The notes under the pieces were generated by a model. That model worked only from the letters and a program-made list of their open reading frames with translations, had not been told where the DNA came from and did not search any database. A program made the translations under genes and the position numbers. 64,000 bases of DNA, taken from assembly GCA_023954475.1 (NCBI GenBank), contig JAMLHW010000013.1, forward strand, positions 62,001 through 126,000, read 5' to 3'. How positions within the stretch are numbered: the stretch's first letter is position 1; the number at the start of each line of letters is the position of its first letter. Below, in pieces: positions 1 to 64,000 of the stretch. The DNA comes from Anaerolineae bacterium. GTDB taxonomy: Bacteria; Chloroflexota; Anaerolineae; Promineifilales; Promineifilaceae.

Positions 1-644
1 CGTCCCAGCAAGACAGCTTTTAATGTTGGAAATTGCGCACGTAACCGCTGTACCGCTTGCAGCAACAGCGCTTGACCTTTTAGCGGTCTGATATTAGCAA
101 CACAGACAATGCGTGGTGTGCCCATTTCAGGGAGACAGTGTGCGGCAGTCACGTTGATGATAACAGGTTCAATGCCATTATACGCAACGAATAATTTGTC
201 TTGCGGAATTTTTGCTTGCTCATGAAGAACGGTTGCTGTTTGCTGGGAGTTTGTGATGTAGGCTTGTAGCCAGTGCTTGTCGAGACGGCGACCAATCTGG
301 TTGATGCGCCGCGTACCGGAGCCGCGTTCTGCGCCTACCGTTGCCCTGACACCTGCACGTCGAGCGGCTATGGCCCAAGGTATCGGCCGAATCTGCCCGA
401 ACATGTAAACAACATCCGGCTTGTCTGCACGGATAATATGTTGCAGTTGGCGCAACTGCATTGGCCCTACAACGCGAACCGGTATGCTCAGTGGTTTGAG
501 CATTTCTCTCAAAGCGGGATTGTCGCCATTGGCCAGGATGACCGAACACCGTAAGGGATGGGGGTGAGCCTGGGCCATCAAGCGCACCATGGAGCGCTCC
601 GCACCACCAATACCCTGTCCGGCAAACAGAAAACATATTTTCAT
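1..644 (-). CDS. Glycosyltransferase family 4, 3' part missing at window edge
   Basis: This frame starts at ATG 644-642 and runs off the left edge, leaving about 214 residues. The N-terminus reads MKICFLFAGQGIGGAERSMV, the Rossmann start and GG-x-E loop typical of GT-B glycosyltransferases of family GT4. Near the edge lies NIRPLKGQALLL, matching the usual start of the C-terminal GT4 domain (xxRxxxxKG). The start codon overlaps the TGA of the preceding gene (ATGA), so the two are translationally coupled. By family and context it should add a sugar from a nucleotide donor to the growing glycan at the inner membrane face. Donor and acceptor cannot be read from the sequence. Confidence 0.85.
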   Translation of the reverse strand, partial: MKICFLFAGQGIGGAERSMVRLMAQAHPHPLRCSVILANGDNPALREMLKPLSIPVRVVGPMQLRQLQHIIRADKPDVVYMFGQIRPIPWAIAARRAGVRATVGAERGSGTRRINQIGRRLDKHWLQAYITNSQQTATVLHEQAKIPQDKLFVAYNGIEPVIINVTAAHCLPEMGTPRIVCVANIRPLKGQALLLQAVQRLRAQFPTLKAVLLG

Positions 645-1912
645 GTGCTGACTTGATTGGTGGTTTGAGCTTCGTACAATTCCTGTACAAAAGACAACAA
701 GCGCTCGGCGTGTCTATGGCGATTAAAGCATTCTTTGCCGCAGAGCCATCCCTGTCTTCCAATTCTGGCAGTCAATTCAGGATTATCAATAGCGTTGGCA
801 ATGATTGTGGCTGCTGCTTCGGAATCACCAGAGGGAAATAAAAAGGCGTTGACACCGTTGCGCAAATAATGGGCTATATCGCCTACATCGGCAGCAAAAA
901 CCGGTTTGCCGTTCTTGAGATATTCAACAAGACGGGTAGGAAAAGAGCACACTTCGGTTGCAGCATTCCGACGTGTCAGTAATAGTCCATCAGCTTCGAG
1001 CATTAATTGTTGCAAGTGCTTGTCATCGACGGCACCATGTAACATCACATGTTGCCCTAGCAACGGGTTTTGACGGATCTTATCCGCAAATTGTGCACCG
1101 ACAGCGTGCGCATCGTATCGGCCGATGATGTTGAGCGTGAAGTCCTTTTTGCGTTGAGCTAAATGCTCTGCAATTCCAATTAGTTGCTCAGGTGCATCTC
1201 TTGGAATCAAGCTACTCACTGTTGTTAACTGAAACGGTCGATGGTCTGTACGTGTCCGTGATTCGTTTGGTACACTCCAGTCTTCGATTGAAGGTATGAC
1301 AATTGTATTAGCACAACCTTGTTCGCGATACAGTTTCTCTAAACAATGCGTAATGGTGATCACGCCATCAAACTTTTGTGGCATCAATGTCTCGCCTACC
1401 ATCCAATCCCAATAGACCGGATTGAGCTTGCCGCCACGTCCGCTAAACTGACCAGACAATTCAGTGACATCTAAAACCGTGATGACGTTGTAGCGTTTGC
1501 ATAAGCTTATTAGCGGTAGAAGCATGGCAGCATTGCGACCATATCCAATCAGCATATCGAAGTTGCTATGAGCGAATTGCTTGCCTAATCTACGATATGT
1601 CGATGGTACTGAACCATAAAGACCGGCAAGCCATCGCATCTGATTCTGGATACGTTTTACAGTGCCTTTAGCAGAGGGCTTTAGATCAAAAAGCGCCATA
1701 TGTTCATGCTTGACGAACTTTAACTCACCATCAGTGTCATTAGCATGCGCGAGCATTGGGGCCATTGAATAAACGGAGACTTGCGCACCGACTTCATACA
1801 AGCCAAGTGCAAGATTGCGTATCCGTGCCGCTGCGGCACTACCCGATGGAAATGGAAAATGCCCCACTATTGCAATGTTTACTTCTGCAACGTTTACTTC
1901 TCGATTACTCAT
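641..1912 (-). CDS. Glycosyltransferase family 4
   Basis: This is a 423-residue GT-B type enzyme. An earlier in-frame start exists, but ATG 1912 fits better: it overlaps the end of the upstream acyltransferase by 8 bases, and the N-terminal strand begins just after it (NIAIVGHFPFPSGSAAAARI). The C-terminal half carries the GT4 donor-site region with FPTRLVEYLKNGKPVFA, containing the conserved Glu, followed by a DVGDIAHYL segment. No signal peptide or membrane span is evident, so it should work in the cytoplasm on a lipid-linked intermediate. It sits between an acyltransferase and another GT4. The sugar specificity is unknown. Confidence 0.85.
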   Translation of the reverse strand: MSNREVNVAEVNIAIVGHFPFPSGSAAAARIRNLALGLYEVGAQVSVYSMAPMLAHANDTDGELKFVKHEHMALFDLKPSAKGTVKRIQNQMRWLAGLYGSVPSTYRRLGKQFAHSNFDMLIGYGRNAAMLLPLISLCKRYNVITVLDVTELSGQFSGRGGKLNPVYWDWMVGETLMPQKFDGVITITHCLEKLYREQGCANTIVIPSIEDWSVPNESRTRTDHRPFQLTTVSSLIPRDAPEQLIGIAEHLAQRKKDFTLNIIGRYDAHAVGAQFADKIRQNPLLGQHVMLHGAVDDKHLQQLMLEADGLLLTRRNAATEVCSFPTRLVEYLKNGKPVFAADVGDIAHYLRNGVNAFLFPSGDSEAAATIIANAIDNPELTARIGRQGWLCGKECFNRHRHAERLLSFVQELYEAQTTNQVST

Positions 1913-2495
1913 TCGCGAAAAAATAGGATTCCAGCTCTTTTCGCAGTTGCCGACGATCAACTGCTGTTAAGGGGATCATCTTCTGCTGCGTTTTATGCAG
2001 ATAGTCGTCTAGTGACATGATCGAACGTCCAGGTACTCCAGCAATAACAGACTCGGTAGGAAAACGTCCCTTAACAACAGCACCCGCAGCAACGATAGAA
2101 TTGTCACCAATATGTGTGTCCGGTAGCAGAATCGCATTCATACCAATGAAACAGTTTGTGCCAATCGTAATCGGCCCAAACAAATTACCAAATTTGTTCA
2201 TGCCACTAATTTTGTCGCGGAAAAGACGCGTACTGCCATCATGTGTGATGAATTGAACACCATGGGTAACGGTGACGCGGTCACCGATTTGGATGAGATA
2301 AGGTTCACCACCAAAATTTCTGACGTCAGCAATCAGGTCACAGTTTATTCCGATTTTGGCACCGCGTTTACGCAAGAATTTATCTTTATGGTGCAAGCAA
2401 ACAACATAGAGGTCAAATGCATCCCATAGTTTTCGCACTAGGCGAATCAGCTTTGCCAGCAGAGGAAATCGATCCCAGCGGTTCGTAGGGCGCAT
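1905..2495 (-). CDS. Left-handed beta-helix O-acyltransferase
   Basis: This 196-residue protein has a C-terminal series of hexapeptide repeats (for example ITIGTNCFIGMNAILLP and IGDNSIVAAGAVV), the left-handed beta-helix of the maltose/galactoside O-acetyltransferase group. The conserved histidine region reads VQFITHDGSTR. It ends with VIAGVPGRSIM, the usual closing motif of this family. The likely reaction is O-acetylation of a sugar in the repeat unit. The gene lies in the AT-richer part of the cluster and contains no TCGGCCGA octamer. The acceptor is unknown. Confidence 0.85.
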   Translation of the reverse strand: MRPTNRWDRFPLLAKLIRLVRKLWDAFDLYVVCLHHKDKFLRKRGAKIGINCDLIADVRNFGGEPYLIQIGDRVTVTHGVQFITHDGSTRLFRDKISGMNKFGNLFGPITIGTNCFIGMNAILLPDTHIGDNSIVAAGAVVKGRFPTESVIAGVPGRSIMSLDDYLHKTQQKMIPLTAVDRRQLRKELESYFFANE

Positions 2496-2560
2496 AATTA
2501 GCTATTTAAAACAGTAGACCGCGTCGTATTGTGCCGCATCTCTGTTCTGACACATCAAAC

Positions 2561-3835
2561 TCAAGAATCCGACTCTTTTGGCATGAAAATGCAGGTGGGC
2601 AACCATTTTGTTGTCCGAGTATTATGCTTTGAAATCCACATTAGTAAGATATGTAGTCCAGACCCACCTACAACCAACAGGATTGGGTCGACGGTCGTTA
2701 CACGATATCTTATTGCAGGTGGTGCCAATATTGCTTGTAATATGCTGGTGCCAATGAAGATAAGGACTAGCAAAAAATACTGTTTGGAATTCCGGCGCAA
2801 TCTTAGTAATCCCATAAGCGCAAGAACAAGAAGGCCCATATAGGATATAGCACCCACAAGAGTGATAACACCAGCTCGATTGTTTACAAATGGATTCCAA
2901 TAAAGGAAAATGTTATTCAAAGCTATCGAAAGCGACTCCGTTGGGTTGTCAAGAAAAACGTCTAACATTTCACTTGTATAAAATGAGTTTTTCTCGACTT
3001 CAGTAAGGCTTAATGTTGGAACCAACTCCAACAGAGCATCAGCCTCTTCTAAATGGTGTTTAAGTCCTTCATTCAAACTACTGTATCCCACAGCTAAATT
3101 GAAGCCTGAATAGGTCGTCATCGGTACAAAAGCGCCATCGAAAACTTGATAATTACGATACATCCATGGTAAAAGTACAAGAATAAAACCGATTAGGTAT
3201 GTGAATGCGGAGAGTTTGCGTCGAGCCTTGGTACTCAGAAAAGCGATCCACAAAATGATAAATGGAACTGGTAGCAAGGCTGATGGACGACAAAGCGTAG
3301 CGATGCCTATAAACATGCCTGCAAATAGTGCGGATTGGGGCCCTTTGCTCCACAGCAAGATAACAAGAGCTAGCATGTAAAGAAATACAAAGAGAGTCTC
3401 TGTGAAAAGTTCACCAGTATAAAAAATCAAGAATGGGTAGCATGCTGCAAGTAACGCAGCTAGAAATCCGGCTTTCCTGTTATCAATCTTTTTGCCGATC
3501 CAAAAAACAAATACAATAGTTACCGTCGAAAGAACAGCCTGTAAAACGCGAACTGCAACTGCATTCTCTGATCCGAAAAGACGGTAAGCCAAAGATAGGA
3601 ACAGCGGGTACAAAGGAGGTCTAAATGCTTTGCCTTCCCAATTTTCAAATCTGCCGTCCTCCAAGATTGAAAGTGCAAGTGCATTGTATGCTTTGGAATC
3701 AGAGAGTGGTTGCCAGGTCGAACCGATGCCGGTTCCACTAACATATACTAGCAGGAGACGACTAATGAGTCCTATGAACAAAATCGCCAATAACGGTCGA
3801 TAATAGATTCTAAGGCTCTTTGCAATGGAGTTCAT
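2561..3835 (-). CDS. GT39/ArnT-like membrane glycosyltransferase
   Basis: This 424-residue protein has about ten predicted membrane spans. The first periplasmic loop carries an Asp-containing motif (LSDSKAYNALA) followed by FRPPLYPLFLSLAYRLFG, which matches the D-x-Y and RPPLYP pattern of the protein-mannosyltransferase/ArnT (GT39, GT-C) superfamily. Members use polyprenyl-phosphate sugars on the outer face of the membrane. An AGG is placed before ATG 3835. It lies between the Wzy-like gene and an acyltransferase, so a glycan-decorating role is the natural inference. Base composition is AT-rich compared with the core operon genes. Confidence 0.75.
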   Translation of the reverse strand: MNSIAKSLRIYYRPLLAILFIGLISRLLLVYVSGTGIGSTWQPLSDSKAYNALALSILEDGRFENWEGKAFRPPLYPLFLSLAYRLFGSENAVAVRVLQAVLSTVTIVFVFWIGKKIDNRKAGFLAALLAACYPFLIFYTGELFTETLFVFLYMLALVILLWSKGPQSALFAGMFIGIATLCRPSALLPVPFIILWIAFLSTKARRKLSAFTYLIGFILVLLPWMYRNYQVFDGAFVPMTTYSGFNLAVGYSSLNEGLKHHLEEADALLELVPTLSLTEVEKNSFYTSEMLDVFLDNPTESLSIALNNIFLYWNPFVNNRAGVITLVGAISYMGLLVLALMGLLRLRRNSKQYFLLVLIFIGTSILQAILAPPAIRYRVTTVDPILLVVGGSGLHILLMWISKHNTRTTKWLPTCIFMPKESDS

Positions 3836-3870
3836 GAAAGCCTGTTCTCTTTAGGTAACCAACTTGATAG

Positions 3871-5289
3871 TCATGCGTTGGCAGATTTTGATTTCCACGA
3901 TAACCAATTGTTGATCGATGAACTTTTTATATACGGGCGCGTTAAACACCGACCAAAACAACACCCAATCAGTATTAAGTCGTAGCTCTCTGGAAGCAAG
4001 AACATTCCGCCTACCAAAGACTTAAGGGTGATTAAAGCAATGATTATGTAAGATACTACGCTAAGTGGATCATCTCTATTTTTCGTCCAGGAGAATAGAA
4101 CATATGTTACGCCGACATAATAGACAAGAGAAAGTACCATACCACCTTTTAGGAATGGCATGAGAGCTCCCATATGCAGATGTCGGCGTACAAAAACTCC
4201 GTTTCCATCCCAAACGCCTAGACCTGTAAAACGAATTTCATCGAAAGTATAGGCTCCACCCATACCACGCCCTAATAGATATTCGCTGGGATTGAAGTCC
4301 TCAACCATATGGATGGCTTCTTCTACGCGTGATACATCTTGTGAGAGATAGCGTCTTATTAATGAGTCAGTTTGACCCCGAACCAATTCCGGGACCAGTA
4401 GTGACACAGTAATAAGTGCTAAAAATAATACTACCCCCCCTTGCCGATTGTTGGTATTAACTGAACTAGACACGGTCCTCAATTTGAATCTGTTTGCCAG
4501 CTTGGGCAACAAGAAAAGTGAGATACCAATCACGCTCAAGGCGTATGTCACACCAATACGCTTTTGAAAGAGAAGCTGCTGCAATAGCACAAAAGCTGCC
4601 ACGACCGCAGCGATGCCCACTAGTTTCCGACTTCGGAATGGTGCGATTAGCACAAATAGAACCCACCAGCCCAGAGCTCCTTGTAACTCATATGAAGTGG
4701 TTTCGACACCAATGCGCGCTTCATAACCATATCGAAGAATCAAACTATCGAGATTACTAAAACCGAGTGCATTGATGAAAACTGCCGTGAGCAATGTTAT
4801 GAGAAGGGTAACATAGCTATCCTTCCAAAAAGTTGGTTCGGAGCCAAGAACAATACCCAGCACAATGATGAAAAACGCAATGAAATCTCGTATTGTAGAG
4901 CTTGTTTCATTGGCTTGAAAGAAAAGCCCATAGATTAATGCAAATGTAGTTGTCACGGACAGCAAAATAAACCAAGCTTTGCCAAACGGAACAAATCTCT
5001 CAAGAAATCGTCCTTTTCCAATTGATCCGTAGCATAACGCGGCTGCTAGTAATGGAATTATCGATATAGCCGATGCTAGAGTGGCATACTCGTTAAGATT
5101 AGGGTCGATATTCAGTACAAACCAGGTTCTGGTGAGACTAAACAGTTGAGCCAGCAAAAAGATTGCAAATGCTAACGACCCCAAGAATCTCAGCATCTGT
5201 TCTCGGCGAATTCTATTTCGTTCAGCGCGGTACAATCTGCCGTGGCTTGTGAGACTTTTCGGGTCAATAAACTGCACTTGATCACGCAT
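3871..5289 (-). CDS. Multi-span membrane protein, candidate O-antigen polymerase (Wzy-like)
   Basis: This 472-residue protein has about 11-12 hydrophobic segments and a basic cytoplasmic N-terminus. A long polar loop near residues 310-380 contains EDFNPSEYLLGRGMG, resembling the large periplasmic loop of Wzy polymerases and WaaL ligases (the LLGxG pattern is common there). No enzyme motif is strictly diagnostic, so the call rests on topology and on a position next to a flippase and glycosyltransferases. GGAG stands 8 bases before ATG 5289. Composition is AT-rich and the octamer is absent, consistent with the fast-evolving, exchangeable part of such clusters. Confidence 0.6.
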   Translation of the reverse strand: MRDQVQFIDPKSLTSHGRLYRAERNRIRREQMLRFLGSLAFAIFLLAQLFSLTRTWFVLNIDPNLNEYATLASAISIIPLLAAALCYGSIGKGRFLERFVPFGKAWFILLSVTTTFALIYGLFFQANETSSTIRDFIAFFIIVLGIVLGSEPTFWKDSYVTLLITLLTAVFINALGFSNLDSLILRYGYEARIGVETTSYELQGALGWWVLFVLIAPFRSRKLVGIAAVVAAFVLLQQLLFQKRIGVTYALSVIGISLFLLPKLANRFKLRTVSSSVNTNNRQGGVVLFLALITVSLLVPELVRGQTDSLIRRYLSQDVSRVEEAIHMVEDFNPSEYLLGRGMGGAYTFDEIRFTGLGVWDGNGVFVRRHLHMGALMPFLKGGMVLSLVYYVGVTYVLFSWTKNRDDPLSVVSYIIIALITLKSLVGGMFLLPESYDLILIGCCFGRCLTRPYIKSSSINNWLSWKSKSANA

Positions 5290-5324
5290 TTGTACACTCC
5301 AGGTGGGCTTTGCATTCAGCTTTT

Positions 5325-5918
5325 TTAATTTGTCTCGCTGGATTTCCAGCCCATTTCATTATCAGGAATATCTTTAGTGACGACAGCGCCGGCACCGACC
5401 ACAGCGCATTCGCCGATGGTCACCCCTTTGAGGATGATGCTATGCGCACCAATAAAAGTTCGTCGGCCGATCGTGATCGCACCGGTCCGTACAGTTTTGT
5501 CTGGCCGCGCCAGCCGCGCCTCCGGGTCTATCGAATGAAAATCAGTGTCGTAGATGTTGACCCCACCACCGATAAAGACATCATCCTCAATTGTGACGCT
5601 TTCGGCGCACATGATAGTCGCATTGCTCATGCCTACATTGTTGCCAATCGTCAATTGGCCGTTGCGGGCGACCCAGATTCCCAGCCTGCGGTAGCCACCG
5701 GCCGGATTATCCGCAAAGCCGGATTTCCAGCGTCCATCGCGTCCAATCCGCACCGCAGCCTGATGATGAATGTGGAGATTGACCCAACCACGCACGCGCA
5801 GAGCGTCGGCCCCCTCCACGCCATTCAACCACAGCCGCAGGCGCGTGGCATAGGTTGTAACGGGAGTTACCAACCGCCCCCATACCACATGCAAGCCGGC
5901 GTAGATTTTTACTCTCAT
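5325..5918 (-). CDS. Left-handed beta-helix O-acyltransferase
   Basis: This 197-residue protein is of the hexapeptide-repeat acyltransferase family. A longer upstream reading is open, but its first 55 residues are an out-of-frame reading of the flippase gene. ATG 5918 overlaps the flippase TGA as ATGA and gives a normal N-terminus (MRVKIYAG). Repeats such as LTIGNNVGMSNATIMC and ITIGRRTFIGAHSIILKG are clear, and the active-site region reads GVNIYDTDFHSID with the conserved His. It probably O-acetylates the glycan. Unlike its downstream neighbours it has normal GC content and carries one octamer near 5463. Confidence 0.88.
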   Translation of the reverse strand: MRVKIYAGLHVVWGRLVTPVTTYATRLRLWLNGVEGADALRVRGWVNLHIHHQAAVRIGRDGRWKSGFADNPAGGYRRLGIWVARNGQLTIGNNVGMSNATIMCAESVTIEDDVFIGGGVNIYDTDFHSIDPEARLARPDKTVRTGAITIGRRTFIGAHSIILKGVTIGECAVVGAGAVVTKDIPDNEMGWKSSETN

Positions 5919-7201
5919 ACCGAAACTTGCACCTGCTGTTGCTCGTCGAGTATTGCAGCACGCGTTGCATGCAATACAAGTATCAAAGTTACAAAAAACA
6001 TGATAGACCCTGCAATCGCACCACCTAAGCTGACACCGACCAACGGGGCCATAAATTGGATACACAACCAGGGGAAAACCCATTTAGTCACGGCGAATAA
6101 TATGCGGAAAATGTAGAGGTGGCGCCATGTTTTCAGAACATAAAACGCGGTGGCAATGCCGTTGATGGCAGCCCATGCTATACCGGCAAATAAGGCGATG
6201 CGTACGGCCGGTAGTGCAGGTAAATATTCGGGAAACAAGTAATTGAATGCAGGAGGAATGACAATCCAACCGATAATAACTGCGGGCAGACTGACAATTA
6301 CCGAGGCGACACCGGTTCGAATAGAGTCAGCGCGTATAGTTTGGACATGACCGGATTGACCCAGTTTGAAGGTCATCTTGGGAGATGTGTAGGCGATAAT
6401 GGCAGCGGGTAGGGTTGTCATTGCCGTGATCACGGCGGCAACGGGTGCATACAGGCCAATGGTTTCCAACGTGCCGTAGCTGAGCAGCAGGACGCGATCG
6501 AAGCCCATTGCCAACACGGTCAGATAACCGGCTATGTAGAGAGGAATACCGGTTGCCAGCAGGAGTCGAAAATGGCGCCATCGGAAAGATTGCTTATTTC
6601 GTATCGGCCGAATCCTGTACATCATCAACAAAACAATCACTGCCAGGAGGGCAGCACGCACCACCATACCGACATAGCCCCACCAGAACACCAAAATCAA
6701 TGAAACGACATTCAGGATTGCTTCAGCAAATTGAACATATGACAGTTGCAGAAACTCGGAATTAGCGCGAAATGTGACCTCGAGATAGCTACGGTATGTC
6801 GAGGCCCACCAGATGACGCCCATGCAAACCAGCCCGATGCGCCATTCACTCTGTGATAATCCGGGCACAAAGGTCGCAATCAAAAAACCGATTGCACCGA
6901 TGACAGCAATCATAAACGCATAGCTGCGCGCTGCGCCGGCAATACCATATGCTGTCGTGCTATCGTCCTTGCCGAGAAAAAACGGCAATTCTCGATTCAA
7001 GCCACGCATCAAACCAAGGCGCGCTACATCGCTGTAAGAGAGAACCAGAATTAATGTCTGCCAGATGCCCATTTCGACCGGTGGTATCCACCCAAGAACG
7101 ACAATTGCAGATAACATAGTTGCCATCTTCACTACAAGAGATGATGCAGTGAAGAGAGCAAACGTGCGTTGGGAAGTCAATCGCTTGAAAATACTGTGCA
7201 T
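5915..7201 (-). CDS. Polysaccharide flippase (Wzx-like, MOP superfamily)
   Basis: This 428-residue protein has about 12 membrane spans and a short charged N-terminus (MHSIFKRLTSQRTF), the layout of Wzx/RfbX flippases of the multidrug/oligosaccharidyl-lipid/polysaccharide exporter superfamily. Its expected job is to move the undecaprenyl-linked repeat unit from the cytoplasmic to the outer face. That fits the Wzy-like protein and GT-C enzyme encoded downstream. Translation of the next acyltransferase is coupled by a 4-base overlap. Upstream lies the decayed methyltransferase. Confidence 0.85.
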   Translation of the reverse strand: MHSIFKRLTSQRTFALFTASSLVVKMATMLSAIVVLGWIPPVEMGIWQTLILVLSYSDVARLGLMRGLNRELPFFLGKDDSTTAYGIAGAARSYAFMIAVIGAIGFLIATFVPGLSQSEWRIGLVCMGVIWWASTYRSYLEVTFRANSEFLQLSYVQFAEAILNVVSLILVFWWGYVGMVVRAALLAVIVLLMMYRIRPIRNKQSFRWRHFRLLLATGIPLYIAGYLTVLAMGFDRVLLLSYGTLETIGLYAPVAAVITAMTTLPAAIIAYTSPKMTFKLGQSGHVQTIRADSIRTGVASVIVSLPAVIIGWIVIPPAFNYLFPEYLPALPAVRIALFAGIAWAAINGIATAFYVLKTWRHLYIFRILFAVTKWVFPWLCIQFMAPLVGVSLGGAIAGSIMFFVTLILVLHATRAAILDEQQQVQVSV

Positions 7202-7286
7202 ATGATAAAAGATGGGATTCGATTGTTAGGCATGAATTTCGCTTGAAGATAATTGTGTCGCGCAATTCAGCATTATATACCTACAA

Positions 7287-8198
7287 TTATTTGTGCTGAA
7301 GCTTGTTCATAGTCCTTCTGAACACATACCATGGGTGTCGAATCACGAAGTACGATGTTGAACGATTGATTCTTCTTCGTAGATGTAACTGTAATGGTCG
7401 TACAGAATAGTCTATATCATGACCTGTCAAACTACGGTTAGTTTTTGCTTGTGCCAATGCCGTAATGTAGTGTTTCCGAGGATCACTTCTTGGATGACCG
7501 TGCATTACCTGGTTTACAATTTCAAACCCGATTTTTTCAACGTTAATTCCAAAGCATTTCGCTGGTATACAAATGTGAGGGTTCAAAGGAGGTGTGAACC
7601 AACAGATTTGGTACTTCGATGAGAAAGGTAACCGTTATCTTTCAAAGTGATGATCGCAAATGAGTCAAATAGCATATTGGATCGGGAATATGTTCCAGTA
7701 CGTGAATCATAGACACCAAATCCAACTTTTTCTTTTCAGTGTAGTACTCTGAATGTAGTCTGGTAGTGTAGGAAAAGTTGGAATCCCGAGTTCAGTGTCC
7801 AGATATGTTCGATAGGCAATGCTTGGTTCGATACCGTATGATGTACATCCATAAAGTTTTTTTACTGCTATGATCAATTCTCCAGCGGCACAACCAATAT
7901 CAAGATGCACATCAATGACTGGAATATGGGACTCGATTACTTGAAGTAAATGGATTGTGCGGCGTCTCTCAAAATCAACTTTTTGGTCAGTTGGCAATTC
8001 CGTTCCTTGTTGCTCCACACGATAATCAGCTAAATAATAGTTTTCGAGATCATGTGACGAAGGCCTTGGCGATAAAAAGACCAATCCACACGAAGTGCAG
8101 ATCACATACGACAACACAGTATTATTGGTTTTCCAGTCAACGAATTTCTTCAAATGTTGACTGCCGCATACATCACACTTGCTGACTATTTCAGACAT
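7287..8198 (-). pseudogene. Decayed class I SAM methyltransferase with N-terminal zinc ribbon
   Basis: The frame opening at ATG 8198 encodes a four-cysteine ribbon (CDVCGSQHL and ICTSCGLVF), then DEL-like methyltransferase sequence with the SAM-binding LDIGCAAGELI, and stops near 7707. The missing remainder is found in other frames. LDLVSMIHVLEHIPD (motif II/III of the family) lies at about 7680-7725, LIEVPNLLVHTSFEPSHL at about 7565-7625, and VEKIGFEIVNQVMHGHPR at about 7480-7535. At least three frameshifts, near 7750, 7635 and 7545, are needed to read one protein of about 300 residues. The intact gene would have methylated a sugar or lipid-linked glycan. The region is AT-rich and free of the octamer. 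Confidence 0.85.
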
Positions 8199-8261
8199 GA
8201 AATAAGTACCTTTAAGCTACTTTCCTTACTGGACTGATGGATTTGGCAGAAAAAGGAGTAT

Positions 8262-9890
8262 TTATCTTATCGATATATGAGCGGCTTTCGAAGCGGATAA
8301 ACCTTTATCATTCAGTTCCCCGGCTAGGATGTGATAGAACTGTCTGCGATCCGGATGTTCGTTGGGGTCGTTGAGCCGATAATCGGTTGCATCATAGCGA
8401 CGGCTGTCAGCTTCCAGCGACATCATTTTGAAGACGATGTAGTGATAGGCTTTGCCGCGCCGAATTGCTTCGGCCGAAGCCGGTTGGGGATTTGCCGCCA
8501 AAGATTCCAACATTGCGAAATAGTCATCTCTTGATGATGGTTCACGACACACGCCCAACCCACTGTATTGCGCATTAGCTGCCAGAACAACCGGTTTGCC
8601 CCGAATTGCCATGTCCAGGCCAATATTACTCACCCATGCCAACCCGACATCGATATGGTCAACCAATGCGTACGTATTGACATCGTCTTCACCATGAACG
8701 ACATAAATATTGTCAGCATTCTCGGCGGCAGTCTCAGCCACTTGTCCCAGGCGCACTTTGGCCTGCTTGACAGCTTCATCTGGATGGGCGCGGACGACTA
8801 AATTGTATTCGGGATGGCCCTTGAAAAATGCCACAGTCGTCTCGATCCAGTCGCGTTGGCTGCGAAAAACAGTGGCGCGTCCTAGTGTGGCGCTGTCACC
8901 GACCACGTTGGAGCCTAGCAAAAAGAACTTTCCTGGGCGTTTGAAAAACACGGCTAGGGCAATCGGTAGTTGGGCATCTTTGGTACTGCGCTGCACCTGG
9001 TGAAAGTTGTCTAGCCAATCATCGCCGTTCACCTCATTGCCCTCACGGAAAGCGATATAATCTGCCGCTTCCTGCTCTTTGGTTTCATCCCATTCGCCAA
9101 GTACTTTCAGCCAACCTTCAATATCGTAGTGGAGCGCAGGGCGATTGACGTTCCAGACATTGTGTCCGGGACGCATCGACCAGCCTTCAACGTAGACTGT
9201 CGTGATATCTTTGCGGCTTGCTGCTGCGTAGTAGGCACGTGTATTGGCGATAATGCCGCTGGGGCAAATGATGCGGTCAGTCGGATAGGCGTCGAGTAAT
9301 GTTTCAAATGCAGTCGCATGACGCTGCAACATCGCTTCGGCACGGTTAACAGCTGTTTTGTACGGTTCTTCAGCGTCGCCCGGCTCAAACTCTTCAATAC
9401 GCAAATCGTACGCAGCCAGCATGTGCGCATTACGTCTGGCATATTGTGCATAGTAAGGGTCAGCCGTCGCTGTTTCAAGAAATGGATCGATGTCGACTAG
9501 CGCCACAAACGGAATATCAGCTACGCCTTCCCAAAAAGGATAATCGGCCGATTCGCCACTGTAAAGCGTGTCTATTTCAGAAGACGAGTAGACCAAAATC
9601 GGCCGATAACCCATTTGCAGTAGGTAGCAAGCAGAAAAGGTCGCCCACTCAACCCACCGCCGGTTACGCGTGGCGATCAACATGAGCGTACCTTTTCGGG
9701 GTTCGGGTACATTCCGCACTACGTATTTCCATTGCTCAAGCGCCATACGTGGTGTGCCAATCACCGTCGGCGGTCGGCCGGTTTTCAACTGCATCGCACC
9801 GACGACATCGGTAACGCGACCTTTTAACATCCGCGCTGATGATAATGCCCTGCGAGCCGTTTCATTATTGCGTATATTGGTTATCGCCAC
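8262..9890 (-). CDS. Capsule/surface polysaccharide synthesis protein, GT-B-like
   Basis: This 542-residue protein starts at GTG 9890. The second half contains YNLVVRAHPDEAVKQ followed by IYVVHGEDDVNTYALV and VGLAWVSNIGLDMAIRGKPV. This His-Pro-Asp plus later Ser-Asn-x-Gly-x-[DE] arrangement is seen in capsule polysaccharide synthesis proteins (KpsC/KpsS-like) and CDP-glycerol-type transferases. The N-terminal half has a Rossmann-like start (LMLIATRNRRWVEWATFS). No signal or span is visible, so it should be cytoplasmic. It follows NeuB and may use the activated nonulosonate made by its neighbours, which is an inference. Two octamers lie inside. Confidence 0.6.
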   Translation of the reverse strand: MAITNIRNNETARRALSSARMLKGRVTDVVGAMQLKTGRPPTVIGTPRMALEQWKYVVRNVPEPRKGTLMLIATRNRRWVEWATFSACYLLQMGYRPILVYSSSEIDTLYSGESADYPFWEGVADIPFVALVDIDPFLETATADPYYAQYARRNAHMLAAYDLRIEEFEPGDAEEPYKTAVNRAEAMLQRHATAFETLLDAYPTDRIICPSGIIANTRAYYAAASRKDITTVYVEGWSMRPGHNVWNVNRPALHYDIEGWLKVLGEWDETKEQEAADYIAFREGNEVNGDDWLDNFHQVQRSTKDAQLPIALAVFFKRPGKFFLLGSNVVGDSATLGRATVFRSQRDWIETTVAFFKGHPEYNLVVRAHPDEAVKQAKVRLGQVAETAAENADNIYVVHGEDDVNTYALVDHIDVGLAWVSNIGLDMAIRGKPVVLAANAQYSGLGVCREPSSRDDYFAMLESLAANPQPASAEAIRRGKAYHYIVFKMMSLEADSRRYDATDYRLNDPNEHPDRRQFYHILAGELNDKGLSASKAAHISIR

Positions 9891-9924
9891 TGCATCACCT
9901 GCTTATACGTCACCTGATTTAACG

Positions 9925-11430
9925 CTACCAATCTTCCAGTACTGTTTTGCGCACCATCGGATCGCTGCTGGCGATACGTGAATCGTCGTAGTACGAGTCC
10001 CCTTTAATGTGTGTCGTTGACACTTCTTCAAATATGGCACCATTGACGGTGGAGAAACTGTGCCATGCACCGCGTTCAACCAATAGTTTGTCACCCGGCT
10101 TTAAGTGAACTTCTTCACCGTCCAACATAGCAGTCAAATCTCCCCACAGCAATTGGAATGTCTCTTCCTTGATTTTGTGCCGGTGGTTGGGGTGTTTTTG
10201 TCCCGACAACATCACGATCAGTTTTTTGCAGTATTCGCGATTGATCAAGTTGACGATCAATGCGCCGTATTGCCGGAAATGTTCCAGACCGTAGTGGTGG
10301 GACAGTTCGATTTCAAAGTCGTCGCCGATTTCTATGCGGGCTTCGTAGAGCATACCTTTCGCATCGTGAATGATGTGACGGGCAGTGGCAACAGGTGACA
10401 ATGCACGCTGCTCGCAGATTGGCGCATGGGGAGCATAATCACGTGACGCGATCATTGCGCTTTGATAAGTACCACTGGTAGTCTGATTTTCGGCCGAAAC
10501 CGGCATCGCAAAATACACTGAATCCCTGGTCAGCACCTCTCCCTTTCGAATGGGACGCGAAGCATAAACACCACGCGCCAGCGAATCGAGTGAATCCAGC
10601 TCCGCTTGTGTGATGCGCTTGCCCAACCGGCCCGGCTGATTGCCATTCCCGCAAATTGCTTTGGCTTTCAAGGCGGCTGTCACCCATGCATCAACTTGAT
10701 CTGGATTCATCGAATATTTGTTGAGTGTGATCTCATCGGTTGGCACACCGACGTGACGCTCCAGAATGTCTGCTCCTTTGGCCACCGCCATCATGACCAC
10801 ATCCGTTTCGTCCGGCGCTTCATGACCGGAATAACCGACAGGAACATGACGATAACGTTGCTTCATGCGATCGAGGAAATTCAACTGCAATTCTTCGGCA
10901 GGCGTCGGATACAACCCTATGCAATGCATGAGTGCAAAATCGACATGCCGATGTTCAAAGAAACTGTAAACATTGTCAATATCATCGATACTCTTGCCGG
11001 CGGTGGAACAAATTATCGGCTTACGCGTCGCGGCTATCGTTTCCAACAACGGCCAATCGGTGGCACTACAGCTCGCCACCTTGACGATGTCGTAGCCGTG
11101 ATCCATGATATTGCTGACTGATGGCTCGTCAAATGGGGTACACATGGTGAGCATACCCTCATCCCGTACAGCATTAGCCATGACTTGGAACTGGCTTCCT
11201 GTCAGGCGTGTGCTGCGAAATCGAGGCACATGCTTCACGTCATCACGCGTGATGAAATCGGGATGGATGAGGTCTTCAAGGCTGCGATACTGGAACTTGA
11301 CAGCCGCATTGATATTGTGTTTGCGGACAATTTTGCCCATGGCACGAATAATCTTCAGGCCGTGTTCGACGCTCCCCTGATGGTTGTTAGCCATCTCAAA
11401 AATGAACAGATCTAGAAATAAGTCACTCAT
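9925..11430 (-). CDS. N-acetylneuraminate synthase family protein with C-terminal cupin
   Basis: This 501-residue protein starts at ATG 11430, with GGAG 6-7 bases upstream. It opens with LFIFEMANNHQGSVEHGL, the NeuB/SpsE signature (E-ANNHxG). It continues with AVKFQYRSLEDLI, VKVASCSATDWPLLE, and GYSGHEAPDETDVVMMAVAKG before an ERHVG segment, all typical of the PEP-condensing TIM barrel. An SAF/antifreeze-like domain follows (RGVYASRPIRKGEVL). After residue 370 there is an extra cupin-like domain with GQKHPNHRHKIKEETFQLLW. The expected reaction is condensation of PEP with a hexose to give a nonulosonic acid. Which one (sialic, legionaminic or pseudaminic) cannot be told. NeuA lies directly upstream. 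Confidence 0.88.
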   Translation of the reverse strand: MSDLFLDLFIFEMANNHQGSVEHGLKIIRAMGKIVRKHNINAAVKFQYRSLEDLIHPDFITRDDVKHVPRFRSTRLTGSQFQVMANAVRDEGMLTMCTPFDEPSVSNIMDHGYDIVKVASCSATDWPLLETIAATRKPIICSTAGKSIDDIDNVYSFFEHRHVDFALMHCIGLYPTPAEELQLNFLDRMKQRYRHVPVGYSGHEAPDETDVVMMAVAKGADILERHVGVPTDEITLNKYSMNPDQVDAWVTAALKAKAICGNGNQPGRLGKRITQAELDSLDSLARGVYASRPIRKGEVLTRDSVYFAMPVSAENQTTSGTYQSAMIASRDYAPHAPICEQRALSPVATARHIIHDAKGMLYEARIEIGDDFEIELSHHYGLEHFRQYGALIVNLINREYCKKLIVMLSGQKHPNHRHKIKEETFQLLWGDLTAMLDGEEVHLKPGDKLLVERGAWHSFSTVNGAIFEEVSTTHIKGDSYYDDSRIASSDPMVRKTVLEDW

Positions 11431-11488
11431 GATTGATACTCCTGCAAAGCATGTCATTGGTTTTGGCCGAAAAAGATCACCATCGATG

Positions 11489-12565
11489 TCAATTCAAAAG
11501 GGTGGCCAGTTGACTAAGTTGCTCAAATGAAATCAGTTTGTCGTCAATGTAGTATTCAGCTGCCGGTTTTCCGAAATGCAGTTCATGGAAACATACGCCC
11601 CAGGTATGCATCTGGTCTCTCGTGACCGTATCCCAATCGATACCTGTCGCCGAGCCTCGCGCTGTATAGAGAACGATGCGCACTCCACAGTCGTACAGGT
11701 GATTAATGACACTAATCATCTCTTTTCGTGGCGTGGCTAATGCGTAATTGCCGTTGGGAACGAGATTGGCAATGATGCCGTCGATGTCACAGCAGATGAT
11801 CACGTCCTGGCCCTGTGCCAGCTTGTCTCGCAGGCGTTGTGCTGCTGCAATGAATTGATGCGTATCGGCCGAATCAATGGCAACTGCCGCCTGTGCTGCC
11901 TGCAACTGCAACTCCGTGTCAATATCGTAGTTATGCTCCATAACATAGCCCACTATGTTGTGGCCAGTCATCGACTGCTGCTCAAAGATAACCGACGGAC
12001 GCGTTGCATCGATGCAAGCGTTTTGTAAATAGGTGGCGGGTAGTGCTTGCCTCGGCATATTGTATGCGTCCTTGAGGTCGCTATTGACAACCGGTGTCAA
12101 TCTATTATCTTCTGCCATAAACCACATTTTGAATGGGGTTTCCGGTGCGGGCGTCACCGACCGAACTGCATCGACTTCCGGGCGTTGGAGTAAAATGTCG
12201 ACGACATTGTCGATGTCGGTCACATCACGTATTGGATACGTGGGTCGTAGTTGCACCACAACCTCCGGTTCGTACCCTTCATGGAGACGCAACCATTGTA
12301 GCGCGTGCTGAAACACTTCTAAATCTGTCGATTGATCTTGAGAAATGGAAGTTGGTCTCAGGAAAGGTGCCTCTGCACCGTACGAACGAGCGATTTCTGC
12401 ATACTCTTCGCTGTCTGTACTGATGATAACGCGCGTAATTCTCTGCGAGCGTAACGCATGATCAATGGAATGTGCCAGCAGTGGTTTTCCATCAAACAAG
12501 CGAATATTTTTATGTGGGATGCCTTTAGAGCCGCTGCGAGCGGGTATCAGAGCCAATATATCCAC
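11489..12565 (-). CDS. neuA: CMP-nonulosonate cytidylyltransferase fused to a HAD-like phosphatase
   Basis: This 358-residue protein starts at GTG 12565, three bases after the preceding stop. Residues 1-230 are a NeuA/SpsF-type cytidylyltransferase: LALIPARSGSKGIPHKNIR (nucleotide loop), STDSEEYAEIARSYGAE, and QLRPTYPIRDVTDID. Residues from about 255 onwards form a HAD-like domain with CDIDGIIANL (motif I, Asp-x-Asp), VLYTARGS (motif II) and FGKPAAEYYIDDK (motifs III/IV). It should activate the nonulosonic acid made by the downstream NeuB to its CMP form. The HAD part may dephosphorylate a 9-phosphate intermediate, which is an inference. Confidence 0.87.
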   Translation of the reverse strand: MDILALIPARSGSKGIPHKNIRLFDGKPLLAHSIDHALRSQRITRVIISTDSEEYAEIARSYGAEAPFLRPTSISQDQSTDLEVFQHALQWLRLHEGYEPEVVVQLRPTYPIRDVTDIDNVVDILLQRPEVDAVRSVTPAPETPFKMWFMAEDNRLTPVVNSDLKDAYNMPRQALPATYLQNACIDATRPSVIFEQQSMTGHNIVGYVMEHNYDIDTELQLQAAQAAVAIDSADTHQFIAAAQRLRDKLAQGQDVIICCDIDGIIANLVPNGNYALATPRKEMISVINHLYDCGVRIVLYTARGSATGIDWDTVTRDQMHTWGVCFHELHFGKPAAEYYIDDKLISFEQLSQLATLLN

Positions 12566-12568
12566 GTG

Positions 12569-13552
12569 TCATTCTCCGCTGCGCCATTGTGCGATTTCTG
12601 CGAGTCGAGTGGCAATGGTTTCCTGTCGCGATGAGGGTATGTCGCCGGCATGGGACAATGCGTCGCGATACCAGATTTCGGCCGAATCCAGGTCACCTTG
12701 TCGATAATAACTTTCGGCCAACATATAGAACGCTTCGCTATCATCTGGAAACACCGTCAACCACGTTTCAGCAGCCATACGTGCATCATCCCACTTGTTT
12801 TCCGCGAACAACAATAGCGTCATGCGCCGATGCAACCAATGATCCTGCGGCCACTGCAACAAAGCTTCATTCAGCAACGCAAGAGCAGATTCAGGCTCAC
12901 CGGCACTGACAGTCGCATCGATTGTCAGATACCAGTGTTGCGGATTGTGTTCATCCAATTTGCTGGCAGCATATCGTTTGAGTTTGATGCTCTCATCTTC
13001 GAGTCCCCACACCTCATAATCATTCGCGGCACCGACAATATCACGAAGCGGGTTGATGCCGGGCAATATTACCGGCTCCAGTTGGGTTGCGATGTCGACT
13101 AACGTTCGCAACAATGGTGTCTTGCCGGACGCAAACGCATCGTGACGTTGTTGTAATACCGTTTCTGCAGGCAAATCGATCTGCTGCCACAGGATCATCG
13201 TTTCTGAGATGTTGTTGCGCTGCAAGTGGGCGAGACCTTGCCAATAGGCCCACAAGGGATTCGCTGTCGTAACGGGGCCGGCGAGCAATGCATCGATGCT
13301 GTCACAATGCCACAACATACCGGGGAGCCAATGCGCTTGGCTTTCTTCTGCTGTTGATAGGCTGAAATGAGTAGCGCACGTTGTCGGTTGATCAATGTCC
13401 ACGTGGGTGAGTACTGGTTTTGTCGCCAGGACCGAGTCAATGTTTTGATTGAGGCTGGAATCTACAAAGACAATATAGAATAATCCTGCCAGGAATAAAG
13501 CAGCTACTGATACTTTCAATAACAGATTTACTCGGTTTTGGGGCAGGCTCAT
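12569..13552 (-). CDS. Membrane-anchored TPR protein
   Basis: This 327-residue protein has one N-terminal membrane span (about residues 10-30, LLKVSVAALFLAGLFYIVF) and no lipobox, so it is probably anchored with its body outside. The C-terminal third contains TPR-like helices, for example PDDSEAFYMLAESYYRQGDLDSAEIWYRDAL. TPR proteins with this topology often scaffold polysaccharide synthesis or export complexes. That role is inferred only from the location between gmd and neuA. The stop lies 3 bases before the neuA start, indicating a shared transcript. Confidence 0.75.
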   Translation of the reverse strand: MSLPQNRVNLLLKVSVAALFLAGLFYIVFVDSSLNQNIDSVLATKPVLTHVDIDQPTTCATHFSLSTAEESQAHWLPGMLWHCDSIDALLAGPVTTANPLWAYWQGLAHLQRNNISETMILWQQIDLPAETVLQQRHDAFASGKTPLLRTLVDIATQLEPVILPGINPLRDIVGAANDYEVWGLEDESIKLKRYAASKLDEHNPQHWYLTIDATVSAGEPESALALLNEALLQWPQDHWLHRRMTLLLFAENKWDDARMAAETWLTVFPDDSEAFYMLAESYYRQGDLDSAEIWYRDALSHAGDIPSSRQETIATRLAEIAQWRSGE

Positions 13553-13602
13553 TGTGAAAGCGAGGTGTTCACACTGACTCGTTGAATCTAACGGTCAGGG
13601 TT

Positions 13603-14628
13603 TCAAGTGAGGTGATGCGTTGTGACGCGATCAAGACTAGCTGCCTGTGCATCTAAACCGACTTGTTCGAGATCGGCATCTACCATAATGTGAACGAGTT
13701 CACGAAACGCGGTACGCGGCTGCCAACCCAACTGCTCGCGGGCTTTGGTCGGGTCGGCCAAGAGGTAATCGACTTCATTCGGCCGATAATAACGCTCATC
13801 AATCCTTACATATGTACGCCAATCCAACCCCACATAGCCAAACGCCTCATCCAAAAATTCGCGTACCGAATGCGCCTCACCGGTTCCAATCACATAGTCA
13901 TCCGGCGTATCTTGCTGTAGCATCAACCACATGGCCTCAACAAAGTCCGGCGCGTACCCCCAATCCCGTTTCGCATCAAGATTGCCCAGAAAGAGCGTAT
14001 CCTGTTTTCCGGCTACAATAGCGGCAACTGCTCGTGTTATCTTGCGCGTGACAAACGTCTCGCCCCGGCGCGGGGATTCATGATTGAATAAAATGCCATT
14101 ACTGGCATGGATGCCATACCCTTCGCGATAGGTGCGCGTCAGCCAATAGGCGTACAATTTGGCCGCCGCATAGGGGCTTTGGGGCTGAAATGGCGTCGCT
14201 TCATTTTGCGGTGGTGGCGTGCTGCCGAACATCTCGCTCGACGATGCCTGGTAAAAGCGAGTATTAATACCGCTCTTGCGAATCGCTTCCAGCAAGCGCA
14301 CCGTGCCCAAACCGGTCACATCACCTGTATATTCCGGCATATCAAAGCTGACTCGCACATGGCTCTGTGCGGCAAGATGATAGATTTCATTCGGCCGAAT
14401 GTCATACACTAAATCGCTCAAATTCCCTGAACTGGCAACATCGCCATAATGGAGAAACAAACGTGTTTCCGCTTCATGGGGATCTTTATACAAATGCTCA
14501 ATGCGATCCGTATTAAATGTACTGGCACGACGAATCAAGCCGTGAACCTCATACCCTTTTCCCAGCAGAAATTCCGCCAGATACGAGCCGTCTTGCCCAG
14601 TGATTCCGGTAATCAGCGCTTTTTTCAC
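13603..14628 (-). CDS. gmd: GDP-mannose 4,6-dehydratase
   Basis: This 341-residue protein starts at GTG 14628, preceded by GGAG at a good distance. Longer in-frame openings begin inside the upstream gene. It shows [20 protein letters not shown] (the Gmd glycine motif), [15 protein letters not shown], the SSSEMFG catalytic segment, [12 protein letters not shown] with the Tyr-x-x-x-Lys pair, and [18 protein letters not shown], which is nearly diagnostic. It converts GDP-D-mannose to GDP-4-dehydro-6-deoxy-D-mannose, the substrate of the GDP-fucose synthase encoded just upstream. The usual length is about 340-370 residues. Two octamers lie inside the gene. Confidence 0.95.
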
Positions 14629-14662
14629 AGTACTACGCTCCACAGCGGCAGCAAACATCGGG

Positions 14663-15703
14663 TCACTGCGCACTGACGCCATTAGAACGCCGTGCGTCAA
14701 CCAACATCGTGCTTCTATACCATTCGATGGTACGGCGTAACCCTTCCTCAAACGGCATCTGCGATTCAAAACCAAAGTACTCCCAAGCGCGCGTGACATC
14801 CAGTTTGCGGCGCGGCTGACCATTCGGCCGATCTGTATTCCACCAAATCTCACCCTCAAACCCGGTCAATTTAGCAATCGTCTCCATCAAATCGCGGATA
14901 CTGATTTCGTTGCTGCTGCCCAGATTGACCGGTTGACTGTCGTTGTAACGCTCCGCTGCCAACAGGATACCTTCGGCAGCATCTTCCACGTACAAAAATT
15001 CACGCGTCGGTGTTCCGTCACCCCACGCCTCGATTTGCTTGTCACCGCGTGCCTGCGCTTCAATACACTTGCGAATTAATGCCGGAATGACATGGGATGT
15101 TTCGAGATCGAAATTATCTCCTGGACCGTACAGATTCACCGGCAGCAGAAAAATCGAGTTGTACCTGTATTGTGAGCGGTATACTTGCGACTGCACCAAC
15201 ATCATTTTCTTCGATAACCCGTAAGGCGCATTGGTCTCTTCCGGATAACCGTTCCACAAATCGTCTTCGCGGAACGGGATGGGCGCGTACTTGGGATAAG
15301 CACAAATGGTACCGATGGCGACAAATTTGGGCACACCGACTCTGTATGCCTCGTGCAGCAGTTGCACACCCATCATCAGATTTTCGTAGAAATATTCAGC
15401 TTGATGAGCTAGATTGGCACCAATGCCGCCCACACGCGCTGCTAGATGGATGATGACGTCGACAGGATGGTCGCCGGTGGCATCGCTACGCATTGTATCA
15501 GCCAGCAATTGCCTGACAGCATCGATTTTGACCAGATCATATTGATCGCTGCGCGGCACAATGACTTCAGCCGCACCGCGTTCGTGTAGCTTGTTGACCA
15601 CAAATGATCCCAGAAAACCGGCTCCACCAGTGACGATTACGCGTTTGTCACGCCAGTATTGGTGGCTGTCAGGCCATGATTGTGATGTATTTGATGTGCT
15701 CAT
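14663..15703 (-). CDS. fcl: GDP-L-fucose synthase
   Basis: This 346-residue SDR-superfamily protein starts at ATG 15703 with AGGA 7 bases ahead. It has [18 protein letters not shown] for NADP binding, [14 protein letters not shown] (a hallmark of GDP-fucose synthase), [17 protein letters not shown] and [11 protein letters not shown] with the catalytic Tyr-Lys, then [20 protein letters not shown]. It performs the 3,5-epimerisation and 4-reduction that turn the Gmd product into GDP-L-fucose. With gmd next to it, the cluster can make an activated L-fucose. The octamer at about 14824 falls in the C-terminal NTDRPNGQ segment. Confidence 0.94.
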
Positions 15704-15722
15704 CTTTTTTCCTGTTGAGAAA

Positions 15723-17027
15723 TTAGAGTCGAATCACTGTTGCCGCCGGAGACGTATTTAATAAGGCATTGCGCGTATCGACGATTAAACGAGCGTGTTT
15801 ACTCACCTTTTGCCAATCAAATGTTGCATGGTTGGTCACGATGACGACACAATCGGCCGATTCCAATATCGCTTCGCTCAATACCGTCGCCTTCAACTCC
15901 AAGCCTTCATGCACCAGATCCGGTACATACGGATCGCAATACGCTACTTCTGCCCCGCGTTCCTGTAACAGATGAATGATATCCATTGCTGGGCTTTCGC
16001 GCACATCGCTCACGTTGGGCTTGTAGGCGACGCCCAGAATCAGCACACGGCTGCCATTGACAGCCTTGCGCACATCGTTCAGCGCATCGACGACCTTGCC
16101 TACCACGTATTCCGGCATATAGCCGTTGACTTCAGCCGCCAGCTCAATAAACCGCGCGGTGTAGTTGAGTGTTTTCAGCTTCCAGCTCAAATAATGGGGG
16201 TCGATTGGGATGCAATGGCCGCCCAAACCAGGGCCGGGCGTGAATTTCATAAAGCCGTACGGTTTCGTTGCGGCTGCATCTATAACCTCCCACACATCTA
16301 AACCGAGCTTGTCGCACATCAGCGCCACTTCATTGACAAGGCCGATGTTGACAGCGCGGAATGTGTTTTCGAGCAATTTGACCATTTCGGCCGATGCCGT
16401 ACTCGATACCGGCGCAGGATGTTGTACCACCGTGCCATAGAGTGCCAATGCGACGTCGAGACAATCCGGTGTCGTGCCGCCAATCACCTTCGGAGTCGTG
16501 TACATGGTGTAATCCGTACGACCCGGATCGATGCGTTCCGGCGAAAACGCCAGGAAAAAATCGCGTCCCACTTGTTCGCCGTTGAGTGTCAGACGTGGCA
16601 GAATCACTTCGTCGGTGGTGCCGGGATAGGTTGTGCTTTCCAACACGATCAACTTACCGCTGCCCAACTGTGCAATTTCTTCGGCGGCATGGATGATGTA
16701 TGAGATGTCCGGATCTTTTGTCTTGCGCAGTGGCGTCGGCACACAGATCGAAATGGCATCGACTGCTGCCAGGGCGCCATAATCGGCCGAAGCACGCAAA
16801 TGCCCCGACGCGACCAATGGTGCCAGCACAGCCGATGGCACATCCTCTATATAGCTTTCGCCACGCCGTAGACAGGCTACCTTCCGCTCATCGACATCAA
16901 CGCCAACCACTTCGAAACCGACTTCAGCAAATGCCACGGCCAACGGCAAACCGACATAACCCATCCCGACAACACCAACTCTGGCCGACCGGTCTGCAAA
17001 CTTGTCAATCAACTTGTTTTTTAACAT
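15723..17027 (-). CDS. UDP-sugar 6-dehydrogenase (UDP-GlcNAc type, WbpA/WecC group)
   Basis: This 434-residue protein begins [19 protein letters not shown], the NAD-binding motif of the UDP-glucose/UDP-N-acetylhexosamine dehydrogenase family. It has [43 protein letters not shown] and [19 protein letters not shown] with the catalytic Cys. The wording around these motifs ([25 protein letters not shown]) is that of the UDP-GlcNAc 6-dehydrogenase subgroup rather than UDP-glucose dehydrogenase. It should supply a UDP-hexosaminuronic acid for the glycan. It is the first biosynthetic gene after the antiterminator, with a gap of about 170 bases. Confidence 0.92.
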
Positions 17028-17198
17028 AGCAATTCAGCTTCCAGGCTCCGCCCTTCCGACAATGGAGCAAAATAGTTTGGTAGAAATCATCAGCAATACC
17101 CACAAGTTCTGTGATCTTGATGGGCTGGCAAGCAACTGCACCACTCGCCACTGTGTTGATTCAATTGTCGTGCTCCGAGGATTGCGTCAATGTTGCGA

Positions 17199-17702
17199 TC
17201 AAATACGCTCAATGTCGGCTGCCATGAGCTTCACCGGTTGGGGATATTGGCTCAGAAACGCCAGCAACACTTGTACACGGTCGTTGCCAGGAAGTTGCAT
17301 GTCAAACAATGCTTCATATCCTGCAAACAGACCATTGACAATGCGTACTTTGTCACCTTTTTCCAGGCGATCAAATATCAACCCACCGGCTGCATTGATC
17401 GAGTCAACCCGGTACCGCAGTTCGGTTATCAGATGCTGCGGTACGATTGCCGGCTCACCGCCAAAGGTGACAAGACCATGCGTTCCCGGAATCCAGTTGA
17501 GAGTGTTGGGTCCCAACTCCGCCAGATCAGCGCGAACGAAGAGATAACCCGGGAAATATGCGCGTTGTTTAGCCGCACGTGGATTCTTGGGATGGACGCG
17601 AACCATCGGTAAAAAAGGTTCGACAGGATGTGTCAGCAATTGTCTGTAAACAATGCGCTCTTTATGTGGTTTTACACGCAAGGTGTACCATGGGATACTC
17701 AT
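17199..17702 (-). CDS. NusG/RfaH-like transcription antiterminator
   Basis: This 167-residue protein starts at ATG 17702. A longer open reading upstream to 17882 shows no conserved features and covers a likely promoter. The N-terminal NGN domain begins SIPWYTLRVKPHKERIV (the W-Y family start) and contains AYFPGYLFVRADL. The C-terminal KOW domain carries RLEKGDKVRIVNGLFAGYEA. Specialised NusG paralogues of this kind (RfaH, UpxY, LoaP) bind the elongating polymerase and suppress termination in long polysaccharide operons. Its place as the first gene of a unit of about 17 kb supports that role. Its recruitment element was not identified. Confidence 0.88.
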   Translation of the reverse strand: MSIPWYTLRVKPHKERIVYRQLLTHPVEPFLPMVRVHPKNPRAAKQRAYFPGYLFVRADLAELGPNTLNWIPGTHGLVTFGGEPAIVPQHLITELRYRVDSINAAGGLIFDRLEKGDKVRIVNGLFAGYEALFDMQLPGNDRVQVLLAFLSQYPQPVKLMAADIERI

Positions 17703-17810
17703 TTGAAAACACCGTGTTCCGAACTGGTCATATACTGCACCACGACTATTCAATCTTAACAAGCAAGCAGGGACAATGCAATGCCGAGGACTGTTTGGCC
17801 TCGCTAGTAG

Positions 17811-17840
17811 ACTGTATTGATTGAATACTGCGTTTTGCAA
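17811..17840 (-). promoter_or_regulatory. Candidate sigma-70-type promoter of the polysaccharide operon
   Basis: On the minus strand a TTGCAA element (17840-17835) is followed after 18 bases by TACAGT (17816-17811). The implied transcript would start near 17804, leaving a leader of about 100 bases before the antiterminator ATG at 17702. The match to consensus is moderate and no experiment supports it. Confidence 0.35.
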
Positions 17841-18068
17841 TGCGGCAGAAGTGTGGCTCACAACAACCGCCGTGCGGAACAAATAGATATGTAAAGATTA
17901 GAGCAGTTGCTAACTCATATGCTTGCGGAACTATCCGCACCTGTTTTACTTCATGATTTGCGTATTGTAGCCACTAATTCTGACAACTTGTCTTACGGTT
18001 GTGAATTTCAACCAAATTTACGATCTTTTTGCGCAGACCGCTGGGACTCGGTCACAGTTTGCCCAGAA
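17841..18068. other. Non-coding stretch between the antiterminator leader and the sulfation operon
   Basis: With the flanking promoter and terminator, bases 17703-18147 contain no convincing gene on either strand. The stretch is AT-richer than its neighbours. A lone TACAAT on the minus strand (17969-17964), with no good -35 element, could be an additional weak start. No tRNA, small RNA or ops/JUMPstart-like element was recognised. Confidence 0.5.
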
Positions 18069-18122
18069 GTAAAAAAAGACGCTCAGTCACACTGAATGCA
18101 TCATCAGATAACTGTGCGTCTT
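18069..18122 (-). terminator. Intrinsic terminator after the sulfation operon
   Basis: Read on the minus strand, AAGACGCACAGT (18122-18111) pairs with ACTGAGCGTCTT (18087-18076). This makes a 12-bp stem with a single A-A mismatch and a 23-base loop, directly followed by a run of T residues (18077-18071). It lies about 25 bases after the sulfotransferase stop. It separates the sulfation genes from the polysaccharide operon, which therefore needs its own promoter. Confidence 0.85.
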
Positions 18123-18147
18123 GAATTCTCACCCGAAAATGGGTGTA

Positions 18148-18750
18148 TTAGGTGGCGCGATTGCGGTATAAGTTGGGATCGACGACATTTGCCATCGCTT
18201 CTGTGTCGAGTGTGCTGCCCAGGAATTGGACAATCTGAGGCAACTGCCCCATGACATTGCTCAGCAAATCGTTGTAATTGACGTCGAGTAAGGTCACGTT
18301 GGGTTGTTGGTTGACCCAACCGTAGACTTGTTGCAAATGCTTGCGGTAGAGTGATTTGAGTTCGTCGTCGCTGACGCCTGATTCTTTCTGGCGGTTGTCC
18401 AGCATTTTTGCTTGCGAGGCCAGAATCTCATCCAAATCACGTCGCATGAACAGGATGCGGTACTCATAGTCGGCAGGTAGATAGCGCAGCAGCGCCGAAA
18501 TCACTTTGACCGATTTGCCCTGGGCGTCGGCTACCCAGGCGGTATCGCCTTTGTCGAGTTGTTTGACGCGTTCGTACTCATAATAGCCTTTGGGATTGTC
18601 AGAATCGGGTGTGCGAATACCGTCCTGAATGGGGTCAATGCCGCCTGCTTCGAGCATTTTCATCATCATCGATGTGCCGGAACGCGGCAAGCCGGAGACG
18701 ACGGTGACAAATGGCTGTTCTTTCTTTCGGCCGAATAACTTCTTAAACAT
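18148..18750 (-). CDS. PAPS-dependent sulfotransferase family protein
   Basis: This 200-residue protein opens with VTVVSGLPRSGTSMMMKML, the 5'-phosphosulfate-binding loop of sulfotransferases (PRSGTS), near residue 20. A later segment, YRILFMRRDLDEILASQAKM, matches the 3'-phosphate-binding region with its conserved Arg. It is shorter than most sulfotransferases (about 250-300 residues) but keeps both PAPS-contact regions. It lies 5 bases after the cysN-cysC gene in the same transcript, so the PAPS made there is the natural donor. The acceptor may be the surface glycan encoded downstream, which is an inference. No signal peptide is seen. Confidence 0.85.
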   Translation of the reverse strand: MFKKLFGRKKEQPFVTVVSGLPRSGTSMMMKMLEAGGIDPIQDGIRTPDSDNPKGYYEYERVKQLDKGDTAWVADAQGKSVKVISALLRYLPADYEYRILFMRRDLDEILASQAKMLDNRQKESGVSDDELKSLYRKHLQQVYGWVNQQPNVTLLDVNYNDLLSNVMGQLPQIVQFLGSTLDTEAMANVVDPNLYRNRAT

Positions 18751-18755
18751 CGTTT

Positions 18756-20741
18756 CTATCCTGTCTGGCGGGGAATGATCCCCTGTGCTATCAAATAATC
18801 CACGATCAATTGCGCATTGACTTCCGGCGTGTTGTGTGCCGAATCGATCCTCAACTCGGGATGTTGTGGCGCTTCATAGGGCGACGAAACACCGGTAAAT
18901 TCCTTGATCTCGCCACGCAGCGCCCGCTCGTACAAGCCCTTGGGATCGCGCCGTTTACACACTTCCAAATCGCACTGCACGAATATTTCGACAAAGCGAT
19001 TCGGCGGCAGCAACGACCGCGCAAAATCGCGATCGCGCTGGAACGGCGAAATGAAGCTGCATAGCACAATATTACCATGAGTGAAGCTCAATTTGGCGAC
19101 TTCGGCCGTACGGCGGATGTTTTCCTGACGTGCTTCGGCCGAAAAGCCCAAATCGCCGTTCAACCCGTGACGCAAATTGTCACCATCGAGCAATTGCGCC
19201 TGAAAACCCAGGTCAAACAGACGGCGTTCGACCAACCTGGCAACGGTTGATTTGCCGGAGCCGGAAAGACCCGTCAACCACAGCACAGCCGCTTTGTGCC
19301 CATTGCGTTCTTCTCGCATGTGACGCGTCACATCACCCTGTTCCCAAACGACATTGGTCGAACGCTGTGTGTCGCCGTCGCTTTCGGCGATACCGATCTC
19401 GGTGCTGTCAATTTCACCCGTGACCAGATCGGCAACCCGTCGTGATTTGCCGCGAATGATGCCGGCGGCGACGGTATTGTTGCTGTAGGGGTCAATCAGG
19501 ATAAATGAGCCGGTGGCGCGGTTGAGTTGGTAACGATCATAGAACAGCGGGCGGGCAGTGGTGAGCTGAATTCGGCCGATTTCGTTCAGTTGCAGCGTTT
19601 CAGCCGCTTCGCGATGCATCGTATCCACATCGATTTTGTAATTCAGCTCCGAAATGTATCCCTGCACCCGCCGCGTCGTGTGTTGCACCCAATAATTACC
19701 GTCGGGATTCAACGGTGTTTCGCTCATCCAGCACACAATGGCATCGACTTTGTCGCTCTTTTGCGGCAGATTGTGCGTGCGCACAATCATGTCACCGCGA
19801 CTGATGTCGATCTCGTCTTCCAGCGTCATGATCGCCGCATCACCGCTTACTGCTTCGGCGATCTCTTCCTTAAAGAAGTGCAGTGCCTTGACGCGTGTGC
19901 GCTTGCCGGATGGCAGGACGACGACTTCTTCACCCGGTACGATGCGGCCACTGGCGACTTGCCCGGCGAAACCGCGAAAATCCTGATTCGGCCGAACGAC
20001 ATACTGTACCGGAAAACGAAAGTCAACCATATTGCGATTAGCGCCTACATTCACGTTTTCCAGATAGTGGAGCAGCGTCTGCCCGTCGTACCATGGCATG
20101 TTGCTACTTTTTTCGACCACATTGTCGCCTTTCAAAGCTGAAAGGGGAATGTAATCGATGGCGTGTACGGACAATTTAGCTGCAAACTCTGTGTAATCCT
20201 CGACAATGCGTTCGTAGACATCTTCATCAAAATCGACGAGGTCCATCTTGTTGATCGCGACGAGAATGTGCGGGATTTGCAGCAGCGACGCCAGGAATCC
20301 GTGTCGCTTTGATTGAGTCAACACCCCTTTGCGCGCATCGATCAGGACAATAGCCGCTTCGGCCGAAGAAGCGCCTGTTACCATATTGCGCGTATATTGA
20401 ATATGACCCGGCGTATCCGCAATGATGAATTTGCGCTTCGGGGTAGCAAAGTAACGATACGCCACATCGATAGTAATCTTCTGTTCGCGCTCAGCACGCA
20501 ATCCGTCAGTGAGCAGCGCCAAATCGATAGTTTCATCACCGCGCAGTTCACTGGCGCGCTCAATCGCAGCGTACTGATCTTCAAATATCGATTTCGTGTC
20601 GTACAGCAAGCGACCGATCAAGGTACTCTTGCCGTCGTCCACACTGCCGGCTGTCGTAAAACGCAGCAGATCAATTGATTCCAGACTTTCCGGCGTCGTT
20701 TCCACCACCGGCTCATTCATTTCTCGTAGTTGTACACTCAT
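18756..20741 (-). CDS. cysNC: Bifunctional sulfate adenylyltransferase subunit 1 / APS kinase
   Basis: This 661-residue fusion has an N-terminal part (about 25-460) that is the CysN GTPase: TAGSVDDGKSTLIGRLLYD (P-loop), ADTPGHIQYTRNMVTGAS (G3) and NKMDLVDF (G4), then beta-barrel domains. From about residue 475 it is APS kinase: LWLTGLSGSGKSTVARLVE, DGDNLRHGLNGDLGFS and ISPFQRDRDFARSLL. It drives ATP plus sulfate to APS together with CysD, then phosphorylates APS to PAPS. No reductase gene is nearby and a sulfotransferase follows, so the PAPS is likely for sulfation rather than cysteine synthesis. Confidence 0.96.
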   Translation of the reverse strand: MSVQLREMNEPVVETTPESLESIDLLRFTTAGSVDDGKSTLIGRLLYDTKSIFEDQYAAIERASELRGDETIDLALLTDGLRAEREQKITIDVAYRYFATPKRKFIIADTPGHIQYTRNMVTGASSAEAAIVLIDARKGVLTQSKRHGFLASLLQIPHILVAINKMDLVDFDEDVYERIVEDYTEFAAKLSVHAIDYIPLSALKGDNVVEKSSNMPWYDGQTLLHYLENVNVGANRNMVDFRFPVQYVVRPNQDFRGFAGQVASGRIVPGEEVVVLPSGKRTRVKALHFFKEEIAEAVSGDAAIMTLEDEIDISRGDMIVRTHNLPQKSDKVDAIVCWMSETPLNPDGNYWVQHTTRRVQGYISELNYKIDVDTMHREAAETLQLNEIGRIQLTTARPLFYDRYQLNRATGSFILIDPYSNNTVAAGIIRGKSRRVADLVTGEIDSTEIGIAESDGDTQRSTNVVWEQGDVTRHMREERNGHKAAVLWLTGLSGSGKSTVARLVERRLFDLGFQAQLLDGDNLRHGLNGDLGFSAEARQENIRRTAEVAKLSFTHGNIVLCSFISPFQRDRDFARSLLPPNRFVEIFVQCDLEVCKRRDPKGLYERALRGEIKEFTGVSSPYEAPQHPELRIDSAHNTPEVNAQLIVDYLIAQGIIPRQTG

Positions 20742-20814
20742 ATAAACGCCTGCTTATTCACACAAAGAGCACAGAGAAAACAAGGCAACACACCTTGCTC
20801 TGTCCCTTTTTTGA

Positions 20815-21720
20815 CTAAAAGTAACCTTGTTTCTTGCGGTCTTCCATCGCCGCTTCTGACCGCTTGTCATCCGTCCGCGCCCCGCGTTCCGTCACGCGTG
20901 CCGATGACACTTCAGCAATGATGCTGTCCAAATTGGCGGCCGGGGATTCAACCGCGCCTGTACACGTCATGTCGCCGATTGTGCGGAAGCGCACCACCCG
21001 ATTTTCTATCGGTTCACCGAACTGCGGGAAAGTCACCTCAGACACTGCCAGCAACACCCCGTCGCGCTCAAACACATCACGTCGGTGCGAGAAATACAGG
21101 TTGGGCAGTGTAATATTTTCCAGTTTGACATATTGCCATACATCCAATTCGGTCCAGTTGCTCAACGGGAAAATGCGGAATCCTTCACCGTCGTGTTTGC
21201 GGCCATTGAACAAGTTCCACAGTTCTGGACGCTGATTTTTCGGATCCCACTGCCCAAAGCGATCGCGGTGCGAGAAAAAACGCTCCTTGGCACGGGCTTT
21301 TTCTTCATCGCGCCGCGCGCCGCCAATCGCTGCTTCGAACTTAAACTCCTTCAACGCATCGAGAAGCGTCACTGTCTGCAATGCATTGCGACTGGCATAA
21401 GGGCCGGTTTCTTCCTGCACGCGCCCCTGATCAATCGAATCCTGCACATAGCGCACAATCAGGCGCGCGCCGACTTCTTCCATGTAGCGATCGCGGAATG
21501 CAATCGTTTCAGGGAAGTTATGCCCTGTATCGACATGTAATAATGGGAACGGGATACGGGCAGGGTAAAATGCCTTCTGCGCCAGATGTACCATGACGAT
21601 GGAATCTTTGCCGCCGGAAAAGAGCAACACGGGACGCTCAAACTGGGCGGCCACCTCGCGCATGATGTAAATTGCTTCAGATTCAAGTTGTCGTAAATGC
21701 GATCGTCTATAGGAGTTCAT
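20815..21720 (-). CDS. cysD: Sulfate adenylyltransferase subunit 2
   Basis: This 301-residue protein has the PP-loop LLFSGGKDSIVMVHLAQKAF near residue 33, then LLHVDTGHNFPETIAFRDRY and AIGGARRDEEKARAKERFFS. It ends with the family's characteristic tail, ERGARTDDKRSEAAMEDRKK followed by QGYF. It forms the ATP sulfurylase with CysN, encoded 73 bases downstream. The length matches the family norm. There are no octamers between about 20360 and 22048, an unusually long gap for a gene of normal composition here. Confidence 0.97.
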   Translation of the reverse strand: MNSYRRSHLRQLESEAIYIMREVAAQFERPVLLFSGGKDSIVMVHLAQKAFYPARIPFPLLHVDTGHNFPETIAFRDRYMEEVGARLIVRYVQDSIDQGRVQEETGPYASRNALQTVTLLDALKEFKFEAAIGGARRDEEKARAKERFFSHRDRFGQWDPKNQRPELWNLFNGRKHDGEGFRIFPLSNWTELDVWQYVKLENITLPNLYFSHRRDVFERDGVLLAVSEVTFPQFGEPIENRVVRFRTIGDMTCTGAVESPAANLDSIIAEVSSARVTERGARTDDKRSEAAMEDRKKQGYF

Positions 21721-21916
21721 AAGTTTTCCAAACAGTTACTTCCAACACATCGGTCATTGGGTGTCAGGTTTTGGGGCTGACCTGACAGATGCACAGCACA
21801 AAAGAGCCATCATTGCCCAGTTCGATGACTTCGATAACTGCGCTACCGACCTTTACTCTTGGGCGTCCCAATGCTGCGATTTGACGCCGGTCATGTTTTT
21901 GTCGGACGGGCCATGC
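21721..21916 (-). other. cysD upstream region with a possible short frame
   Basis: No ATG-started gene is present in the stretch before cysD. One minus-strand frame stays open from about 21922 to a TGA at 21766-21764 and reads protein-like, with VGSAVIEVIELGNDGSFVLC. It has only TTG or CTG as possible starts and begins at the T-run of the terminator upstream. It could be a gene remnant, a short leader protein or chance. No sulfur-responsive riboswitch was recognised. Confidence 0.3.
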
Positions 21917-21946
21917 AAACAAAAGCAGCGTAGGGCTTACGCTGCT
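21917..21946 (-). terminator. Intrinsic terminator upstream of cysD
   Basis: AGCAGCGTA (21946-21938 on the minus strand) pairs perfectly with TACGCTGCT (21932-21924) around a 5-base loop. A T-rich stretch (TTTTGTTT) follows on the minus strand. It would end transcripts from the membrane-protein gene at 22073-22738 before cysD. Confidence 0.75.
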
Positions 21947-22072
21947 CGCCTATCAATTGTACGAAATATCACAATCTTTTCAAATGAGTGGTTTTTGTGT
22001 CGTCAGGAGGGTCGGATTTTGGGAAATGATAGGTAGAAAGTGATGGTTTCGGCCGAAATTTTTCCACCAGTC

Positions 22073-22738
22073 TTATCGAGCCGGAACAAACTCCTTGTTT
22101 GCCTGTCGCATCATCATGAATGCCGTCACCACCGCCACCAGTAAATGCAGTCCCGACAGCGACAGCATGACAAAAAACGTTTGATCAAAAGCCGTGACAA
22201 ACAGCCCCAATCCCAGTAGAACCAGAACGATGCCGCAACCCACCTTAAACGCGTCTTGCGTACTGACAACGGCGACGATACCCAGTAAGGCCATTGTATA
22301 AATCGGTGCACTCATATAAGGAGGCAAGTCGGGAACGGGCAACAGTTGCCCGGCGAACCAGCCTGCAGCAAAGAGCAAGATAAGAACACCGTATCGGATC
22401 AACCGCAAACTCATTTGACTGCGGTTTGTAGCTGGTTTGCTAAAAATTTGTACGGTCAAGTCATGCGCGTCATTGCGCAAGGAGTGTAGTTGCAGTTCCG
22501 TAATCAACAGAATCAGGCAGACGAACACGCCGACAATGAAGAGTACCAGAGCAATACGTGGGTCGGCGACACCGAGCAGCAACATACTGGTAAGAAAATA
22601 TGCAGCCAATAGCAGTGGCAATACAATCCGCCAATCGTTCAATGCAGCGATTCCCAACGCCACGAGCGCTGCGAGTAACGCCGCCGTTGTGCCGCGTGGA
22701 AATCCGATATTGCCGTACCAAATGATGAGTTGAGCCAT
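22073..22738 (-). CDS. Membrane protein of unknown function, about six spans
   Basis: This 221-residue hydrophobic protein has spans at roughly residues 16-34, 38-56, 63-82, 112-130, 142-160 and 165-205. The polar linker between the third and fourth spans contains LHSLRNDAHDLTVQIFSKP. I do not recognise the family. Its general layout resembles small respiratory-complex membrane subunits, but no diagnostic residue supports that. It is transcribed divergently from the lipoprotein gene at 22871, and a terminator follows it. The 130-base divergent gap holds the lipoprotein promoter. Confidence 0.7.
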   Translation of the reverse strand: MAQLIIWYGNIGFPRGTTAALLAALVALGIAALNDWRIVLPLLLAAYFLTSMLLLGVADPRIALVLFIVGVFVCLILLITELQLHSLRNDAHDLTVQIFSKPATNRSQMSLRLIRYGVLILLFAAGWFAGQLLPVPDLPPYMSAPIYTMALLGIVAVVSTQDAFKVGCGIVLVLLGLGLFVTAFDQTFFVMLSLSGLHLLVAVVTAFMMMRQANKEFVPAR

Positions 22739-22788
22739 AAATTGCCGTTGATTTGGGACTTTCCAGATTAGCGCGGTATTTAACCCGA

Positions 22789-22818
22789 TTCACACCAAAA
22801 AGCAAAGCGCCGTATAAT
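22789..22818 (+). promoter_or_regulatory. Sigma-70-type promoter of the lipoprotein gene
   Basis: TTCACA (22789-22794, five of six to consensus) is followed after 18 bases by a perfect TATAAT (22813-22818). Transcription would start near 22825, about 46 bases before ATG 22871. Confidence 0.7.
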
Positions 22819-22870
22819 TGACTTAAGCAGATTCCAACTTTTGCTGATAGATGGTGCGCAGGGAGAAATC

Positions 22871-23725
22871 ATGCGTTTTGTTCATTTTACTCTGTTGTTC
22901 TTGCTAATTATGGCACTAGGCCTGAGTGGCTGCCGGTCAGATGCGGGGACGACAGAGACACAAACCATTCCGACCACCACTGTGGCCGCCGCTGTACAGG
23001 GAACAAGCCCGGTAGTCACACTTGCCGTGCCGCCGTTACCATCGGCCGAACTAACAACACCTGTCACAGAAGCATCACTGCCGCCAGATCAAACAGACGA
23101 AGGAAATGTCGCCCGGGACATTGCTATTGTTGAACCGGTTGAAGGTGCCGAGGTGCAGGCGGGTGATGAGTTTACTGTGCGTGGTACAGCCGGCAGTGAT
23201 TCGCCGGTACGCGTCACACTGATTCAAATCGGTGTTGGCGTCCTGGCAGAAACGACGACGAATCCGGAAAATGGTGCCTGGTCTGCTGTGCTTGCGGCAC
23301 CGGCGCAGCTTGTTGGGCCGTTGCGCCTGCAGGGAGAAGTGGTTGACGACTCCGGATCAGTATCGGCCGATACGGACGTTCTTATTACAAATGTGCCCGA
23401 CTTGGCAGCGGCAACGTATATTGCTATGCAGTCACCGACGATAGACTATCCGGCTGTTGCCAATAAACCGGTGCGCTTCTCCGGCGTGGCCAAATTTGTT
23501 GGCGAAACGGCGCCGGTGACATTGGCCATTGGCTCGGAGGATTGTGCTACAGTGCTGGCCACGATTGGGTTTAACATGGTCGGCAGCGGCAATTGGGAAG
23601 GATTTGTCCAAATACCGGCAGGGGTCGAAGGGTCTATTTGTGCGACAGCGACATTGGGTAATCCCAATTCGGCCGATGCCCTGACTGCTTACACGCCACT
23701 CGTCGCTATCGCACCAGCTGAGTAA
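22871..23725 (+). CDS. Lipoprotein with Gmad2 (Ig-like) domain
   Basis: This 284-residue protein starts at ATG 22871, with GGGAGA just upstream; an earlier in-frame start at 22841 is less likely. The leader MRFVHFTLLFLLIMALGLSG ends in a lipobox (LSGC), so it should be lipid-anchored on the outer face. A Thr/Pro-rich linker follows. The segment at about residues 80-180 (IAIVEPVEGAEVQAGDEFTV, then VRVTLIQIGVGVL and GAWSAVLAAP) matches the Gmad2 immunoglobulin-like fold, often found in spore-germination and cell-surface proteins. A second Ig-like part appears to follow. Function is unknown. It lies 6 bases upstream of the decarboxylase gene. Confidence 0.8.
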   Translation: MRFVHFTLLFLLIMALGLSGCRSDAGTTETQTIPTTTVAAAVQGTSPVVTLAVPPLPSAELTTPVTEASLPPDQTDEGNVARDIAIVEPVEGAEVQAGDEFTVRGTAGSDSPVRVTLIQIGVGVLAETTTNPENGAWSAVLAAPAQLVGPLRLQGEVVDDSGSVSADTDVLITNVPDLAAATYIAMQSPTIDYPAVANKPVRFSGVAKFVGETAPVTLAIGSEDCATVLATIGFNMVGSGNWEGFVQIPAGVEGSICATATLGNPNSADALTAYTPLVAIAPAE

Positions 23726-23731
23726 CGCACA

Positions 23732-25192
23732 ATGGCTCAGGAACAGAATTTTCACATGTCGGCCGAAGAACTGCGCCGCGCTGGCTATGCCATGATCGAC
23801 TGGATCATCGATTACCATGAGCGCATTGAAGATTATCCGGTGTTGTCACAGGTTGCGCCGGGAGATGTGCGCACCCAATTGCCGGCAACACCACCACAGC
23901 AAGGTGAATCGTTTGATGTAGTCATGGCCGACGTCGAGCGCATCATTTTGCCGGGTGTCACCCACTGGCAATCTCCCGATTTCTTTGCGTTTTTTCCGGC
24001 GAATGTGTCCGGCCCCGGTATACTGGGCGATTTGCTCTCCTCCGGTCTGGGTGTACAGGGCATGATTTGGGCGACCAGTCCGGCGTGTACCGAACTGGAG
24101 ACGCACATGATGGATTGGTTGGTCGCGATGCTGGGTCTGCCGCAGCAGTTTTTGTCGAGCACAGCGGGCGGGGGCGTGATTCAAGACAGTGCATCGAGTG
24201 CGACATTGTGCGCCTTGATCGCAGCCCGCGAACGCGCTACCCGGTTTCGCACGCGCGATCAGGGCCTGGAAAGCGGTTTGGTAGCGTATGCATCATCGCA
24301 GGCGCACTCCTCACTGGCAAAAGCGATGATGGTTGCGGGCATCGGCCGCAATAACCTACATCTCGTCGCTGTGGACGATCAATTTGCCCTGCGTCCCGAT
24401 GCGCTGGCTGCACGCATTGCACGCGACAAAGCGGCGGGATTGACGCCGTTTTTCGTGATGGCTAATGTGGGTACAACATCGTCCGGCGCGCTCGATCCCA
24501 TCCGGCCGATGGGCGAAATCTGCCGCGCACACGATCTTTGGTTCCATGTTGATGCGGCGATGCACGGTTCCGCCGCCATTTGTCCTGAATTCCGCGCCAT
24601 GCATGACGGTGTTGAGTTGGCTGACAGCTACACCTTTAACCCGCACAAATGGCTGTTTACCAACTTCGACTGTAACGCTTTTTTCGTCGCTGATCGCGCC
24701 GCGCTGATCAACGCGCTCTCGATTTCGCCCGAATATTTGCGCAATGCCGCCACCGAATCCGGCGCAGTTATTGATTATCGCGATTGGCAAATCCCACTCG
24801 GACGGCGCTTTCGTGCGCTCAAGCTGTGGTTCGTGATTCGTCATTATGGCGTGGCAGGCTTGCAGCATCACATTCGCCAACATGTCGCCCTGGCGCAGGA
24901 ATTTGCAGCATGGGTTGCGGCCGATTCAAATTTCGAACTGGTGGTCACTGCACCACTGAATCTGGTTTGTTTTCGACATGTAGGTGGTGACGCTGTCAAT
25001 CAGGCGCTGTTGGAGCGGCTCAACGCGACCGGTGCACTGTATCTGACGCACACAAGGCTCGCTGATCAGCTGGTTTTGCGCATGTCGATTGGCCAGGCCA
25101 AAACGAAGCGACGCCATGTCTTGCAGGCGTGGGCGTTGATCAAGCAGATTTCGGCCGAACTGCGTCAATCTAGTCAATACGCGAACCTTTGA
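23732..25192 (+). CDS. PLP-dependent aromatic-L-amino-acid decarboxylase family protein
   Basis: This 486-residue protein is of group II decarboxylases. It has the N-terminal YPVLSQVAPGDVRTQLPATP segment, SPDFFAFFPANVSGPGILGD (substrate-binding region), TSPACTELETHMMDWL, ANVGTTSSGALDP, FHVDAAMHGSAA with the PLP-contacting Asp, and NPHKWLFTNFDC with the PLP lysine. This wording is that of DOPA/tyrosine/tryptophan/phenylalanine decarboxylases rather than glutamate decarboxylase. It should release CO2 from an aromatic amino acid to give the amine. The exact substrate is not predictable. It probably shares the promoter of the lipoprotein gene. Confidence 0.93.
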   Translation: MAQEQNFHMSAEELRRAGYAMIDWIIDYHERIEDYPVLSQVAPGDVRTQLPATPPQQGESFDVVMADVERIILPGVTHWQSPDFFAFFPANVSGPGILGDLLSSGLGVQGMIWATSPACTELETHMMDWLVAMLGLPQQFLSSTAGGGVIQDSASSATLCALIAARERATRFRTRDQGLESGLVAYASSQAHSSLAKAMMVAGIGRNNLHLVAVDDQFALRPDALAARIARDKAAGLTPFFVMANVGTTSSGALDPIRPMGEICRAHDLWFHVDAAMHGSAAICPEFRAMHDGVELADSYTFNPHKWLFTNFDCNAFFVADRAALINALSISPEYLRNAATESGAVIDYRDWQIPLGRRFRALKLWFVIRHYGVAGLQHHIRQHVALAQEFAAWVAADSNFELVVTAPLNLVCFRHVGGDAVNQALLERLNATGALYLTHTRLADQLVLRMSIGQAKTKRRHVLQAWALIKQISAELRQSSQYANL

Positions 25193-25331
25193 GGTGGTTA
25201 TCGGCCGAAGTTTCTCGCGCAAAGTCGCCAAACAAGAGCAACTATCCTTTGCGCATTCGCGTACGGTTATAGAGTGTGGCATTTCGGCCGAACCGTCAAA
25301 TGGCCTTGAACGATGACAGGAACACCGAAAG

Positions 25332-25871
25332 ATGTCTGAACCAGTAGCGATACGTCCTGCCGAACTGGATGACGCGCCCGATTTAGCGCGTATTCTTGTC
25401 GAAACCAACCGCGCCACCTTTCATGGACTGGTTCCTGAGAAATGTCTCGACTTTTCTATCGAAACAAGCGAACGCAACTGGCACCGTACTCTCAAAAACG
25501 GTCTCAGTGCCCGCCAGATACTCCACGTAGCTGTTTCTGAGAATGACGAGATTCTCGGCTATGCGTTGGCCGGCGGGGTGACTGGACGCGACGATTACCC
25601 GCGTGAACTTAACGTGCTCATGGTCGCTACACCCTGGCAGAGAAAGGGCATCGGCCGAAAACTCGTGACCCATGCTGCCCGCATCTTACACAAGCAAGGT
25701 GTTCACGCTATACTCGTCGGTGTGCAGATCGACAATCCCAATCGCGCATTTTATGAGCATCTCGGAGCGCGGCACATTGGCGAAAAGCCGCTCGACTGGG
25801 ATGGCTACATGACCACTGAACTTTTGTATGGATGGGACGATATCACCTGCCTGTGGAGCGACACAAAATGA
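25332..25871 (+). CDS. GNAT family N-acetyltransferase
   Basis: This 179-residue protein has the acetyl-CoA-binding core LNVLMVATPWQRKGIGRKLV (motif A, Q-R-x-x-G-x-G) and the later motif B region DNPNRAFYEHLGARHIG. The N-terminus reads AIRPAELDDAPDLARI, the usual family opening. It transfers an acetyl group from acetyl-CoA to an unknown amine. Its TGA overlaps the ATG of the following peptidase gene (ATGA). The octamer at 25652 encodes part of motif A (I-G-R). Confidence 0.9.
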   Translation: MSEPVAIRPAELDDAPDLARILVETNRATFHGLVPEKCLDFSIETSERNWHRTLKNGLSARQILHVAVSENDEILGYALAGGVTGRDDYPRELNVLMVATPWQRKGIGRKLVTHAARILHKQGVHAILVGVQIDNPNRAFYEHLGARHIGEKPLDWDGYMTTELLYGWDDITCLWSDTK

Positions 25872-27238
25872 AACGAACCGTTGCCGGCTTGCTGGCCACT
25901 TTCATCACATGCCTGGCAGCAGTTGTCGCCGGCGCACAAACACCGGGCATCACCATCACCGACAACGATGCCCTCGTCGATTTCCCCAATGCAGTCACGT
26001 TTTCACTGACTTATGAGGGTGAAGTGCCCCCCGCCGATGCCGAATTGTCATTTGGCGTTGATAAATTCAGTTGTGTCGAATTGCAATCACAAATCCCCGT
26101 GGCCGTCGATCCGGTCACGAACACACTTGCCTGGCAATGGGTCATGATTCGCTCCGGCAATCCGCCACCGGGTACAGATGTGTGGTGGGAGTGGACGCTG
26201 ACCGATGTCGACGGCAACACGATGACCACGCCACGGCAGACGGTGACGTTGACTGACGACCGCTTTGAATGGCAAACAGTTTCGGCCGAAAGTATCGACT
26301 TGCACTGGTATCGCGGCGATGACGTTGGCCCGTTGCTGCTCGACGCCGCCGTCGCTGCCCAGGCACGGCTCGAAAACGAGATGGGTATCACGCTGCAAGA
26401 CGACGTCGATTTGTGGATTTATGGTGACAGCGGCGACATGCGCAACGCCGTTCTTTACATTCAGGATTGGGCCGGCGGCGTCGCGTTCAGCGAGTACAAC
26501 ACGATTTTGATCGGTGTGCCGCCCAACATCGCCCAGGATTGGGGCGTGCGCACCGTCGCGCACGAGCTGGCGCATTTGGTTACAGGACAATTCGGCCGAA
26601 GTTGTGTCGGCGGCAGTCGCCCTACCTGGCTCGAAGAAGGGCTGGCGTCATATGCAGAAGGCGAACCGGATGAAGAAACGACACTGGAGCTACAAAATGC
26701 TCTCGAAAATGACTCGTTTACCCCACTTCGCAGCTTAAACGGCTCATTTCCGGCGCATGGTGGGGCAGCCGGCGCAGCCTACAGTCAGAGCTACAGCGTT
26801 GTCGATTATTTGCTTGACACCTACGGTCAGGCACAATTGGCAACCTTAATCGCCACCTTGGCGACTGGCGAGAGTTACGACGACGCCCTCACCGCCGTCT
26901 ACGGCTTCAATATCGATGGTTTGGAAACGGAATGGCGCAGCGCTATCGGCGCTGCACCACGCACCATTCCGCCGACACCGACACCCGTTGCAGCGATAGC
27001 CATTCCCACCATTCCGCCCATCTCTGCTGCCCAATCCGTACCAACGCCTTCGGTTTACCCCACATATGAGATAGCTCCGATTCAGTCGACCGGAGATGGC
27101 CTTGGCGACCTGTACAGGCCATTAGCGCAACTGACACTGCTCGTCTGTTGCGGCGTCATGCTATTATTGCTGGTTGCGGCGCTATGGCTCGCGCTGCGCC
27201 ATGCCCGGCGCAAACAGGAGCGTGCCAATGAACAGTAG
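25868..27238 (+). CDS. Secreted, membrane-anchored gluzincin metallopeptidase (MA-like)
   Basis: This 456-residue protein starts at ATG 25868 (ATGA overlap with the acetyltransferase). It has a Sec signal (about residues 1-25, ending near VVAGAQ) and an Ig-like N-terminal part. The zinc site is VAHELAHLVTGQF, with HExxH at 232-236, followed about 20 residues later by WLEEGLASYAEGE supplying the third glutamate ligand. That is the gluzincin/peptidase MA arrangement. A Pro/Thr-rich linker follows, then a C-terminal membrane span (VCCGVMLLLLVAALWLAL) and a basic tail. It probably cuts proteins or peptides outside the cell. A peptide-binding lipoprotein follows with an 11-base overlap. Confidence 0.85.
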   Translation: MKRTVAGLLATFITCLAAVVAGAQTPGITITDNDALVDFPNAVTFSLTYEGEVPPADAELSFGVDKFSCVELQSQIPVAVDPVTNTLAWQWVMIRSGNPPPGTDVWWEWTLTDVDGNTMTTPRQTVTLTDDRFEWQTVSAESIDLHWYRGDDVGPLLLDAAVAAQARLENEMGITLQDDVDLWIYGDSGDMRNAVLYIQDWAGGVAFSEYNTILIGVPPNIAQDWGVRTVAHELAHLVTGQFGRSCVGGSRPTWLEEGLASYAEGEPDEETTLELQNALENDSFTPLRSLNGSFPAHGGAAGAAYSQSYSVVDYLLDTYGQAQLATLIATLATGESYDDALTAVYGFNIDGLETEWRSAIGAAPRTIPPTPTPVAAIAIPTIPPISAAQSVPTPSVYPTYEIAPIQSTGDGLGDLYRPLAQLTLLVCCGVMLLLLVAALWLALRHARRKQERANEQ

Positions 27239-28799
27239 ACGGCTGGCTACCCTGATCGTCGTGGTGTTGATAGTGTTGGTCGGTTGCGGCGAATTGTCCG
27301 GTAACAGCGGGCCGTATGGCGTCAATCGCGACAAATCTGTTGTCCTTGCTAGCGGACAACCTAATGGTCTCGATCCGGCTACGACCCACAGCGGGGCGGG
27401 CGGCCCTATCGGTCACATTTTCTCCGGTCTGGTAACGCTCGATACGGATTTGCAAGTGCAGCCGGAATTGGCGGCGGGTTGGACGGTCAGCGATGACGGT
27501 ACGGTTTACACGTTTGCGCTGCATCCCGACGCACGTTTCCATGACGGACGCCCGGTTTCGGCCGATGATGTGATTTTCTCGTGGGAACGGGCGCTAAATC
27601 CGGAAACAGGCTCCGATACGGCGTTGACCTATCTCGGCGACATCGTCGGTGCCAAAGCGTTGGCAGACGGGATGGCCGACTCCCTGTCAGGTGTCCGTGC
27701 CCTCAACGACAAAACGCTGGAAGTGACCATCGACGCGCCCAAACCGTATTTTCTGGCAAAATTGACTTTTCCTACCGCTTATCTCGTTGACCGCAACAAC
27801 GTTACCGATCCCGATTGGGAACACAGCCCCAACGGAACCGGCCCATTCCGATTGATTCGTTGGGAAGATGATACGGTTTTGCTGCTGGAACGCAGCGATG
27901 TGTATTATCGTCAACCGGTAGCGGTGGAACACGTCGTCTATTTACTGGGTGCCGGACTGCCGTTGTCGATGTATGAACGGGGTGAAATCGATCTGGTGGG
28001 TATCGGCGGCAGTGATTTGGAGCGGGTGCGCGATCCGAACGAACCGTTATCGGCCGATTTGCACACCATTCCATCCTTCTGCACCACTTACATCGGACTC
28101 AACACCAGCTTGCCGCCGCTCGACGATGTGCGCGTGCGCCAGGCGTTGAGCTATGCTGTGGATCGCGAGCGGCTGGTCGAAGGGCTGTATAAGAACAACG
28201 CCCTTGTCGCTGACGGCATTCTGCCGCCGGGGATGCCCGGCTACGGTGACATTGATGGTTATGAATATGATCCCGAACGCGCCCGCGCCTTGCTGCGCGA
28301 AGCGGGTTACGAGCAATTACCGCCGCTTGTCTGGAGTTCAGCCGGTTACGATACGGCCGGCGCGATTGAGTCGGCCGTTATCAGCATGTGGGAAGAAACG
28401 CTCGGTGCAGACATCACCGTCGAACTGATCGACCCGTATGCCTACCTCGACGAATTGTATGCAGGCAATATCGGCCATTTCTTTACATCCGGCTGGTGTG
28501 CCGACTACGCCGATCCGGAGAATTTCCTCGACGTGCTGTTCCACAGCGATGCGCCGTCCAACAATACCGGTTTTAGCGATCCCGAAATCGATGCCGCACT
28601 CGAAGCCGCTCGTGTTGAACCGGACCCTGCGATGCGGATGGCGCTTTACGCCGACATCGAACAGCAGTTGGTCGATGCTGCGCCGCGTATTATGCTGGTG
28701 CACGGTCTGGATGCTGTGTTGATGAGTCCGCGTTTGCAAGGGCTTGAACTGACGCCGATCAGCGTGCCGCAATGGCATCGCGTGACACCATCCCCCTGA
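27228..28799 (+). CDS. Oligopeptide ABC transporter substrate-binding lipoprotein
   Basis: This 523-residue SBP family 5 protein starts at ATG 27228 inside the end of the peptidase gene. The leader ends in a lipobox (IVLVGC). Typical features are GLDPATTHSGAGG, HIFSGLVTLDTDLQVQPELA, the signature ADDVIFSWERALNPET, and VRQALSYAVDRERLVEGLYK. It should bind peptides outside the membrane for an ABC permease, but no permease or ATPase genes are in this window. Overlap with the peptidase gene suggests a digest-and-capture pair, which is an inference. A strong terminator follows. Confidence 0.93.
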   Translation: MNSRRLATLIVVVLIVLVGCGELSGNSGPYGVNRDKSVVLASGQPNGLDPATTHSGAGGPIGHIFSGLVTLDTDLQVQPELAAGWTVSDDGTVYTFALHPDARFHDGRPVSADDVIFSWERALNPETGSDTALTYLGDIVGAKALADGMADSLSGVRALNDKTLEVTIDAPKPYFLAKLTFPTAYLVDRNNVTDPDWEHSPNGTGPFRLIRWEDDTVLLLERSDVYYRQPVAVEHVVYLLGAGLPLSMYERGEIDLVGIGGSDLERVRDPNEPLSADLHTIPSFCTTYIGLNTSLPPLDDVRVRQALSYAVDRERLVEGLYKNNALVADGILPPGMPGYGDIDGYEYDPERARALLREAGYEQLPPLVWSSAGYDTAGAIESAVISMWEETLGADITVELIDPYAYLDELYAGNIGHFFTSGWCADYADPENFLDVLFHSDAPSNNTGFSDPEIDAALEAARVEPDPAMRMALYADIEQQLVDAAPRIMLVHGLDAVLMSPRLQGLELTPISVPQWHRVTPSP

Positions 28800-28834
28800 T
28801 GTCAATTTGCGGATCGAAATTCTGCGCAGCAACG

Positions 28835-28870
28835 AAAACGCCGCACTTATCAAACAGTGCGGCGTTTTTT
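28835..28870. terminator. Bidirectional intrinsic terminator
   Basis: AACGCCGCACT and AGTGCGGCGTT form a perfect GC-rich stem around an 8-base loop (TATCAAAC), flanked by A4 on the left and T6 on the right. It lies between convergent genes (the substrate-binding protein on plus, the DUF4013 protein on minus) and can end both transcripts. Confidence 0.9.
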
Positions 28871-28920
28871 CATCTTGTGGATTGTCAAGTAATCGGCCGA
28901 ATAGAGTCCTGACTTACAAT

Positions 28921-29625
28921 TTACTCATCGAACTTGCCGGCGTAAGCACTGCCTTCATACAGCGCACCAATCTGGCCGTACAAATGTGACTGACCAAACT
29001 GGAGCCACACCGGACCGACGAACGCCAGAATAATTGGAATACAAATCGTAATCAATGTCAGGCCAAAAATGACGCTAAACACCAGTGCTGCCAGGATTAA
29101 CGCGATCATTGAGCCGATGATTTGTTGCCAATGTTCACGAATAATGGTGATGATCTCCTGAATATTGAACGCCGCACCAAATGTCCGGTCACGGGCAAAC
29201 AAAATCGTTGCCGGTGGAATGAGCAGCAACGCCAAAATTGCCAGGGCAAACATCAGGCAAAGGCTCAACAGCGACGCGCCGGCGACGAGGCCGCTTAAAT
29301 CGTTTACGCTGTTGTCTGCAGCAATTGCAGTACCAATAACCGGTACCATCGTCAATGACCCGACGATGACAAATGGGATTGCCCAAATCAGCTGAATCAG
29401 CCAAATCAGTACGCCATCGGTTAGTAGATGACCCCAATCGTTCCATTCCGGCATCGGTTCATCCTGGCCATGCATGATGTTGCGCGTGATCGCGATGCCG
29501 TAACCGTAGAGGAAAAATGTCGGGATGATCAGAAATCCCAACAGTATCATAACGCCGCCAATGAGCAGCTTGCCGATCCAGTTTTTGTCATCACGAATAA
29601 ACGTGAACGCTTTTACATAATCCAT
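28921..29625 (-). CDS. DUF4013 membrane protein
   Basis: This 234-residue protein is preceded by GGAGG 7 bases before ATG 29625. The N-terminal layout YVKAFTFIRDDKNWIGKLLI, then a span and RNIMHGQDEPMPEWNDWGH before further spans, is that of DUF4013 proteins. They have about five to six membrane spans and the conserved P-x-W segment. The function of the family is unknown. It is transcribed alone and divergently from fmt. Confidence 0.85.
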   Translation of the reverse strand: MDYVKAFTFIRDDKNWIGKLLIGGVMILLGFLIIPTFFLYGYGIAITRNIMHGQDEPMPEWNDWGHLLTDGVLIWLIQLIWAIPFVIVGSLTMVPVIGTAIAADNSVNDLSGLVAGASLLSLCLMFALAILALLLIPPATILFARDRTFGAAFNIQEIITIIREHWQQIIGSMIALILAALVFSVIFGLTLITICIPIILAFVGPVWLQFGQSHLYGQIGALYEGSAYAGKFDE

Positions 29626-29791
29626 TTGTCAACCTCCGTTGTGTTTGTTGGTCATCCAACTGCGCCAATACAAAGTAGTATATCTTGTTTGTGCAAACAG
29701 GGATCTTGGTCGGTTTTTGTTCGGCCGAATCCAAAGACACCCGTGCCGCACCTATTTTACACCTTTCAATACGGGACAACTGTCATTCTGG

Positions 29792-29820
29792 TTGCAAATT
29801 GATCAGCGCCCGGCTAGAAT
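29792..29820 (+). promoter_or_regulatory. Promoter for a near-leaderless fmt transcript
   Basis: TTGCAA (29792-29797) and TAGAAT (29815-29820) are separated by 17 bases. The -10 element ends only 7 bases before ATG 29828, so transcription would begin at or next to the start codon. This also supports choosing ATG 29828, because ATG 29819 overlaps the -10 box. Confidence 0.55.
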
Positions 29821-29827
29821 GCGCCGC

Positions 29828-30778
29828 ATGAAACGCATCGTCTTTATGGGTACGCCCGAATTCGCCGTGCCCGTCCTTCAGGCTCTGATCGAGACGCAAA
29901 TTGTCGTCGGCGTCGTTACCCAGCCCGACAAACCGGCGGGACGCGGTCAGCAATTGCGCCACTCTCCAGTCAAAGTTGCCGCAGAGGCTGCCGGCATCCC
30001 CGTTTTCCAGCCCAAATCGCTGCGCAAACCGGAGAGTGCGGCACCGCTGCAGGACTGGCAGCCCGACCTCATCGTCGTCGCCGCCTTTGGCCAGATTTTG
30101 CGCCCGCACATCCTCGATTTGCCGCCTCACGGCTGCCTCAATGTACACGCATCGCTGCTGCCTCGCTGGCGTGGCGCCGCTCCGATTCAGCACGCCATTC
30201 TCGCCGGAGATGCGGAAACCGGTATCAGCCTGATGCACATGGATCCCGGCCTCGATACAGGCCCGGTCTATGTCATGGAAGCGCTGCCACTCGCGCCGGA
30301 TGAAACAGCGGTGAGCTTGCACGACAGGCTGGCTGACCTGGGCGGCAGCATGATTCGTCGTTATCTGGACATGATCATGGCCGGTGAAATTAGGGCTGAA
30401 GCACAAGATGACACTGCTTCCACCTATGCGCCGATGATTAAGAAGGAGGACGGGGCGCTGGATTGGTCGCAATCGGCCGAACAACTTGACCGGCATATTC
30501 GCGCCATGACGCCCTGGCCGGGTGCGTTTACCACCTGGGAAGGTAAGCAACTCAAGATTTTATCGGCCGAAAAGAGCGATGCATTTTTCTATGTGCAACA
30601 ATTGCCGGGTACCGTCGTGACCATGGGGGATGCTGTCGCAGTTGCAACCGGTTCCGGTGTGTTGCTGCTACATGAAGTTCAACTGGCAGGCAAACGCGTC
30701 ACCCATATCGCCGATTTCGTGCGCGGTCGTCCGCAGTTCCTCATTTCCCGCCTCGGCAGCGGGCCGGCTAATCCATGA
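29828..30778 (+). CDS. fmt: Methionyl-tRNA formyltransferase
   Basis: This 316-residue protein begins IVFMGTPEFAVPVLQALIE, the family start. It has QPDKPAGRGQQL, the folate/catalytic region LNVHASLLPRWRGAAPIQHA with Asn and His, and the Asp in LMHMDPGLDTGPV, all standard for Fmt. The C-terminal OB-fold domain is present. It formylates initiator Met-tRNA using 10-formyl-tetrahydrofolate. It is the first gene of a three-gene unit with ATGA overlaps (fmt, panE-like, fucA-like). Two octamers lie near the C-terminal domain. Confidence 0.96.
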   Translation: MKRIVFMGTPEFAVPVLQALIETQIVVGVVTQPDKPAGRGQQLRHSPVKVAAEAAGIPVFQPKSLRKPESAAPLQDWQPDLIVVAAFGQILRPHILDLPPHGCLNVHASLLPRWRGAAPIQHAILAGDAETGISLMHMDPGLDTGPVYVMEALPLAPDETAVSLHDRLADLGGSMIRRYLDMIMAGEIRAEAQDDTASTYAPMIKKEDGALDWSQSAEQLDRHIRAMTPWPGAFTTWEGKQLKILSAEKSDAFFYVQQLPGTVVTMGDAVAVATGSGVLLLHEVQLAGKRVTHIADFVRGRPQFLISRLGSGPANP

Positions 30779-31839
30779 ACATTCTCGTCTTTGGCGCGGG
30801 TGCGGTAGGGAGTTATGTTGGCGGTCACATGGCGCGTGCCGGGCACAGTGTGACGCTGGTGATGCGACCTGATTCGGCCGAAATAATTGCCAAACGCGGC
30901 CTTACCATCATCGAAGCCAAAGGTAAACCATTCACCGTTTACCCTTACGCGTCACCTTCGCTGCGTGCTGCCGTTGCCACAGGAACCCGTTTTGATCTCA
31001 TTGCCCTCGGCATGAAATCATACGATCTCAAAGCTGCACTGGTTGAGATGCAAGCCGTCAGCGCCGTCACGCCGCCCTTGCTCACCTTGCAAAACGGCAT
31101 CGGCATCGAGGAACGCGTCCGTGAACAGCTCATGCCGGCCGAATTGATTGCCGGTTCGCTGACCACGCCGGTGCGTCGCAACGAAGATGGCGTCATTGTC
31201 GTTGAAAAGAGCGGTCGTGGGCTAGGAATAGCACCAACCCAGCGCGGACAATCGATCAAAACATGGTTTGACTTGCTGCATGAAACACAGCTCAAGATGG
31301 TTCAATGCGCCGACCACCGCAGCATGAAATGGTCGAAAGCACTGCTCAACATCATTGGCAACGCCTCAGCGGCGATTCTCGGCTGGCATCCGGCCCGGAT
31401 ATACGAGCACGACGGACTGTTTGATATGGAAACGGCTATGCTGCGCGAGACGCTGGCAGTGATGAAGCGGCTCAAAATTAACGTCGTCGATTTGCCCGGT
31501 TCCCCGGCGCGGCAGCTTGCAGCCGGTTTGCGCTATGCACCTCGCAGTATGCTCAAGCCGGTATTGGTCAAGATGGTCGGCAGTGGACGCGGCGACAAAA
31601 TGCCATCTTTTCATATCGATTTGAGCGCGAGCAAACGACAGAGTGAAGTGCTTTATCACAACGGTGCGATTGCCAGGGCGGGTTGGGAGCACAATGTGCC
31701 GGTTCCCGTCAATACGACGCTGACTGAAATCTTGCTGCAACTGGTAAAAAAACCGGCGTTGCGATCCACTTATCGTGATCAGCCGGAGCAACTGTTGGCG
31801 GTGGTGGCGCGACGGCGTGCTATGGAGGCGGTCCGATGA
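30775..31839 (+). CDS. panE: 2-dehydropantoate 2-reductase family protein
   Basis: This 354-residue protein starts in the ATGA overlap with fmt. MNILVFGAGAVGSYVGGHMA is the NADPH-binding motif of the ApbA/PanE family. LTLQNGIGIEERV and the catalytic-lysine region KWSKALLNIIGNASAAILGW follow the family pattern. It should reduce 2-dehydropantoate (ketopantoate) to pantoate in coenzyme A synthesis, although many paralogues act on other 2-oxoacids. The C-terminal extension is slightly longer than in classical PanE (about 300-310 residues). Substrate identity is therefore only probable. Confidence 0.85.
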   Translation: MNILVFGAGAVGSYVGGHMARAGHSVTLVMRPDSAEIIAKRGLTIIEAKGKPFTVYPYASPSLRAAVATGTRFDLIALGMKSYDLKAALVEMQAVSAVTPPLLTLQNGIGIEERVREQLMPAELIAGSLTTPVRRNEDGVIVVEKSGRGLGIAPTQRGQSIKTWFDLLHETQLKMVQCADHRSMKWSKALLNIIGNASAAILGWHPARIYEHDGLFDMETAMLRETLAVMKRLKINVVDLPGSPARQLAAGLRYAPRSMLKPVLVKMVGSGRGDKMPSFHIDLSASKRQSEVLYHNGAIARAGWEHNVPVPVNTTLTEILLQLVKKPALRSTYRDQPEQLLAVVARRRAMEAVR

Positions 31840-32654
31840 AACCGACGGAACGCCAATTGCAGGAAGAAATCGTGCGTATCGGCCGAATCATGTACGAAAA
31901 AGGGTACATCAGTTCCGTCGAAGGCAATCTCTCCATTCGCGTTGCACCTGACCGCATTTTGATCACGCCATCTGGCTTGCACAAAGGGTTTTTGGAGCCG
32001 GATCACATTCTGGTTGTCGATGCAGACGGGAGGCGTGTCGGTGGCTATGGACAAGGGCGTCATTTTCGGCCGACAAGCGAACTGCCGATGCACCTCGAAG
32101 CGTATAGACAACGTCCCGACATCAGCGCCATCGTCCATGCCCACCCCAAAAATGCCATCGTACTTTCTATTGCCGGCATTCCCATCGCCGACTGCTTGAT
32201 TCCTGAAGTAATCGTCCTGCTCGGTCTCATTCCAACTGCTCCCTACTCAACGCCGAGCAGTGACGAAAACGCATTTGCCATCCGCACTTTGATTCGTGAT
32301 CACGACGCGGTCATGTTGGCGAGGCACGGCTCGTTGACCGTTGGCAATGACCTGATGCAGGCGTTTATTCGGTTGGAAACGCTGGAAAACAGCGCCGAGA
32401 TTGGTTTGAAACTGGCGCAACTGGGTGTCCACAATCCGCTGCCACCCGATGAGATCCGCAAACTACTTGCACAACGCCGGCGTCTGGGATTGGCTCGACC
32501 CGGCGAATCGCTGGATTTCTGCGAAACGTGCGGTGTTTGTCACGTCGCCGGCGAACATCCTCCCATGCTGATGCGGCGCGGCATGACCGATACCGATGCC
32601 ATACGCGATCTGGTCAGCCAGGCAGTACGTCAGGCACTCCCCGCATCCGACTGA
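31836..32654 (+). CDS. Class II aldolase/adducin family protein (L-fuculose-phosphate aldolase-like)
   Basis: This 272-residue protein shows EGNLSIRVAPDRILITPSG near residue 30, PTSELPMHLEAYRQRPD with the catalytic Glu, and IVHAHPKNAIVLS with two zinc-binding His; ARHGSLTVGNDLMQAF supplies another His. This is the FucA/AraD/RhaD zinc aldolase fold. It probably cleaves a sugar phosphate or acts in methylthioribulose-like chemistry. The substrate is open. The C-terminal tail has an additional Cys/His cluster (CETCGVCHVAGEH), not typical of the fold and possibly a second metal site. It starts in an ATGA overlap. Confidence 0.86.
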   Translation: MKPTERQLQEEIVRIGRIMYEKGYISSVEGNLSIRVAPDRILITPSGLHKGFLEPDHILVVDADGRRVGGYGQGRHFRPTSELPMHLEAYRQRPDISAIVHAHPKNAIVLSIAGIPIADCLIPEVIVLLGLIPTAPYSTPSSDENAFAIRTLIRDHDAVMLARHGSLTVGNDLMQAFIRLETLENSAEIGLKLAQLGVHNPLPPDEIRKLLAQRRRLGLARPGESLDFCETCGVCHVAGEHPPMLMRRGMTDTDAIRDLVSQAVRQALPASD

Positions 32655-32681
32655 CGCCGGATTTCGCGTCAACCTGCTGAT

Positions 32682-33410
32682 TTAGTCTGATTCAGTGGAG
32701 TCGTCTGGAATCGTGCTGCGCAGATATTTTTTGGTACTGCGCACGGATGAGAATTGTAGTGGCGTATTGGTTTTCTTGTGCATGGCAAGCTGGCGTGAGC
32801 GGAAAAAGCGCCCTTTGTACCATCGGCCGACATAAAAGCCACCAGTCACTTCCGTTGCGTCTATGATTTCAATTTTATCTTTGGGTTGTGCTACCAGTGC
32901 GTAGACACCCGGCTCGGTGATGTCTTTCCATGCGACGACTTTGGTGGGACGGGCAAGTAATTTCGGCCGAAACTGCTGATTGATCTTATCGGCCGAAACA
33001 TTGTACGCCACCCGCTGCTGCATCTGTGGGGCGCGTCCGGGCCTCATGCCGCGATTGCGCACACCACTCATTGCTTCCAACGGATTACCCCCTTTGCGTC
33101 CCCGCGTAATCATCTGCCGGTGCTCCTCGAGTTGCTCTTGCCGCATCGAGCGCAAGAGCAAAAACTGCGCCACGACAAACACGACAAGGCCGATCAAAAT
33201 CGTATTGATCAACAGCGCCCAAAAACCAATGAGATCACCCAGCGTTGGCACCAATGTCTCTCCATCCGGGGAGAAAAAGCCGGAAAGCCAGTTGGTAAAT
33301 TGCAGTAGCAGCAGAATCAGTGCCACGACTGCTCCCCAAAACAGCACCTTTCCGCCAACTTTGAGATTGGGGTACCACAGCTTCCACTCTTTTTTAATCG
33401 TATCAAGCAT
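32682..33410 (-). CDS. Membrane protein of unknown function with cytoplasmic basic region
   Basis: This 242-residue protein has two N-terminal spans (about 20-42 and 62-90), then a basic Arg/Gln/Gly-rich linker (RNRGMRPGRAPQMQQRV), then a soluble C-terminal domain (about 150-230) rich in short strands. The C-terminal part includes AWKDITEPGVYALVAQ and GGFYVGRWYKGRFFRSRQLA. I do not recognise the family. Two octamers lie 24 bases apart at about 32965 and 32989. It is transcribed alone and convergently with the fucA-like gene. No signal of regulation was seen. Confidence 0.7.
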   Translation of the reverse strand: MLDTIKKEWKLWYPNLKVGGKVLFWGAVVALILLLLQFTNWLSGFFSPDGETLVPTLGDLIGFWALLINTILIGLVVFVVAQFLLLRSMRQEQLEEHRQMITRGRKGGNPLEAMSGVRNRGMRPGRAPQMQQRVAYNVSADKINQQFRPKLLARPTKVVAWKDITEPGVYALVAQPKDKIEIIDATEVTGGFYVGRWYKGRFFRSRQLAMHKKTNTPLQFSSVRSTKKYLRSTIPDDSTESD

Positions 33411-33558
33411 TATTTTCGCTCCGCACTATTTCAAATCCTGCCTATTATCTTCAATCCTGGCGTAACCTACAAGCACGGATTGTGTCAGCCAATGAATTAC
33501 CTATGCTAACGGTCGGTTAAATCCTGATGTTGAAAGGATGAACATGTGCCGGCAAAGC

Positions 33559-33587
33559 GTGACGGGCGCAACAATCCGTGTTACAAT
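33559..33587 (+). promoter_or_regulatory. Candidate promoter of the DAHP synthase gene
   Basis: GTGACG (33559-33564) and TACAAT (33582-33587) are 17 bases apart. Transcription would begin near 33594, giving a leader of about 40 bases that includes AAAGGA before ATG 33632. Confidence 0.45.
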
Positions 33588-33631
33588 TCGTTCAAAACAT
33601 ATTGAAACTTGTGAAAAAAGGAATTCGGCCG

Positions 33632-34465
33632 ATGCCATCAATCATCCAGATCGATTCTGCCCCAAACAGCGTGCTGTCAAATCCGCTCCGCATTGGAGAC
33701 AATGCGTTGACATTGATGTTGGGACCATGTGCAGTTGAGAGTTACGAGCAAACACGCGCTGTCGCTGCCGCAGTCAGTCGTGCTGGTGTACGCGTCCTGC
33801 GCGGCGGCGCATTCAAACCGCGCACTTCGCCGCATACGTTTCAGGGTCTGGGGTTGGAAGGATTGGAAATTTTGCGTGCTGTCGCTGACGAGTTTGGCTT
33901 GCTGGTCATAACCGAGGCGTTGGGCGTTGAGCAGTTGCCACTGGTGTCCGACTACGCTGACATCATTCAGATCGGCAGCCGCAACATGCAGCACTATCCG
34001 CTGCTGTGGGCCGCAGCCGAAACCGGGATGCCGATTATGCTCAAGCGCGGTTTTATGTCGACCGTTGCTGAATGGCTGGCAGCGGCTGACCACATCATCT
34101 CGCGTGGCAATGAGCGCATCATGCTGTGTGAGCGCGGCATTCGCAGCTTTGACAATGCCACGCGCAATGTACTCGATGTCGGAGCGATTGCGCTACTCAA
34201 GACGACGACCGGTTTTCCTGTCATCGCCGATCCCAGCCATGCGGTTGGCCGGTCTGATTTGGTGCTGCCCGCCGCCAAAGCGGCCATTGCTGCCGGAGCA
34301 GATGGTTTGATTGTCGAATTTCATCCCGACCCGCCAACCGCGTTGTCGGATGCGGAGCAGGCAATATCGGCCGATGAGATGGATCGGTTTGTGGCTGAAA
34401 TCGGCCGAATTGCCGTAGCCGTTGACCGGCATCTTCCCCACGCCAACTACGCGCCCGCACATTGA
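33632..34465 (+). CDS. aroF: 3-deoxy-7-phosphoheptulonate synthase (KDSA-like, type I beta)
   Basis: This 277-residue protein is read from ATG 33632; an upstream in-frame start at 33578 overlaps the promoter. It has LMLGPCAVESYEQ, LRGGAFKPRTSPHTFQGLG, IIQIGSRNMQHYPLLW, MLKRGFMSTVAEWL, DPSHAVGRSDLVLP and ADGLIVEFHPDP, all canonical for the AroF/KDSA-like DAHP synthases. It condenses PEP and erythrose 4-phosphate, the first shikimate-pathway step. The N-terminal ferredoxin-like regulatory domain of the longer (about 340-residue) homologues is absent. An octamer lies just before the start codon, in the leader. Confidence 0.94.
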   Translation: MPSIIQIDSAPNSVLSNPLRIGDNALTLMLGPCAVESYEQTRAVAAAVSRAGVRVLRGGAFKPRTSPHTFQGLGLEGLEILRAVADEFGLLVITEALGVEQLPLVSDYADIIQIGSRNMQHYPLLWAAAETGMPIMLKRGFMSTVAEWLAAADHIISRGNERIMLCERGIRSFDNATRNVLDVGAIALLKTTTGFPVIADPSHAVGRSDLVLPAAKAAIAAGADGLIVEFHPDPPTALSDAEQAISADEMDRFVAEIGRIAVAVDRHLPHANYAPAH

Positions 34466-34469
34466 AATG

Positions 34470-34478
34470 TGCTAGAAT
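34470..34478 (+). promoter_or_regulatory. Candidate extended -10 promoter of the BTAD regulator
   Basis: TGCTAGAAT is an extended -10 element (TG-N before TAGAAT) with no good -35. Transcription would begin near 34485, about 40 bases before the GTG start at 34524. Confidence 0.4.
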
Positions 34479-34523
34479 GTCACGATAGAAGTTTGACTTC
34501 CAAATCCGGACTATCAGCCTATC

Positions 34524-37298
34524 GTGACGATCACAATCACCCTTTTCGGCCCTTTTCAAGCCATCGTCGACGGGTTGGAAGCAACAGCATTCCGCTCCGA
34601 CAAAGCGCGGGCGCTGCTGGCGTATGTCGCTGCCGCACCCGATCAGGCTCACGCTCGTGATGCCTTGGCTACGCTGCTTTGGGGCGAACAGGACGACGCG
34701 TCGGCCAGGACGAACTTGCGCAATGTTCTCTCCAACGTGCGCAAAGTGACCGATTCGGCCGAAAACGGCTCCGCACTGGACATCACCCGGCAGGCGGTTC
34801 AACTCATGCCCGGAGTTGCCGTTGACACTGTTGCGTTTGAAAATTTACTCCGCGAAACCGACCAGCACCCTCATCAGGATAAAGCATCGTGCGCACACTG
34901 CGTCGCCATCACCAGGCAAGCGCTCACTTACTATCGTGGCGATTTCCTGGCCCATTTATATGTCGCCGATGCGCCGGCTTTTGATGATTGGTCCGCCGTC
35001 ATGCGCGAGAATTTGCGTCAAAAAGCGGTTGAGGCGCTGCATTTTGTGGCCGATTACCACACGGCACGCGGCGAATACGATGCTGCTATGCCGTTTGCGC
35101 GCAGCCTGGCAGAGATGGAGCCGTGGGAAGAAGATGTCCACGCACAATTGATGCGTCTGTTGGCGTGGCAGGGACAGCGCACCGCAGCTTTGCGTCATTT
35201 CGACATGGTGCAGCGCGTTCTGGATGACGAATTGGGGATCGCTCCTTCACCTGAACTGGAGCAATTGCGTCGTCAAATCGAGAATGCAGCGTCCGAACGC
35301 CCACACAATTTGCCGGCACAGGCTACTTCTTTTGTGGGTCGCAACGAAGAGTTGGCCCAGTTGACTGCTCTGCTGGCCCATACCGACTGTCGCCTGATCA
35401 CTGTGATCGGGCCGGGGGGCATCGGCAAAACCCGGTTGGCGCTGCAAGCGGCACAACGCGCCGCTGCCGATTATTTGGGGCCGTTTCTGGACGGTGTTTT
35501 TTTTGTGTCGCTGGCCGGTGTCGATTCGGCCGATTTTGTGCCGACTGCCGTTGCCGATGCCCTGAGCTTGACGTTGTCCGGACGCAATACGCCGGGTCGT
35601 GAGGTCGCTGCCTATCTGCGCCGGCGTCAGCTCCTGCTCGTTCTCGACAATCTGGAACCTCTGCAACAAGATGATCGGTTGATCGACTGGTTGGACGCGC
35701 TACTGCGCGATGCGCCCGATGTGAAATTGCTGGTTACATCACGCGTGGCGCTCAATATCGGCGCAGAGTGGACGGTAGATTTGAGCGGGTTGCCCTATCC
35801 GGCTTCGGCCGAAACGCAACCGGTCGAAACGCTGCTGCACTATGATGCCGTCGCCCTGTTCGTGCAGCGCGTGCGACAGCTAAACAACGCGTTTGCGCTC
35901 ACGGCCCAAACGCCTGCGTGTACCGTGCGCATTTGCCAATCGGTCAACGGCATACCTTTGGCACTGGAACTGGCAGCAGGCTGGATCAAGCTGCTTTCTT
36001 GCTGCGAAATTGCGTCTGAAATCGAGCGCAATATTGATTTGCTGGCGACCAATCGCCGCGATTTGCCGTCACGCCATCGTAGTATGCGTGCCGTGTTTGA
36101 TTATTCATGGGTATTGTTGAATTCGGCCGAACAGCGTGTTTTGATGGCGCTCTCTGTCTTTCGCGGTGGCTTTGAGCGACAGGCAGCGACAGCTGTTACT
36201 GACATTTCACTTTTCACGCTTGACGAACTGGTCAGCACTTCATGGCTGCGCGTCACCACCAATGCTGCCAACGAGACAACCGTCAGTCGTTACTTAATGC
36301 TGGAGCCATTGCGCCAATACGCGGCCGAGCAGTTGGGTTACGCAGCGGACAACGCCGAAATCACCTTTCGCGACCGCCATGCTGCGCACTATCTGACCAT
36401 GGCGACAGCGCAGGCAATGGCATTGAGAACCAACGATTTGCCTGTCGCACTGGCGGCACTGCGTGATGAAATCGAGAATATACGGGCTGCCTGGCTGTGG
36501 GCATCGGAACGCGGTCATACAGCGCTGCTCGACGGTGCGCTGGATGCTTTGTTTGATTATTACGAGATTCGCAGCCAGTTTCGCGAAGGGCGACATTTGT
36601 TGCAGACGGCGTTTGACACAGTGGATACCAGCATTGTAGACACCGATGCATTTGTCGTTCGGTTGGAAGCGCGGTTGGGATGGCTGTCGTTTCATGCGGG
36701 TGATGTAGCCGACGGCACGGCGCATTTGCAACACGCTCTGGACAAAGCGCGTTCGGCCGAATTACAAGGCGAAATCGTGTTTGCACTTAACTATCTGGGC
36801 GCCATTGCGCGTCTGCAAACTCGGATCGACGACGCAGAAGCACTGTTACACGAGGCTTTGACGCTGGCACAGGCGTCCGGCGACCGGTTTGGAGCAGGCA
36901 TCGCGCTCAACAATCTCAGCCAGGCTGCATTGCAGCGTGGCGATTTGGCTAAAGCGAAAGAACTCGCAACCGAAAGTCTGATACGCAAAGAGGCGATTGG
37001 CGACCGCCGTGGGAGCGCATTTTCTCATCTCTATCTGGCGCAAATTGACGCAGCGCTGGGTGATTATGATGCGGCACTGCAGCAGTTTGCGGCAGCCGCC
37101 GACGTGTACGCAGCCTTGCACGACCGGCGCGGACTGGCGCTGACACAACGCAGTTTGGGCGACACATTTGTACAGGCTGGCGACGCTGCGTCTGCAATTG
37201 CAGCTTATGCGAGCGCCGCCCGTTTGTTTGACGCGATTGGCTTTGTCGCCGAAGCAGAGCAGGTGCGCAGTGATTTGAACCGGTTAGCAGCCGCTTAG
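34524..37298 (+). CDS. BTAD-domain regulator with NB-ARC ATPase and TPR repeats
   Basis: This 924-residue protein starts at GTG 34524. Residues 1-90 form an OmpR-like winged helix (ITLFGPFQAIVDGLEA and RALLAYVAAAPDQ). Residues about 95-250 are the bacterial transcriptional activator domain (VDTVAFENLL, AMPFARSLAEMEPWEEDVHA, ELGIAPSPELEQLRR). A STAND-type NTPase follows, with Walker A GPGGIGKTRLALQAA at about 295 and LLVLDNLEPLQ. TPR repeats occupy about 680-920. This is the SARP/AfsR-like architecture of signal-dependent transcription activators. The target genes and the ligand are unknown. The cyclase-ATPase gene begins 10 bases after its stop, so they form one unit. Confidence 0.88.
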   Translation: MTITITLFGPFQAIVDGLEATAFRSDKARALLAYVAAAPDQAHARDALATLLWGEQDDASARTNLRNVLSNVRKVTDSAENGSALDITRQAVQLMPGVAVDTVAFENLLRETDQHPHQDKASCAHCVAITRQALTYYRGDFLAHLYVADAPAFDDWSAVMRENLRQKAVEALHFVADYHTARGEYDAAMPFARSLAEMEPWEEDVHAQLMRLLAWQGQRTAALRHFDMVQRVLDDELGIAPSPELEQLRRQIENAASERPHNLPAQATSFVGRNEELAQLTALLAHTDCRLITVIGPGGIGKTRLALQAAQRAAADYLGPFLDGVFFVSLAGVDSADFVPTAVADALSLTLSGRNTPGREVAAYLRRRQLLLVLDNLEPLQQDDRLIDWLDALLRDAPDVKLLVTSRVALNIGAEWTVDLSGLPYPASAETQPVETLLHYDAVALFVQRVRQLNNAFALTAQTPACTVRICQSVNGIPLALELAAGWIKLLSCCEIASEIERNIDLLATNRRDLPSRHRSMRAVFDYSWVLLNSAEQRVLMALSVFRGGFERQAATAVTDISLFTLDELVSTSWLRVTTNAANETTVSRYLMLEPLRQYAAEQLGYAADNAEITFRDRHAAHYLTMATAQAMALRTNDLPVALAALRDEIENIRAAWLWASERGHTALLDGALDALFDYYEIRSQFREGRHLLQTAFDTVDTSIVDTDAFVVRLEARLGWLSFHAGDVADGTAHLQHALDKARSAELQGEIVFALNYLGAIARLQTRIDDAEALLHEALTLAQASGDRFGAGIALNNLSQAALQRGDLAKAKELATESLIRKEAIGDRRGSAFSHLYLAQIDAALGDYDAALQQFAAAADVYAALHDRRGLALTQRSLGDTFVQAGDAASAIAAYASAARLFDAIGFVAEAEQVRSDLNRLAAA

Positions 37299-37308
37299 GA
37301 TTGTCTCC

Positions 37309-40300
37309 ATGCATCATTTGACGCCGCGTTTTATTCTCGATCAATGGGAAGCGGGAAACCTGTTCGGCCGATTTGACGCAGCCGCCGTCTTTGTCGATGT
37401 TTCGGGTTTCACAACCGTTACCGAAGCGTTAATGGACGCCGGTGTAGCCGGCAGTGAGATGCTGGCTGACATCATGGTAGCGATCTTCGAGCCATTGATT
37501 GCAGCCGTTTACGACAACGGCGGCTACATCACCGATTTTGCCGGTGACGCGTTTATGGCGCTTTTCCCCGATGATGAGTCGCAAAGCAATGTTGCTCGGG
37601 CGATCACGGCAACGTGGCGCATCAACCGTCATCTGGCAGCCAATCCAATCTACGAGACGGAGCACGGCACGTTTGAGTTCGCCGTCAAGGCGGGCGTCGC
37701 CCATGGCGCAGTCGAATGGGGTATTGTCGGCGATGCAGATGGTTGGCGCACGTATTTTTACCGTGGGCAAGCGGTTGACCTGTGTGCGCATGCGGAGCAT
37801 CAGGCGCGCGGTGGTGATGTCGTTCTTGACCGGAGTGTGGCTGCTGTCGCGCAGAATTGGGCCGACATTCGGCCGATTGCCGATAGATATTACCGCATCG
37901 ATGGAGCCAATCCGCCTTTGCTGCATGCGCCGGTGATCACTGCACCCGATACGGACCGAAATGCACGCGCCTTTGTCGCCGCTTCCCTGCTGCATACCAG
38001 TCGGCGCGGGGAGTTTCGCGACATCGTTTCTGTCTTTGTCAACATTGCAGGGCCACCGACCACTGCGCAACTCGTCGCGTTCATGAGCGTGTTTTTTGAA
38101 TTGTTGGCACGTTACGATGGGACCCTTTGCCGCCTCGATTTTGGCGATAAAGGGTGCAATTTGCTGCTGTTCTGGGGCGCACCTGTGAGCCACGAAAATG
38201 ACATCCAGCGTGCGCTCGACTTCGCTCTCGATTTGCAAGCGGCTACCGATTTGACACTGCGCATGGGCATCACGTTCCGCATGGGTTATGCTGGTTTTGC
38301 CGGTGCGCCCCGCCGTGAAGAATATACCTGCTACGGGTTGGGCGTAAATCTGGCGGCGCGACAGATGATGACTGCGGATTGGGGTACTGTTTTGCTGGAC
38401 GGGGTGACGGCGGAAAAGGCAGGTCGCTTCGATACAGCCTATGTCCAGCATGTGCCGTTCAAGGGGTTTGCCGAGCCGCAACCGGTTTATACGCTTAACG
38501 GACGTCGTGACCAGGTGCGCGATCATGTTTATGCAGGTCAACTGGTCGGGCGCGAACAGGAAATGGCACAGTTGGTGGCAGCAATTCGGCCGATTTTTGA
38601 CCATCAATTTGCCGGAATCGTGACTATTGTGGCTGAAGCCGGCATGGGCAAGAGCCGCCTGGCCCATGCGTTTCTCGACCAGCAGCCAATCAAGCTGTTT
38701 CTCTGCCAGACCGATGAAATTTTGCGTCAATCGCTCAATCCATTTCGTTTCTGGCTGCGCAACTACTTTGGTCAATCTTCTACTGTAACACCTGACGAAA
38801 ACCGCCGTCAGTTCGACAATCGGCTCGACAGGTTATTGGCGATACTATCTGATGTGGCGTTGCGGGAGGAATTGGAACGGACGCGCTCGTTTCTCGCGGC
38901 GTTGCTCGATATTTTCTGGCCTGATTCACTGTATGCGCAACTGGAACCGCAACTGCGTTTTGAGAATACGCTGTCGGCGTTGAAGGCGTTGATCAAGGCG
39001 GAGAGTCTGGTGCAGCCAGTGGTCGTGTTGCTCGAGGATGTCCATTGGCTGGATACAGATTCGGCCGAATTTCTGAAACGGCTGACGCGCAATGTCGCCG
39101 ACTACCCTTTCGCCGTACTCGCGACAAGCCGCACGCCGCTTGCTGACGGCATGGTCGAGGAGACGGTAGCGCAGACAGCGGTCACGCTGACCACGCTTGG
39201 CAGCAATGCCATCGCCCAGTTGGTGACTGATCGGCTGCACACGCCACCATCGGCTGCGTTGCTGGAATTGCTGGCGACACGCACAGACGGCAATCCGTTT
39301 TTTGTCGAGCAGATGCTGCTTTATTTGCAGGAAAACGGGCTGCTCGACAGCTTGCTGCGCGACGATGCAGTGTTGACAGACGATATCATTGTGCCGACTG
39401 ATGTACGAGCCGTGCTGGTGTCACGCCTGGACAGGTTGGAACCGGCGCTTCGAGACGTCGTGCAGCAGGCCTCGGTGTTGGGGCGTGAGTTTGAGCTGCC
39501 TGTGTTACAACAGATGGTCGGCGATGAAATTGAGTTGGGGCTGGAAGTGGCGGAATCGGCCGCTATCTGGCAGCCGTTGACGGATACGCGCTATTTGTTT
39601 CAGCACGCCCTCATGCGCGATGCTGCGTACGATATGCAATTGCGCGGACGCCTGCGGAGACTGCATGGCAATGCGGCGCACGCTTTTCTACGCTTGAATG
39701 CGCTCACGTATTTCACCGCACCACCGTTCGCTGAAATTGCGTACCATTTCGACCACGCACGGGAAGCGCCGCAAGCCGTTGTTTACTACGGCAAGGCAGG
39801 CGAACAGGCGCAGGACGCTTACCACAACGAAGATGCGATTGCGTACTTCTCGCGGGGTCTGGCCTTATCGGCCGAAGATGATCTCAACTCGCAGTACAAG
39901 TTGCTGTTGGGCCGTGAGGCTGTCCTGGGCTGGATCGGGGATCGCAAAGCCCAGGCTGAAGATTTGGACAAATTGGCTCCGCTGGTTGCTCGCATGGGCG
40001 CTGATGACCTGCTCACTGTGAGCTTTGCGCTGCGTCAAGCGCATTTCAATTATCTAATCGGTAATCATGAGCGTGCGCTGGCATTTGCTGAAAGCGCGGC
40101 GAAGAAGGCGGGCATGATTTCGGCCGAAGCAGAATTGGCGCAGGCAGAACACACCTGGGGTCGGGTACTTTGGAAACAAGGGCACTACGCCGCAGCACGC
40201 AATCACATTGAACATGCACTGAGCATCGATGATTCGCTGCCCAACCAGGCACGCAGTTTATACGATTTGGGCGGCATCGCCGTTTACGAGGCCGAGTTTG

Positions 40301-41175
40301 ATAAGGCACGCCAACTGTTTGCGCAGGCATTGGCTATTTACGAGCAGCTCAACGACATGCGCGGACAAATCAGTTGTCTCGGTATGTGGGGCGTAGTCGA
40401 CAACAATGCCGGGGATTATATTGCTGCGGCTGCCCGGTACACGCGTTCGCTGGAACTCTCAAACACCGTTGGATGGCGTCACGGCGCATCCTACACGCTG
40501 GGCCATTTAGGAAACAATGCTTTTGAAATTGGCAGTTTTATCCAGGCACAGCAATATCATGAACAGGCGCTAGCCACGTGTCGCGAGATTGGCGATAAAG
40601 AAGGGGAAGCTGTCAGTCTGGACACGCTCGGCCTCGTTGCTCATCGGCTTGGCGCATTGCCGCAAGCAATTTCGTTGTTTATTCAGGCCGATTCCATCCA
40701 ACGCGCAATTGGTGATCCAAGGGGCCTGGGGTACACCTTAACCCATCTCGGGCATTGCCTCATCGATCATGCAGAGCTTGATGAAGCGCAAGTTGTGCTG
40801 GATGAGGCTTTAGCGTTGCGTGCCAAACTCGGCGTGGAACCGCGGTTAGCCGATACGATGGCGATTGGCGCGTTGCTCGCACACCGGCAGGGAGATCAGG
40901 ACAACGGCAGGACGATTGTAAACGATTTGTTGGGCAGGATAGAGGATTTTGGCGTGGATAGCCTCGAATTTCCCGTAATGGTTCTGTTGATTTGCTATGA
41001 TGTTTGTCGCGCAGCCGGGCAGGCAGATACAGCAACAACGATCTTGTTACAGGCTGATCAATTCCTTCAGCAACGGGCCGCCATCATTGTGAATATGTCG
41101 GTGCGACGGCAGTTTCTCGAAGAAATACCGTCGCACCGCCGGTTGACTGCTTTGCTCGCTGAGATGCAACCATAA
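37309..41175 (+). CDS. Soluble adenylyl-cyclase-like protein: two cyclase domains, AAA ATPase, TPR
   Basis: This is a 1,288-residue protein. The first class III cyclase domain contains AAVFVDVSGFTTVTEAL (metal Asp30) and ITDFAGDAFMALFP (metal Asp80). The second, around residues 235-370, is more diverged (LDFGDKGCNLLLFWGAPVS). A STAND/AAA module has Walker A VAEAGMGKSRLAHAF at about 442-450 and Walker B-like VVVLLEDVHWLD. Numerous TPR repeats fill about 820-1270. This C1-C2-ATPase-TPR order is that of mammalian soluble adenylyl cyclase and its bacterial relatives. The Lys usually preceding FAGD in C1 is Asp76 here, so cyclase activity or bicarbonate response may be altered. It shares a transcript with the BTAD regulator. 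Confidence 0.88.
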   Translation: MHHLTPRFILDQWEAGNLFGRFDAAAVFVDVSGFTTVTEALMDAGVAGSEMLADIMVAIFEPLIAAVYDNGGYITDFAGDAFMALFPDDESQSNVARAITATWRINRHLAANPIYETEHGTFEFAVKAGVAHGAVEWGIVGDADGWRTYFYRGQAVDLCAHAEHQARGGDVVLDRSVAAVAQNWADIRPIADRYYRIDGANPPLLHAPVITAPDTDRNARAFVAASLLHTSRRGEFRDIVSVFVNIAGPPTTAQLVAFMSVFFELLARYDGTLCRLDFGDKGCNLLLFWGAPVSHENDIQRALDFALDLQAATDLTLRMGITFRMGYAGFAGAPRREEYTCYGLGVNLAARQMMTADWGTVLLDGVTAEKAGRFDTAYVQHVPFKGFAEPQPVYTLNGRRDQVRDHVYAGQLVGREQEMAQLVAAIRPIFDHQFAGIVTIVAEAGMGKSRLAHAFLDQQPIKLFLCQTDEILRQSLNPFRFWLRNYFGQSSTVTPDENRRQFDNRLDRLLAILSDVALREELERTRSFLAALLDIFWPDSLYAQLEPQLRFENTLSALKALIKAESLVQPVVVLLEDVHWLDTDSAEFLKRLTRNVADYPFAVLATSRTPLADGMVEETVAQTAVTLTTLGSNAIAQLVTDRLHTPPSAALLELLATRTDGNPFFVEQMLLYLQENGLLDSLLRDDAVLTDDIIVPTDVRAVLVSRLDRLEPALRDVVQQASVLGREFELPVLQQMVGDEIELGLEVAESAAIWQPLTDTRYLFQHALMRDAAYDMQLRGRLRRLHGNAAHAFLRLNALTYFTAPPFAEIAYHFDHAREAPQAVVYYGKAGEQAQDAYHNEDAIAYFSRGLALSAEDDLNSQYKLLLGREAVLGWIGDRKAQAEDLDKLAPLVARMGADDLLTVSFALRQAHFNYLIGNHERALAFAESAAKKAGMISAEAELAQAEHTWGRVLWKQGHYAAARNHIEHALSIDDSLPNQARSLYDLGGIAVYEAEFDKARQLFAQALAIYEQLNDMRGQISCLGMWGVVDNNAGDYIAAAARYTRSLELSNTVGWRHGASYTLGHLGNNAFEIGSFIQAQQYHEQALATCREIGDKEGEAVSLDTLGLVAHRLGALPQAISLFIQADSIQRAIGDPRGLGYTLTHLGHCLIDHAELDEAQVVLDEALALRAKLGVEPRLADTMAIGALLAHRQGDQDNGRTIVNDLLGRIEDFGVDSLEFPVMVLLICYDVCRAAGQADTATTILLQADQFLQQRAAIIVNMSVRRQFLEEIPSHRRLTALLAEMQP

Positions 41176-41196
41176 TGGCAAGGTATGCAGGGCGCT

Positions 41197-44100
41197 TTAC
41201 GGTGTGCTTGGAATTGCGAAGTACGGTATGGTGCCGTCCTCGGTGATGTAAATCCAGACTATTCGGCCGAAACTCAACTCTTTCGGTGTCTGCCAATCAG
41301 TTGCTGTTGCCAGCGCGCTGGGCTCTGGCGGCAAAAGCAGTTCGCCTGTTGTGGCATCGTTGCGCAGGGTCAAGACGTGAGCGTATTTGCCGCTAAGTGC
41401 CGCCAATGCTTCTGTAACCGGGCGACTACCCGCAATTGGATACGTCAACAGATTCCACCCTTGTTGCAGCGGTGGCAATTCTACAACTGCCATAACTGCG
41501 TAATAGCCATCGGTTGGCTCCAGTTCGGCGATGACGACATTGCTCGTGGCATCACGGGTCGTGGACAACTGTTTCCACGCCTGTGTCCCTTCCGCAAGAT
41601 GGTAAATCGAAAGCGCGTGTTCGTAGCCTTTTGGTACATCGCGTTGCAGATAACGGAATGAGATCATACGTGTTGCTGAGATCGTTTGATCTGCGTCAAG
41701 TGCCAGTCGGTACAGTTGTCCGACAGGCGTCATCCACAGCGGCACTCTACCGGCATCGCTGGGGATGGTATCCACCACCTGAAGTGAGCGAATACCGGTA
41801 TTTTCGAAGATACCATCGGTATTGTAGACGGTCGCTTGCCCTTCCGCGGTAACGCCGCCTGTGAGTCGGTCATTGGCTCCGGCGATGACGCGGTCATTGG
41901 GCCCAGCGATAACGCGGTCGTTCGGCCCGGCGATGACACGATCGTTTGGCCCGGCGATGACGCGGTCGTTTGGTCCGGCAATGACGCGATCATTCGGTCC
42001 CCACAAGGCGCGTGAATAGAATTGTGTGATCGATTCGTTTTGACCGCTCTTCAAGCGCACGAACAGATTTTCCGATGGCGTAGGCAAGGTGATCTCGGCC
42101 GAAAATACCGTCGATGTGCTGTTCAGCGTTGCTGTTGGTGCTACTGTTGCGACATTACTCGGCAAATAGGCCGGGTAAACCTGTACGTGGAGCGGCTGTC
42201 CTTGCGTATCTTGCGTAATCGTCAGCCGGATCGTGTCCGTGGCAACCGGTGCAAAGATGATTTCAGGCTGCCAGCCATTCACCCGGACATAACCGCCGTC
42301 TTCAAGCGCATACGCGCCGGTTTCCCGCACGCGCAGGGCGGCATCAAAAGCCGATAGATTATCCAGACAGCCGTTGTAGGCGTTGATCCGATTGGCGTCA
42401 AACAGGCAAACGCGATCACCGACCGCTGCGCCCCGTACGCGGACCCGATCACCACCTCCCAGTGGGTTGCCGAGCAACATTACGGTGTCGTCGGTCACGT
42501 CTTCAGTGCCGTGTGTCTGGATCAAATACACCTGTGCTGTTGGGACGCGCTGGAGATTGCCCAGTTGATTGCGCACGTCAAATGTCTTTGCGGGCAATGT
42601 CGTGGCTTCGGTATTGTTTTCGGCGACGCGCACCTGCGTTACATTCAGCGGCAGTGTGCCGGGGCCTTTGAAAGCGCGTCCGCCTCTATCATACAACATC
42701 GGGTAGAAGCGTTCTGAGATAATAGTTTGCCAGTCAGCACGCCCTGTTGTCGCTGATGCCAGGCTGTTGGCACAATCACCTTGCCATTGTGCTTCCGTCA
42801 GGAACTCGCTGTAAGCCGGATCGTAGGTGTTGGTCATGAAGCTGTCCAGACAGTTGATGGACGTGATCAGGTCGTTTTCAAAGCCCAGATAGCTATCCGG
42901 CAAGAAAAGCAGGTAATGGGCAAACTCGTGTGCCAGCGAACGCCACCATGCATCGCCGATGTCTGCCGTGCTTTCGCCAAACGGATCCCAAATCGGCCCC
43001 ATTAAAATCTGACCATTCTGGTAGGCGCCGGTAATTGTTCGTGTGGCTGTGCCGCCGGCAGACAAAACCACTTCGTCTACCGATTTCCCTTGCTCTACGA
43101 TGCCTCCGATGACGGCAGATGGGCGCAAACTGTTGTTGGCGAGAATGACGACATCGGCCGAATCCCACTTTTCGCGATCGTGGTAGATAGTGACATCGCC
43201 CAGCGCTACCTGTCCGTTTGTCACGTCAAATAACAATTCCGATGCTCTCACAAATGCGTCCTGCAATTCGAGCATAAACGTTCTGTCGTTACGGGCGTCC
43301 CATTCCAGTGACACATCTACATTGAACAAGAGCAGCGGGTTTTGAGCAGTGACAGTCAGAACCGTTTCCGGACCGCTGTCGAGTGAGGCAAATGCGATGC
43401 CTTCTTCTGATGGTGCCGCGCTGGAATAAAAGAGGGAATAGTTGTCGGTAAACGTGATACCGACCGTTGTGGTTGGTACCGGCCACAGTGCCACGAGTTG
43501 GTCGGTTGCGCTGTTGAGGACACCGCGTCCGGGGATGACGCCACGGCTGTCGGCTTGCATTGGATTGAGTTGGTTGGGCCAGACGTCCGCCCGTGCACCG
43601 CCGACGTCGTTGAGCCGGTAGAGCAAAGCTCCTGTTGGTGCGGAGCCATCGGCGTTGGTGACGCGCACCTGTCGCCCTTGCAGGCGGAATGGGAATGTGA
43701 CTGCCGGCGCATAGGGCCATTGGGTCGTCACAGGTACGCCATCTGTTGTCGGCCGATTTGACGGAAAGGCTTGCAAGCGCAAGACGACATGATCACTGCG
43801 CCCAAACACGTTGGATCCGTATACATCCCAAACGAATGTGTGATTTCCGGGCAGCAAGTCAGTCATGGCTGTTCCGTTGGCAGCTACGGCCGGTTGCCAA
43901 TTGTCGCCGCCATCGAGCGAGTAGGATGCGACGACGCGATCGATATGATCATCTTCCGGGTCCCAAAGCGTATACGGGACCGATATGAATTGGCTGGAAA
44001 GGATCGGTGCCATGGAAGTGAGATCGGCGCGATCGGTATTCGGCCGATACGCCACAATATCGGGCATATTATTGGCAAACCAACCCATGCGACCAGGATT

Positions 44101-46638
44101 GATGGCGACAAAATTCTCAGTTCCCAGTGTGACAATATCGTTGATGCCATCGTTATCCAGATCGCCAAATACAGCGTCATAATTGTCCTTGCTGATCTGA
44201 TAGCTTTGCCCAAATTCACCAGACCCGTCATTGATGTATACAAAATTTGCGCCGACACCGCTCGTCACCAGGTCCGTATCGCCATCACCGTCAGCATCGC
44301 CGGCGGAAACGACGATCGATGCCGAGCCGGTGGAGCCAATTGGTCTGATTTCGGCAAAACCCGTGCGGCCATCGTTGATATAGACAGCGTCCTGCTCATC
44401 CAGATTGGCTTCAGCAATGTCAAGTAGGCCATCGCCGTTGAAATCGGCAACGGCAATATCTTCGGTCAGGCTGTTGACTCGGCCGAATGGTCGTGTTTCA
44501 TCAAAGCGCCCTTCGCCGTTGTTGAGCCGCACGAAGTTAAAGCCGTCATCACCAAAACCAACTACGCCGGCCACAATGTCGAGATCGCCGTCGGCGTCAA
44601 TATCAGCCAGTTTTACCGCGCCGACATCATTGCCGTATGGCCCGGCGATGTCGACAAAACTAAATGTTGCCGTACCACCGGTGCATGTCGTCTGGTTGCG
44701 CATCACGTAAACGCGACTCGTGAGTTCTTGATCGTTGTTGCGTATCACAACCAGATCGAGCTTCTGGTCGCCGTCGACATCGCCGACAGCCATGTCATCA
44801 ATGTTGTTGTCTGTTTGCTGCCATGCCTGGCTGAATGTACCGACCGTGCCTGAATTGCAACCGCCATTGGTAAAGATTTCCAATCCGGTTGATGCCGCAG
44901 CAACAATGTCGATATCGTTGTCTCCGTCCATGTCGCTGAGCGCAATAGCGCGTTCAAAAAAGTCGCTAGAGGTCAAGCTGGTCAGCGTCATTGTTGTCGA
45001 GAATGCATCAATGTCATCAACAACCGTGTCGAAATTATTCCAAACGAGCGCGATTTCGGCCGAATCGCCGGCTGCAATGTCGAGATCGCCATCCTGATCG
45101 AGATCCCCCAGTGCCAGGCCGTCATAGATTGAAATGTCATTCAGATTCATGGGTAGTGGACTGTACCGGCGCAGCGCAGGCGATGTGAAGAAAATCTCGC
45201 TTTGAGCACCGGAGAGCAGACCGATGCGACCGGCGACGACATCGAGTGTTCCGTTATCGTCGAGATCGCCGAGGGCCAGTGCCGTCGTGCTGCCAATACC
45301 GCTGCTGAATTTGACCGCTGCTGTGAATTTTTCGGCATCCTCCTGGTAGCGAAAGATCTCGTCTGGACTTGAAACGCCGAAACCACGTGCATTGCCGGCT
45401 AATATCTCCAATTCGCCGTCGCCCGTCAGATCACCGGTTGCCAGGCTGAATGTCTCTGTTTCGGCCGAACCAAAGGTTTCTGATATCAGGTTGAAACTAC
45501 CGTCAAAATTGATATAGACGGCATTTTCGCCGTTTTGCTCCGCAGCGATCAGGTCGAGCATCTCATCATCTTCATTATCTACATCGAGAACAGGCACAAT
45601 GTTAGCGGCCAGGAGCGCTGTTGTTTGCCCATTGACATTACCGAATGCTTCCTCAAGCCAGGTGAATGACGTCACGCCGCCGGTCTTGTCGATGGCGTCG
45701 GATAGATAGACGATATTGCTGTCTTCATAGTTGGCAACAGCGATGTCGAGGGCGTCGTCGCCGTCAAGTGGCGCAACGACGACAGCGCGTGTATCGTCGT
45801 CTTGGGCACCGAAGCGAATGGTTTCGGCTATTTGGCCTGTACCGTCGTTGAGATAGATGACGTTGCTGCCGTCAATGGTGTCGGAATCGGCACCCGTGAC
45901 AACGGCTTCTAGCTGGGCGCTGTTGCCGGTGACGATGTCAAAGTCGCCATCGCCGTCGATGTCGCCGATAGCGATGCTGACGGTATTGCTAATTGTGTCA
46001 TTTAAGATAGTTGAACGGGGAAATCGGCCGAAACCGTCATTCAGGTAAAGGCGACTGGGACTGCCCATATTGGCCGTGATGATGTCGAGATCGCCGTCGT
46101 CATCCATGTCTGCCAACGCCAGTCCCAATGTAATATCCTGGAAAATAGCGCAATCAATCGCGTCTTCGCAAGCGTCTCCGAAAAATTCCTGATAGGCTTC
46201 AGAACCAAATGGAATGCGTTCCTCAAATGTGCCTGTGAGACCGCCTTGTCGCCCTCCGTCGTTGAGGAAGATGTAATTTTGTCCGCCCAAACTATCGCTT
46301 TCTGTGACACCGACAATCCCACCGCCGGTAACAATGTCGAGATCGCCGTCGCCATCGAGGTCGCCGATAGCGACTGCCGAGACATTGGTTTTGCGTTCGC
46401 CTAATTTGGCGACATTATCGTAAGCAATCGTCGCTGTCCCGGACATGACCGTTGGTTGTGTTTGTGCGGTCATTGATACGTTGGTTTCGGCCGAATTCAC
46501 TTCACGTGCGGCTTCGGCCGAAAATTGCTGTCCGGTAAGTAGCAAGATCGCTACAAATGCCACACTGATACCAATAGTGAACAGACCAATAACAGCACGC
46601 CACAATACAGTATTACTAATACGCTTATTTATGATCAT
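41197..46638 (-). CDS. Giant FG-GAP repeat protein with embedded HExxH metallopeptidase-like site
   Basis: This 1,813-residue protein starts at ATG 46638 with AGGAG 7 bases upstream. A signal peptide (residues about 10-35) precedes some fourteen FG-GAP/VCBS repeats up to about residue 900. Each carries a calcium loop such as GDLDGDGDLDIVTGG. An Ig-like segment follows. Around residue 1,235 lies WWRSLAHEFAHYLLFLPDSY, an HExxH site in a peptidase-like context. A tandem 8-residue repeat (PNDRVIAG, about six copies) lies at about 1,545-1,593. No C-terminal anchor is obvious. It is likely secreted, binds calcium, and may cleave or bind surface polymers. Activity is not proven. Many octamers lie inside. 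Confidence 0.85.
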   Translation of the reverse strand: MIINKRISNTVLWRAVIGLFTIGISVAFVAILLLTGQQFSAEAAREVNSAETNVSMTAQTQPTVMSGTATIAYDNVAKLGERKTNVSAVAIGDLDGDGDLDIVTGGGIVGVTESDSLGGQNYIFLNDGGRQGGLTGTFEERIPFGSEAYQEFFGDACEDAIDCAIFQDITLGLALADMDDDGDLDIITANMGSPSRLYLNDGFGRFPRSTILNDTISNTVSIAIGDIDGDGDFDIVTGNSAQLEAVVTGADSDTIDGSNVIYLNDGTGQIAETIRFGAQDDDTRAVVVAPLDGDDALDIAVANYEDSNIVYLSDAIDKTGGVTSFTWLEEAFGNVNGQTTALLAANIVPVLDVDNEDDEMLDLIAAEQNGENAVYINFDGSFNLISETFGSAETETFSLATGDLTGDGELEILAGNARGFGVSSPDEIFRYQEDAEKFTAAVKFSSGIGSTTALALGDLDDNGTLDVVAGRIGLLSGAQSEIFFTSPALRRYSPLPMNLNDISIYDGLALGDLDQDGDLDIAAGDSAEIALVWNNFDTVVDDIDAFSTTMTLTSLTSSDFFERAIALSDMDGDNDIDIVAAASTGLEIFTNGGCNSGTVGTFSQAWQQTDNNIDDMAVGDVDGDQKLDLVVIRNNDQELTSRVYVMRNQTTCTGGTATFSFVDIAGPYGNDVGAVKLADIDADGDLDIVAGVVGFGDDGFNFVRLNNGEGRFDETRPFGRVNSLTEDIAVADFNGDGLLDIAEANLDEQDAVYINDGRTGFAEIRPIGSTGSASIVVSAGDADGDGDTDLVTSGVGANFVYINDGSGEFGQSYQISKDNYDAVFGDLDNDGINDIVTLGTENFVAINPGRMGWFANNMPDIVAYRPNTDRADLTSMAPILSSQFISVPYTLWDPEDDHIDRVVASYSLDGGDNWQPAVAANGTAMTDLLPGNHTFVWDVYGSNVFGRSDHVVLRLQAFPSNRPTTDGVPVTTQWPYAPAVTFPFRLQGRQVRVTNADGSAPTGALLYRLNDVGGARADVWPNQLNPMQADSRGVIPGRGVLNSATDQLVALWPVPTTTVGITFTDNYSLFYSSAAPSEEGIAFASLDSGPETVLTVTAQNPLLLFNVDVSLEWDARNDRTFMLELQDAFVRASELLFDVTNGQVALGDVTIYHDREKWDSADVVILANNSLRPSAVIGGIVEQGKSVDEVVLSAGGTATRTITGAYQNGQILMGPIWDPFGESTADIGDAWWRSLAHEFAHYLLFLPDSYLGFENDLITSINCLDSFMTNTYDPAYSEFLTEAQWQGDCANSLASATTGRADWQTIISERFYPMLYDRGGRAFKGPGTLPLNVTQVRVAENNTEATTLPAKTFDVRNQLGNLQRVPTAQVYLIQTHGTEDVTDDTVMLLGNPLGGGDRVRVRGAAVGDRVCLFDANRINAYNGCLDNLSAFDAALRVRETGAYALEDGGYVRVNGWQPEIIFAPVATDTIRLTITQDTQGQPLHVQVYPAYLPSNVATVAPTATLNSTSTVFSAEITLPTPSENLFVRLKSGQNESITQFYSRALWGPNDRVIAGPNDRVIAGPNDRVIAGPNDRVIAGPNDRVIAGANDRLTGGVTAEGQATVYNTDGIFENTGIRSLQVVDTIPSDAGRVPLWMTPVGQLYRLALDADQTISATRMISFRYLQRDVPKGYEHALSIYHLAEGTQAWKQLSTTRDATSNVVIAELEPTDGYYAVMAVVELPPLQQGWNLLTYPIAGSRPVTEALAALSGKYAHVLTLRNDATTGELLLPPEPSALATATDWQTPKELSFGRIVWIYITEDGTIPYFAIPSTP
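41860..42002 (-). repeat. 24-bp minisatellite, about six units
   Basis: Tandem near-identical 24-base units encode repeated PNDRVIAG in the large FG-GAP protein. The first and last units are diverged (WGPNDRVI at one end, GANDRLTG at the other). Unit-to-unit differences are mostly at third codon positions, so the peptide is conserved while the DNA drifts. The array is in frame and a change in copy number would not break the gene. Confidence 0.92.
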
Positions 46639-46867
46639 CTGGATGCTCCTAACTACAGGAAAGATAGAAAAGGCCGTCACACTGCTTATCTTGACACGGT
46701 TTGGACATCAGGTCAATGCCACAAGCCCCAATCAATTGATCAGGGCTTGTGAACGGAGGGAGAAGAAGCGTTAGATGAGCGTGCCAGCGCACAGACATGA
46801 TTGCAATGGGAATATCCCTGCACGGTCTGTTTTACAACTGAATACTACCCATGACTGTGACTGCCGG

Positions 46868-47191
46868 CTAAACGGCAAGCACACTTTTGTAAATGCGCAA
46901 AAACTGAGCGGCAACCGGCATCATGTGTGTGATGTAGTCTGGTTTAGCGCTTTCAGAGACGGCACGCCCTAATTGCCCGACATACGCAATAGCCAATGTT
47001 CTGGCGGACGGGATACCGTTTTTGAACAAATCAGCATGATCGAGCAGAAATTTTTCGTCAAAGAGGGATTGTCCGTAACTGGGATTGACGCGTACAAAAA
47101 CAGCAGCGGCGCGGCTGAGAATGGTTGTTGTGCCTGTAGAGGCGAAGTTGTTTTCGAACAAGGTCGTGCGAATTGTGGTTAAAGCGGTCAT
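46868..47191 (-). CDS. Small protein of unknown function
   Basis: This 107-residue protein is preceded by GGAG 6 bases before ATG 47191, which supports it as a real gene. It has no membrane span or signal. The middle part (PSYGQSLFDEKFLLDHADLF and SARTLAIAYVGQLGRAV) looks amphipathic and helical. I do not recognise the family. It is followed, after about 230 bases, by the FG-GAP protein on the same strand. An 8-bp inverted repeat at 46721-46750 lies between them but has no T-run. Confidence 0.6.
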   Translation of the reverse strand: MTALTTIRTTLFENNFASTGTTTILSRAAAVFVRVNPSYGQSLFDEKFLLDHADLFKNGIPSARTLAIAYVGQLGRAVSESAKPDYITHMMPVAAQFLRIYKSVLAV

Positions 47192-47342
47192 GGTAATCTC
47201 CGTTTGCGTTTAGTCTGTTGTTGTTCTGTCTTGAAAGTAACAATAACAGGCAAGCGTATCGAAAACGTACCGGCACGAAATTGCGTTCATGGATGCTGTC
47301 AGCGCGTAGCATGATGGGGTGCTATCGGCCGAATGACACGCG

Positions 47343-47372
47343 TTGACCCCGCACAACCGTTGCAGCTATAAT
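47343..47372 (+). promoter_or_regulatory. Strong sigma-70-type promoter of a leaderless transcript
   Basis: TTGACC (47343-47348) and a perfect TATAAT (47367-47372) are 18 bases apart. The -10 box ends 8 bases before ATG 47381 and 11 before ATG 47384, so the message would start at or within a few bases of the start codon. No Shine-Dalgarno sequence is present. Confidence 0.7.
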
Positions 47373-47380
47373 GCCGCTCC

Positions 47381-48697
47381 ATGATGTCTTTCTATAAAGT
47401 TGGCTCAACGAAAATTCTGCCGGCAATCCTGGTTCTGTTCCTGCTGCTTAGTGTGGCGTGCGCAACGGATGCGCCGCCGGAGATGCCACCTGACTCGGGC
47501 AATGCGGAGGCGATAGTCGCAGCGACGACTGAGGCGCCTCCTCGTGTTGATGAGTTGCCCGCTACGACGATGACGCTCTTTCTGACGCCGACTGTCATCA
47601 CAACTGTCGTTTCGGCCGAAACCGTCATACCGGCGACACAAGCCCCATTCGCACTCTGTGCAGGCGGCGAATTGGCAGCAGAAACCCCATTTCCAACCGA
47701 ACTCACTGCCCAAATCGACCCGATCATTGACCAATTGCAAGCGCGTTCGCCGCAAGCCGGCGTTTCAGTAGCCATCCAGTGCGGGTCAGGTCCGCTTTTT
47801 GTACGCGCTTATGGTGATGCTTCCATGGAAGCTGGTGTGCCGGCACAACCGGACACGGTCTATTCGCTGGCTTCTTTGACCAAGCAGTACACTGCGGCTG
47901 CTGTCCTGCAGCTCGTCGAGCAGGGATTGATCGACCTGGATGCGCCTATCAGTCGCTATCTGCCCGACTGGCAGCAGGCCGGTGTTAGCGTGCGGCAATT
48001 GCTCAATCACACGGGCGGCGTGTTCAGTTACACGCGGTTGTACGGGCCGAATGTGGATTTATCGGCCGAAACCACCCCGGACACCCTCATCGACCTATTT
48101 GCCGACGCGCCGCTTGACTTTCCACCGGGCACGCAATTCAGCTACAGCGATTCCGGCTACGTTTTGCTCGGCAAATTGATCGAAACCGTCAGTGGTCAAT
48201 CCTATCCTGACTACATGCGCCAGTATGTCCTCGACCCCGCCGGATTGAACGACACCGTTTACTGTGTGCCGACCCCGGCAGGTATCGCGCAGCCGTATGA
48301 ACTGCGCAGCAACGTCCTGCAACCGGTCGCGTTGATCAATTTCAGCCATGCGTACAGCGCAGGTGGGTTGTGCGGCACAGCGGCCGATGTGGTGCGCTGG
48401 CAAAAAGCACTGCACTCAGGCGTCGTTATTGCCCCGGTTTCACTGCAGGCGATGACAACGTCCGGTGTGTTGGCAGACGGTTCACCAACCGGCTACGGCT
48501 TTGGCTTGTTCATTGAGAATGATAACGGACGCCGCTTGCTGGGCCACAATGGCGTTGCACCGGGATTTTCTGCCTGGAGCAGCTATTATCCCGATGATGA
48601 TCTCTCCGTCGTTCTGCTCGCGAATACGGTTCCGGGCGCGTTTTTGCTTCAGGATGCGGCTACGGCGATTGCTCAAGCGCTTTTCACCATTCGCTAA
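47381..48697 (+). CDS. Beta-lactamase-family serine hydrolase lipoprotein
   Basis: This 438-residue protein (437 if ATG 47384 is used) has a lipobox at the end of the leader (LLSVAC) and a Thr/Pro-rich linker. The catalytic domain has the Ser-x-x-Lys motif SLTK at 165-168 and YSDSGYVLLGKLIE at 255-268 in place of Tyr-x-Asn. GRRLLGHNGVAPGFSAW supplies the third (His-x-Gly-like) box. This is the class C beta-lactamase/D-alanyl-D-alanine-carboxypeptidase/EstB fold. Tyr-Ser-Asp is more usual in esterases and peptidases than in true beta-lactamases, so antibiotic resistance is unlikely. It acts outside the membrane; its substrate is unknown. Confidence 0.88.
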   Translation: MMSFYKVGSTKILPAILVLFLLLSVACATDAPPEMPPDSGNAEAIVAATTEAPPRVDELPATTMTLFLTPTVITTVVSAETVIPATQAPFALCAGGELAAETPFPTELTAQIDPIIDQLQARSPQAGVSVAIQCGSGPLFVRAYGDASMEAGVPAQPDTVYSLASLTKQYTAAAVLQLVEQGLIDLDAPISRYLPDWQQAGVSVRQLLNHTGGVFSYTRLYGPNVDLSAETTPDTLIDLFADAPLDFPPGTQFSYSDSGYVLLGKLIETVSGQSYPDYMRQYVLDPAGLNDTVYCVPTPAGIAQPYELRSNVLQPVALINFSHAYSAGGLCGTAADVVRWQKALHSGVVIAPVSLQAMTTSGVLADGSPTGYGFGLFIENDNGRRLLGHNGVAPGFSAWSSYYPDDDLSVVLLANTVPGAFLLQDAATAIAQALFTIR

Positions 48698-48864
48698 GCT
48701 TCTTTTCCCTTCCGATTGTGTCGGATTCGAGGGCAGTTCGGCCGAATTCCGACGCGAATCAACACCCATCAGCCTCTGTTGTTGCGCGAAAATCTACATT
48801 TTTTGTGTTAATTGCGCATCTAATCCCGTTACCAGAAACAAATTTCGGCCGAAAATCGTCTCAT
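48698..48864. other. Intergenic stretch with two octamers
   Basis: Part of the 310-base gap between the serine hydrolase and the GT2 gene. No reading frame with coding character is seen on either strand. Two TCGGCCGA copies lie at about 48739 and 48846, showing that the octamer is not tied to coding sequence. A terminator and a promoter candidate occupy the rest of the gap. Confidence 0.6.
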
Positions 48865-48888
48865 AAACGGGCGTGAGCGCCGTTTTTG
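48865..48888 (+). terminator. Weak intrinsic terminator candidate
   Basis: AAACGG (48865-48870) pairs with CCGTTT (48880-48885), followed by TTG. The stem is only 6 bp, so efficiency would be modest. It could end the serine hydrolase transcript. Confidence 0.3.
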
Positions 48889-48917
48889 TTGAATCGCTGC
48901 ACGATCTGTGTTACCAT
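48889..48917 (+). promoter_or_regulatory. Candidate promoter of the second glycan cluster
   Basis: TTGAAT (48889-48894) and TACCAT (48912-48917) are exactly 17 bases apart. Transcription would begin near 48924, giving a leader of about 84 bases before ATG 49008. Confidence 0.55.
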
Positions 48918-49007
48918 GTCATTGACTCGAAAATTCGTGTAGCGAAAGTGTGTGCTGCCTATTCAGCCATATTTTTGAGCTTGGTGAACCTGGTTTGGAG
49001 CGTATTT

Positions 49008-49829
49008 ATGTCACTGGAATGGCCCGAACGCGTCCTGGTCTTTATCCCGGCATACAACGAAGAGCACAGCATTCGGCGTGTCATTCTCGAAGTGCGCGAT
49101 TCTGTGCCCCATGCAGATATTCTGGTTGTCGATGACGGTTCGGCCGATAATACCGCCGCCGTTGCCCGTGCCGCCGGCGTGATGGTTGTTCGCCATCCAA
49201 TCAATCTGTGTATTGGTGGCACGATGCAGACCGGCATGAAATTCGCCCTGCGCAACGATTACAATCTGGTTTTGCGGCTCGACGGCGACGGACAACACGA
49301 TTCGGCCGAATTGCCTGCCCTATACGCTGCCATGGTTGCGCAGCAGGCCGACGCTGTTTTTGGTTCCCGTTTCCTTGCTCAAGAAATCAAAATGCGTATT
49401 CCGCTCAGTCGGCGCATCGGCATCTCGACCTTCGCCGGACTTGTTTCGCTGATCACGCGCCAAAGGGCAACCGACACGACCTCCGGTTTTTGCTGCCTCA
49501 ATCGCCGTGCCGTCACAGCACTGGCTCGCTATTTGCCGCAAGATTATCCCGAGGTGGAAGGCCGCATCATTTTGTTCAAAGCCGGACTCAAAACGGTAGA
49601 AGTTCCAGCCAATATGCGTGCGCGGATGGCCGGCGTCAGTTCTATCGACAATTGGCGCTCAGTGTATTACGCACTGAAGGTCTCGGTTGCCGTCGTCATT
49701 TCGGCATTAAAGGACATTCCCGTTTTGCCGCAGGAGTTGGCTCATGATTCCCTTAGCACAGCGCATCGTCGCCATCCTCTTCAGCCTGTCGCTGTTGTGG
49801 GTGACGGTGCACCTGATCCGGAAGCATAA
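49008..49829 (+). CDS. Glycosyltransferase family 2 (dolichol-phosphate-mannose-synthase-like)
   Basis: This 273-residue protein starts at ATG 49008, with GGAG 8 bases upstream. An in-frame extension to 48873 covers the promoter and is unlikely. It contains VLVFIPAYNEEHSIRRVI, ILVVDDGSADNTAAVARAAG (first Asp motif), LVLRLDGDGQHDSAELPAL (D-x-D), and a TSGFCCLNRRAV segment. This is the soluble GT2 type that loads a polyprenyl phosphate with a sugar. Pairing with DUF2304 is common for such enzymes. The last 29 codons overlap the DUF2304 gene by 86 bases. Confidence 0.88.
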   Translation: MSLEWPERVLVFIPAYNEEHSIRRVILEVRDSVPHADILVVDDGSADNTAAVARAAGVMVVRHPINLCIGGTMQTGMKFALRNDYNLVLRLDGDGQHDSAELPALYAAMVAQQADAVFGSRFLAQEIKMRIPLSRRIGISTFAGLVSLITRQRATDTTSGFCCLNRRAVTALARYLPQDYPEVEGRIILFKAGLKTVEVPANMRARMAGVSSIDNWRSVYYALKVSVAVVISALKDIPVLPQELAHDSLSTAHRRHPLQPVAVVGDGAPDPEA

Positions 49830-50154
49830 ACTCCGCGAAGAGTATGCGCTGCTGTGGCTGGCAGCGAGCGTTTCGATTTTTTTGTTTTCGGTATTTGGCG
49901 GGCTGGTCAACCGGATCGCTGCGTTTTTCTCGGTAAGCTATTCACCGACGCTGATCCTCGTGGCCGGCTTGTTGTTTGCACTGGTGCTGCTGCTGTCGCA
50001 AAGTGTCGTGCTGTCCAAACAGGCAGACAGCAATCGCGATTTGGTGCAAACGGTGGCGCTGCTGGAATTTCGGCTGCGTGAATTGGAAGAAACGGTGCAT
50101 GCCGCTGATGGTGATCGCGATGTTTCGGCCGAAATCACAACAACGGAGAAATAA
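49744..50154 (+). CDS. DUF2304 small membrane protein
   Basis: This 136-residue protein has three membrane spans at about 5-22, 34-55 and 68-90. REEYALLWLAASVSIFLFSV and ILVAGLLFALVLLLSQSVVL are typical of DUF2304. A C-terminal coiled-coil-like helix follows (LVQTVALLEFRLRELEETVH). DUF2304 proteins regularly accompany GT2 polyprenyl-phosphate glycosyltransferases and may anchor them to the membrane. The large overlap with the GT2 gene supports coupled synthesis. Confidence 0.85.
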   Translation: MIPLAQRIVAILFSLSLLWVTVHLIRKHKLREEYALLWLAASVSIFLFSVFGGLVNRIAAFFSVSYSPTLILVAGLLFALVLLLSQSVVLSKQADSNRDLVQTVALLEFRLRELEETVHAADGDRDVSAEITTTEK

Positions 50155-50210
50155 CACGAACCTGGCTTCTCAGCGCGTGTACGTTGAAGCTGATTTAAGG
50201 ATAAGAACGA

Positions 50211-51890
50211 ATGAGTGACAAACCCGGAAAAGTACTCGTCATCGGTCTCGACGGTGCAACTTTCGACTTAATCAAACCGTGGGTAGCGCAAGGACATTTG
50301 CCTACAATCGGCCGAATCATGGCTGAAGGCGCACACGGCGAACTGGGCAGCACCGTGCCACCCATGACCGCACCCGCCTGGTCCTCCTTCGCTACCGGCG
50401 TCAATCCCGGCAAACACCGCCTCTACGATTGGGTTGCCCGCGAACCGGGCAGCTACGAATTCACCCCCGTCACCGCCCTCGATGGTACAGCACCGACCCT
50501 GTATCAACTCCTCGGCGACCTCGACCGGCGTGTCTGCGCCTTCAACATACCGATGACCTATCCGCCGGTTCCTGTGAACGGTGTCATGATTTCCGGCATG
50601 CCTACGCCCAGCACCGATGTCGAATTCACCTATCCGCGTACGCTCTATCAGGACATTCTCGATAACGTCGGCGACTACATTTTGTACCCCGATCCGGGTC
50701 AAGCATACTCCGACGCAGGCATCGACGCCTTTCTCGAACGGCTTTATCGCTGCACCGATTTGCGCGTGCAGACGCTCAACTATCTGCGCAGCCGCGAAGC
50801 GTGGGATTTTGCCATGTTGGTCTTCAACGGCACCGACACCATCAGCCACGCTTTGTGGAAATTCATGGATGCCGGCCATCCGCTGCACGATCCGGCCAAG
50901 GCGGAAAAATACGGCAACGCCATCCGCGATTACTATCAATACGTCGATGGCTACCTGGCACAGATCGTCGCCGATCTCGACGATGACACGACGTTGATCA
51001 TCATGTCTGACCACGGTTTTGGACCGTTCCACAAGTTCATACACGTCAACAACTGGCTGATTGAAAACGGATTCATGGCAATCAACCGCAGTCTCAAGTC
51101 ACGCCTGAAGAAAGCGTCGTTTTCGCTCGGTTTTTCACCGATGAATATTTACAACATCATGATGCGCTTCGGCATGGGCAAGGCCAAGAAAGAAGTGGTG
51201 CGTGGCAAAGGGCAAAATCTACTCAAGACGCTGTTTTTGTCGTTTGACGACATTGACTGGAGCCATACCCAGGCCTATTCTCTGGGCAATGTCGGCCAAA
51301 TCTGCCTCAATGTCATCGGCCGAGAGCCACATGGTTGCGTCCAGCCCGGTGCGGAATATGAGCAAGTGCGGGAACAGATCATGGCGCACCTGGCCCAACT
51401 GCGCGACCCTGAGACAGGCGAACTGGTCGTCGAACGCATCTACAAACGTGAAGAGATTTACAGTGGGCCGCAACTCGAATTGGCGCCCGACATCGTTTTT
51501 ATCCCGACTCGCCTCGAATATTTCGGCTTTGGCGAATACGAATTTGGCAGCCACAAAATCATCGAGCCGATGAAGCGCGGTATTTCCGGCACGCATCGCA
51601 TGAACGGCGTTTTCATGGCGTATGGCAACCACATCACGCCGGGTGTCGCCGTCGATGGAGCAACATTGGTCGATTTAGCGCCGACTATCCTGCATTTGAT
51701 GAGCGCACCGGTTCCAGAACAAATGGATGGGCGCATTTTGGACGAAGTGATTGCGGTCGATTACACACCGCAGATACCAGATCAGCACGTTTACGAAATG
51801 GCTTACGCCAATGGCGACGTCCCCGGCCTGAGCGAAGCCGAAAAACAGATTGTCGCTGACCGTCTGCGCGGCCTCGGCTACGTTGGGTAA
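50211..51890 (+). CDS. Alkaline-phosphatase-superfamily phosphodiesterase-like protein
   Basis: This 559-residue protein begins KVLVIGLDGATFDLIKPWVA with the first metal Asp, then TVPPMTAPAWSSFATGVNPG with the nucleophilic Thr/Ser region. It continues with LIIMSDHGFGPFHKFIHVNN carrying an Asp-His metal pair. This is the type I phosphodiesterase/nucleotide pyrophosphatase branch of the alkaline phosphatase superfamily. AAGGA lies 9 bases before ATG 50211. No signal peptide is visible, so it is probably cytoplasmic. The substrate could be a nucleotide sugar or phospholipid-linked intermediate, which is an inference from the cluster. Confidence 0.88.
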   Translation: MSDKPGKVLVIGLDGATFDLIKPWVAQGHLPTIGRIMAEGAHGELGSTVPPMTAPAWSSFATGVNPGKHRLYDWVAREPGSYEFTPVTALDGTAPTLYQLLGDLDRRVCAFNIPMTYPPVPVNGVMISGMPTPSTDVEFTYPRTLYQDILDNVGDYILYPDPGQAYSDAGIDAFLERLYRCTDLRVQTLNYLRSREAWDFAMLVFNGTDTISHALWKFMDAGHPLHDPAKAEKYGNAIRDYYQYVDGYLAQIVADLDDDTTLIIMSDHGFGPFHKFIHVNNWLIENGFMAINRSLKSRLKKASFSLGFSPMNIYNIMMRFGMGKAKKEVVRGKGQNLLKTLFLSFDDIDWSHTQAYSLGNVGQICLNVIGREPHGCVQPGAEYEQVREQIMAHLAQLRDPETGELVVERIYKREEIYSGPQLELAPDIVFIPTRLEYFGFGEYEFGSHKIIEPMKRGISGTHRMNGVFMAYGNHITPGVAVDGATLVDLAPTILHLMSAPVPEQMDGRILDEVIAVDYTPQIPDQHVYEMAYANGDVPGLSEAEKQIVADRLRGLGYVG

Positions 51891-51909
51891 GGTGGAAGAG
51901 TATACAAGG

Positions 51910-52773
51910 ATGAAGAATGCGTTCACCGTTGACCTTGAGGAATGGTTTCAGGGACTGACCAGTACCAATCCGCTTGTCGATCAATGGCCGTCTTTTGAGA
52001 GTCGTGTGGTGCCGGCGACGGAGCGGTTGCTGGCGATTTTGCGCGAACATGGCGTGACGGCGACATTTTTCGTCCTGGGTTATGTCGCCGACCAATATCC
52101 GGCGCTGATCGAACGGGTGGCTGCCTACGGCCACGAAATCGGCATTCACGGTTATTATCATCGCTTCGTTTACAAATTGACGCCGGATGAATTTGCCGGG
52201 GAAATTGACGCAAGCATTGCGGCATTGGAGCGCATTACAGGTAAACTACCACTTGGTCATCGCGCACCGTATTTTTCGGTGAATGCGACGACGCCGTGGG
52301 CTTTTGACATGTTAGCGTCGCGTGGCTTGCGTTACGATAGCAGTGTGTTCCCGACAAAGAATATGCTCTATGGCTTTCCGGGTGCGCCACGTTTTCCGTA
52401 TTGGATGGATGAGTACGATTTGTGGCAGTTCCCGGCAGCGACGGTGCGTTTGTTGGGTCGGAATGTGCCGGTAGCAGGTGGTTTTTATACGCGTGCTTTG
52501 CCGTATCGTGTTATCAGGAAGGTAATCGGCCGAATCAACGCACAAAATCAACCGGCTATTATGTACATTCACCCGTGGGAACTCGACACGGGACAGCGTT
52601 ACAACAAGGTGACGCTGCGCGAACGACTGACACATTATCACGGGCGGCGCTCTGTCGAACGAAAACTACACCGCTTGCTTAGCGATTTTGAGTTTGTGCC
52701 GTTACAGACGTTAGTCGAAAAGATGGAAAATGTACGCAACGCCGAACAACCCGAATTGGCGGGAATGAGATGA
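51910..52773 (+). CDS. Polysaccharide deacetylase (DUF3473-type, exosortase-locus subfamily)
   Basis: This 287-residue protein is read from ATG 51910; an earlier reading overlaps the upstream gene. NAFTVDLEEWFQGL is the start characteristic of the deacetylase subfamily found in PEP-CTERM/XrtA loci. ATFFVLGYVADQYPALIERV and HEIGIHGYYHRFVYKLTPDE carry the zinc His residues, and LGHRAPYFSVNA is the next active-site loop. The DUF3473-like end has IMYIHPWELDTGQ. It removes acetyl groups from amino sugars of a glycan. Its TGA overlaps the FemAB-like start (ATGA). Confidence 0.88.
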   Translation: MKNAFTVDLEEWFQGLTSTNPLVDQWPSFESRVVPATERLLAILREHGVTATFFVLGYVADQYPALIERVAAYGHEIGIHGYYHRFVYKLTPDEFAGEIDASIAALERITGKLPLGHRAPYFSVNATTPWAFDMLASRGLRYDSSVFPTKNMLYGFPGAPRFPYWMDEYDLWQFPAATVRLLGRNVPVAGGFYTRALPYRVIRKVIGRINAQNQPAIMYIHPWELDTGQRYNKVTLRERLTHYHGRRSVERKLHRLLSDFEFVPLQTLVEKMENVRNAEQPELAGMR

Positions 52774-53879
52774 TGGAACAAACGTTAGTTTCAGGTATGC
52801 AGATGCAGGAATTGGTTTCGGCCGAAGCGACCACGCTCCAAATCGAGGTGCTCAATGACGCGGATACAGCGGCGTGGGATGCGTACGTGCAGAAGTCGCC
52901 GAACGGCCTGCCGCTGCATCTCTCCGGTTGGCGCGACGTGATGCGGCGCACGTACGGCTACAAAACGCCCTATCTGCTGGCACGCAGACATGGACGCGTA
53001 GTTGGTGTTATGCCGTTGTTTCAGGTCAACAGCCTGTTGTTCGGCCGAAAATTGTCGACGATGCCCGGCGGCCTCTGTGCCGATGATGAGGCTACAGCGG
53101 CATCGCTGATCGCCGGGGCGACGACTCTGGCACGCAAACAACGCGCCCGCAAACTCATCATTCAGGATACACGTCAGGATTGGCCCAAACCGGATTTGAA
53201 CACCTCGACACAACATGTTCACTGGCTGGTCGATGTCACGGTGGGTGAAGAGACGTTGTGGAAGGCATTGCACGGCAACATTCGTCGTCAGGTTAGACTC
53301 GCTCGCAAAAACGACCTGCGCATCGCTATCGACCGCGACGGCGTGCTGCTCGATGATTTTTATGCTGTGTTCAGCGCATTTGCGCACAGTGTCGGTACGC
53401 CCGTTTTCGGCCGAAATTTTCTCGCCAACATCATTGATGTCTTTCCAGGCGGCTTCAATATCGCCGTTGTCTATCTGGAAAATCGGCCAATTGGCGGTTA
53501 CTTCCAGCTCGAAATGGGTCAGCATATGATCGGCATGTGGGGCGCGACATTGCGTGACTATTTGCAATTGCGCCCTGTCTATCTGGCTTATTGGGAAATG
53601 CTCGCCGATGCTGCCAATAGTGGTTTTTCTGTGCTCGATATGGGACGCAGCCCGGTCGACACCAATATGTCGAAGTTCAAAGGGCAGTGGGGTGGCGTTT
53701 CCGGACCCGTTTATCAACAAGTGCTGGCGCTGGGCAAACAGGAATCGGCCGAAAGTATGGCGACACAAGCCAACTCGAGCGGTCTATTTCAGACCGTGCG
53801 CGATTTATGGCCCAAACTACCGTTTGCCGTTGCCCAATTTGCCGGGCCAAAACTGCGCAAACATGTACCGTTTGCTTAA
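52770..53879 (+). CDS. FemAB-like peptidyltransferase/acyltransferase
   Basis: This 369-residue protein starts in an ATGA overlap with the deacetylase. The N-terminal half contains GLPLHLSGWRDVMRRTYGYK and YLLARRHGRVVGVMPLFQV. The second half has NIRRQVRLARKNDLRI and GFSVLDMGRSPVDTNMSKFK. These are features of the FemAB/GNAT-fold group seen with exosortase (XrtA) loci. No soluble peptide substrate is evident. It is expected to add an amino acid or acyl group to an envelope component. No exosortase is visible in this window. Confidence 0.82.
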   Translation: MMEQTLVSGMQMQELVSAEATTLQIEVLNDADTAAWDAYVQKSPNGLPLHLSGWRDVMRRTYGYKTPYLLARRHGRVVGVMPLFQVNSLLFGRKLSTMPGGLCADDEATAASLIAGATTLARKQRARKLIIQDTRQDWPKPDLNTSTQHVHWLVDVTVGEETLWKALHGNIRRQVRLARKNDLRIAIDRDGVLLDDFYAVFSAFAHSVGTPVFGRNFLANIIDVFPGGFNIAVVYLENRPIGGYFQLEMGQHMIGMWGATLRDYLQLRPVYLAYWEMLADAANSGFSVLDMGRSPVDTNMSKFKGQWGGVSGPVYQQVLALGKQESAESMATQANSSGLFQTVRDLWPKLPFAVAQFAGPKLRKHVPFA

Positions 53880-53889
53880 AGTGTGAACT

Positions 53890-56800
53890 ATGGATCGATT
53901 GCGAACAATACTTAATCGGCCGAATTGGTCGCGCTATTTCGTAGCGCTGGCTTTGATTGCCGTCTGGCTGTTGGTGCTGATCGGTATGTCACGTGATATG
54001 CCGCTGCATGTTGCCGGCTGGATTACCTTCCTCGGCCTGCTGATTACGCCCGGCTATTTACTCGGCGACATCGTCACATGGCGAATGCGACTGGACTGGA
54101 TCGAACGTCTGGCGCTGGCGCTGCCGCTCGGTGTCGTCATTTTGGCTATCCCTGGCACAATGGCGTTGCTGCTGCATTTGACGTTGACGCAACTGGCGCT
54201 CGGCTGGATGATTACCAGTGCGCTTGTGGTCGTTGCCTGGCTGATTTGGGGTGTGCGTGTCCCGGAGGACGAACTGCCGCAGCGCTGGGGCTGGGATGAA
54301 ATTGTCTTGTTTTTGATCATTGCGGTGGCGTTTATTGCCGTCGTGCCGACGTTGAATCTGTACAAAATTGACGGCGATGCGTATGCGGTGAACTCATTTT
54401 CGGCCGATGCGCTGGCCGGACTGCCACTCAACGAAACCGAGCCACTGTTCGGCACCGACCTCGGCCCTGGCGTGCGCATGGTTTTTAACCAAACCCTGCC
54501 GCTCTTCTATTTGTGGTCGCACTTTTCCAACATCGATCCCAACACTTTGATAGCCGCCGGCTCCAAGGCAGTCATTGCATTGTGGGCACTGTTTGCGGCG
54601 TACATTTTCGGCAAGGCAGCAGGCAACGGCAGCAGACGCTTTGCCCTGTTTCTCGTCGCTGTGCAGTTTCTCGTCTATCTGGCTGCCCCGTTTGTCCGTG
54701 GTGACAATGTCAGTCTGTTCTTCTTCGAGCGCACCAACGCCGACAAATTCATGGTACCGCTCACCATGCTGCCCGTCGTTTTTGCCTTCACGTTCCATTG
54801 GGTGCGCAGTGGGCGGCGCGATGCATGGCTGACCGCGGCGCTGGCGACGGTCGCTGTCTCGACCATCCACCCGTTGATCGCGGCGATGTTGGCGCTGGCG
54901 CTGGGTGCATTTGGTGCTTTCCATCTTTTGTTTGGCCTGCGCGACCGCGAAGTGTGGCGGCGCGTCATCCTCGTTTGGGGTTTGATTGCCGTCGTCATGG
55001 TATTGCCGTTTGTGCAACTATTTCTGTCACGTGGTGAAGCGCAATTGGCATCCTCTTATCCGACGACGTTTGAAGGGTGGCCGATAGCGGAACGCTTGCT
55101 TCCTGTACTGCCGTTTTATCAGACTGAGGGGTTGGACTACTACGGTCCACTGCCAGAACTGTCGGAGTTGGATGCCGGCGATGCCGAAACCACGCGCAGT
55201 CCGATCCTGATGTGGCGTTTTGCGCTCAACATGGATCGTCAGCGATTGATTCTGTATGACATCAATGAATACATTTCTGATCCGAGCCTGATTCTGGAGC
55301 CACCATACATTCTGGCGTTGCTGTTGTTGCCCTTGTTGTTCTGGCGCATCAAACGCGATATTGCCGCCCAATTTGCAGTGGGGGTGTCGCTTGCCGTGCT
55401 GTTTGTCATGTTTAACCCGTTGGTGACGCCGCTGATTGGCTCGTTCGTCATGCCCTGGATTTTGTGGCGTTTTGTGTGGCTGTTGCCTTATGCGTTGATC
55501 TTTGCGTTAGTGACACAGCGGCTGCTCTGGCTGGCGGGCATTGTTTTACGCAAGCTGCGCTTGTTGCCGCGCCGCATAGATAAACCGGCTACGCTCGGTT
55601 TTGGTTATCTTACCGTGATCGTGCTGGCTGGATTTTTACTGTGGCCCGGTATCACAGCCAATATCAAAAATCTGAATTACCGCGTTTCGTTTCCGTTTGC
55701 GTTTCCCACGCCGGAAGGGTTGTTTGATGCGTTAAACGCGTTGACTGCCACTGAAGGGTCGGTGACGGTACTGGCTGACCAAAATATGAGTGTGACGCTG
55801 CCGGCGTTTGTTGCCAAAGCGAATATCGTGGCCCACCGCACGCCGACGACGAGTGAGGTATTTCCGGCTGATCAACAGGTGGAAGCGTTGCAGCGACTCA
55901 TCGATCAGAATTTCTTTTTCAACAGCGATTTTTTGACGAGTGAGCATGTGGCTATTCTGGAGAAATATTCGGCCGATTACATTATCACAACCGGCGGCTC
56001 CAACCTCGATCTGCAAATGCGCTACACGCCCGACTGGTTTGAATGGATTGCCGACGACGGTTCCCATTCACTCTATCGCGTCACCGACGCGGTTTTCGAC
56101 ACAGCAACCGTACAGGGCAACACGCAGCTCGCTGCGCATAACTGGGATCGCGCCGCCTACTACTTCGAAGCGGGTACTGCTTATGATCCCAACGATTGGC
56201 AAGCTGTCGTTGGCATGGCCGAAGTCGACCGGGTGCGCGGCAATTACGAAGCCTCTCTGACCAGACTACAAAACGCCATTGCCCGCTCCGGTGATTCAAT
56301 TTTGTATTATCGGCTCGGCCAGTTGTATGCGGAGTTGGGGTTGCTGGAAGAGAGTCGTCTGGCGCTGGAAGAGGTGGTGGCAATGTGGCCGCATGTAGCC
56401 CGTTTCCATACCGAACTCGGCGATGTGTGCCTGGCAATGGGTGACGAAGCGTGCGCTGCCGAGGCGTATAACGCATCGGTTGCTGCGCTCAAGCTGCCGA
56501 ATGAATCGTCTCAACTGCTTGCATTGGGTGACATCTGGCGGGACAAGGATCGCGTCGATCTGGCGCTGCCGTATTACGAAGAGGCTGTTGATCTTCAACC
56601 GAGTCAATATAATTTATTTGTACTGGGCGGCGCGTACCGTGACTTGGGCCAATTCGATGAAGCGGATGCGTTGTTGCAAGATATGCGCATTGCCTATCCT
56701 TTTTCGGCCGAAATTCTGATCGCATCGGCCGATTTGCAGGTCAATCAGGAAAACTACGCGGCAGCCATCGACCTGTACAACCGGGCACTGTGGATTCAAG

Positions 56801-59800
56801 AGCTCAAAACGCAGCCGTCCGTCGATACCCGTATTGCGCTGTCACAAGTGCTGATCAACGCCGAGCGTTTCGACGAAGCAGATGCCGAACTCAACCGCAC
56901 CATGCGCCTCGATCCGTACAATGCGGCCGTGTTCCGTCTCAAGGGCGACTTGTACCGTACCACAAATCGCGTCGAGGATGCCATTCAGGCATATCAACGC
57001 GCCTACGAACTCGACCCGACCCAAACCGTCATTTACGTTGCCCTCAACGATTTGATGCGGCGTCATGGCAGCAAACCGGCCGAAGTGCTGGCGTTGTTGC
57101 AGCAGGCGATTGAGGTCAACCCGGACGAACCGTCCCTGCATCTGGCGCTGGGCGACCAGTGGCAACGGCTGGGCGATTTTGAAGCCGCCGTCGAAGCATA
57201 TCAGGTTGCATTGAATCGCCTCGATGCACAGGCAGACAGCCAACGGCAACGCCCCGGCTCGCTGGAGCAAAGCAGCGCCTTTGCCTACGTTCGCCTGGCC
57301 GGCATGCATGAAGATCAGGGCCAGCTTGACCCGGCGATGAATTATTATCAGGCCGCCGTAGCGGCAGCGCCGGAAACGCCGTGGACGCAATTGCTGCAAG
57401 GTGATGCACTGCGCCGCCGCAATGATTTGACCGGGGCGCAACACGCTTATGAGAACGCCATTATGTACGATGCCGATTATGTCGATGCGTACGTGCGGTT
57501 GGCAGATTTGTTTTATGCACTTGGTATGGACAGTGCAGCGGCCGAAATGCAGGACAAGGCGTTTGAAATCAGCATCTCGCAACTGGATGAACCGGTCGAT
57601 GTGACGACTGGCTCGCCCAATACGGTGGTGTTGCAAGCCGGTGGCCCAGTTCCCGTGTTGGAATCGGATGAACAGTTTGCACCGATTGCGTATTATTCGG
57701 CCGAAAACAACGACACACTGACCGATCAACTGATTGCAGACGACGATCAACTCGGTAGCAGTCGGTTGCCAGCCCGTTTCAACCAGGTGCGCGATCAGGC
57801 CGACCGTACAATTCAGATTTACCTGCAACGCATTGAGCAGGGCGAACGCGACAATTGGGCACCTGCTGTGTTGGCACGTTACCACAAAGACGTCGGCGAT
57901 CTCTATCTGGCGCAATTTGAGCTCGACGCAGCAATGGAAGCGTATCAAAACGCTATCGACCTCGATCCGTGGTGGCCGGAAGCGCGATTGGGATTGTCCG
58001 AAGTACTGATTGAAATGGGTAAATTCGACGACGCTGAGGAACAGATCACTGCAGCCGTAGAATTGGCTCCCGGCTCGGTTGAAGCGCAAATTGCCCATGC
58101 CAACATGCTCGACCGCCGCGATCAGCCGGATGAAGCGTTGATTGTCTATCATGAAATTGCGCAAGCGCATCCCGGCAATGAAAGGGCAACGCTGGCGTTG
58201 GCGCGTGCGTGGCAGACGCGGGAAAGACCGGAAAGCGCGGCACGCCACTTCAATGCAACGCTGGCGATGAATCCTGGTTCGGCCGATGCGTATATCGGTC
58301 TCGCCGAAATCGCCATGGACGCCGGCTCATTTGAGCAAGCCGCCGATATGTTGCAGCAAGCGCTCGACGCCGACCGCCAGAATATCAATGCCTACATTCG
58401 TTCCGGAGAATTGGCGCAGCAAATGGGTCAACCGGATGAAGCTCTGGACTGGTTCCGCCAGGCGACTAACCTGCCACTTTCCCGTCAGGTTACCAATATC
58501 ACCTTGCTCGATGCGCTCCTGCAATACGGTGACTACGAAACAGCGCTCGATTATATGCAGCGCGGCCTTGCCTACCGACCGGACGACGCCGAGATTTTGC
58601 TGCGTTTGGGGCGGACACAACGCATACTGGGCCGCTTTGACGATGCACAGGAAACTCTGTACAAAGTTCGTGGTTTGACGCCGACGGACAGCCGTGTTCA
58701 ACTCGAACTGGCCGATCTCAATATCGATCGGGGACGACCTGAAATTGCCCAATTATTCTATGAGCAAGCGATTGCCGACGATCCGGGCGAAGCGACCAAC
58801 TACATCGCAGCCGGTCAACTCCACATAGCGCAAGCACAATTCGACGAAGCGTTTGCCGTACTTAGCCTGGGAATTGCCAAGGCTGATGAGACAGCCAGCC
58901 TCTATCGCGCCATAGCCGACCTCTACTTGCTGCTCGGCGATCCCGATCAGGCGCTGGAGACATTGCGCGACGGGATAGCTGAATTGGGTGAAACCACCGA
59001 TATGTTGCTCAATATGGGTGACTACTTCACGTCGCGTGCCAACTTCCTGCAAGTTGAAGATCGCTACAATAGGGCGCTGGAGGCTGATCCGGACAACGCT
59101 GCCGTTCATGCTGCCTTGGGCAGTACGTTCTTGCGCGAGGAAACCTATGATCAAGCGTTGGTGCATTATGAACGCGCCGTTGAGCTTGATTCAGCGTCAC
59201 CGACTTATAATCTGGATTTGGCAAACGCACTGGAAGTGATGGATCGCACAGATGAGGCGATTGCCGTCTACGAACGCACCTTGGCATTGGCCCCGACTTC
59301 GATCAACACTTATGTCAGTTTGGCCGCGTTCTATGAAGCACAAGGTATGCTCGATGATGCCCAGGCGACTTTTGAGCAGGGGCTGCGTATGGCACCGACA
59401 TCGCCGCAGTTGTTGACGCCGTATACTGCTTTCTTGTTGGCACAGGGTGATACGGAAACGGCAATGGCACTGCTTGATCAGGCGCTGGGAGCGGCTGAGA
59501 CTGCCGATCATTTGATAGCGCGTGCATCAGTACGCCGGGTATTGGGGCAGCGTGACCTCGTGATCGCTGACTTGAATCGAGCGCTGGAAATCCAGCCTGG
59601 CGCAGTATCAGCTTTGCTGGCGTTGGGTGATTTGTATCACGATGAAGGTGATCGGGAGTCGGCGGCGCTGTATTATGAACAGGCGACTGAATTGCTGCCA
59701 GGTTTGCCCGCCGGTTATTTGCGTTTAGGTGTGTTGGCGGCTGAGGTATTTGACCGCGACGGGGCGCTGTTGTATTCTGATCTGGCACGTAATGCTCAGC

Positions 59801-59865
59801 CGGGTGTTTTGACGCCGCCGGACAGCGCGGGGATTCGGCCGACCGATGCGGGAGCTGATCAGTAA
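53890..59865 (+). CDS. 1,991-residue fusion of a GT-C-like membrane domain and a long TPR array
   Basis: Residues 1-620 have about 12-14 membrane spans. The loop after the fourth span contains YKIDGDAYAVNSFSADALAG, reminiscent of the acidic loop of GT-C glycosyltransferases. A soluble segment follows, then TPR repeats from about residue 740 to the end, over 30 by impression. Examples are VDAYVRLADLFYALGMDSAA and AAVHAALGSTFLREETYDQA. A linker around 1,240-1,310 interrupts the array. It may be a membrane enzyme with a scaffold arm for surface-glycan assembly, which is an inference. No signal peptide separate from the spans is seen. It is the longest gene in the window. Confidence 0.8.
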   Translation: MDRLRTILNRPNWSRYFVALALIAVWLLVLIGMSRDMPLHVAGWITFLGLLITPGYLLGDIVTWRMRLDWIERLALALPLGVVILAIPGTMALLLHLTLTQLALGWMITSALVVVAWLIWGVRVPEDELPQRWGWDEIVLFLIIAVAFIAVVPTLNLYKIDGDAYAVNSFSADALAGLPLNETEPLFGTDLGPGVRMVFNQTLPLFYLWSHFSNIDPNTLIAAGSKAVIALWALFAAYIFGKAAGNGSRRFALFLVAVQFLVYLAAPFVRGDNVSLFFFERTNADKFMVPLTMLPVVFAFTFHWVRSGRRDAWLTAALATVAVSTIHPLIAAMLALALGAFGAFHLLFGLRDREVWRRVILVWGLIAVVMVLPFVQLFLSRGEAQLASSYPTTFEGWPIAERLLPVLPFYQTEGLDYYGPLPELSELDAGDAETTRSPILMWRFALNMDRQRLILYDINEYISDPSLILEPPYILALLLLPLLFWRIKRDIAAQFAVGVSLAVLFVMFNPLVTPLIGSFVMPWILWRFVWLLPYALIFALVTQRLLWLAGIVLRKLRLLPRRIDKPATLGFGYLTVIVLAGFLLWPGITANIKNLNYRVSFPFAFPTPEGLFDALNALTATEGSVTVLADQNMSVTLPAFVAKANIVAHRTPTTSEVFPADQQVEALQRLIDQNFFFNSDFLTSEHVAILEKYSADYIITTGGSNLDLQMRYTPDWFEWIADDGSHSLYRVTDAVFDTATVQGNTQLAAHNWDRAAYYFEAGTAYDPNDWQAVVGMAEVDRVRGNYEASLTRLQNAIARSGDSILYYRLGQLYAELGLLEESRLALEEVVAMWPHVARFHTELGDVCLAMGDEACAAEAYNASVAALKLPNESSQLLALGDIWRDKDRVDLALPYYEEAVDLQPSQYNLFVLGGAYRDLGQFDEADALLQDMRIAYPFSAEILIASADLQVNQENYAAAIDLYNRALWIQELKTQPSVDTRIALSQVLINAERFDEADAELNRTMRLDPYNAAVFRLKGDLYRTTNRVEDAIQAYQRAYELDPTQTVIYVALNDLMRRHGSKPAEVLALLQQAIEVNPDEPSLHLALGDQWQRLGDFEAAVEAYQVALNRLDAQADSQRQRPGSLEQSSAFAYVRLAGMHEDQGQLDPAMNYYQAAVAAAPETPWTQLLQGDALRRRNDLTGAQHAYENAIMYDADYVDAYVRLADLFYALGMDSAAAEMQDKAFEISISQLDEPVDVTTGSPNTVVLQAGGPVPVLESDEQFAPIAYYSAENNDTLTDQLIADDDQLGSSRLPARFNQVRDQADRTIQIYLQRIEQGERDNWAPAVLARYHKDVGDLYLAQFELDAAMEAYQNAIDLDPWWPEARLGLSEVLIEMGKFDDAEEQITAAVELAPGSVEAQIAHANMLDRRDQPDEALIVYHEIAQAHPGNERATLALARAWQTRERPESAARHFNATLAMNPGSADAYIGLAEIAMDAGSFEQAADMLQQALDADRQNINAYIRSGELAQQMGQPDEALDWFRQATNLPLSRQVTNITLLDALLQYGDYETALDYMQRGLAYRPDDAEILLRLGRTQRILGRFDDAQETLYKVRGLTPTDSRVQLELADLNIDRGRPEIAQLFYEQAIADDPGEATNYIAAGQLHIAQAQFDEAFAVLSLGIAKADETASLYRAIADLYLLLGDPDQALETLRDGIAELGETTDMLLNMGDYFTSRANFLQVEDRYNRALEADPDNAAVHAALGSTFLREETYDQALVHYERAVELDSASPTYNLDLANALEVMDRTDEAIAVYERTLALAPTSINTYVSLAAFYEAQGMLDDAQATFEQGLRMAPTSPQLLTPYTAFLLAQGDTETAMALLDQALGAAETADHLIARASVRRVLGQRDLVIADLNRALEIQPGAVSALLALGDLYHDEGDRESAALYYEQATELLPGLPAGYLRLGVLAAEVFDRDGALLYSDLARNAQPGVLTPPDSAGIRPTDAGADQ

Positions 59866-59919
59866 ACACGTTTGACACCCAGATTGTCAATTCTTGAATG
59901 TAAGCGGTAGTTGCAAACT

Positions 59920-60993
59920 ATGCGTCGATTGATTTTGTCTGTACTGTTATTGGGCGTTGGCTGGATCGTGCTGTTTCGGCCGATACAAGCCCAATCTGCC
60001 GGTTCTGTCGCCGATTTGTGGATCGATTTCAGCCTCGGTCCCCCACTCGTCGATCTGTTCAACGAAGCGGCACGCCCGGACGACATCGCTCGCATCGAAA
60101 ACATCAGCCAGATTCGCATGCTAGAAAATGTGACAACCGGACGCAGGCTGGTCGTTTTCAAATCGGTAGAGGAAGCGGCCGAATTTCTGCCCCGGTACGC
60201 CGACGAGATCGATATTGTTGGCTACAACCTGGAAAACGGCCTTCCCAATCCGGCCGAAGAGCAGGCCGATCCGGTTGCCAGCGTACAGCGCATGCGTGAA
60301 CTGGTCGATCAATATGATCTCGAGCTGATGATGGGGCCGGACCGCCAATTTGCGCTGGAGTACGGGGCACAGATGGCCCCTTTCGTCGATTTGATGGTGC
60401 TCCAGGTGCAGCGGGCGCAGACCGAGCCGCAAACTGTCATCGACTTTGTCGTGCCGATGGTACAGCAGTTACGGGCGGCCAATCCCGACATCGAAATCAG
60501 TATGCAAATTCGCACTGAAGGCGATGTGACCGACTTGATTGGTTTGACTGATATGCTCAAGGGTGAATTGGATGGCTTGTCGATCCTGACCAGTTTGGAG
60601 ACGACGGCGACGGCGACGGAGTTGCTGACGACCTTGCGTCCGCCGGCGAGCGATGAACTGACGGAAGAGGAAGTGGCGCAGTTGGCTGCAGAACGGCAGG
60701 CGTTGGAAGCGGAAGGGTTGGCTGCGGCGGCTGGTGAAAATGGCATTGTTATCCAGCCGATTCCTTCGGCCGATTCCGATGCCGGATCGCCTGCTGATAA
60801 CGCTGCGCAAACATCAATGGAGAATTCGGCCGAAACCGAACCGACATCCACCAGTGACGCTGACATATTGCCCGGAAGTGGCAATGCCTCCTGGATTCTC
60901 GCCATTGTCGGCGTCCTTATTCTCGCAGCGGCAGCGGCAGCATTCTTGGCACTGCGCACGGACACACCGACACGTCCCAAAGGCCGTATTTAA
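59920..60993 (+). CDS. Secreted protein with C-terminal membrane anchor and LPGSG-like motif
   Basis: This 357-residue protein starts at ATG 59920. It has an N-terminal signal (RRLILSVLLLGVGWIVLF) and a mature region with alternating strands and helices suggesting a TIM-barrel-like fold (VGYNLENGLPNPAEEQADPV, then LELMMGPDRQFALEYGAQM). I do not recognise the family. A Ser/Thr-rich linker leads to LPGSGNASWILAIVGVLILA and a basic tail (RPKGRI). The LPGSG, span, basic tail order resembles a sortase-sorting signal with Ser in place of Thr. No sortase gene is in the window. Confidence 0.7.
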   Translation: MRRLILSVLLLGVGWIVLFRPIQAQSAGSVADLWIDFSLGPPLVDLFNEAARPDDIARIENISQIRMLENVTTGRRLVVFKSVEEAAEFLPRYADEIDIVGYNLENGLPNPAEEQADPVASVQRMRELVDQYDLELMMGPDRQFALEYGAQMAPFVDLMVLQVQRAQTEPQTVIDFVVPMVQQLRAANPDIEISMQIRTEGDVTDLIGLTDMLKGELDGLSILTSLETTATATELLTTLRPPASDELTEEEVAQLAAERQALEAEGLAAAAGENGIVIQPIPSADSDAGSPADNAAQTSMENSAETEPTSTSDADILPGSGNASWILAIVGVLILAAAAAAFLALRTDTPTRPKGRI

Positions 60994-61009
60994 GTGCTCT
61001 GGCTGACAT

Positions 61010-62263
61010 ATGAATGACACAGTCGGCCACGGCTCCAAACCGGCGCATTCCCGTTGGGCTGCCCTCGCTCCGGCGCTCGAATCGCGCAATTTTCGCCTTT
61101 TTTGGTTCGCTCAACTGATTTCCACCATCGGCACATCGCTGCACGTCGCAGCTGAAGGGTATTTGATCTACGACATCACCGACTCGACATTCTGGCTCGG
61201 TGCAGTCGGGTTTATCGCGCTGCTGCCGGTGCTGCCGATTTCGCTGGTCGGCGGCGTGCTCATCGACCGTTTGCCGCGCCGCAAGTTGATCATCATTACG
61301 CAATCGTTGTTGGCGGTGCAGGCATTGGTGTTTGGTTTGCTGGCAATTTTCGGCCGATTAGAACTGTGGAATCTGCTCCTGCTTTACTTCATCTTCGGCG
61401 CCATTCTGGCTATCGACAATCCGGCACGACGCGCTTTCCTCGTCAACCTCGTCTCCGAGGACCAACTAGCCAACGCCGTCGCTCTCAATGCCACCCTGTT
61501 CAACTTCGCCAGTGTCGTCGGTTTTGCGCTGGCGGGCTTGCTCATCGCGACCGTCGGTGCGGGCAGCACGATGATCATCAATGCGATCACCTATGCGTTT
61601 CCCATTCTAGCGCTGCTGGCGATTCGCGTGCCTAACATCAGCCAGGATGCCGAACGCGGCAAGATCGGCGTCGCCATGGCTGAGGGATTCACGACGCTGT
61701 TCAAACAACCGGCTGTGTTGATCGTCATCACGATTATGGCCGTTGTCGGTGGTCTGGCGTATCCGGCGCTGTTTGGCTTAATGCCTGCTTATGCCAAAGA
61801 CGTCATGCAAACGGACTCGGTTGGCCTGGGCATCTTGCTCGCGGCGACGGCGTTGGGTTCGGTATTGGGCACTGTGGTAACGGCGCGGGTCGGCATTCGC
61901 CACAGAGGGCGCAATTTGATTGTCGCAGCGCTGTTCCTGCCGTTATTGGTCATCGTTTTTGCCTGGGCGCCGTCGTTCTGGTCTGCTTGTCTGGCGCTTG
62001 TGGGCGGCGGTATTTTGTTGCTGGTTGTGCAGAGTTTGGCGATTACACTGGTGCAGGTCAATATTGCGGATCGGGTGCGTGGCCGCGTCATGAGCATTTA
62101 CAGCATTTTGCACGCGGGCGCGGATACGGGCAGTAATCTCGTCGTCGGCACACTGGCCGGGCCGCTCGGCTTGCCGTTTGCATTGTCTGTCGGCGGTGGC
62201 GTAGCATTGACTTATGCCGTTGTGGTCATGTTGTTTTTTGGCGCGATACGGAAACTGGATTGA
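61010..62263 (+). CDS. Major facilitator superfamily exporter (EntS-like)
   Basis: This 417-residue protein has about 12 spans. It begins APALESRNFRLFWFAQLIST, the usual opening of the MFS_3 group that includes the enterobactin exporter EntS. LSLVGGVLIDRLPRRKLIII-like sequence gives the D-R-x-x-R-R motif A loop, and AIDNPARRAFLVNLVSEDQL is also typical. It should export a small molecule or drug by proton antiport; the substrate is unknown. No ribosome binding site is evident before ATG 61010. The TGA and the next ATG share one base (TGATG). Confidence 0.88.
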   Translation: MNDTVGHGSKPAHSRWAALAPALESRNFRLFWFAQLISTIGTSLHVAAEGYLIYDITDSTFWLGAVGFIALLPVLPISLVGGVLIDRLPRRKLIIITQSLLAVQALVFGLLAIFGRLELWNLLLLYFIFGAILAIDNPARRAFLVNLVSEDQLANAVALNATLFNFASVVGFALAGLLIATVGAGSTMIINAITYAFPILALLAIRVPNISQDAERGKIGVAMAEGFTTLFKQPAVLIVITIMAVVGGLAYPALFGLMPAYAKDVMQTDSVGLGILLAATALGSVLGTVVTARVGIRHRGRNLIVAALFLPLLVIVFAWAPSFWSACLALVGGGILLLVVQSLAITLVQVNIADRVRGRVMSIYSILHAGADTGSNLVVGTLAGPLGLPFALSVGGGVALTYAVVVMLFFGAIRKLD

Positions 62264-63438
62264 TGGCTCTGCGACATTTGCCCCCCACGGCGACGCCGCT
62301 GACGCCGGCACAATGGCGTGCCGGTTTGCGACCGGGTGACGGTGCGCTGCAGCGTTTTTCGGCCGAAATCAGCACTTATCTCGGTGGACCACCCTGTTTC
62401 ACCGCGTCATCAGGGCGCACAGCGCTCAGTTTGGCACTGCGAGCGCTGCACGCCGTCGCGCCGGAACGCGACGAAGTTATCCTGCCAGCCTATACATGTC
62501 CGTCTCTGGGCAAAGTCATTCTCGATCTCGACTTGCGGCCACGCCTGGTCGACCTGTCGTCACAGACATTGCGCTATGAACCTGAAGTTCTCACTGCCAC
62601 GCTCAATGACGCGACATTGGCTGTGATTGTGGTGCATCCGTTCGGCGTGCCGCAGCCGGTTGCGGCGATCAGGCAACTGGTTCAGGCTACGGGCGCGTTC
62701 ATCATTGAAGATGCGGCCCAGGCACTCGGTGCCCGGCAAAATGGGCTACCGGTCGGCGTGCAGGGGGACGTCGGTTTATTCAGTCTGGGGCCGGGCAAAC
62801 CGCTTGCGACGGGTGGTGGCGGCATTCTGTGTGTCAATAATCCGGAATTGGTGGAGGCGGTGCAGTGGGCCTGGGGCGCTTCGGCCGAAAATAATGCCAA
62901 TCTCACTGCCATGCTGCGTTTGACCTTTTTCTCAACGGCATTTCGGCCGTTTCCCTGGTGGCTGGCGCGGCGACTGGGTGCGCAGCAAGTCGGCAATAGC
63001 GAAAAGGCGATGGGCTATGCCATGAGTGATTTGTCCCCGGCGCAGGCAGCGGTCGGCGTGGCGTTGTTACCTCATCTCGATGCGATCAATGCCGCACGAC
63101 GTGCAAAAGCGGCGCAATTGCAGCGCCTTTTAGTCGACATGGATGGCGTATGGGTGCCGGATGCGGACGAATCGGCCGAGTCGATTTATTTGCGCCTGCC
63201 GCTTCTCGTCGCTGAGCAAGCGCGTCGCGAGCGATTGTTTGCTGCATTGTCACAAGCGGGAATCGGTGTGGGGAAGATGTGGCATCGGCCGATGGCCGCC
63301 GTTTTTCCTGAGCTGGATGACGGTACCTATCCCGGCGCAGTCTTTGTCGCTGACCATTTGCTCACGTTGCCGACGCACCATTTTGTGACTGAGGACGATA
63401 TCGGCCGAATAGGCAGGCTGATCCAACAAACACAATAA
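62263..63438 (+). CDS. DegT/DnrJ/EryC1/StrS-family aminotransferase
   Basis: This 391-residue protein begins at ATG 62263. Key segments are FTASSGRTALSLALRALHAV (PLP phosphate site), VILPAYTCPSLGKVILDLDL, IIEDAAQALGARQNGLP with the PLP-ring Asp, and FSLGPGKPLATGGGGIL with the PLP lysine. The family makes amino sugars from keto sugars or acts on related carbonyls. Its place in a glycan cluster suggests an amino-sugar product. Four octamers lie inside. It ends 12 bases from the convergent esterase gene. Confidence 0.9.
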   Translation: MALRHLPPTATPLTPAQWRAGLRPGDGALQRFSAEISTYLGGPPCFTASSGRTALSLALRALHAVAPERDEVILPAYTCPSLGKVILDLDLRPRLVDLSSQTLRYEPEVLTATLNDATLAVIVVHPFGVPQPVAAIRQLVQATGAFIIEDAAQALGARQNGLPVGVQGDVGLFSLGPGKPLATGGGGILCVNNPELVEAVQWAWGASAENNANLTAMLRLTFFSTAFRPFPWWLARRLGAQQVGNSEKAMGYAMSDLSPAQAAVGVALLPHLDAINAARRAKAAQLQRLLVDMDGVWVPDADESAESIYLRLPLLVAEQARRERLFAALSQAGIGVGKMWHRPMAAVFPELDDGTYPGAVFVADHLLTLPTHHFVTEDDIGRIGRLIQQTQ

Positions 63439-63450
63439 GATGCACAGACG

Positions 63451-64000
63451 TTACAAATGTCGCGGAATCAGGAAATGCAAGGCAGCGGGGAGTCGTCGCG
63501 CCCACGCTGCTTCACGGTGTCGCGCCCACTGTTCTTCAACGTACAAGACATCGCGCAATGGATGATACCCTTTGCGGTGCAGCATCCGATACAGGCGACG
63601 TACATCGCGATAAAAGTAACGTGACCGCATCAAAGGGCGGTCGATAAAGTCGGCGTATTCGCGCGTACCGGCGTCGAGATAAATTTTGCCGGGAATTTTC
63701 GGCATTTCTTCCACCAGATCAAAGATTTTACCCCCGCCAAACCAGAGCGACGGACTCATTAAGCCCACTTGTCCAAATGTTTCTTGTCGCGTCAGAAAAG
63801 CGTAGAGGCTGATCAGGCCACCGAGCGATGATCCCATAATGCTCGTATTTTGGCGATCTGTCAGTGTGCGAAAATCGCGGTCGATAGCGGGTTTGAGCGT
63901 GTCGATGATGAAATCGAGGTAAGCGTCACCGCGTCCTCCGTCAAAATGCTCACTGGCATAGGGGCTGTATTCGTCGTTGCGCTGTGACTCGGCGTTGTTG
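63451..64000 (-). CDS. Esterase, alpha/beta-hydrolase fold (enterochelin-esterase-like), 5' part missing
   Basis: This is the C-terminal part of a gene that continues past the right edge. About 183 residues are visible. NTSIMGSSLGGLISLYAFLT holds the nucleophile elbow (Gly-x-Ser-x-Gly-Gly). IPGKIYLDAGTREYADF probably carries the acid residue, and the catalytic His lies in YVEEQWARHREAAWARRLP. This is the family of enterochelin-type (COG2819-like) esterases. The substrate is unknown. It is convergent with the aminotransferase gene with only 12 bases between them and no terminator seen. Confidence 0.85.
   Translation of the reverse strand, partial: NNAESQRNDEYSPYASEHFDGGRGDAYLDFIIDTLKPAIDRDFRTLTDRQNTSIMGSSLGGLISLYAFLTRQETFGQVGLMSPSLWFGGGKIFDLVEEMPKIPGKIYLDAGTREYADFIDRPLMRSRYFYRDVRRLYRMLHRKGYHPLRDVLYVEEQWARHREAAWARRLPAALHFLIPRHL

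Follow-up and report, generated by a model that had tools for sequence, protein, structure and literature searches.

Possible four-step synthesis of a deaminated, CMP-activated nonulosonic acid by a NeuB-cupin and NeuA-HAD gene pair

Two neighbouring genes in the window (i.e., the whole stretch of 64,000 nucleotides that was analysed), one encoding a NeuB-type synthase with a C-terminal cupin and the other a NeuA-type cytidylyltransferase fused to a HAD phosphatase domain, may together encode the four steps that lead to a deaminated nonulosonic acid activated with CMP, CMP-Kdn being the likeliest; this reading is given an even chance. The cupin would produce mannose 6-phosphate by isomerising a ketose, of which fructose 6-phosphate is the likeliest; the attached NeuB barrel would make Kdn 9-phosphate from mannose 6-phosphate and phosphoenolpyruvate (PEP); the HAD half of NeuA-HAD would remove the phosphate of Kdn 9-phosphate; and the NeuA half would make CMP-Kdn. 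In the window's organism, the product would become part of a polysaccharide that is probably sulfated; in many Lachnospiraceae, it would be attached to flagellin via Maf. The presence of the cupin, already described in an earlier note on this DNA, is borne out; what that note missed, and what is new here, is that the domain looks like an isomerase, which would supply the likely hexose source. The pair is organized as follows:

11489..12565, minus strand: NeuA-HAD gene, 358 codons, GTG start with GGAG upstream
11882..12565, minus strand: NeuA-type CMP-nonulosonate synthetase domain, residues 1-228 (PF02348 match)
11489..11818, minus strand: HAD phosphatase domain fused to NeuA, residues 250-358 and stop codon (from motifs and fold)
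9925..11457, minus strand: NeuB-cupin gene, 510 codons as called
11439..11443, minus strand: AGGAG, probable ribosome-binding site of NeuB-cupin, read from the sequence
10630..11430, minus strand: NeuB-type synthase barrel, residues 10-276 (PF03102, 147.5 bits)
10423..10575, minus strand: SAF/antifreeze-like segment, residues 295-345 (weak PF08666 match)
9925..10404, minus strand: cupin domain, residues 352-510 and stop codon, D-lyxose/D-mannose-isomerase-like

Both fusions, as described earlier, are confirmed by domain profiles and conservation. Since AGGAG (11443-11439) lies 8 nt ahead of Met10 of NeuB-cupin, the likelier start would be 11430 (Met10), giving a protein of 501 aa.

In the NeuB-cupin protein, Pfam finds NeuB and Cupin_2 together with Lyx_isomer (29.7 bits, cut-off 20.8, over some 40 positions). 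With the isolated cupin of the window, Lyx_isomer (PF07385) reaches 33.8 bits, the match again spanning about 40 positions, and this model is matched at E <= 0.001 by 35/35 members. Alignment to group-1 lyxose isomerases with hhalign gives 99.6% and E 1e-24 over 141 columns. Against the PDB, the best matches of the cupin profile are 2y0o (1.4e-19) and 7nzo (3.6e-18), the next family following at 7e-13; the window cupin as a single sequence matches quercetin dioxygenases (9.5e-8) better than lyxose isomerases (1.9e-5), and isomerases rank first only by profile and by fold. In Foldseek searches with a structure model of the cupin (pLDDT 94.8), the top matches are all sugar isomerases (10/10). 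The fold Z is 19.8 to 7nzo over 145/159 residues; aldose-ketose isomerases span 19.8-15.1, and values of at most 13.3 follow.

Conservation was assessed in 100 NeuB-cupin proteins, namely 82 cellular and 18 viral ones; the latter represent 12 distinct sequences, and the L113 protein ends at residue 474 with its contig. K412, H427, K430, E432 and H466 of the cupin are present in 100/100 and E478 in 99/99, while H425 is His in 89/100, including the window's protein, and Gln in 11/100. In this order, these residues align with K62, H77, K86, E88, H143, E156 and H75 of the Thermofilum enzyme TsLI, which contact the sugar or Mn (excerpts of PMC8378251). The window cupin thus keeps 7/8 sugar or metal contact positions of TsLI; the eighth, D163, is unconserved in the alignment and falls on K485, with an invariant D487 two residues further. 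Group-1 D-lyxose/D-mannose isomerases (2y0o and 7nzo, i.e., TsLI) have the fold, the metal ligands, the catalytic Lys and Glu, an N-terminal extension and a C-terminal segment in common with the cupin, which differs from them in being attached to a synthase and in lacking about 20 residues that they have inserted ahead of motif 2. Judged by its profile, its fold and its active-site residues, the cupin looks like a D-lyxose/D-mannose-type aldose-ketose isomerase domain.

The nature of these relatives bears on the carbon number of the substrate. The least probable of the readings considered is a pentose route, in which xylulose 5-phosphate would be isomerised to lyxose 5-phosphate and an eight-carbon ulosonic acid 8-phosphate, an isomer of Kdo, would be made, dephosphorylated and CMP-activated. 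It has against it that characterised NeuB-family members use six-carbon aldoses and that the acids on which Maf enzymes are known to act have nine carbons. It is favoured by the nearest relatives of the cupin being the lyxose isomerases 2y0o and 7nzo, the latter, from Thermofilum, being highly lyxose-specific (excerpts of PMC8378251), and by the closest solved HAD among the matches listed, 9iqw (fold Z 12.7), which according to its title is a phage D-arabinose 1,5-diphosphate phosphatase. A Kdn synthase, however, rejected arabinose 5-phosphate (excerpts of PMC6200933), and the argument from Maf is tempered by the C. botulinum enzyme accepting Kdo (excerpts of PMC11339370).

Regarding the synthase, E21, K54, Q56, T107, K126, Y183, S210, H212, E233 and H235 of the barrel are present in 100/100 members, and the catalytic PEP and aldehyde residues of canonical synthases are thus kept. 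R58, H65, R79 and R295 are likewise found in 100/100 and are candidate ligands of the 6-phosphate. The specific models score below their cut-offs on the window's protein (TIGR03569 NeuB_NnaB, 137 bits against 399.65; TIGR03586 PseI, 114.9 bits against 340.25), as does PF08666 on the SAF segment (17.4 bits, cut-off 21). The closest solved relative of the barrel is 3g8r (E 3.9e-94, residues 15-362), a NeuB-like 'probable spore coat polysaccharide biosynthesis protein E' which is cupin-free, its 350 residues leaving no room for such a domain. In the meningococcal NeuB, Arg314 of the antifreeze-like domain places the N-acetyl group (excerpts of PMC6795526). Its position is Met318 in the window's protein, M in 81/82 and A in 1/82 cellular members and W, F, M, I or P in the 18 viral ones, hence never R or K among the 100; in 17 canonical controls, it is basic in 9, non-basic in 2 and a gap in 6. 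The position of N. meningitidis D247 is N246 in one alignment and Asp in another and is left out of the argument. The NeuB domains of NeuB-cupin proteins group in a clade of their own (100/100), outside which the tested canonical synthases fall. The supply of NeuB by a ketose isomerase, taken with the loss of Arg314, suggests an aldose with a 2-hydroxyl, which would give a nonulosonate without a 5-acetamido group. By extension, this aldose would be a phosphorylated mannose, with steps ordered as in the Kdo pathway, and Kdn would be the product.

These residues can be set against an ordinary product of the Neu5Ac, Leg or Pse type, which is unlikely but stands ahead of the pentose route; its precursor would come from elsewhere in the genome and the cupin would be regulatory, structural or product-modifying. 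The loss of Arg314 and the separate clade argue against such a product, as do the preserved metal ligands (one being Gln in 11/100) and catalytic Lys and Glu of the cupin, since a regulatory role would not need them. Among 25 carrier genomes chosen by hand and searched with curated models, NeuC, LegB or PseB is found over cut-off in 13, which favours this alternative, and all three are below cut-off in 12, the window's own included, which does not. Runella sp. MFBS21 and Xanthocytophaga flavus are examples of carriers in which none of the three exceeds its cut-off. In its favour, too, the NeuA domain scores best with PseF (TIGR03584; 129.6 bits, below the cut-off of 205.7), and a second NeuA/NeuB set is present in two loci (L045 and L076). 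A NeuC adjoining the pair was considered and set aside, NeuC-like matches being found in 2/82 loci (the same two) with a query that is weak because it matched in only 2/14 canonical NeuB loci. LegB-like matches, mostly weak SDR ones, occur in 18/82 NeuB-cupin loci vs 7/14 controls, which are from other taxa.

The earlier remark that no epimerase is seen in the window is consistent with searches of the own genome, where the one Epimerase_2 protein is on another contig and scores 88 bits with the NeuC model (cut-off 235.9). The remainder of a sialic, legionaminic or pseudaminic pathway, for which a search had been proposed, is absent over cut-off from this genome as regards NeuC, LegB and PseB, a LegB-like protein scoring just below (430 bits against 475); one NeuB and one full NeuA are found in the genome searches, both being those of the pair. 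An isomerase in the cupin would explain the missing epimerase, because it offers a probable origin of the hexose and makes an epimerase unnecessary. Type I phosphomannose isomerase is found in 16/25 carrier genomes, the own included, and these cells therefore need not use the cupin for mannose 6-phosphate.

In NeuA-HAD, CTP_transf_3 (PF02348) matches with 88.4 bits against a cut-off of 22.6; R10, G12, S13, K14 and D216 of the NeuA domain are found in 40/40 fused proteins and D214 in 39/40. The HAD core motifs, all of them present according to the earlier note, are confirmed: D260 and D262 of the catalytic DxD, G263, T301, K333 and the D341-D342 pair are identical in 40/40 fused proteins, the window's included, so that the proposed check for missing catalytic residues did not refute the phosphatase reading and a degenerate HAD can be discarded. 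In the family libraries, the HAD end of the whole protein weakly matches the EcbF-BcbF capsule phosphatase model TIGR01689 (18.7 bits, cut-off 162); the isolated domain reaches 22.8 bits, likewise under the cut-off, and a match at E <= 1 is obtained for 40/40 HAD domains. From its motifs, the domain is predicted to remove the phosphate of a nonulosonate 9-phosphate. The packing of synthesis, dephosphorylation and activation into two proteins, as suggested earlier, is favoured by the conserved active sites and the gene pairing; its phosphatase step we still infer.

NeuA lacks HAD in 14/82 cellular loci and a HAD relative was found in 0/14 of the corresponding genomes, an empty search which is weak without a positive control; if so, HAD would be dispensable or have a substitute there. 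This could fit a free-sugar route, an improbable reading placed between the two alternatives above, in which fructose would be converted to mannose and then to Kdn and HAD would serve another step, e.g., on a sugar bisphosphate, or limit phosphorylated by-products. Free fructose or mannose is no usual cytoplasmic intermediate, which counts against it, as do the fusion of HAD to NeuA in half of the loci and the separate HAD gene that L030 and several viral contigs have beside or close to NeuB-cupin. While characterised lyxose isomerases do use free, unphosphorylated sugars (excerpts of PMC8378251), the Kdn synthase tested needed mannose 6-phosphate (excerpts of PMC6200933). This use of free sugars also counts against the mannose 6-phosphate reading, as does the Thermofilum enzyme showing less than 2% activity with mannose (excerpts of PMC8378251).

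Returning to the phosphorylated Kdn route, NeuA-HAD lies near NeuB-cupin in 41/82 cellular loci from six phyla, 40 being found by ORF and one more (L079) having been missed by the ORF filter. With the 45% identity filter, L092 (NeuA 40%) was classed as having none and L081, whose NeuA is cut by the locus end, as having NeuA only. In loci with the fused pair, NeuA-HAD and NeuB-cupin invariably share a strand; the two overlap or lie at most 200 bp apart in 27/40, the widest gap being 2.7 kb. A frameshift or sequencing artefact joining NeuA and HAD, the other check proposed earlier, is ruled out by the conservation of the fusion in these 41 loci. HAD matches are found in 45/82 NeuB-cupin loci vs 0/14 canonical NeuB loci, the controls being from other taxa. 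Another 22 loci have neither NeuA nor HAD; in 16 of those genomes that were searched, a NeuA match (51-59% identical) is present elsewhere in 15, and in 11 it is in one frame with HAD. The own phylum does not appear to be the main home of NeuB-cupin, another full-length protein being found only in G448 among 400 sampled genomes. Cultured carriers include Anaerocolumna sedimenticola and a Runella sp. Plasmid and phage records gave no match covering 80% of NeuB-cupin.

The surroundings of the pair point to its likely use:

8262..9890, minus strand: Capsule_synth (PF05159)-like protein, directly downstream (39.8 bits, cut-off 20)
12569..17027, minus strand: further genes of this polysaccharide locus, upstream of the pair, comprising the next four
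12569-13552, minus strand: TPR protein (TPR matches)
13603-14859, minus strand: Gmd (gmd, 531 bits, over cut-off)
14663-15703, minus strand: GDP-fucose-synthase-like protein (GDPFucSynFcl, 279 bits, under the cut-off of 500)
15723-17027, minus strand: nucleotide-sugar dehydrogenase (NDP-sugDHase, over cut-off)

The pair is part of a locus for a polysaccharide that is probably sulfated. A homologue of the PF05159-like protein, 49% identical, immediately follows NeuB-cupin in an Anaerolinea locus (L039), and homologues of 34-35% follow it in two Bacteroidota loci (L117 and L114); from this arrangement, it is a candidate nonulosonate transferase. Against the PDB it gave one match at E 0.93 and nothing useful. 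Maf or flagellin matches are found in 40/82 loci, and Maf matches in 38/82 NeuB-cupin loci vs 0/14 canonical ones (controls from other taxa); many Lachnospiraceae have flagellin and Maf genes beside NeuB-cupin, and one ORF consists of a Maf-like part fused to NeuA.

More broadly, and only tentatively, NeuB-cupin and NeuA-HAD could, as two bifunctional proteins, form a pathway that is widespread and complete in itself, leading to CMP-Kdn from fructose 6-phosphate, PEP and CTP. The cupin would then be an integral phosphomannose-type isomerase that arose from lyxose isomerases. The pathway would provide Kdn for the glycosylation of flagellin by Maf in Lachnospiraceae, as well as for the polysaccharides of Chloroflexota and other groups, and would be a main unrecognised source of environmental bacterial Kdn. 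If the pair makes Kdn, the signature of NeuB with an isomerase cupin and NeuA with HAD predicts Kdn producers in six phyla or more, and the pair would offer both a way to synthesise CMP-Kdn from fructose 6-phosphate with two enzymes and a simple supply of the donor for flagellin glycosylation by Maf. If true, the question of which sugar NeuB-cupin makes is reduced to one single-protein assay.

In the literature searched, which lies outside most subscription journals, no paper was found on a cupin together with a nonulosonic acid, and NeuB, cupin and sialic acid synthase occur together only in a Haloquadratum expression study; among the papers listed for a wider set of terms, none mentions lyxose isomerase and this study alone mentions cupin. 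The main text of a Clostridium flagella paper (PMC13317340) mentions no cupin, HAD, Kdn, NeuA, phosphatase or Lachnospiraceae. A precedent for the chemistry is the pathway from mannose 6-phosphate through Kdn 9-phosphate and Kdn to CMP-Kdn in Bacteroides thetaiotaomicron and Prymnesium parvum, which has the same steps as proposed here, needs no epimerase and uses Kdn-9-P synthase, Kdn-9-P phosphatase and CMP-Kdn synthetase as separate proteins; an isomerase is unmentioned in the excerpts available (PMC6200933). The B. thetaiotaomicron Kdn-9-P phosphatase 3e81 (E 0.025) and KdsC are weak Foldseek matches to the window's HAD domain, and the HAD-fold domain of the mammalian CMP-sialic acid synthetase 3ewi is a marginal one (E 0.035); KdsC, Kdn-9-P phosphatase and the CMAS C-domain are all absent from its best 50 fold matches and may rank below these. 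The mammalian protein has a NeuA-type domain followed by a C-terminal HAD-fold domain, as in NeuA-HAD; its HAD-fold domain is of the KdsC type and is not known to have phosphatase activity. In the Kdo pathway, KdsD, KdsA, KdsC and KdsB act in this order as ketose-aldose isomerase, PEP condensation enzyme, HAD phosphatase and CMP transferase. The proposed pathway would follow the same order of chemistry, with a cupin isomerase and a HAD type from other families, NeuB and NeuA in the place of KdsA and KdsB, and four activities combined in two proteins.

The two proteins, with isomerase (cupin), synthase (NeuB), phosphatase (HAD) and CMP-nonulosonate synthetase (NeuA) as their predicted activities, are encoded on one strand within the polysaccharide gene cluster of the window, and both domain make-up and active-site residues give good support to the proposal of two proteins and four activities. 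The features concerned are:

11489-12565, minus strand: NeuA-HAD, inside the polysaccharide gene cluster
9925-11457, likely start 11430, minus strand: NeuB-cupin, after NeuA-HAD with a short gap between
8262-9890: PF05159-like protein, directly downstream of NeuB-cupin
17199-21720: NusG-domain protein, sulfotransferase, EF-Tu-like GTPase plus APS kinase protein and PAPS-reductase-domain protein, at the cluster's upstream end

Both fusions, described from the window alone in the earlier note, are real. Scanning 84,980 species genomes with an alignment of two sequences yielded 351 relatives, and NeuB and cupin parts are both present in all of the best 80 retained, which together with the window and L030 (a further cellular locus) make up 82 cellular loci. 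The NeuA-HAD fusion can be found within 41 of them, beyond the window in Bacillota, Chloroflexota, Verrucomicrobiota, Bacteroidota, Gammaproteobacteria and one Peribacteraceae genome. NeuA without HAD occurs in 14 loci (including L092), NeuA with a separate HAD in two (L030 and L104, in the latter apparently split by an assembly frameshift), and a HAD piece only, in a frame starting with the end of NeuA, in two more, as judged by eye (L052 and L106); in L081 NeuA is interrupted by the end of the locus. The remaining 22 loci have neither, and a NeuA match 51-59% identical lies elsewhere in 15 of the 16 genomes searched among these, 11 times with HAD in the same frame, the L100 genome alone giving no match. 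At L108:6935-8020 identity is only 33% in the NeuA part and 51% in the HAD part, and L106:7-708 is similar, a different NeuA lineage apparently being joined to the same HAD; this HAD may thus have fused with NeuA of two lineages, implying a second fusion event. This NeuB is also present in 19 viral contigs (L119-L137), with a cupin in 18 proteins representing 12 distinct sequences. Separately, Synechococcus phage and marine virus records (H34-H47) contain regions sharing 33-41% identity with the cupin, all inside residues 397-501, and lying where annotated in nucleotidyltransferase, heptose epimerase or cysteine dioxygenase features.

The assignment of the cupin as an isomerase is the strongest new result. 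Identity to the window's protein is higher in the cupin than in the barrel for 77 of the 81 other cellular proteins and 14 of the 18 viral ones. A profile of 35 diverse cupins aligned by hhalign with five group-1 D-lyxose isomerases, taken from related genomes and including the one encoded by the window's organism, at 99.6% (E 1e-24, 141 columns). Searched against the PDB, the profile retrieved two solved lyxose isomerases first (1.4e-19 and 3.6e-18) and quercetin dioxygenase as the next family (7e-13), whereas the window's single cupin sequence gave the reverse order (quercetin dioxygenase 9.5e-8, lyxose isomerase 1.9e-5). All 35 cupins match Pfam Lyx_isomer at E <= 0.001, as they do the general Cupin_2 model; AraC_binding matches 11, Cupin_3 seven and MannoseP_isomer five. 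With the domain modelled by AlphaFold (pLDDT 94.8), the Foldseek top ten consists of lyxose isomerases and an E. coli sugar isomerase, and a second structural aligner gave Z 19.8 to the Thermofilum enzyme 7nzo (rmsd 2.0, 145 residues), 19.2 to 2y0o, 18.1 to 3kmh and 15.9 to L-ribose isomerase, the remaining matches, led by a Thermococcus phosphomannose isomerase, reaching at most 13.3. A stand-alone group-1 D-lyxose isomerase homologue is also encoded in the genome of the window's organism, on contig 25 (L187).

Contacts named in the Thermofilum report for bound mannose or fructose are K62, H75, H77, K86, E88, H143, E156 and D163 (PMC8378251). Seven of these named contacts correspond, by hand count in the profile-PDB alignment, to K412, H425, H427, K430, E432, H466 and E478. 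K412, H427, K430, E432 and H466 are invariant in all 100 proteins and E478 in 99 of 99, one further protein being cut short, while the H425 position is Gln in 11 of 100. D163, as named there, aligns with K485; two residues further, D487 is invariant in 99 of 99.

For an aldose-ketose isomerase to act, C2 of the aldose must bear a hydroxyl, and this carbon ends up as C5 of the nonulosonate. The presence of an isomerase within the synthase protein thus points to a 5-hydroxy acid (Kdn, should mannose be the aldose) rather than an N-acetylated acid. The synthase barrel retains the NeuB catalytic residues. Arg314 of meningococcal NeuB positions the N-acetyl group of ManNAc (PMC6795526); its position is Met in 81 and Ala in one of the 82 cellular proteins and never basic in the 100, while 17 canonical controls have a basic residue there in nine cases, another residue in two and a gap in six. 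The NeuB-cupin clade, which also includes cupin-less 3g8r-like proteins, stands apart from the canonical set with support 100/100, and the rows nearest to the window's NeuB are from Chloroflexota, a phylum in which the window may therefore have its origin. Six cupin-less relatives of this clade (L031-L036), five with an adjoining thiamine-pyrophosphate-type enzyme (named by eye) and none with a NeuA seen nearby, may make a different product. Among 25 NeuB-cupin genomes hand-picked from the 82, curated models found NeuC in seven, LegB in six and PseB in six over cut-off, and none of the three over cut-off in 12, including the window's own genome, where a LegB-like protein scores slightly below cut-off and searches found one NeuB and one full NeuA, the fused one. 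Kdn is the best inference for the product, although unproven.

Regarding the destination of the sugar, searches with Pfam MptE-like and Flagellin proteins gave a Maf-like match in 38 of 82 loci, flagellin in 34 and either in 40. One locus, from Butyribacter intestini, has both parts in one frame:

L059:3812-6139: Maf-like part (MptE-like, Maf_flag10_N) followed by NeuA, 776 codons

These neighbours and this frame suggest that the CMP-sugar is the Maf donor in such bacteria, and the Maf-like flagellin glycosyltransferase part of L059 may carry its own donor-making enzyme. The window has a polysaccharide cluster with sulfate-activation genes, from which gene set its polysaccharide is probably sulfated; upstream of NeuA-HAD are a TPR protein, a GDP-mannose 4,6-dehydratase, a GDP-fucose-synthase-like protein and a nucleotide-sugar dehydrogenase. 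The PF05159-like protein, with homologues directly following NeuB-cupin in an Anaerolinea contig (49% identity) and lying after it in two Bacteroidota loci, could be the transferase that uses the new CMP-sugar.

All 40 fused proteins keep the HAD motifs intact. The domain lies near the EcbF-BcbF phosphatases, the window's scoring below that family's cut-off, and its closest solved protein is 9iqw (profile E 1.3e-21, structural Z 12.7), entitled a phage D-arabinose 1,5-diphosphate phosphatase; some sugar phosphate would fit as substrate. A separate HAD gene adjoins or lies near NeuB-cupin in L030 and several viral contigs (L121, L124, L125, L131 and duplicates), which supports a link of HAD to the synthase as well as to NeuA. 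The genomes of all 14 loci having NeuA without HAD gave no HAD relative, which counts against an essential role, and other phosphatases may replace it there. A comparable case is P. parvum, for which no clear homologue of the Kdn-9-P phosphatase is reported and substitution by other phosphatases is argued (PMC6200933).
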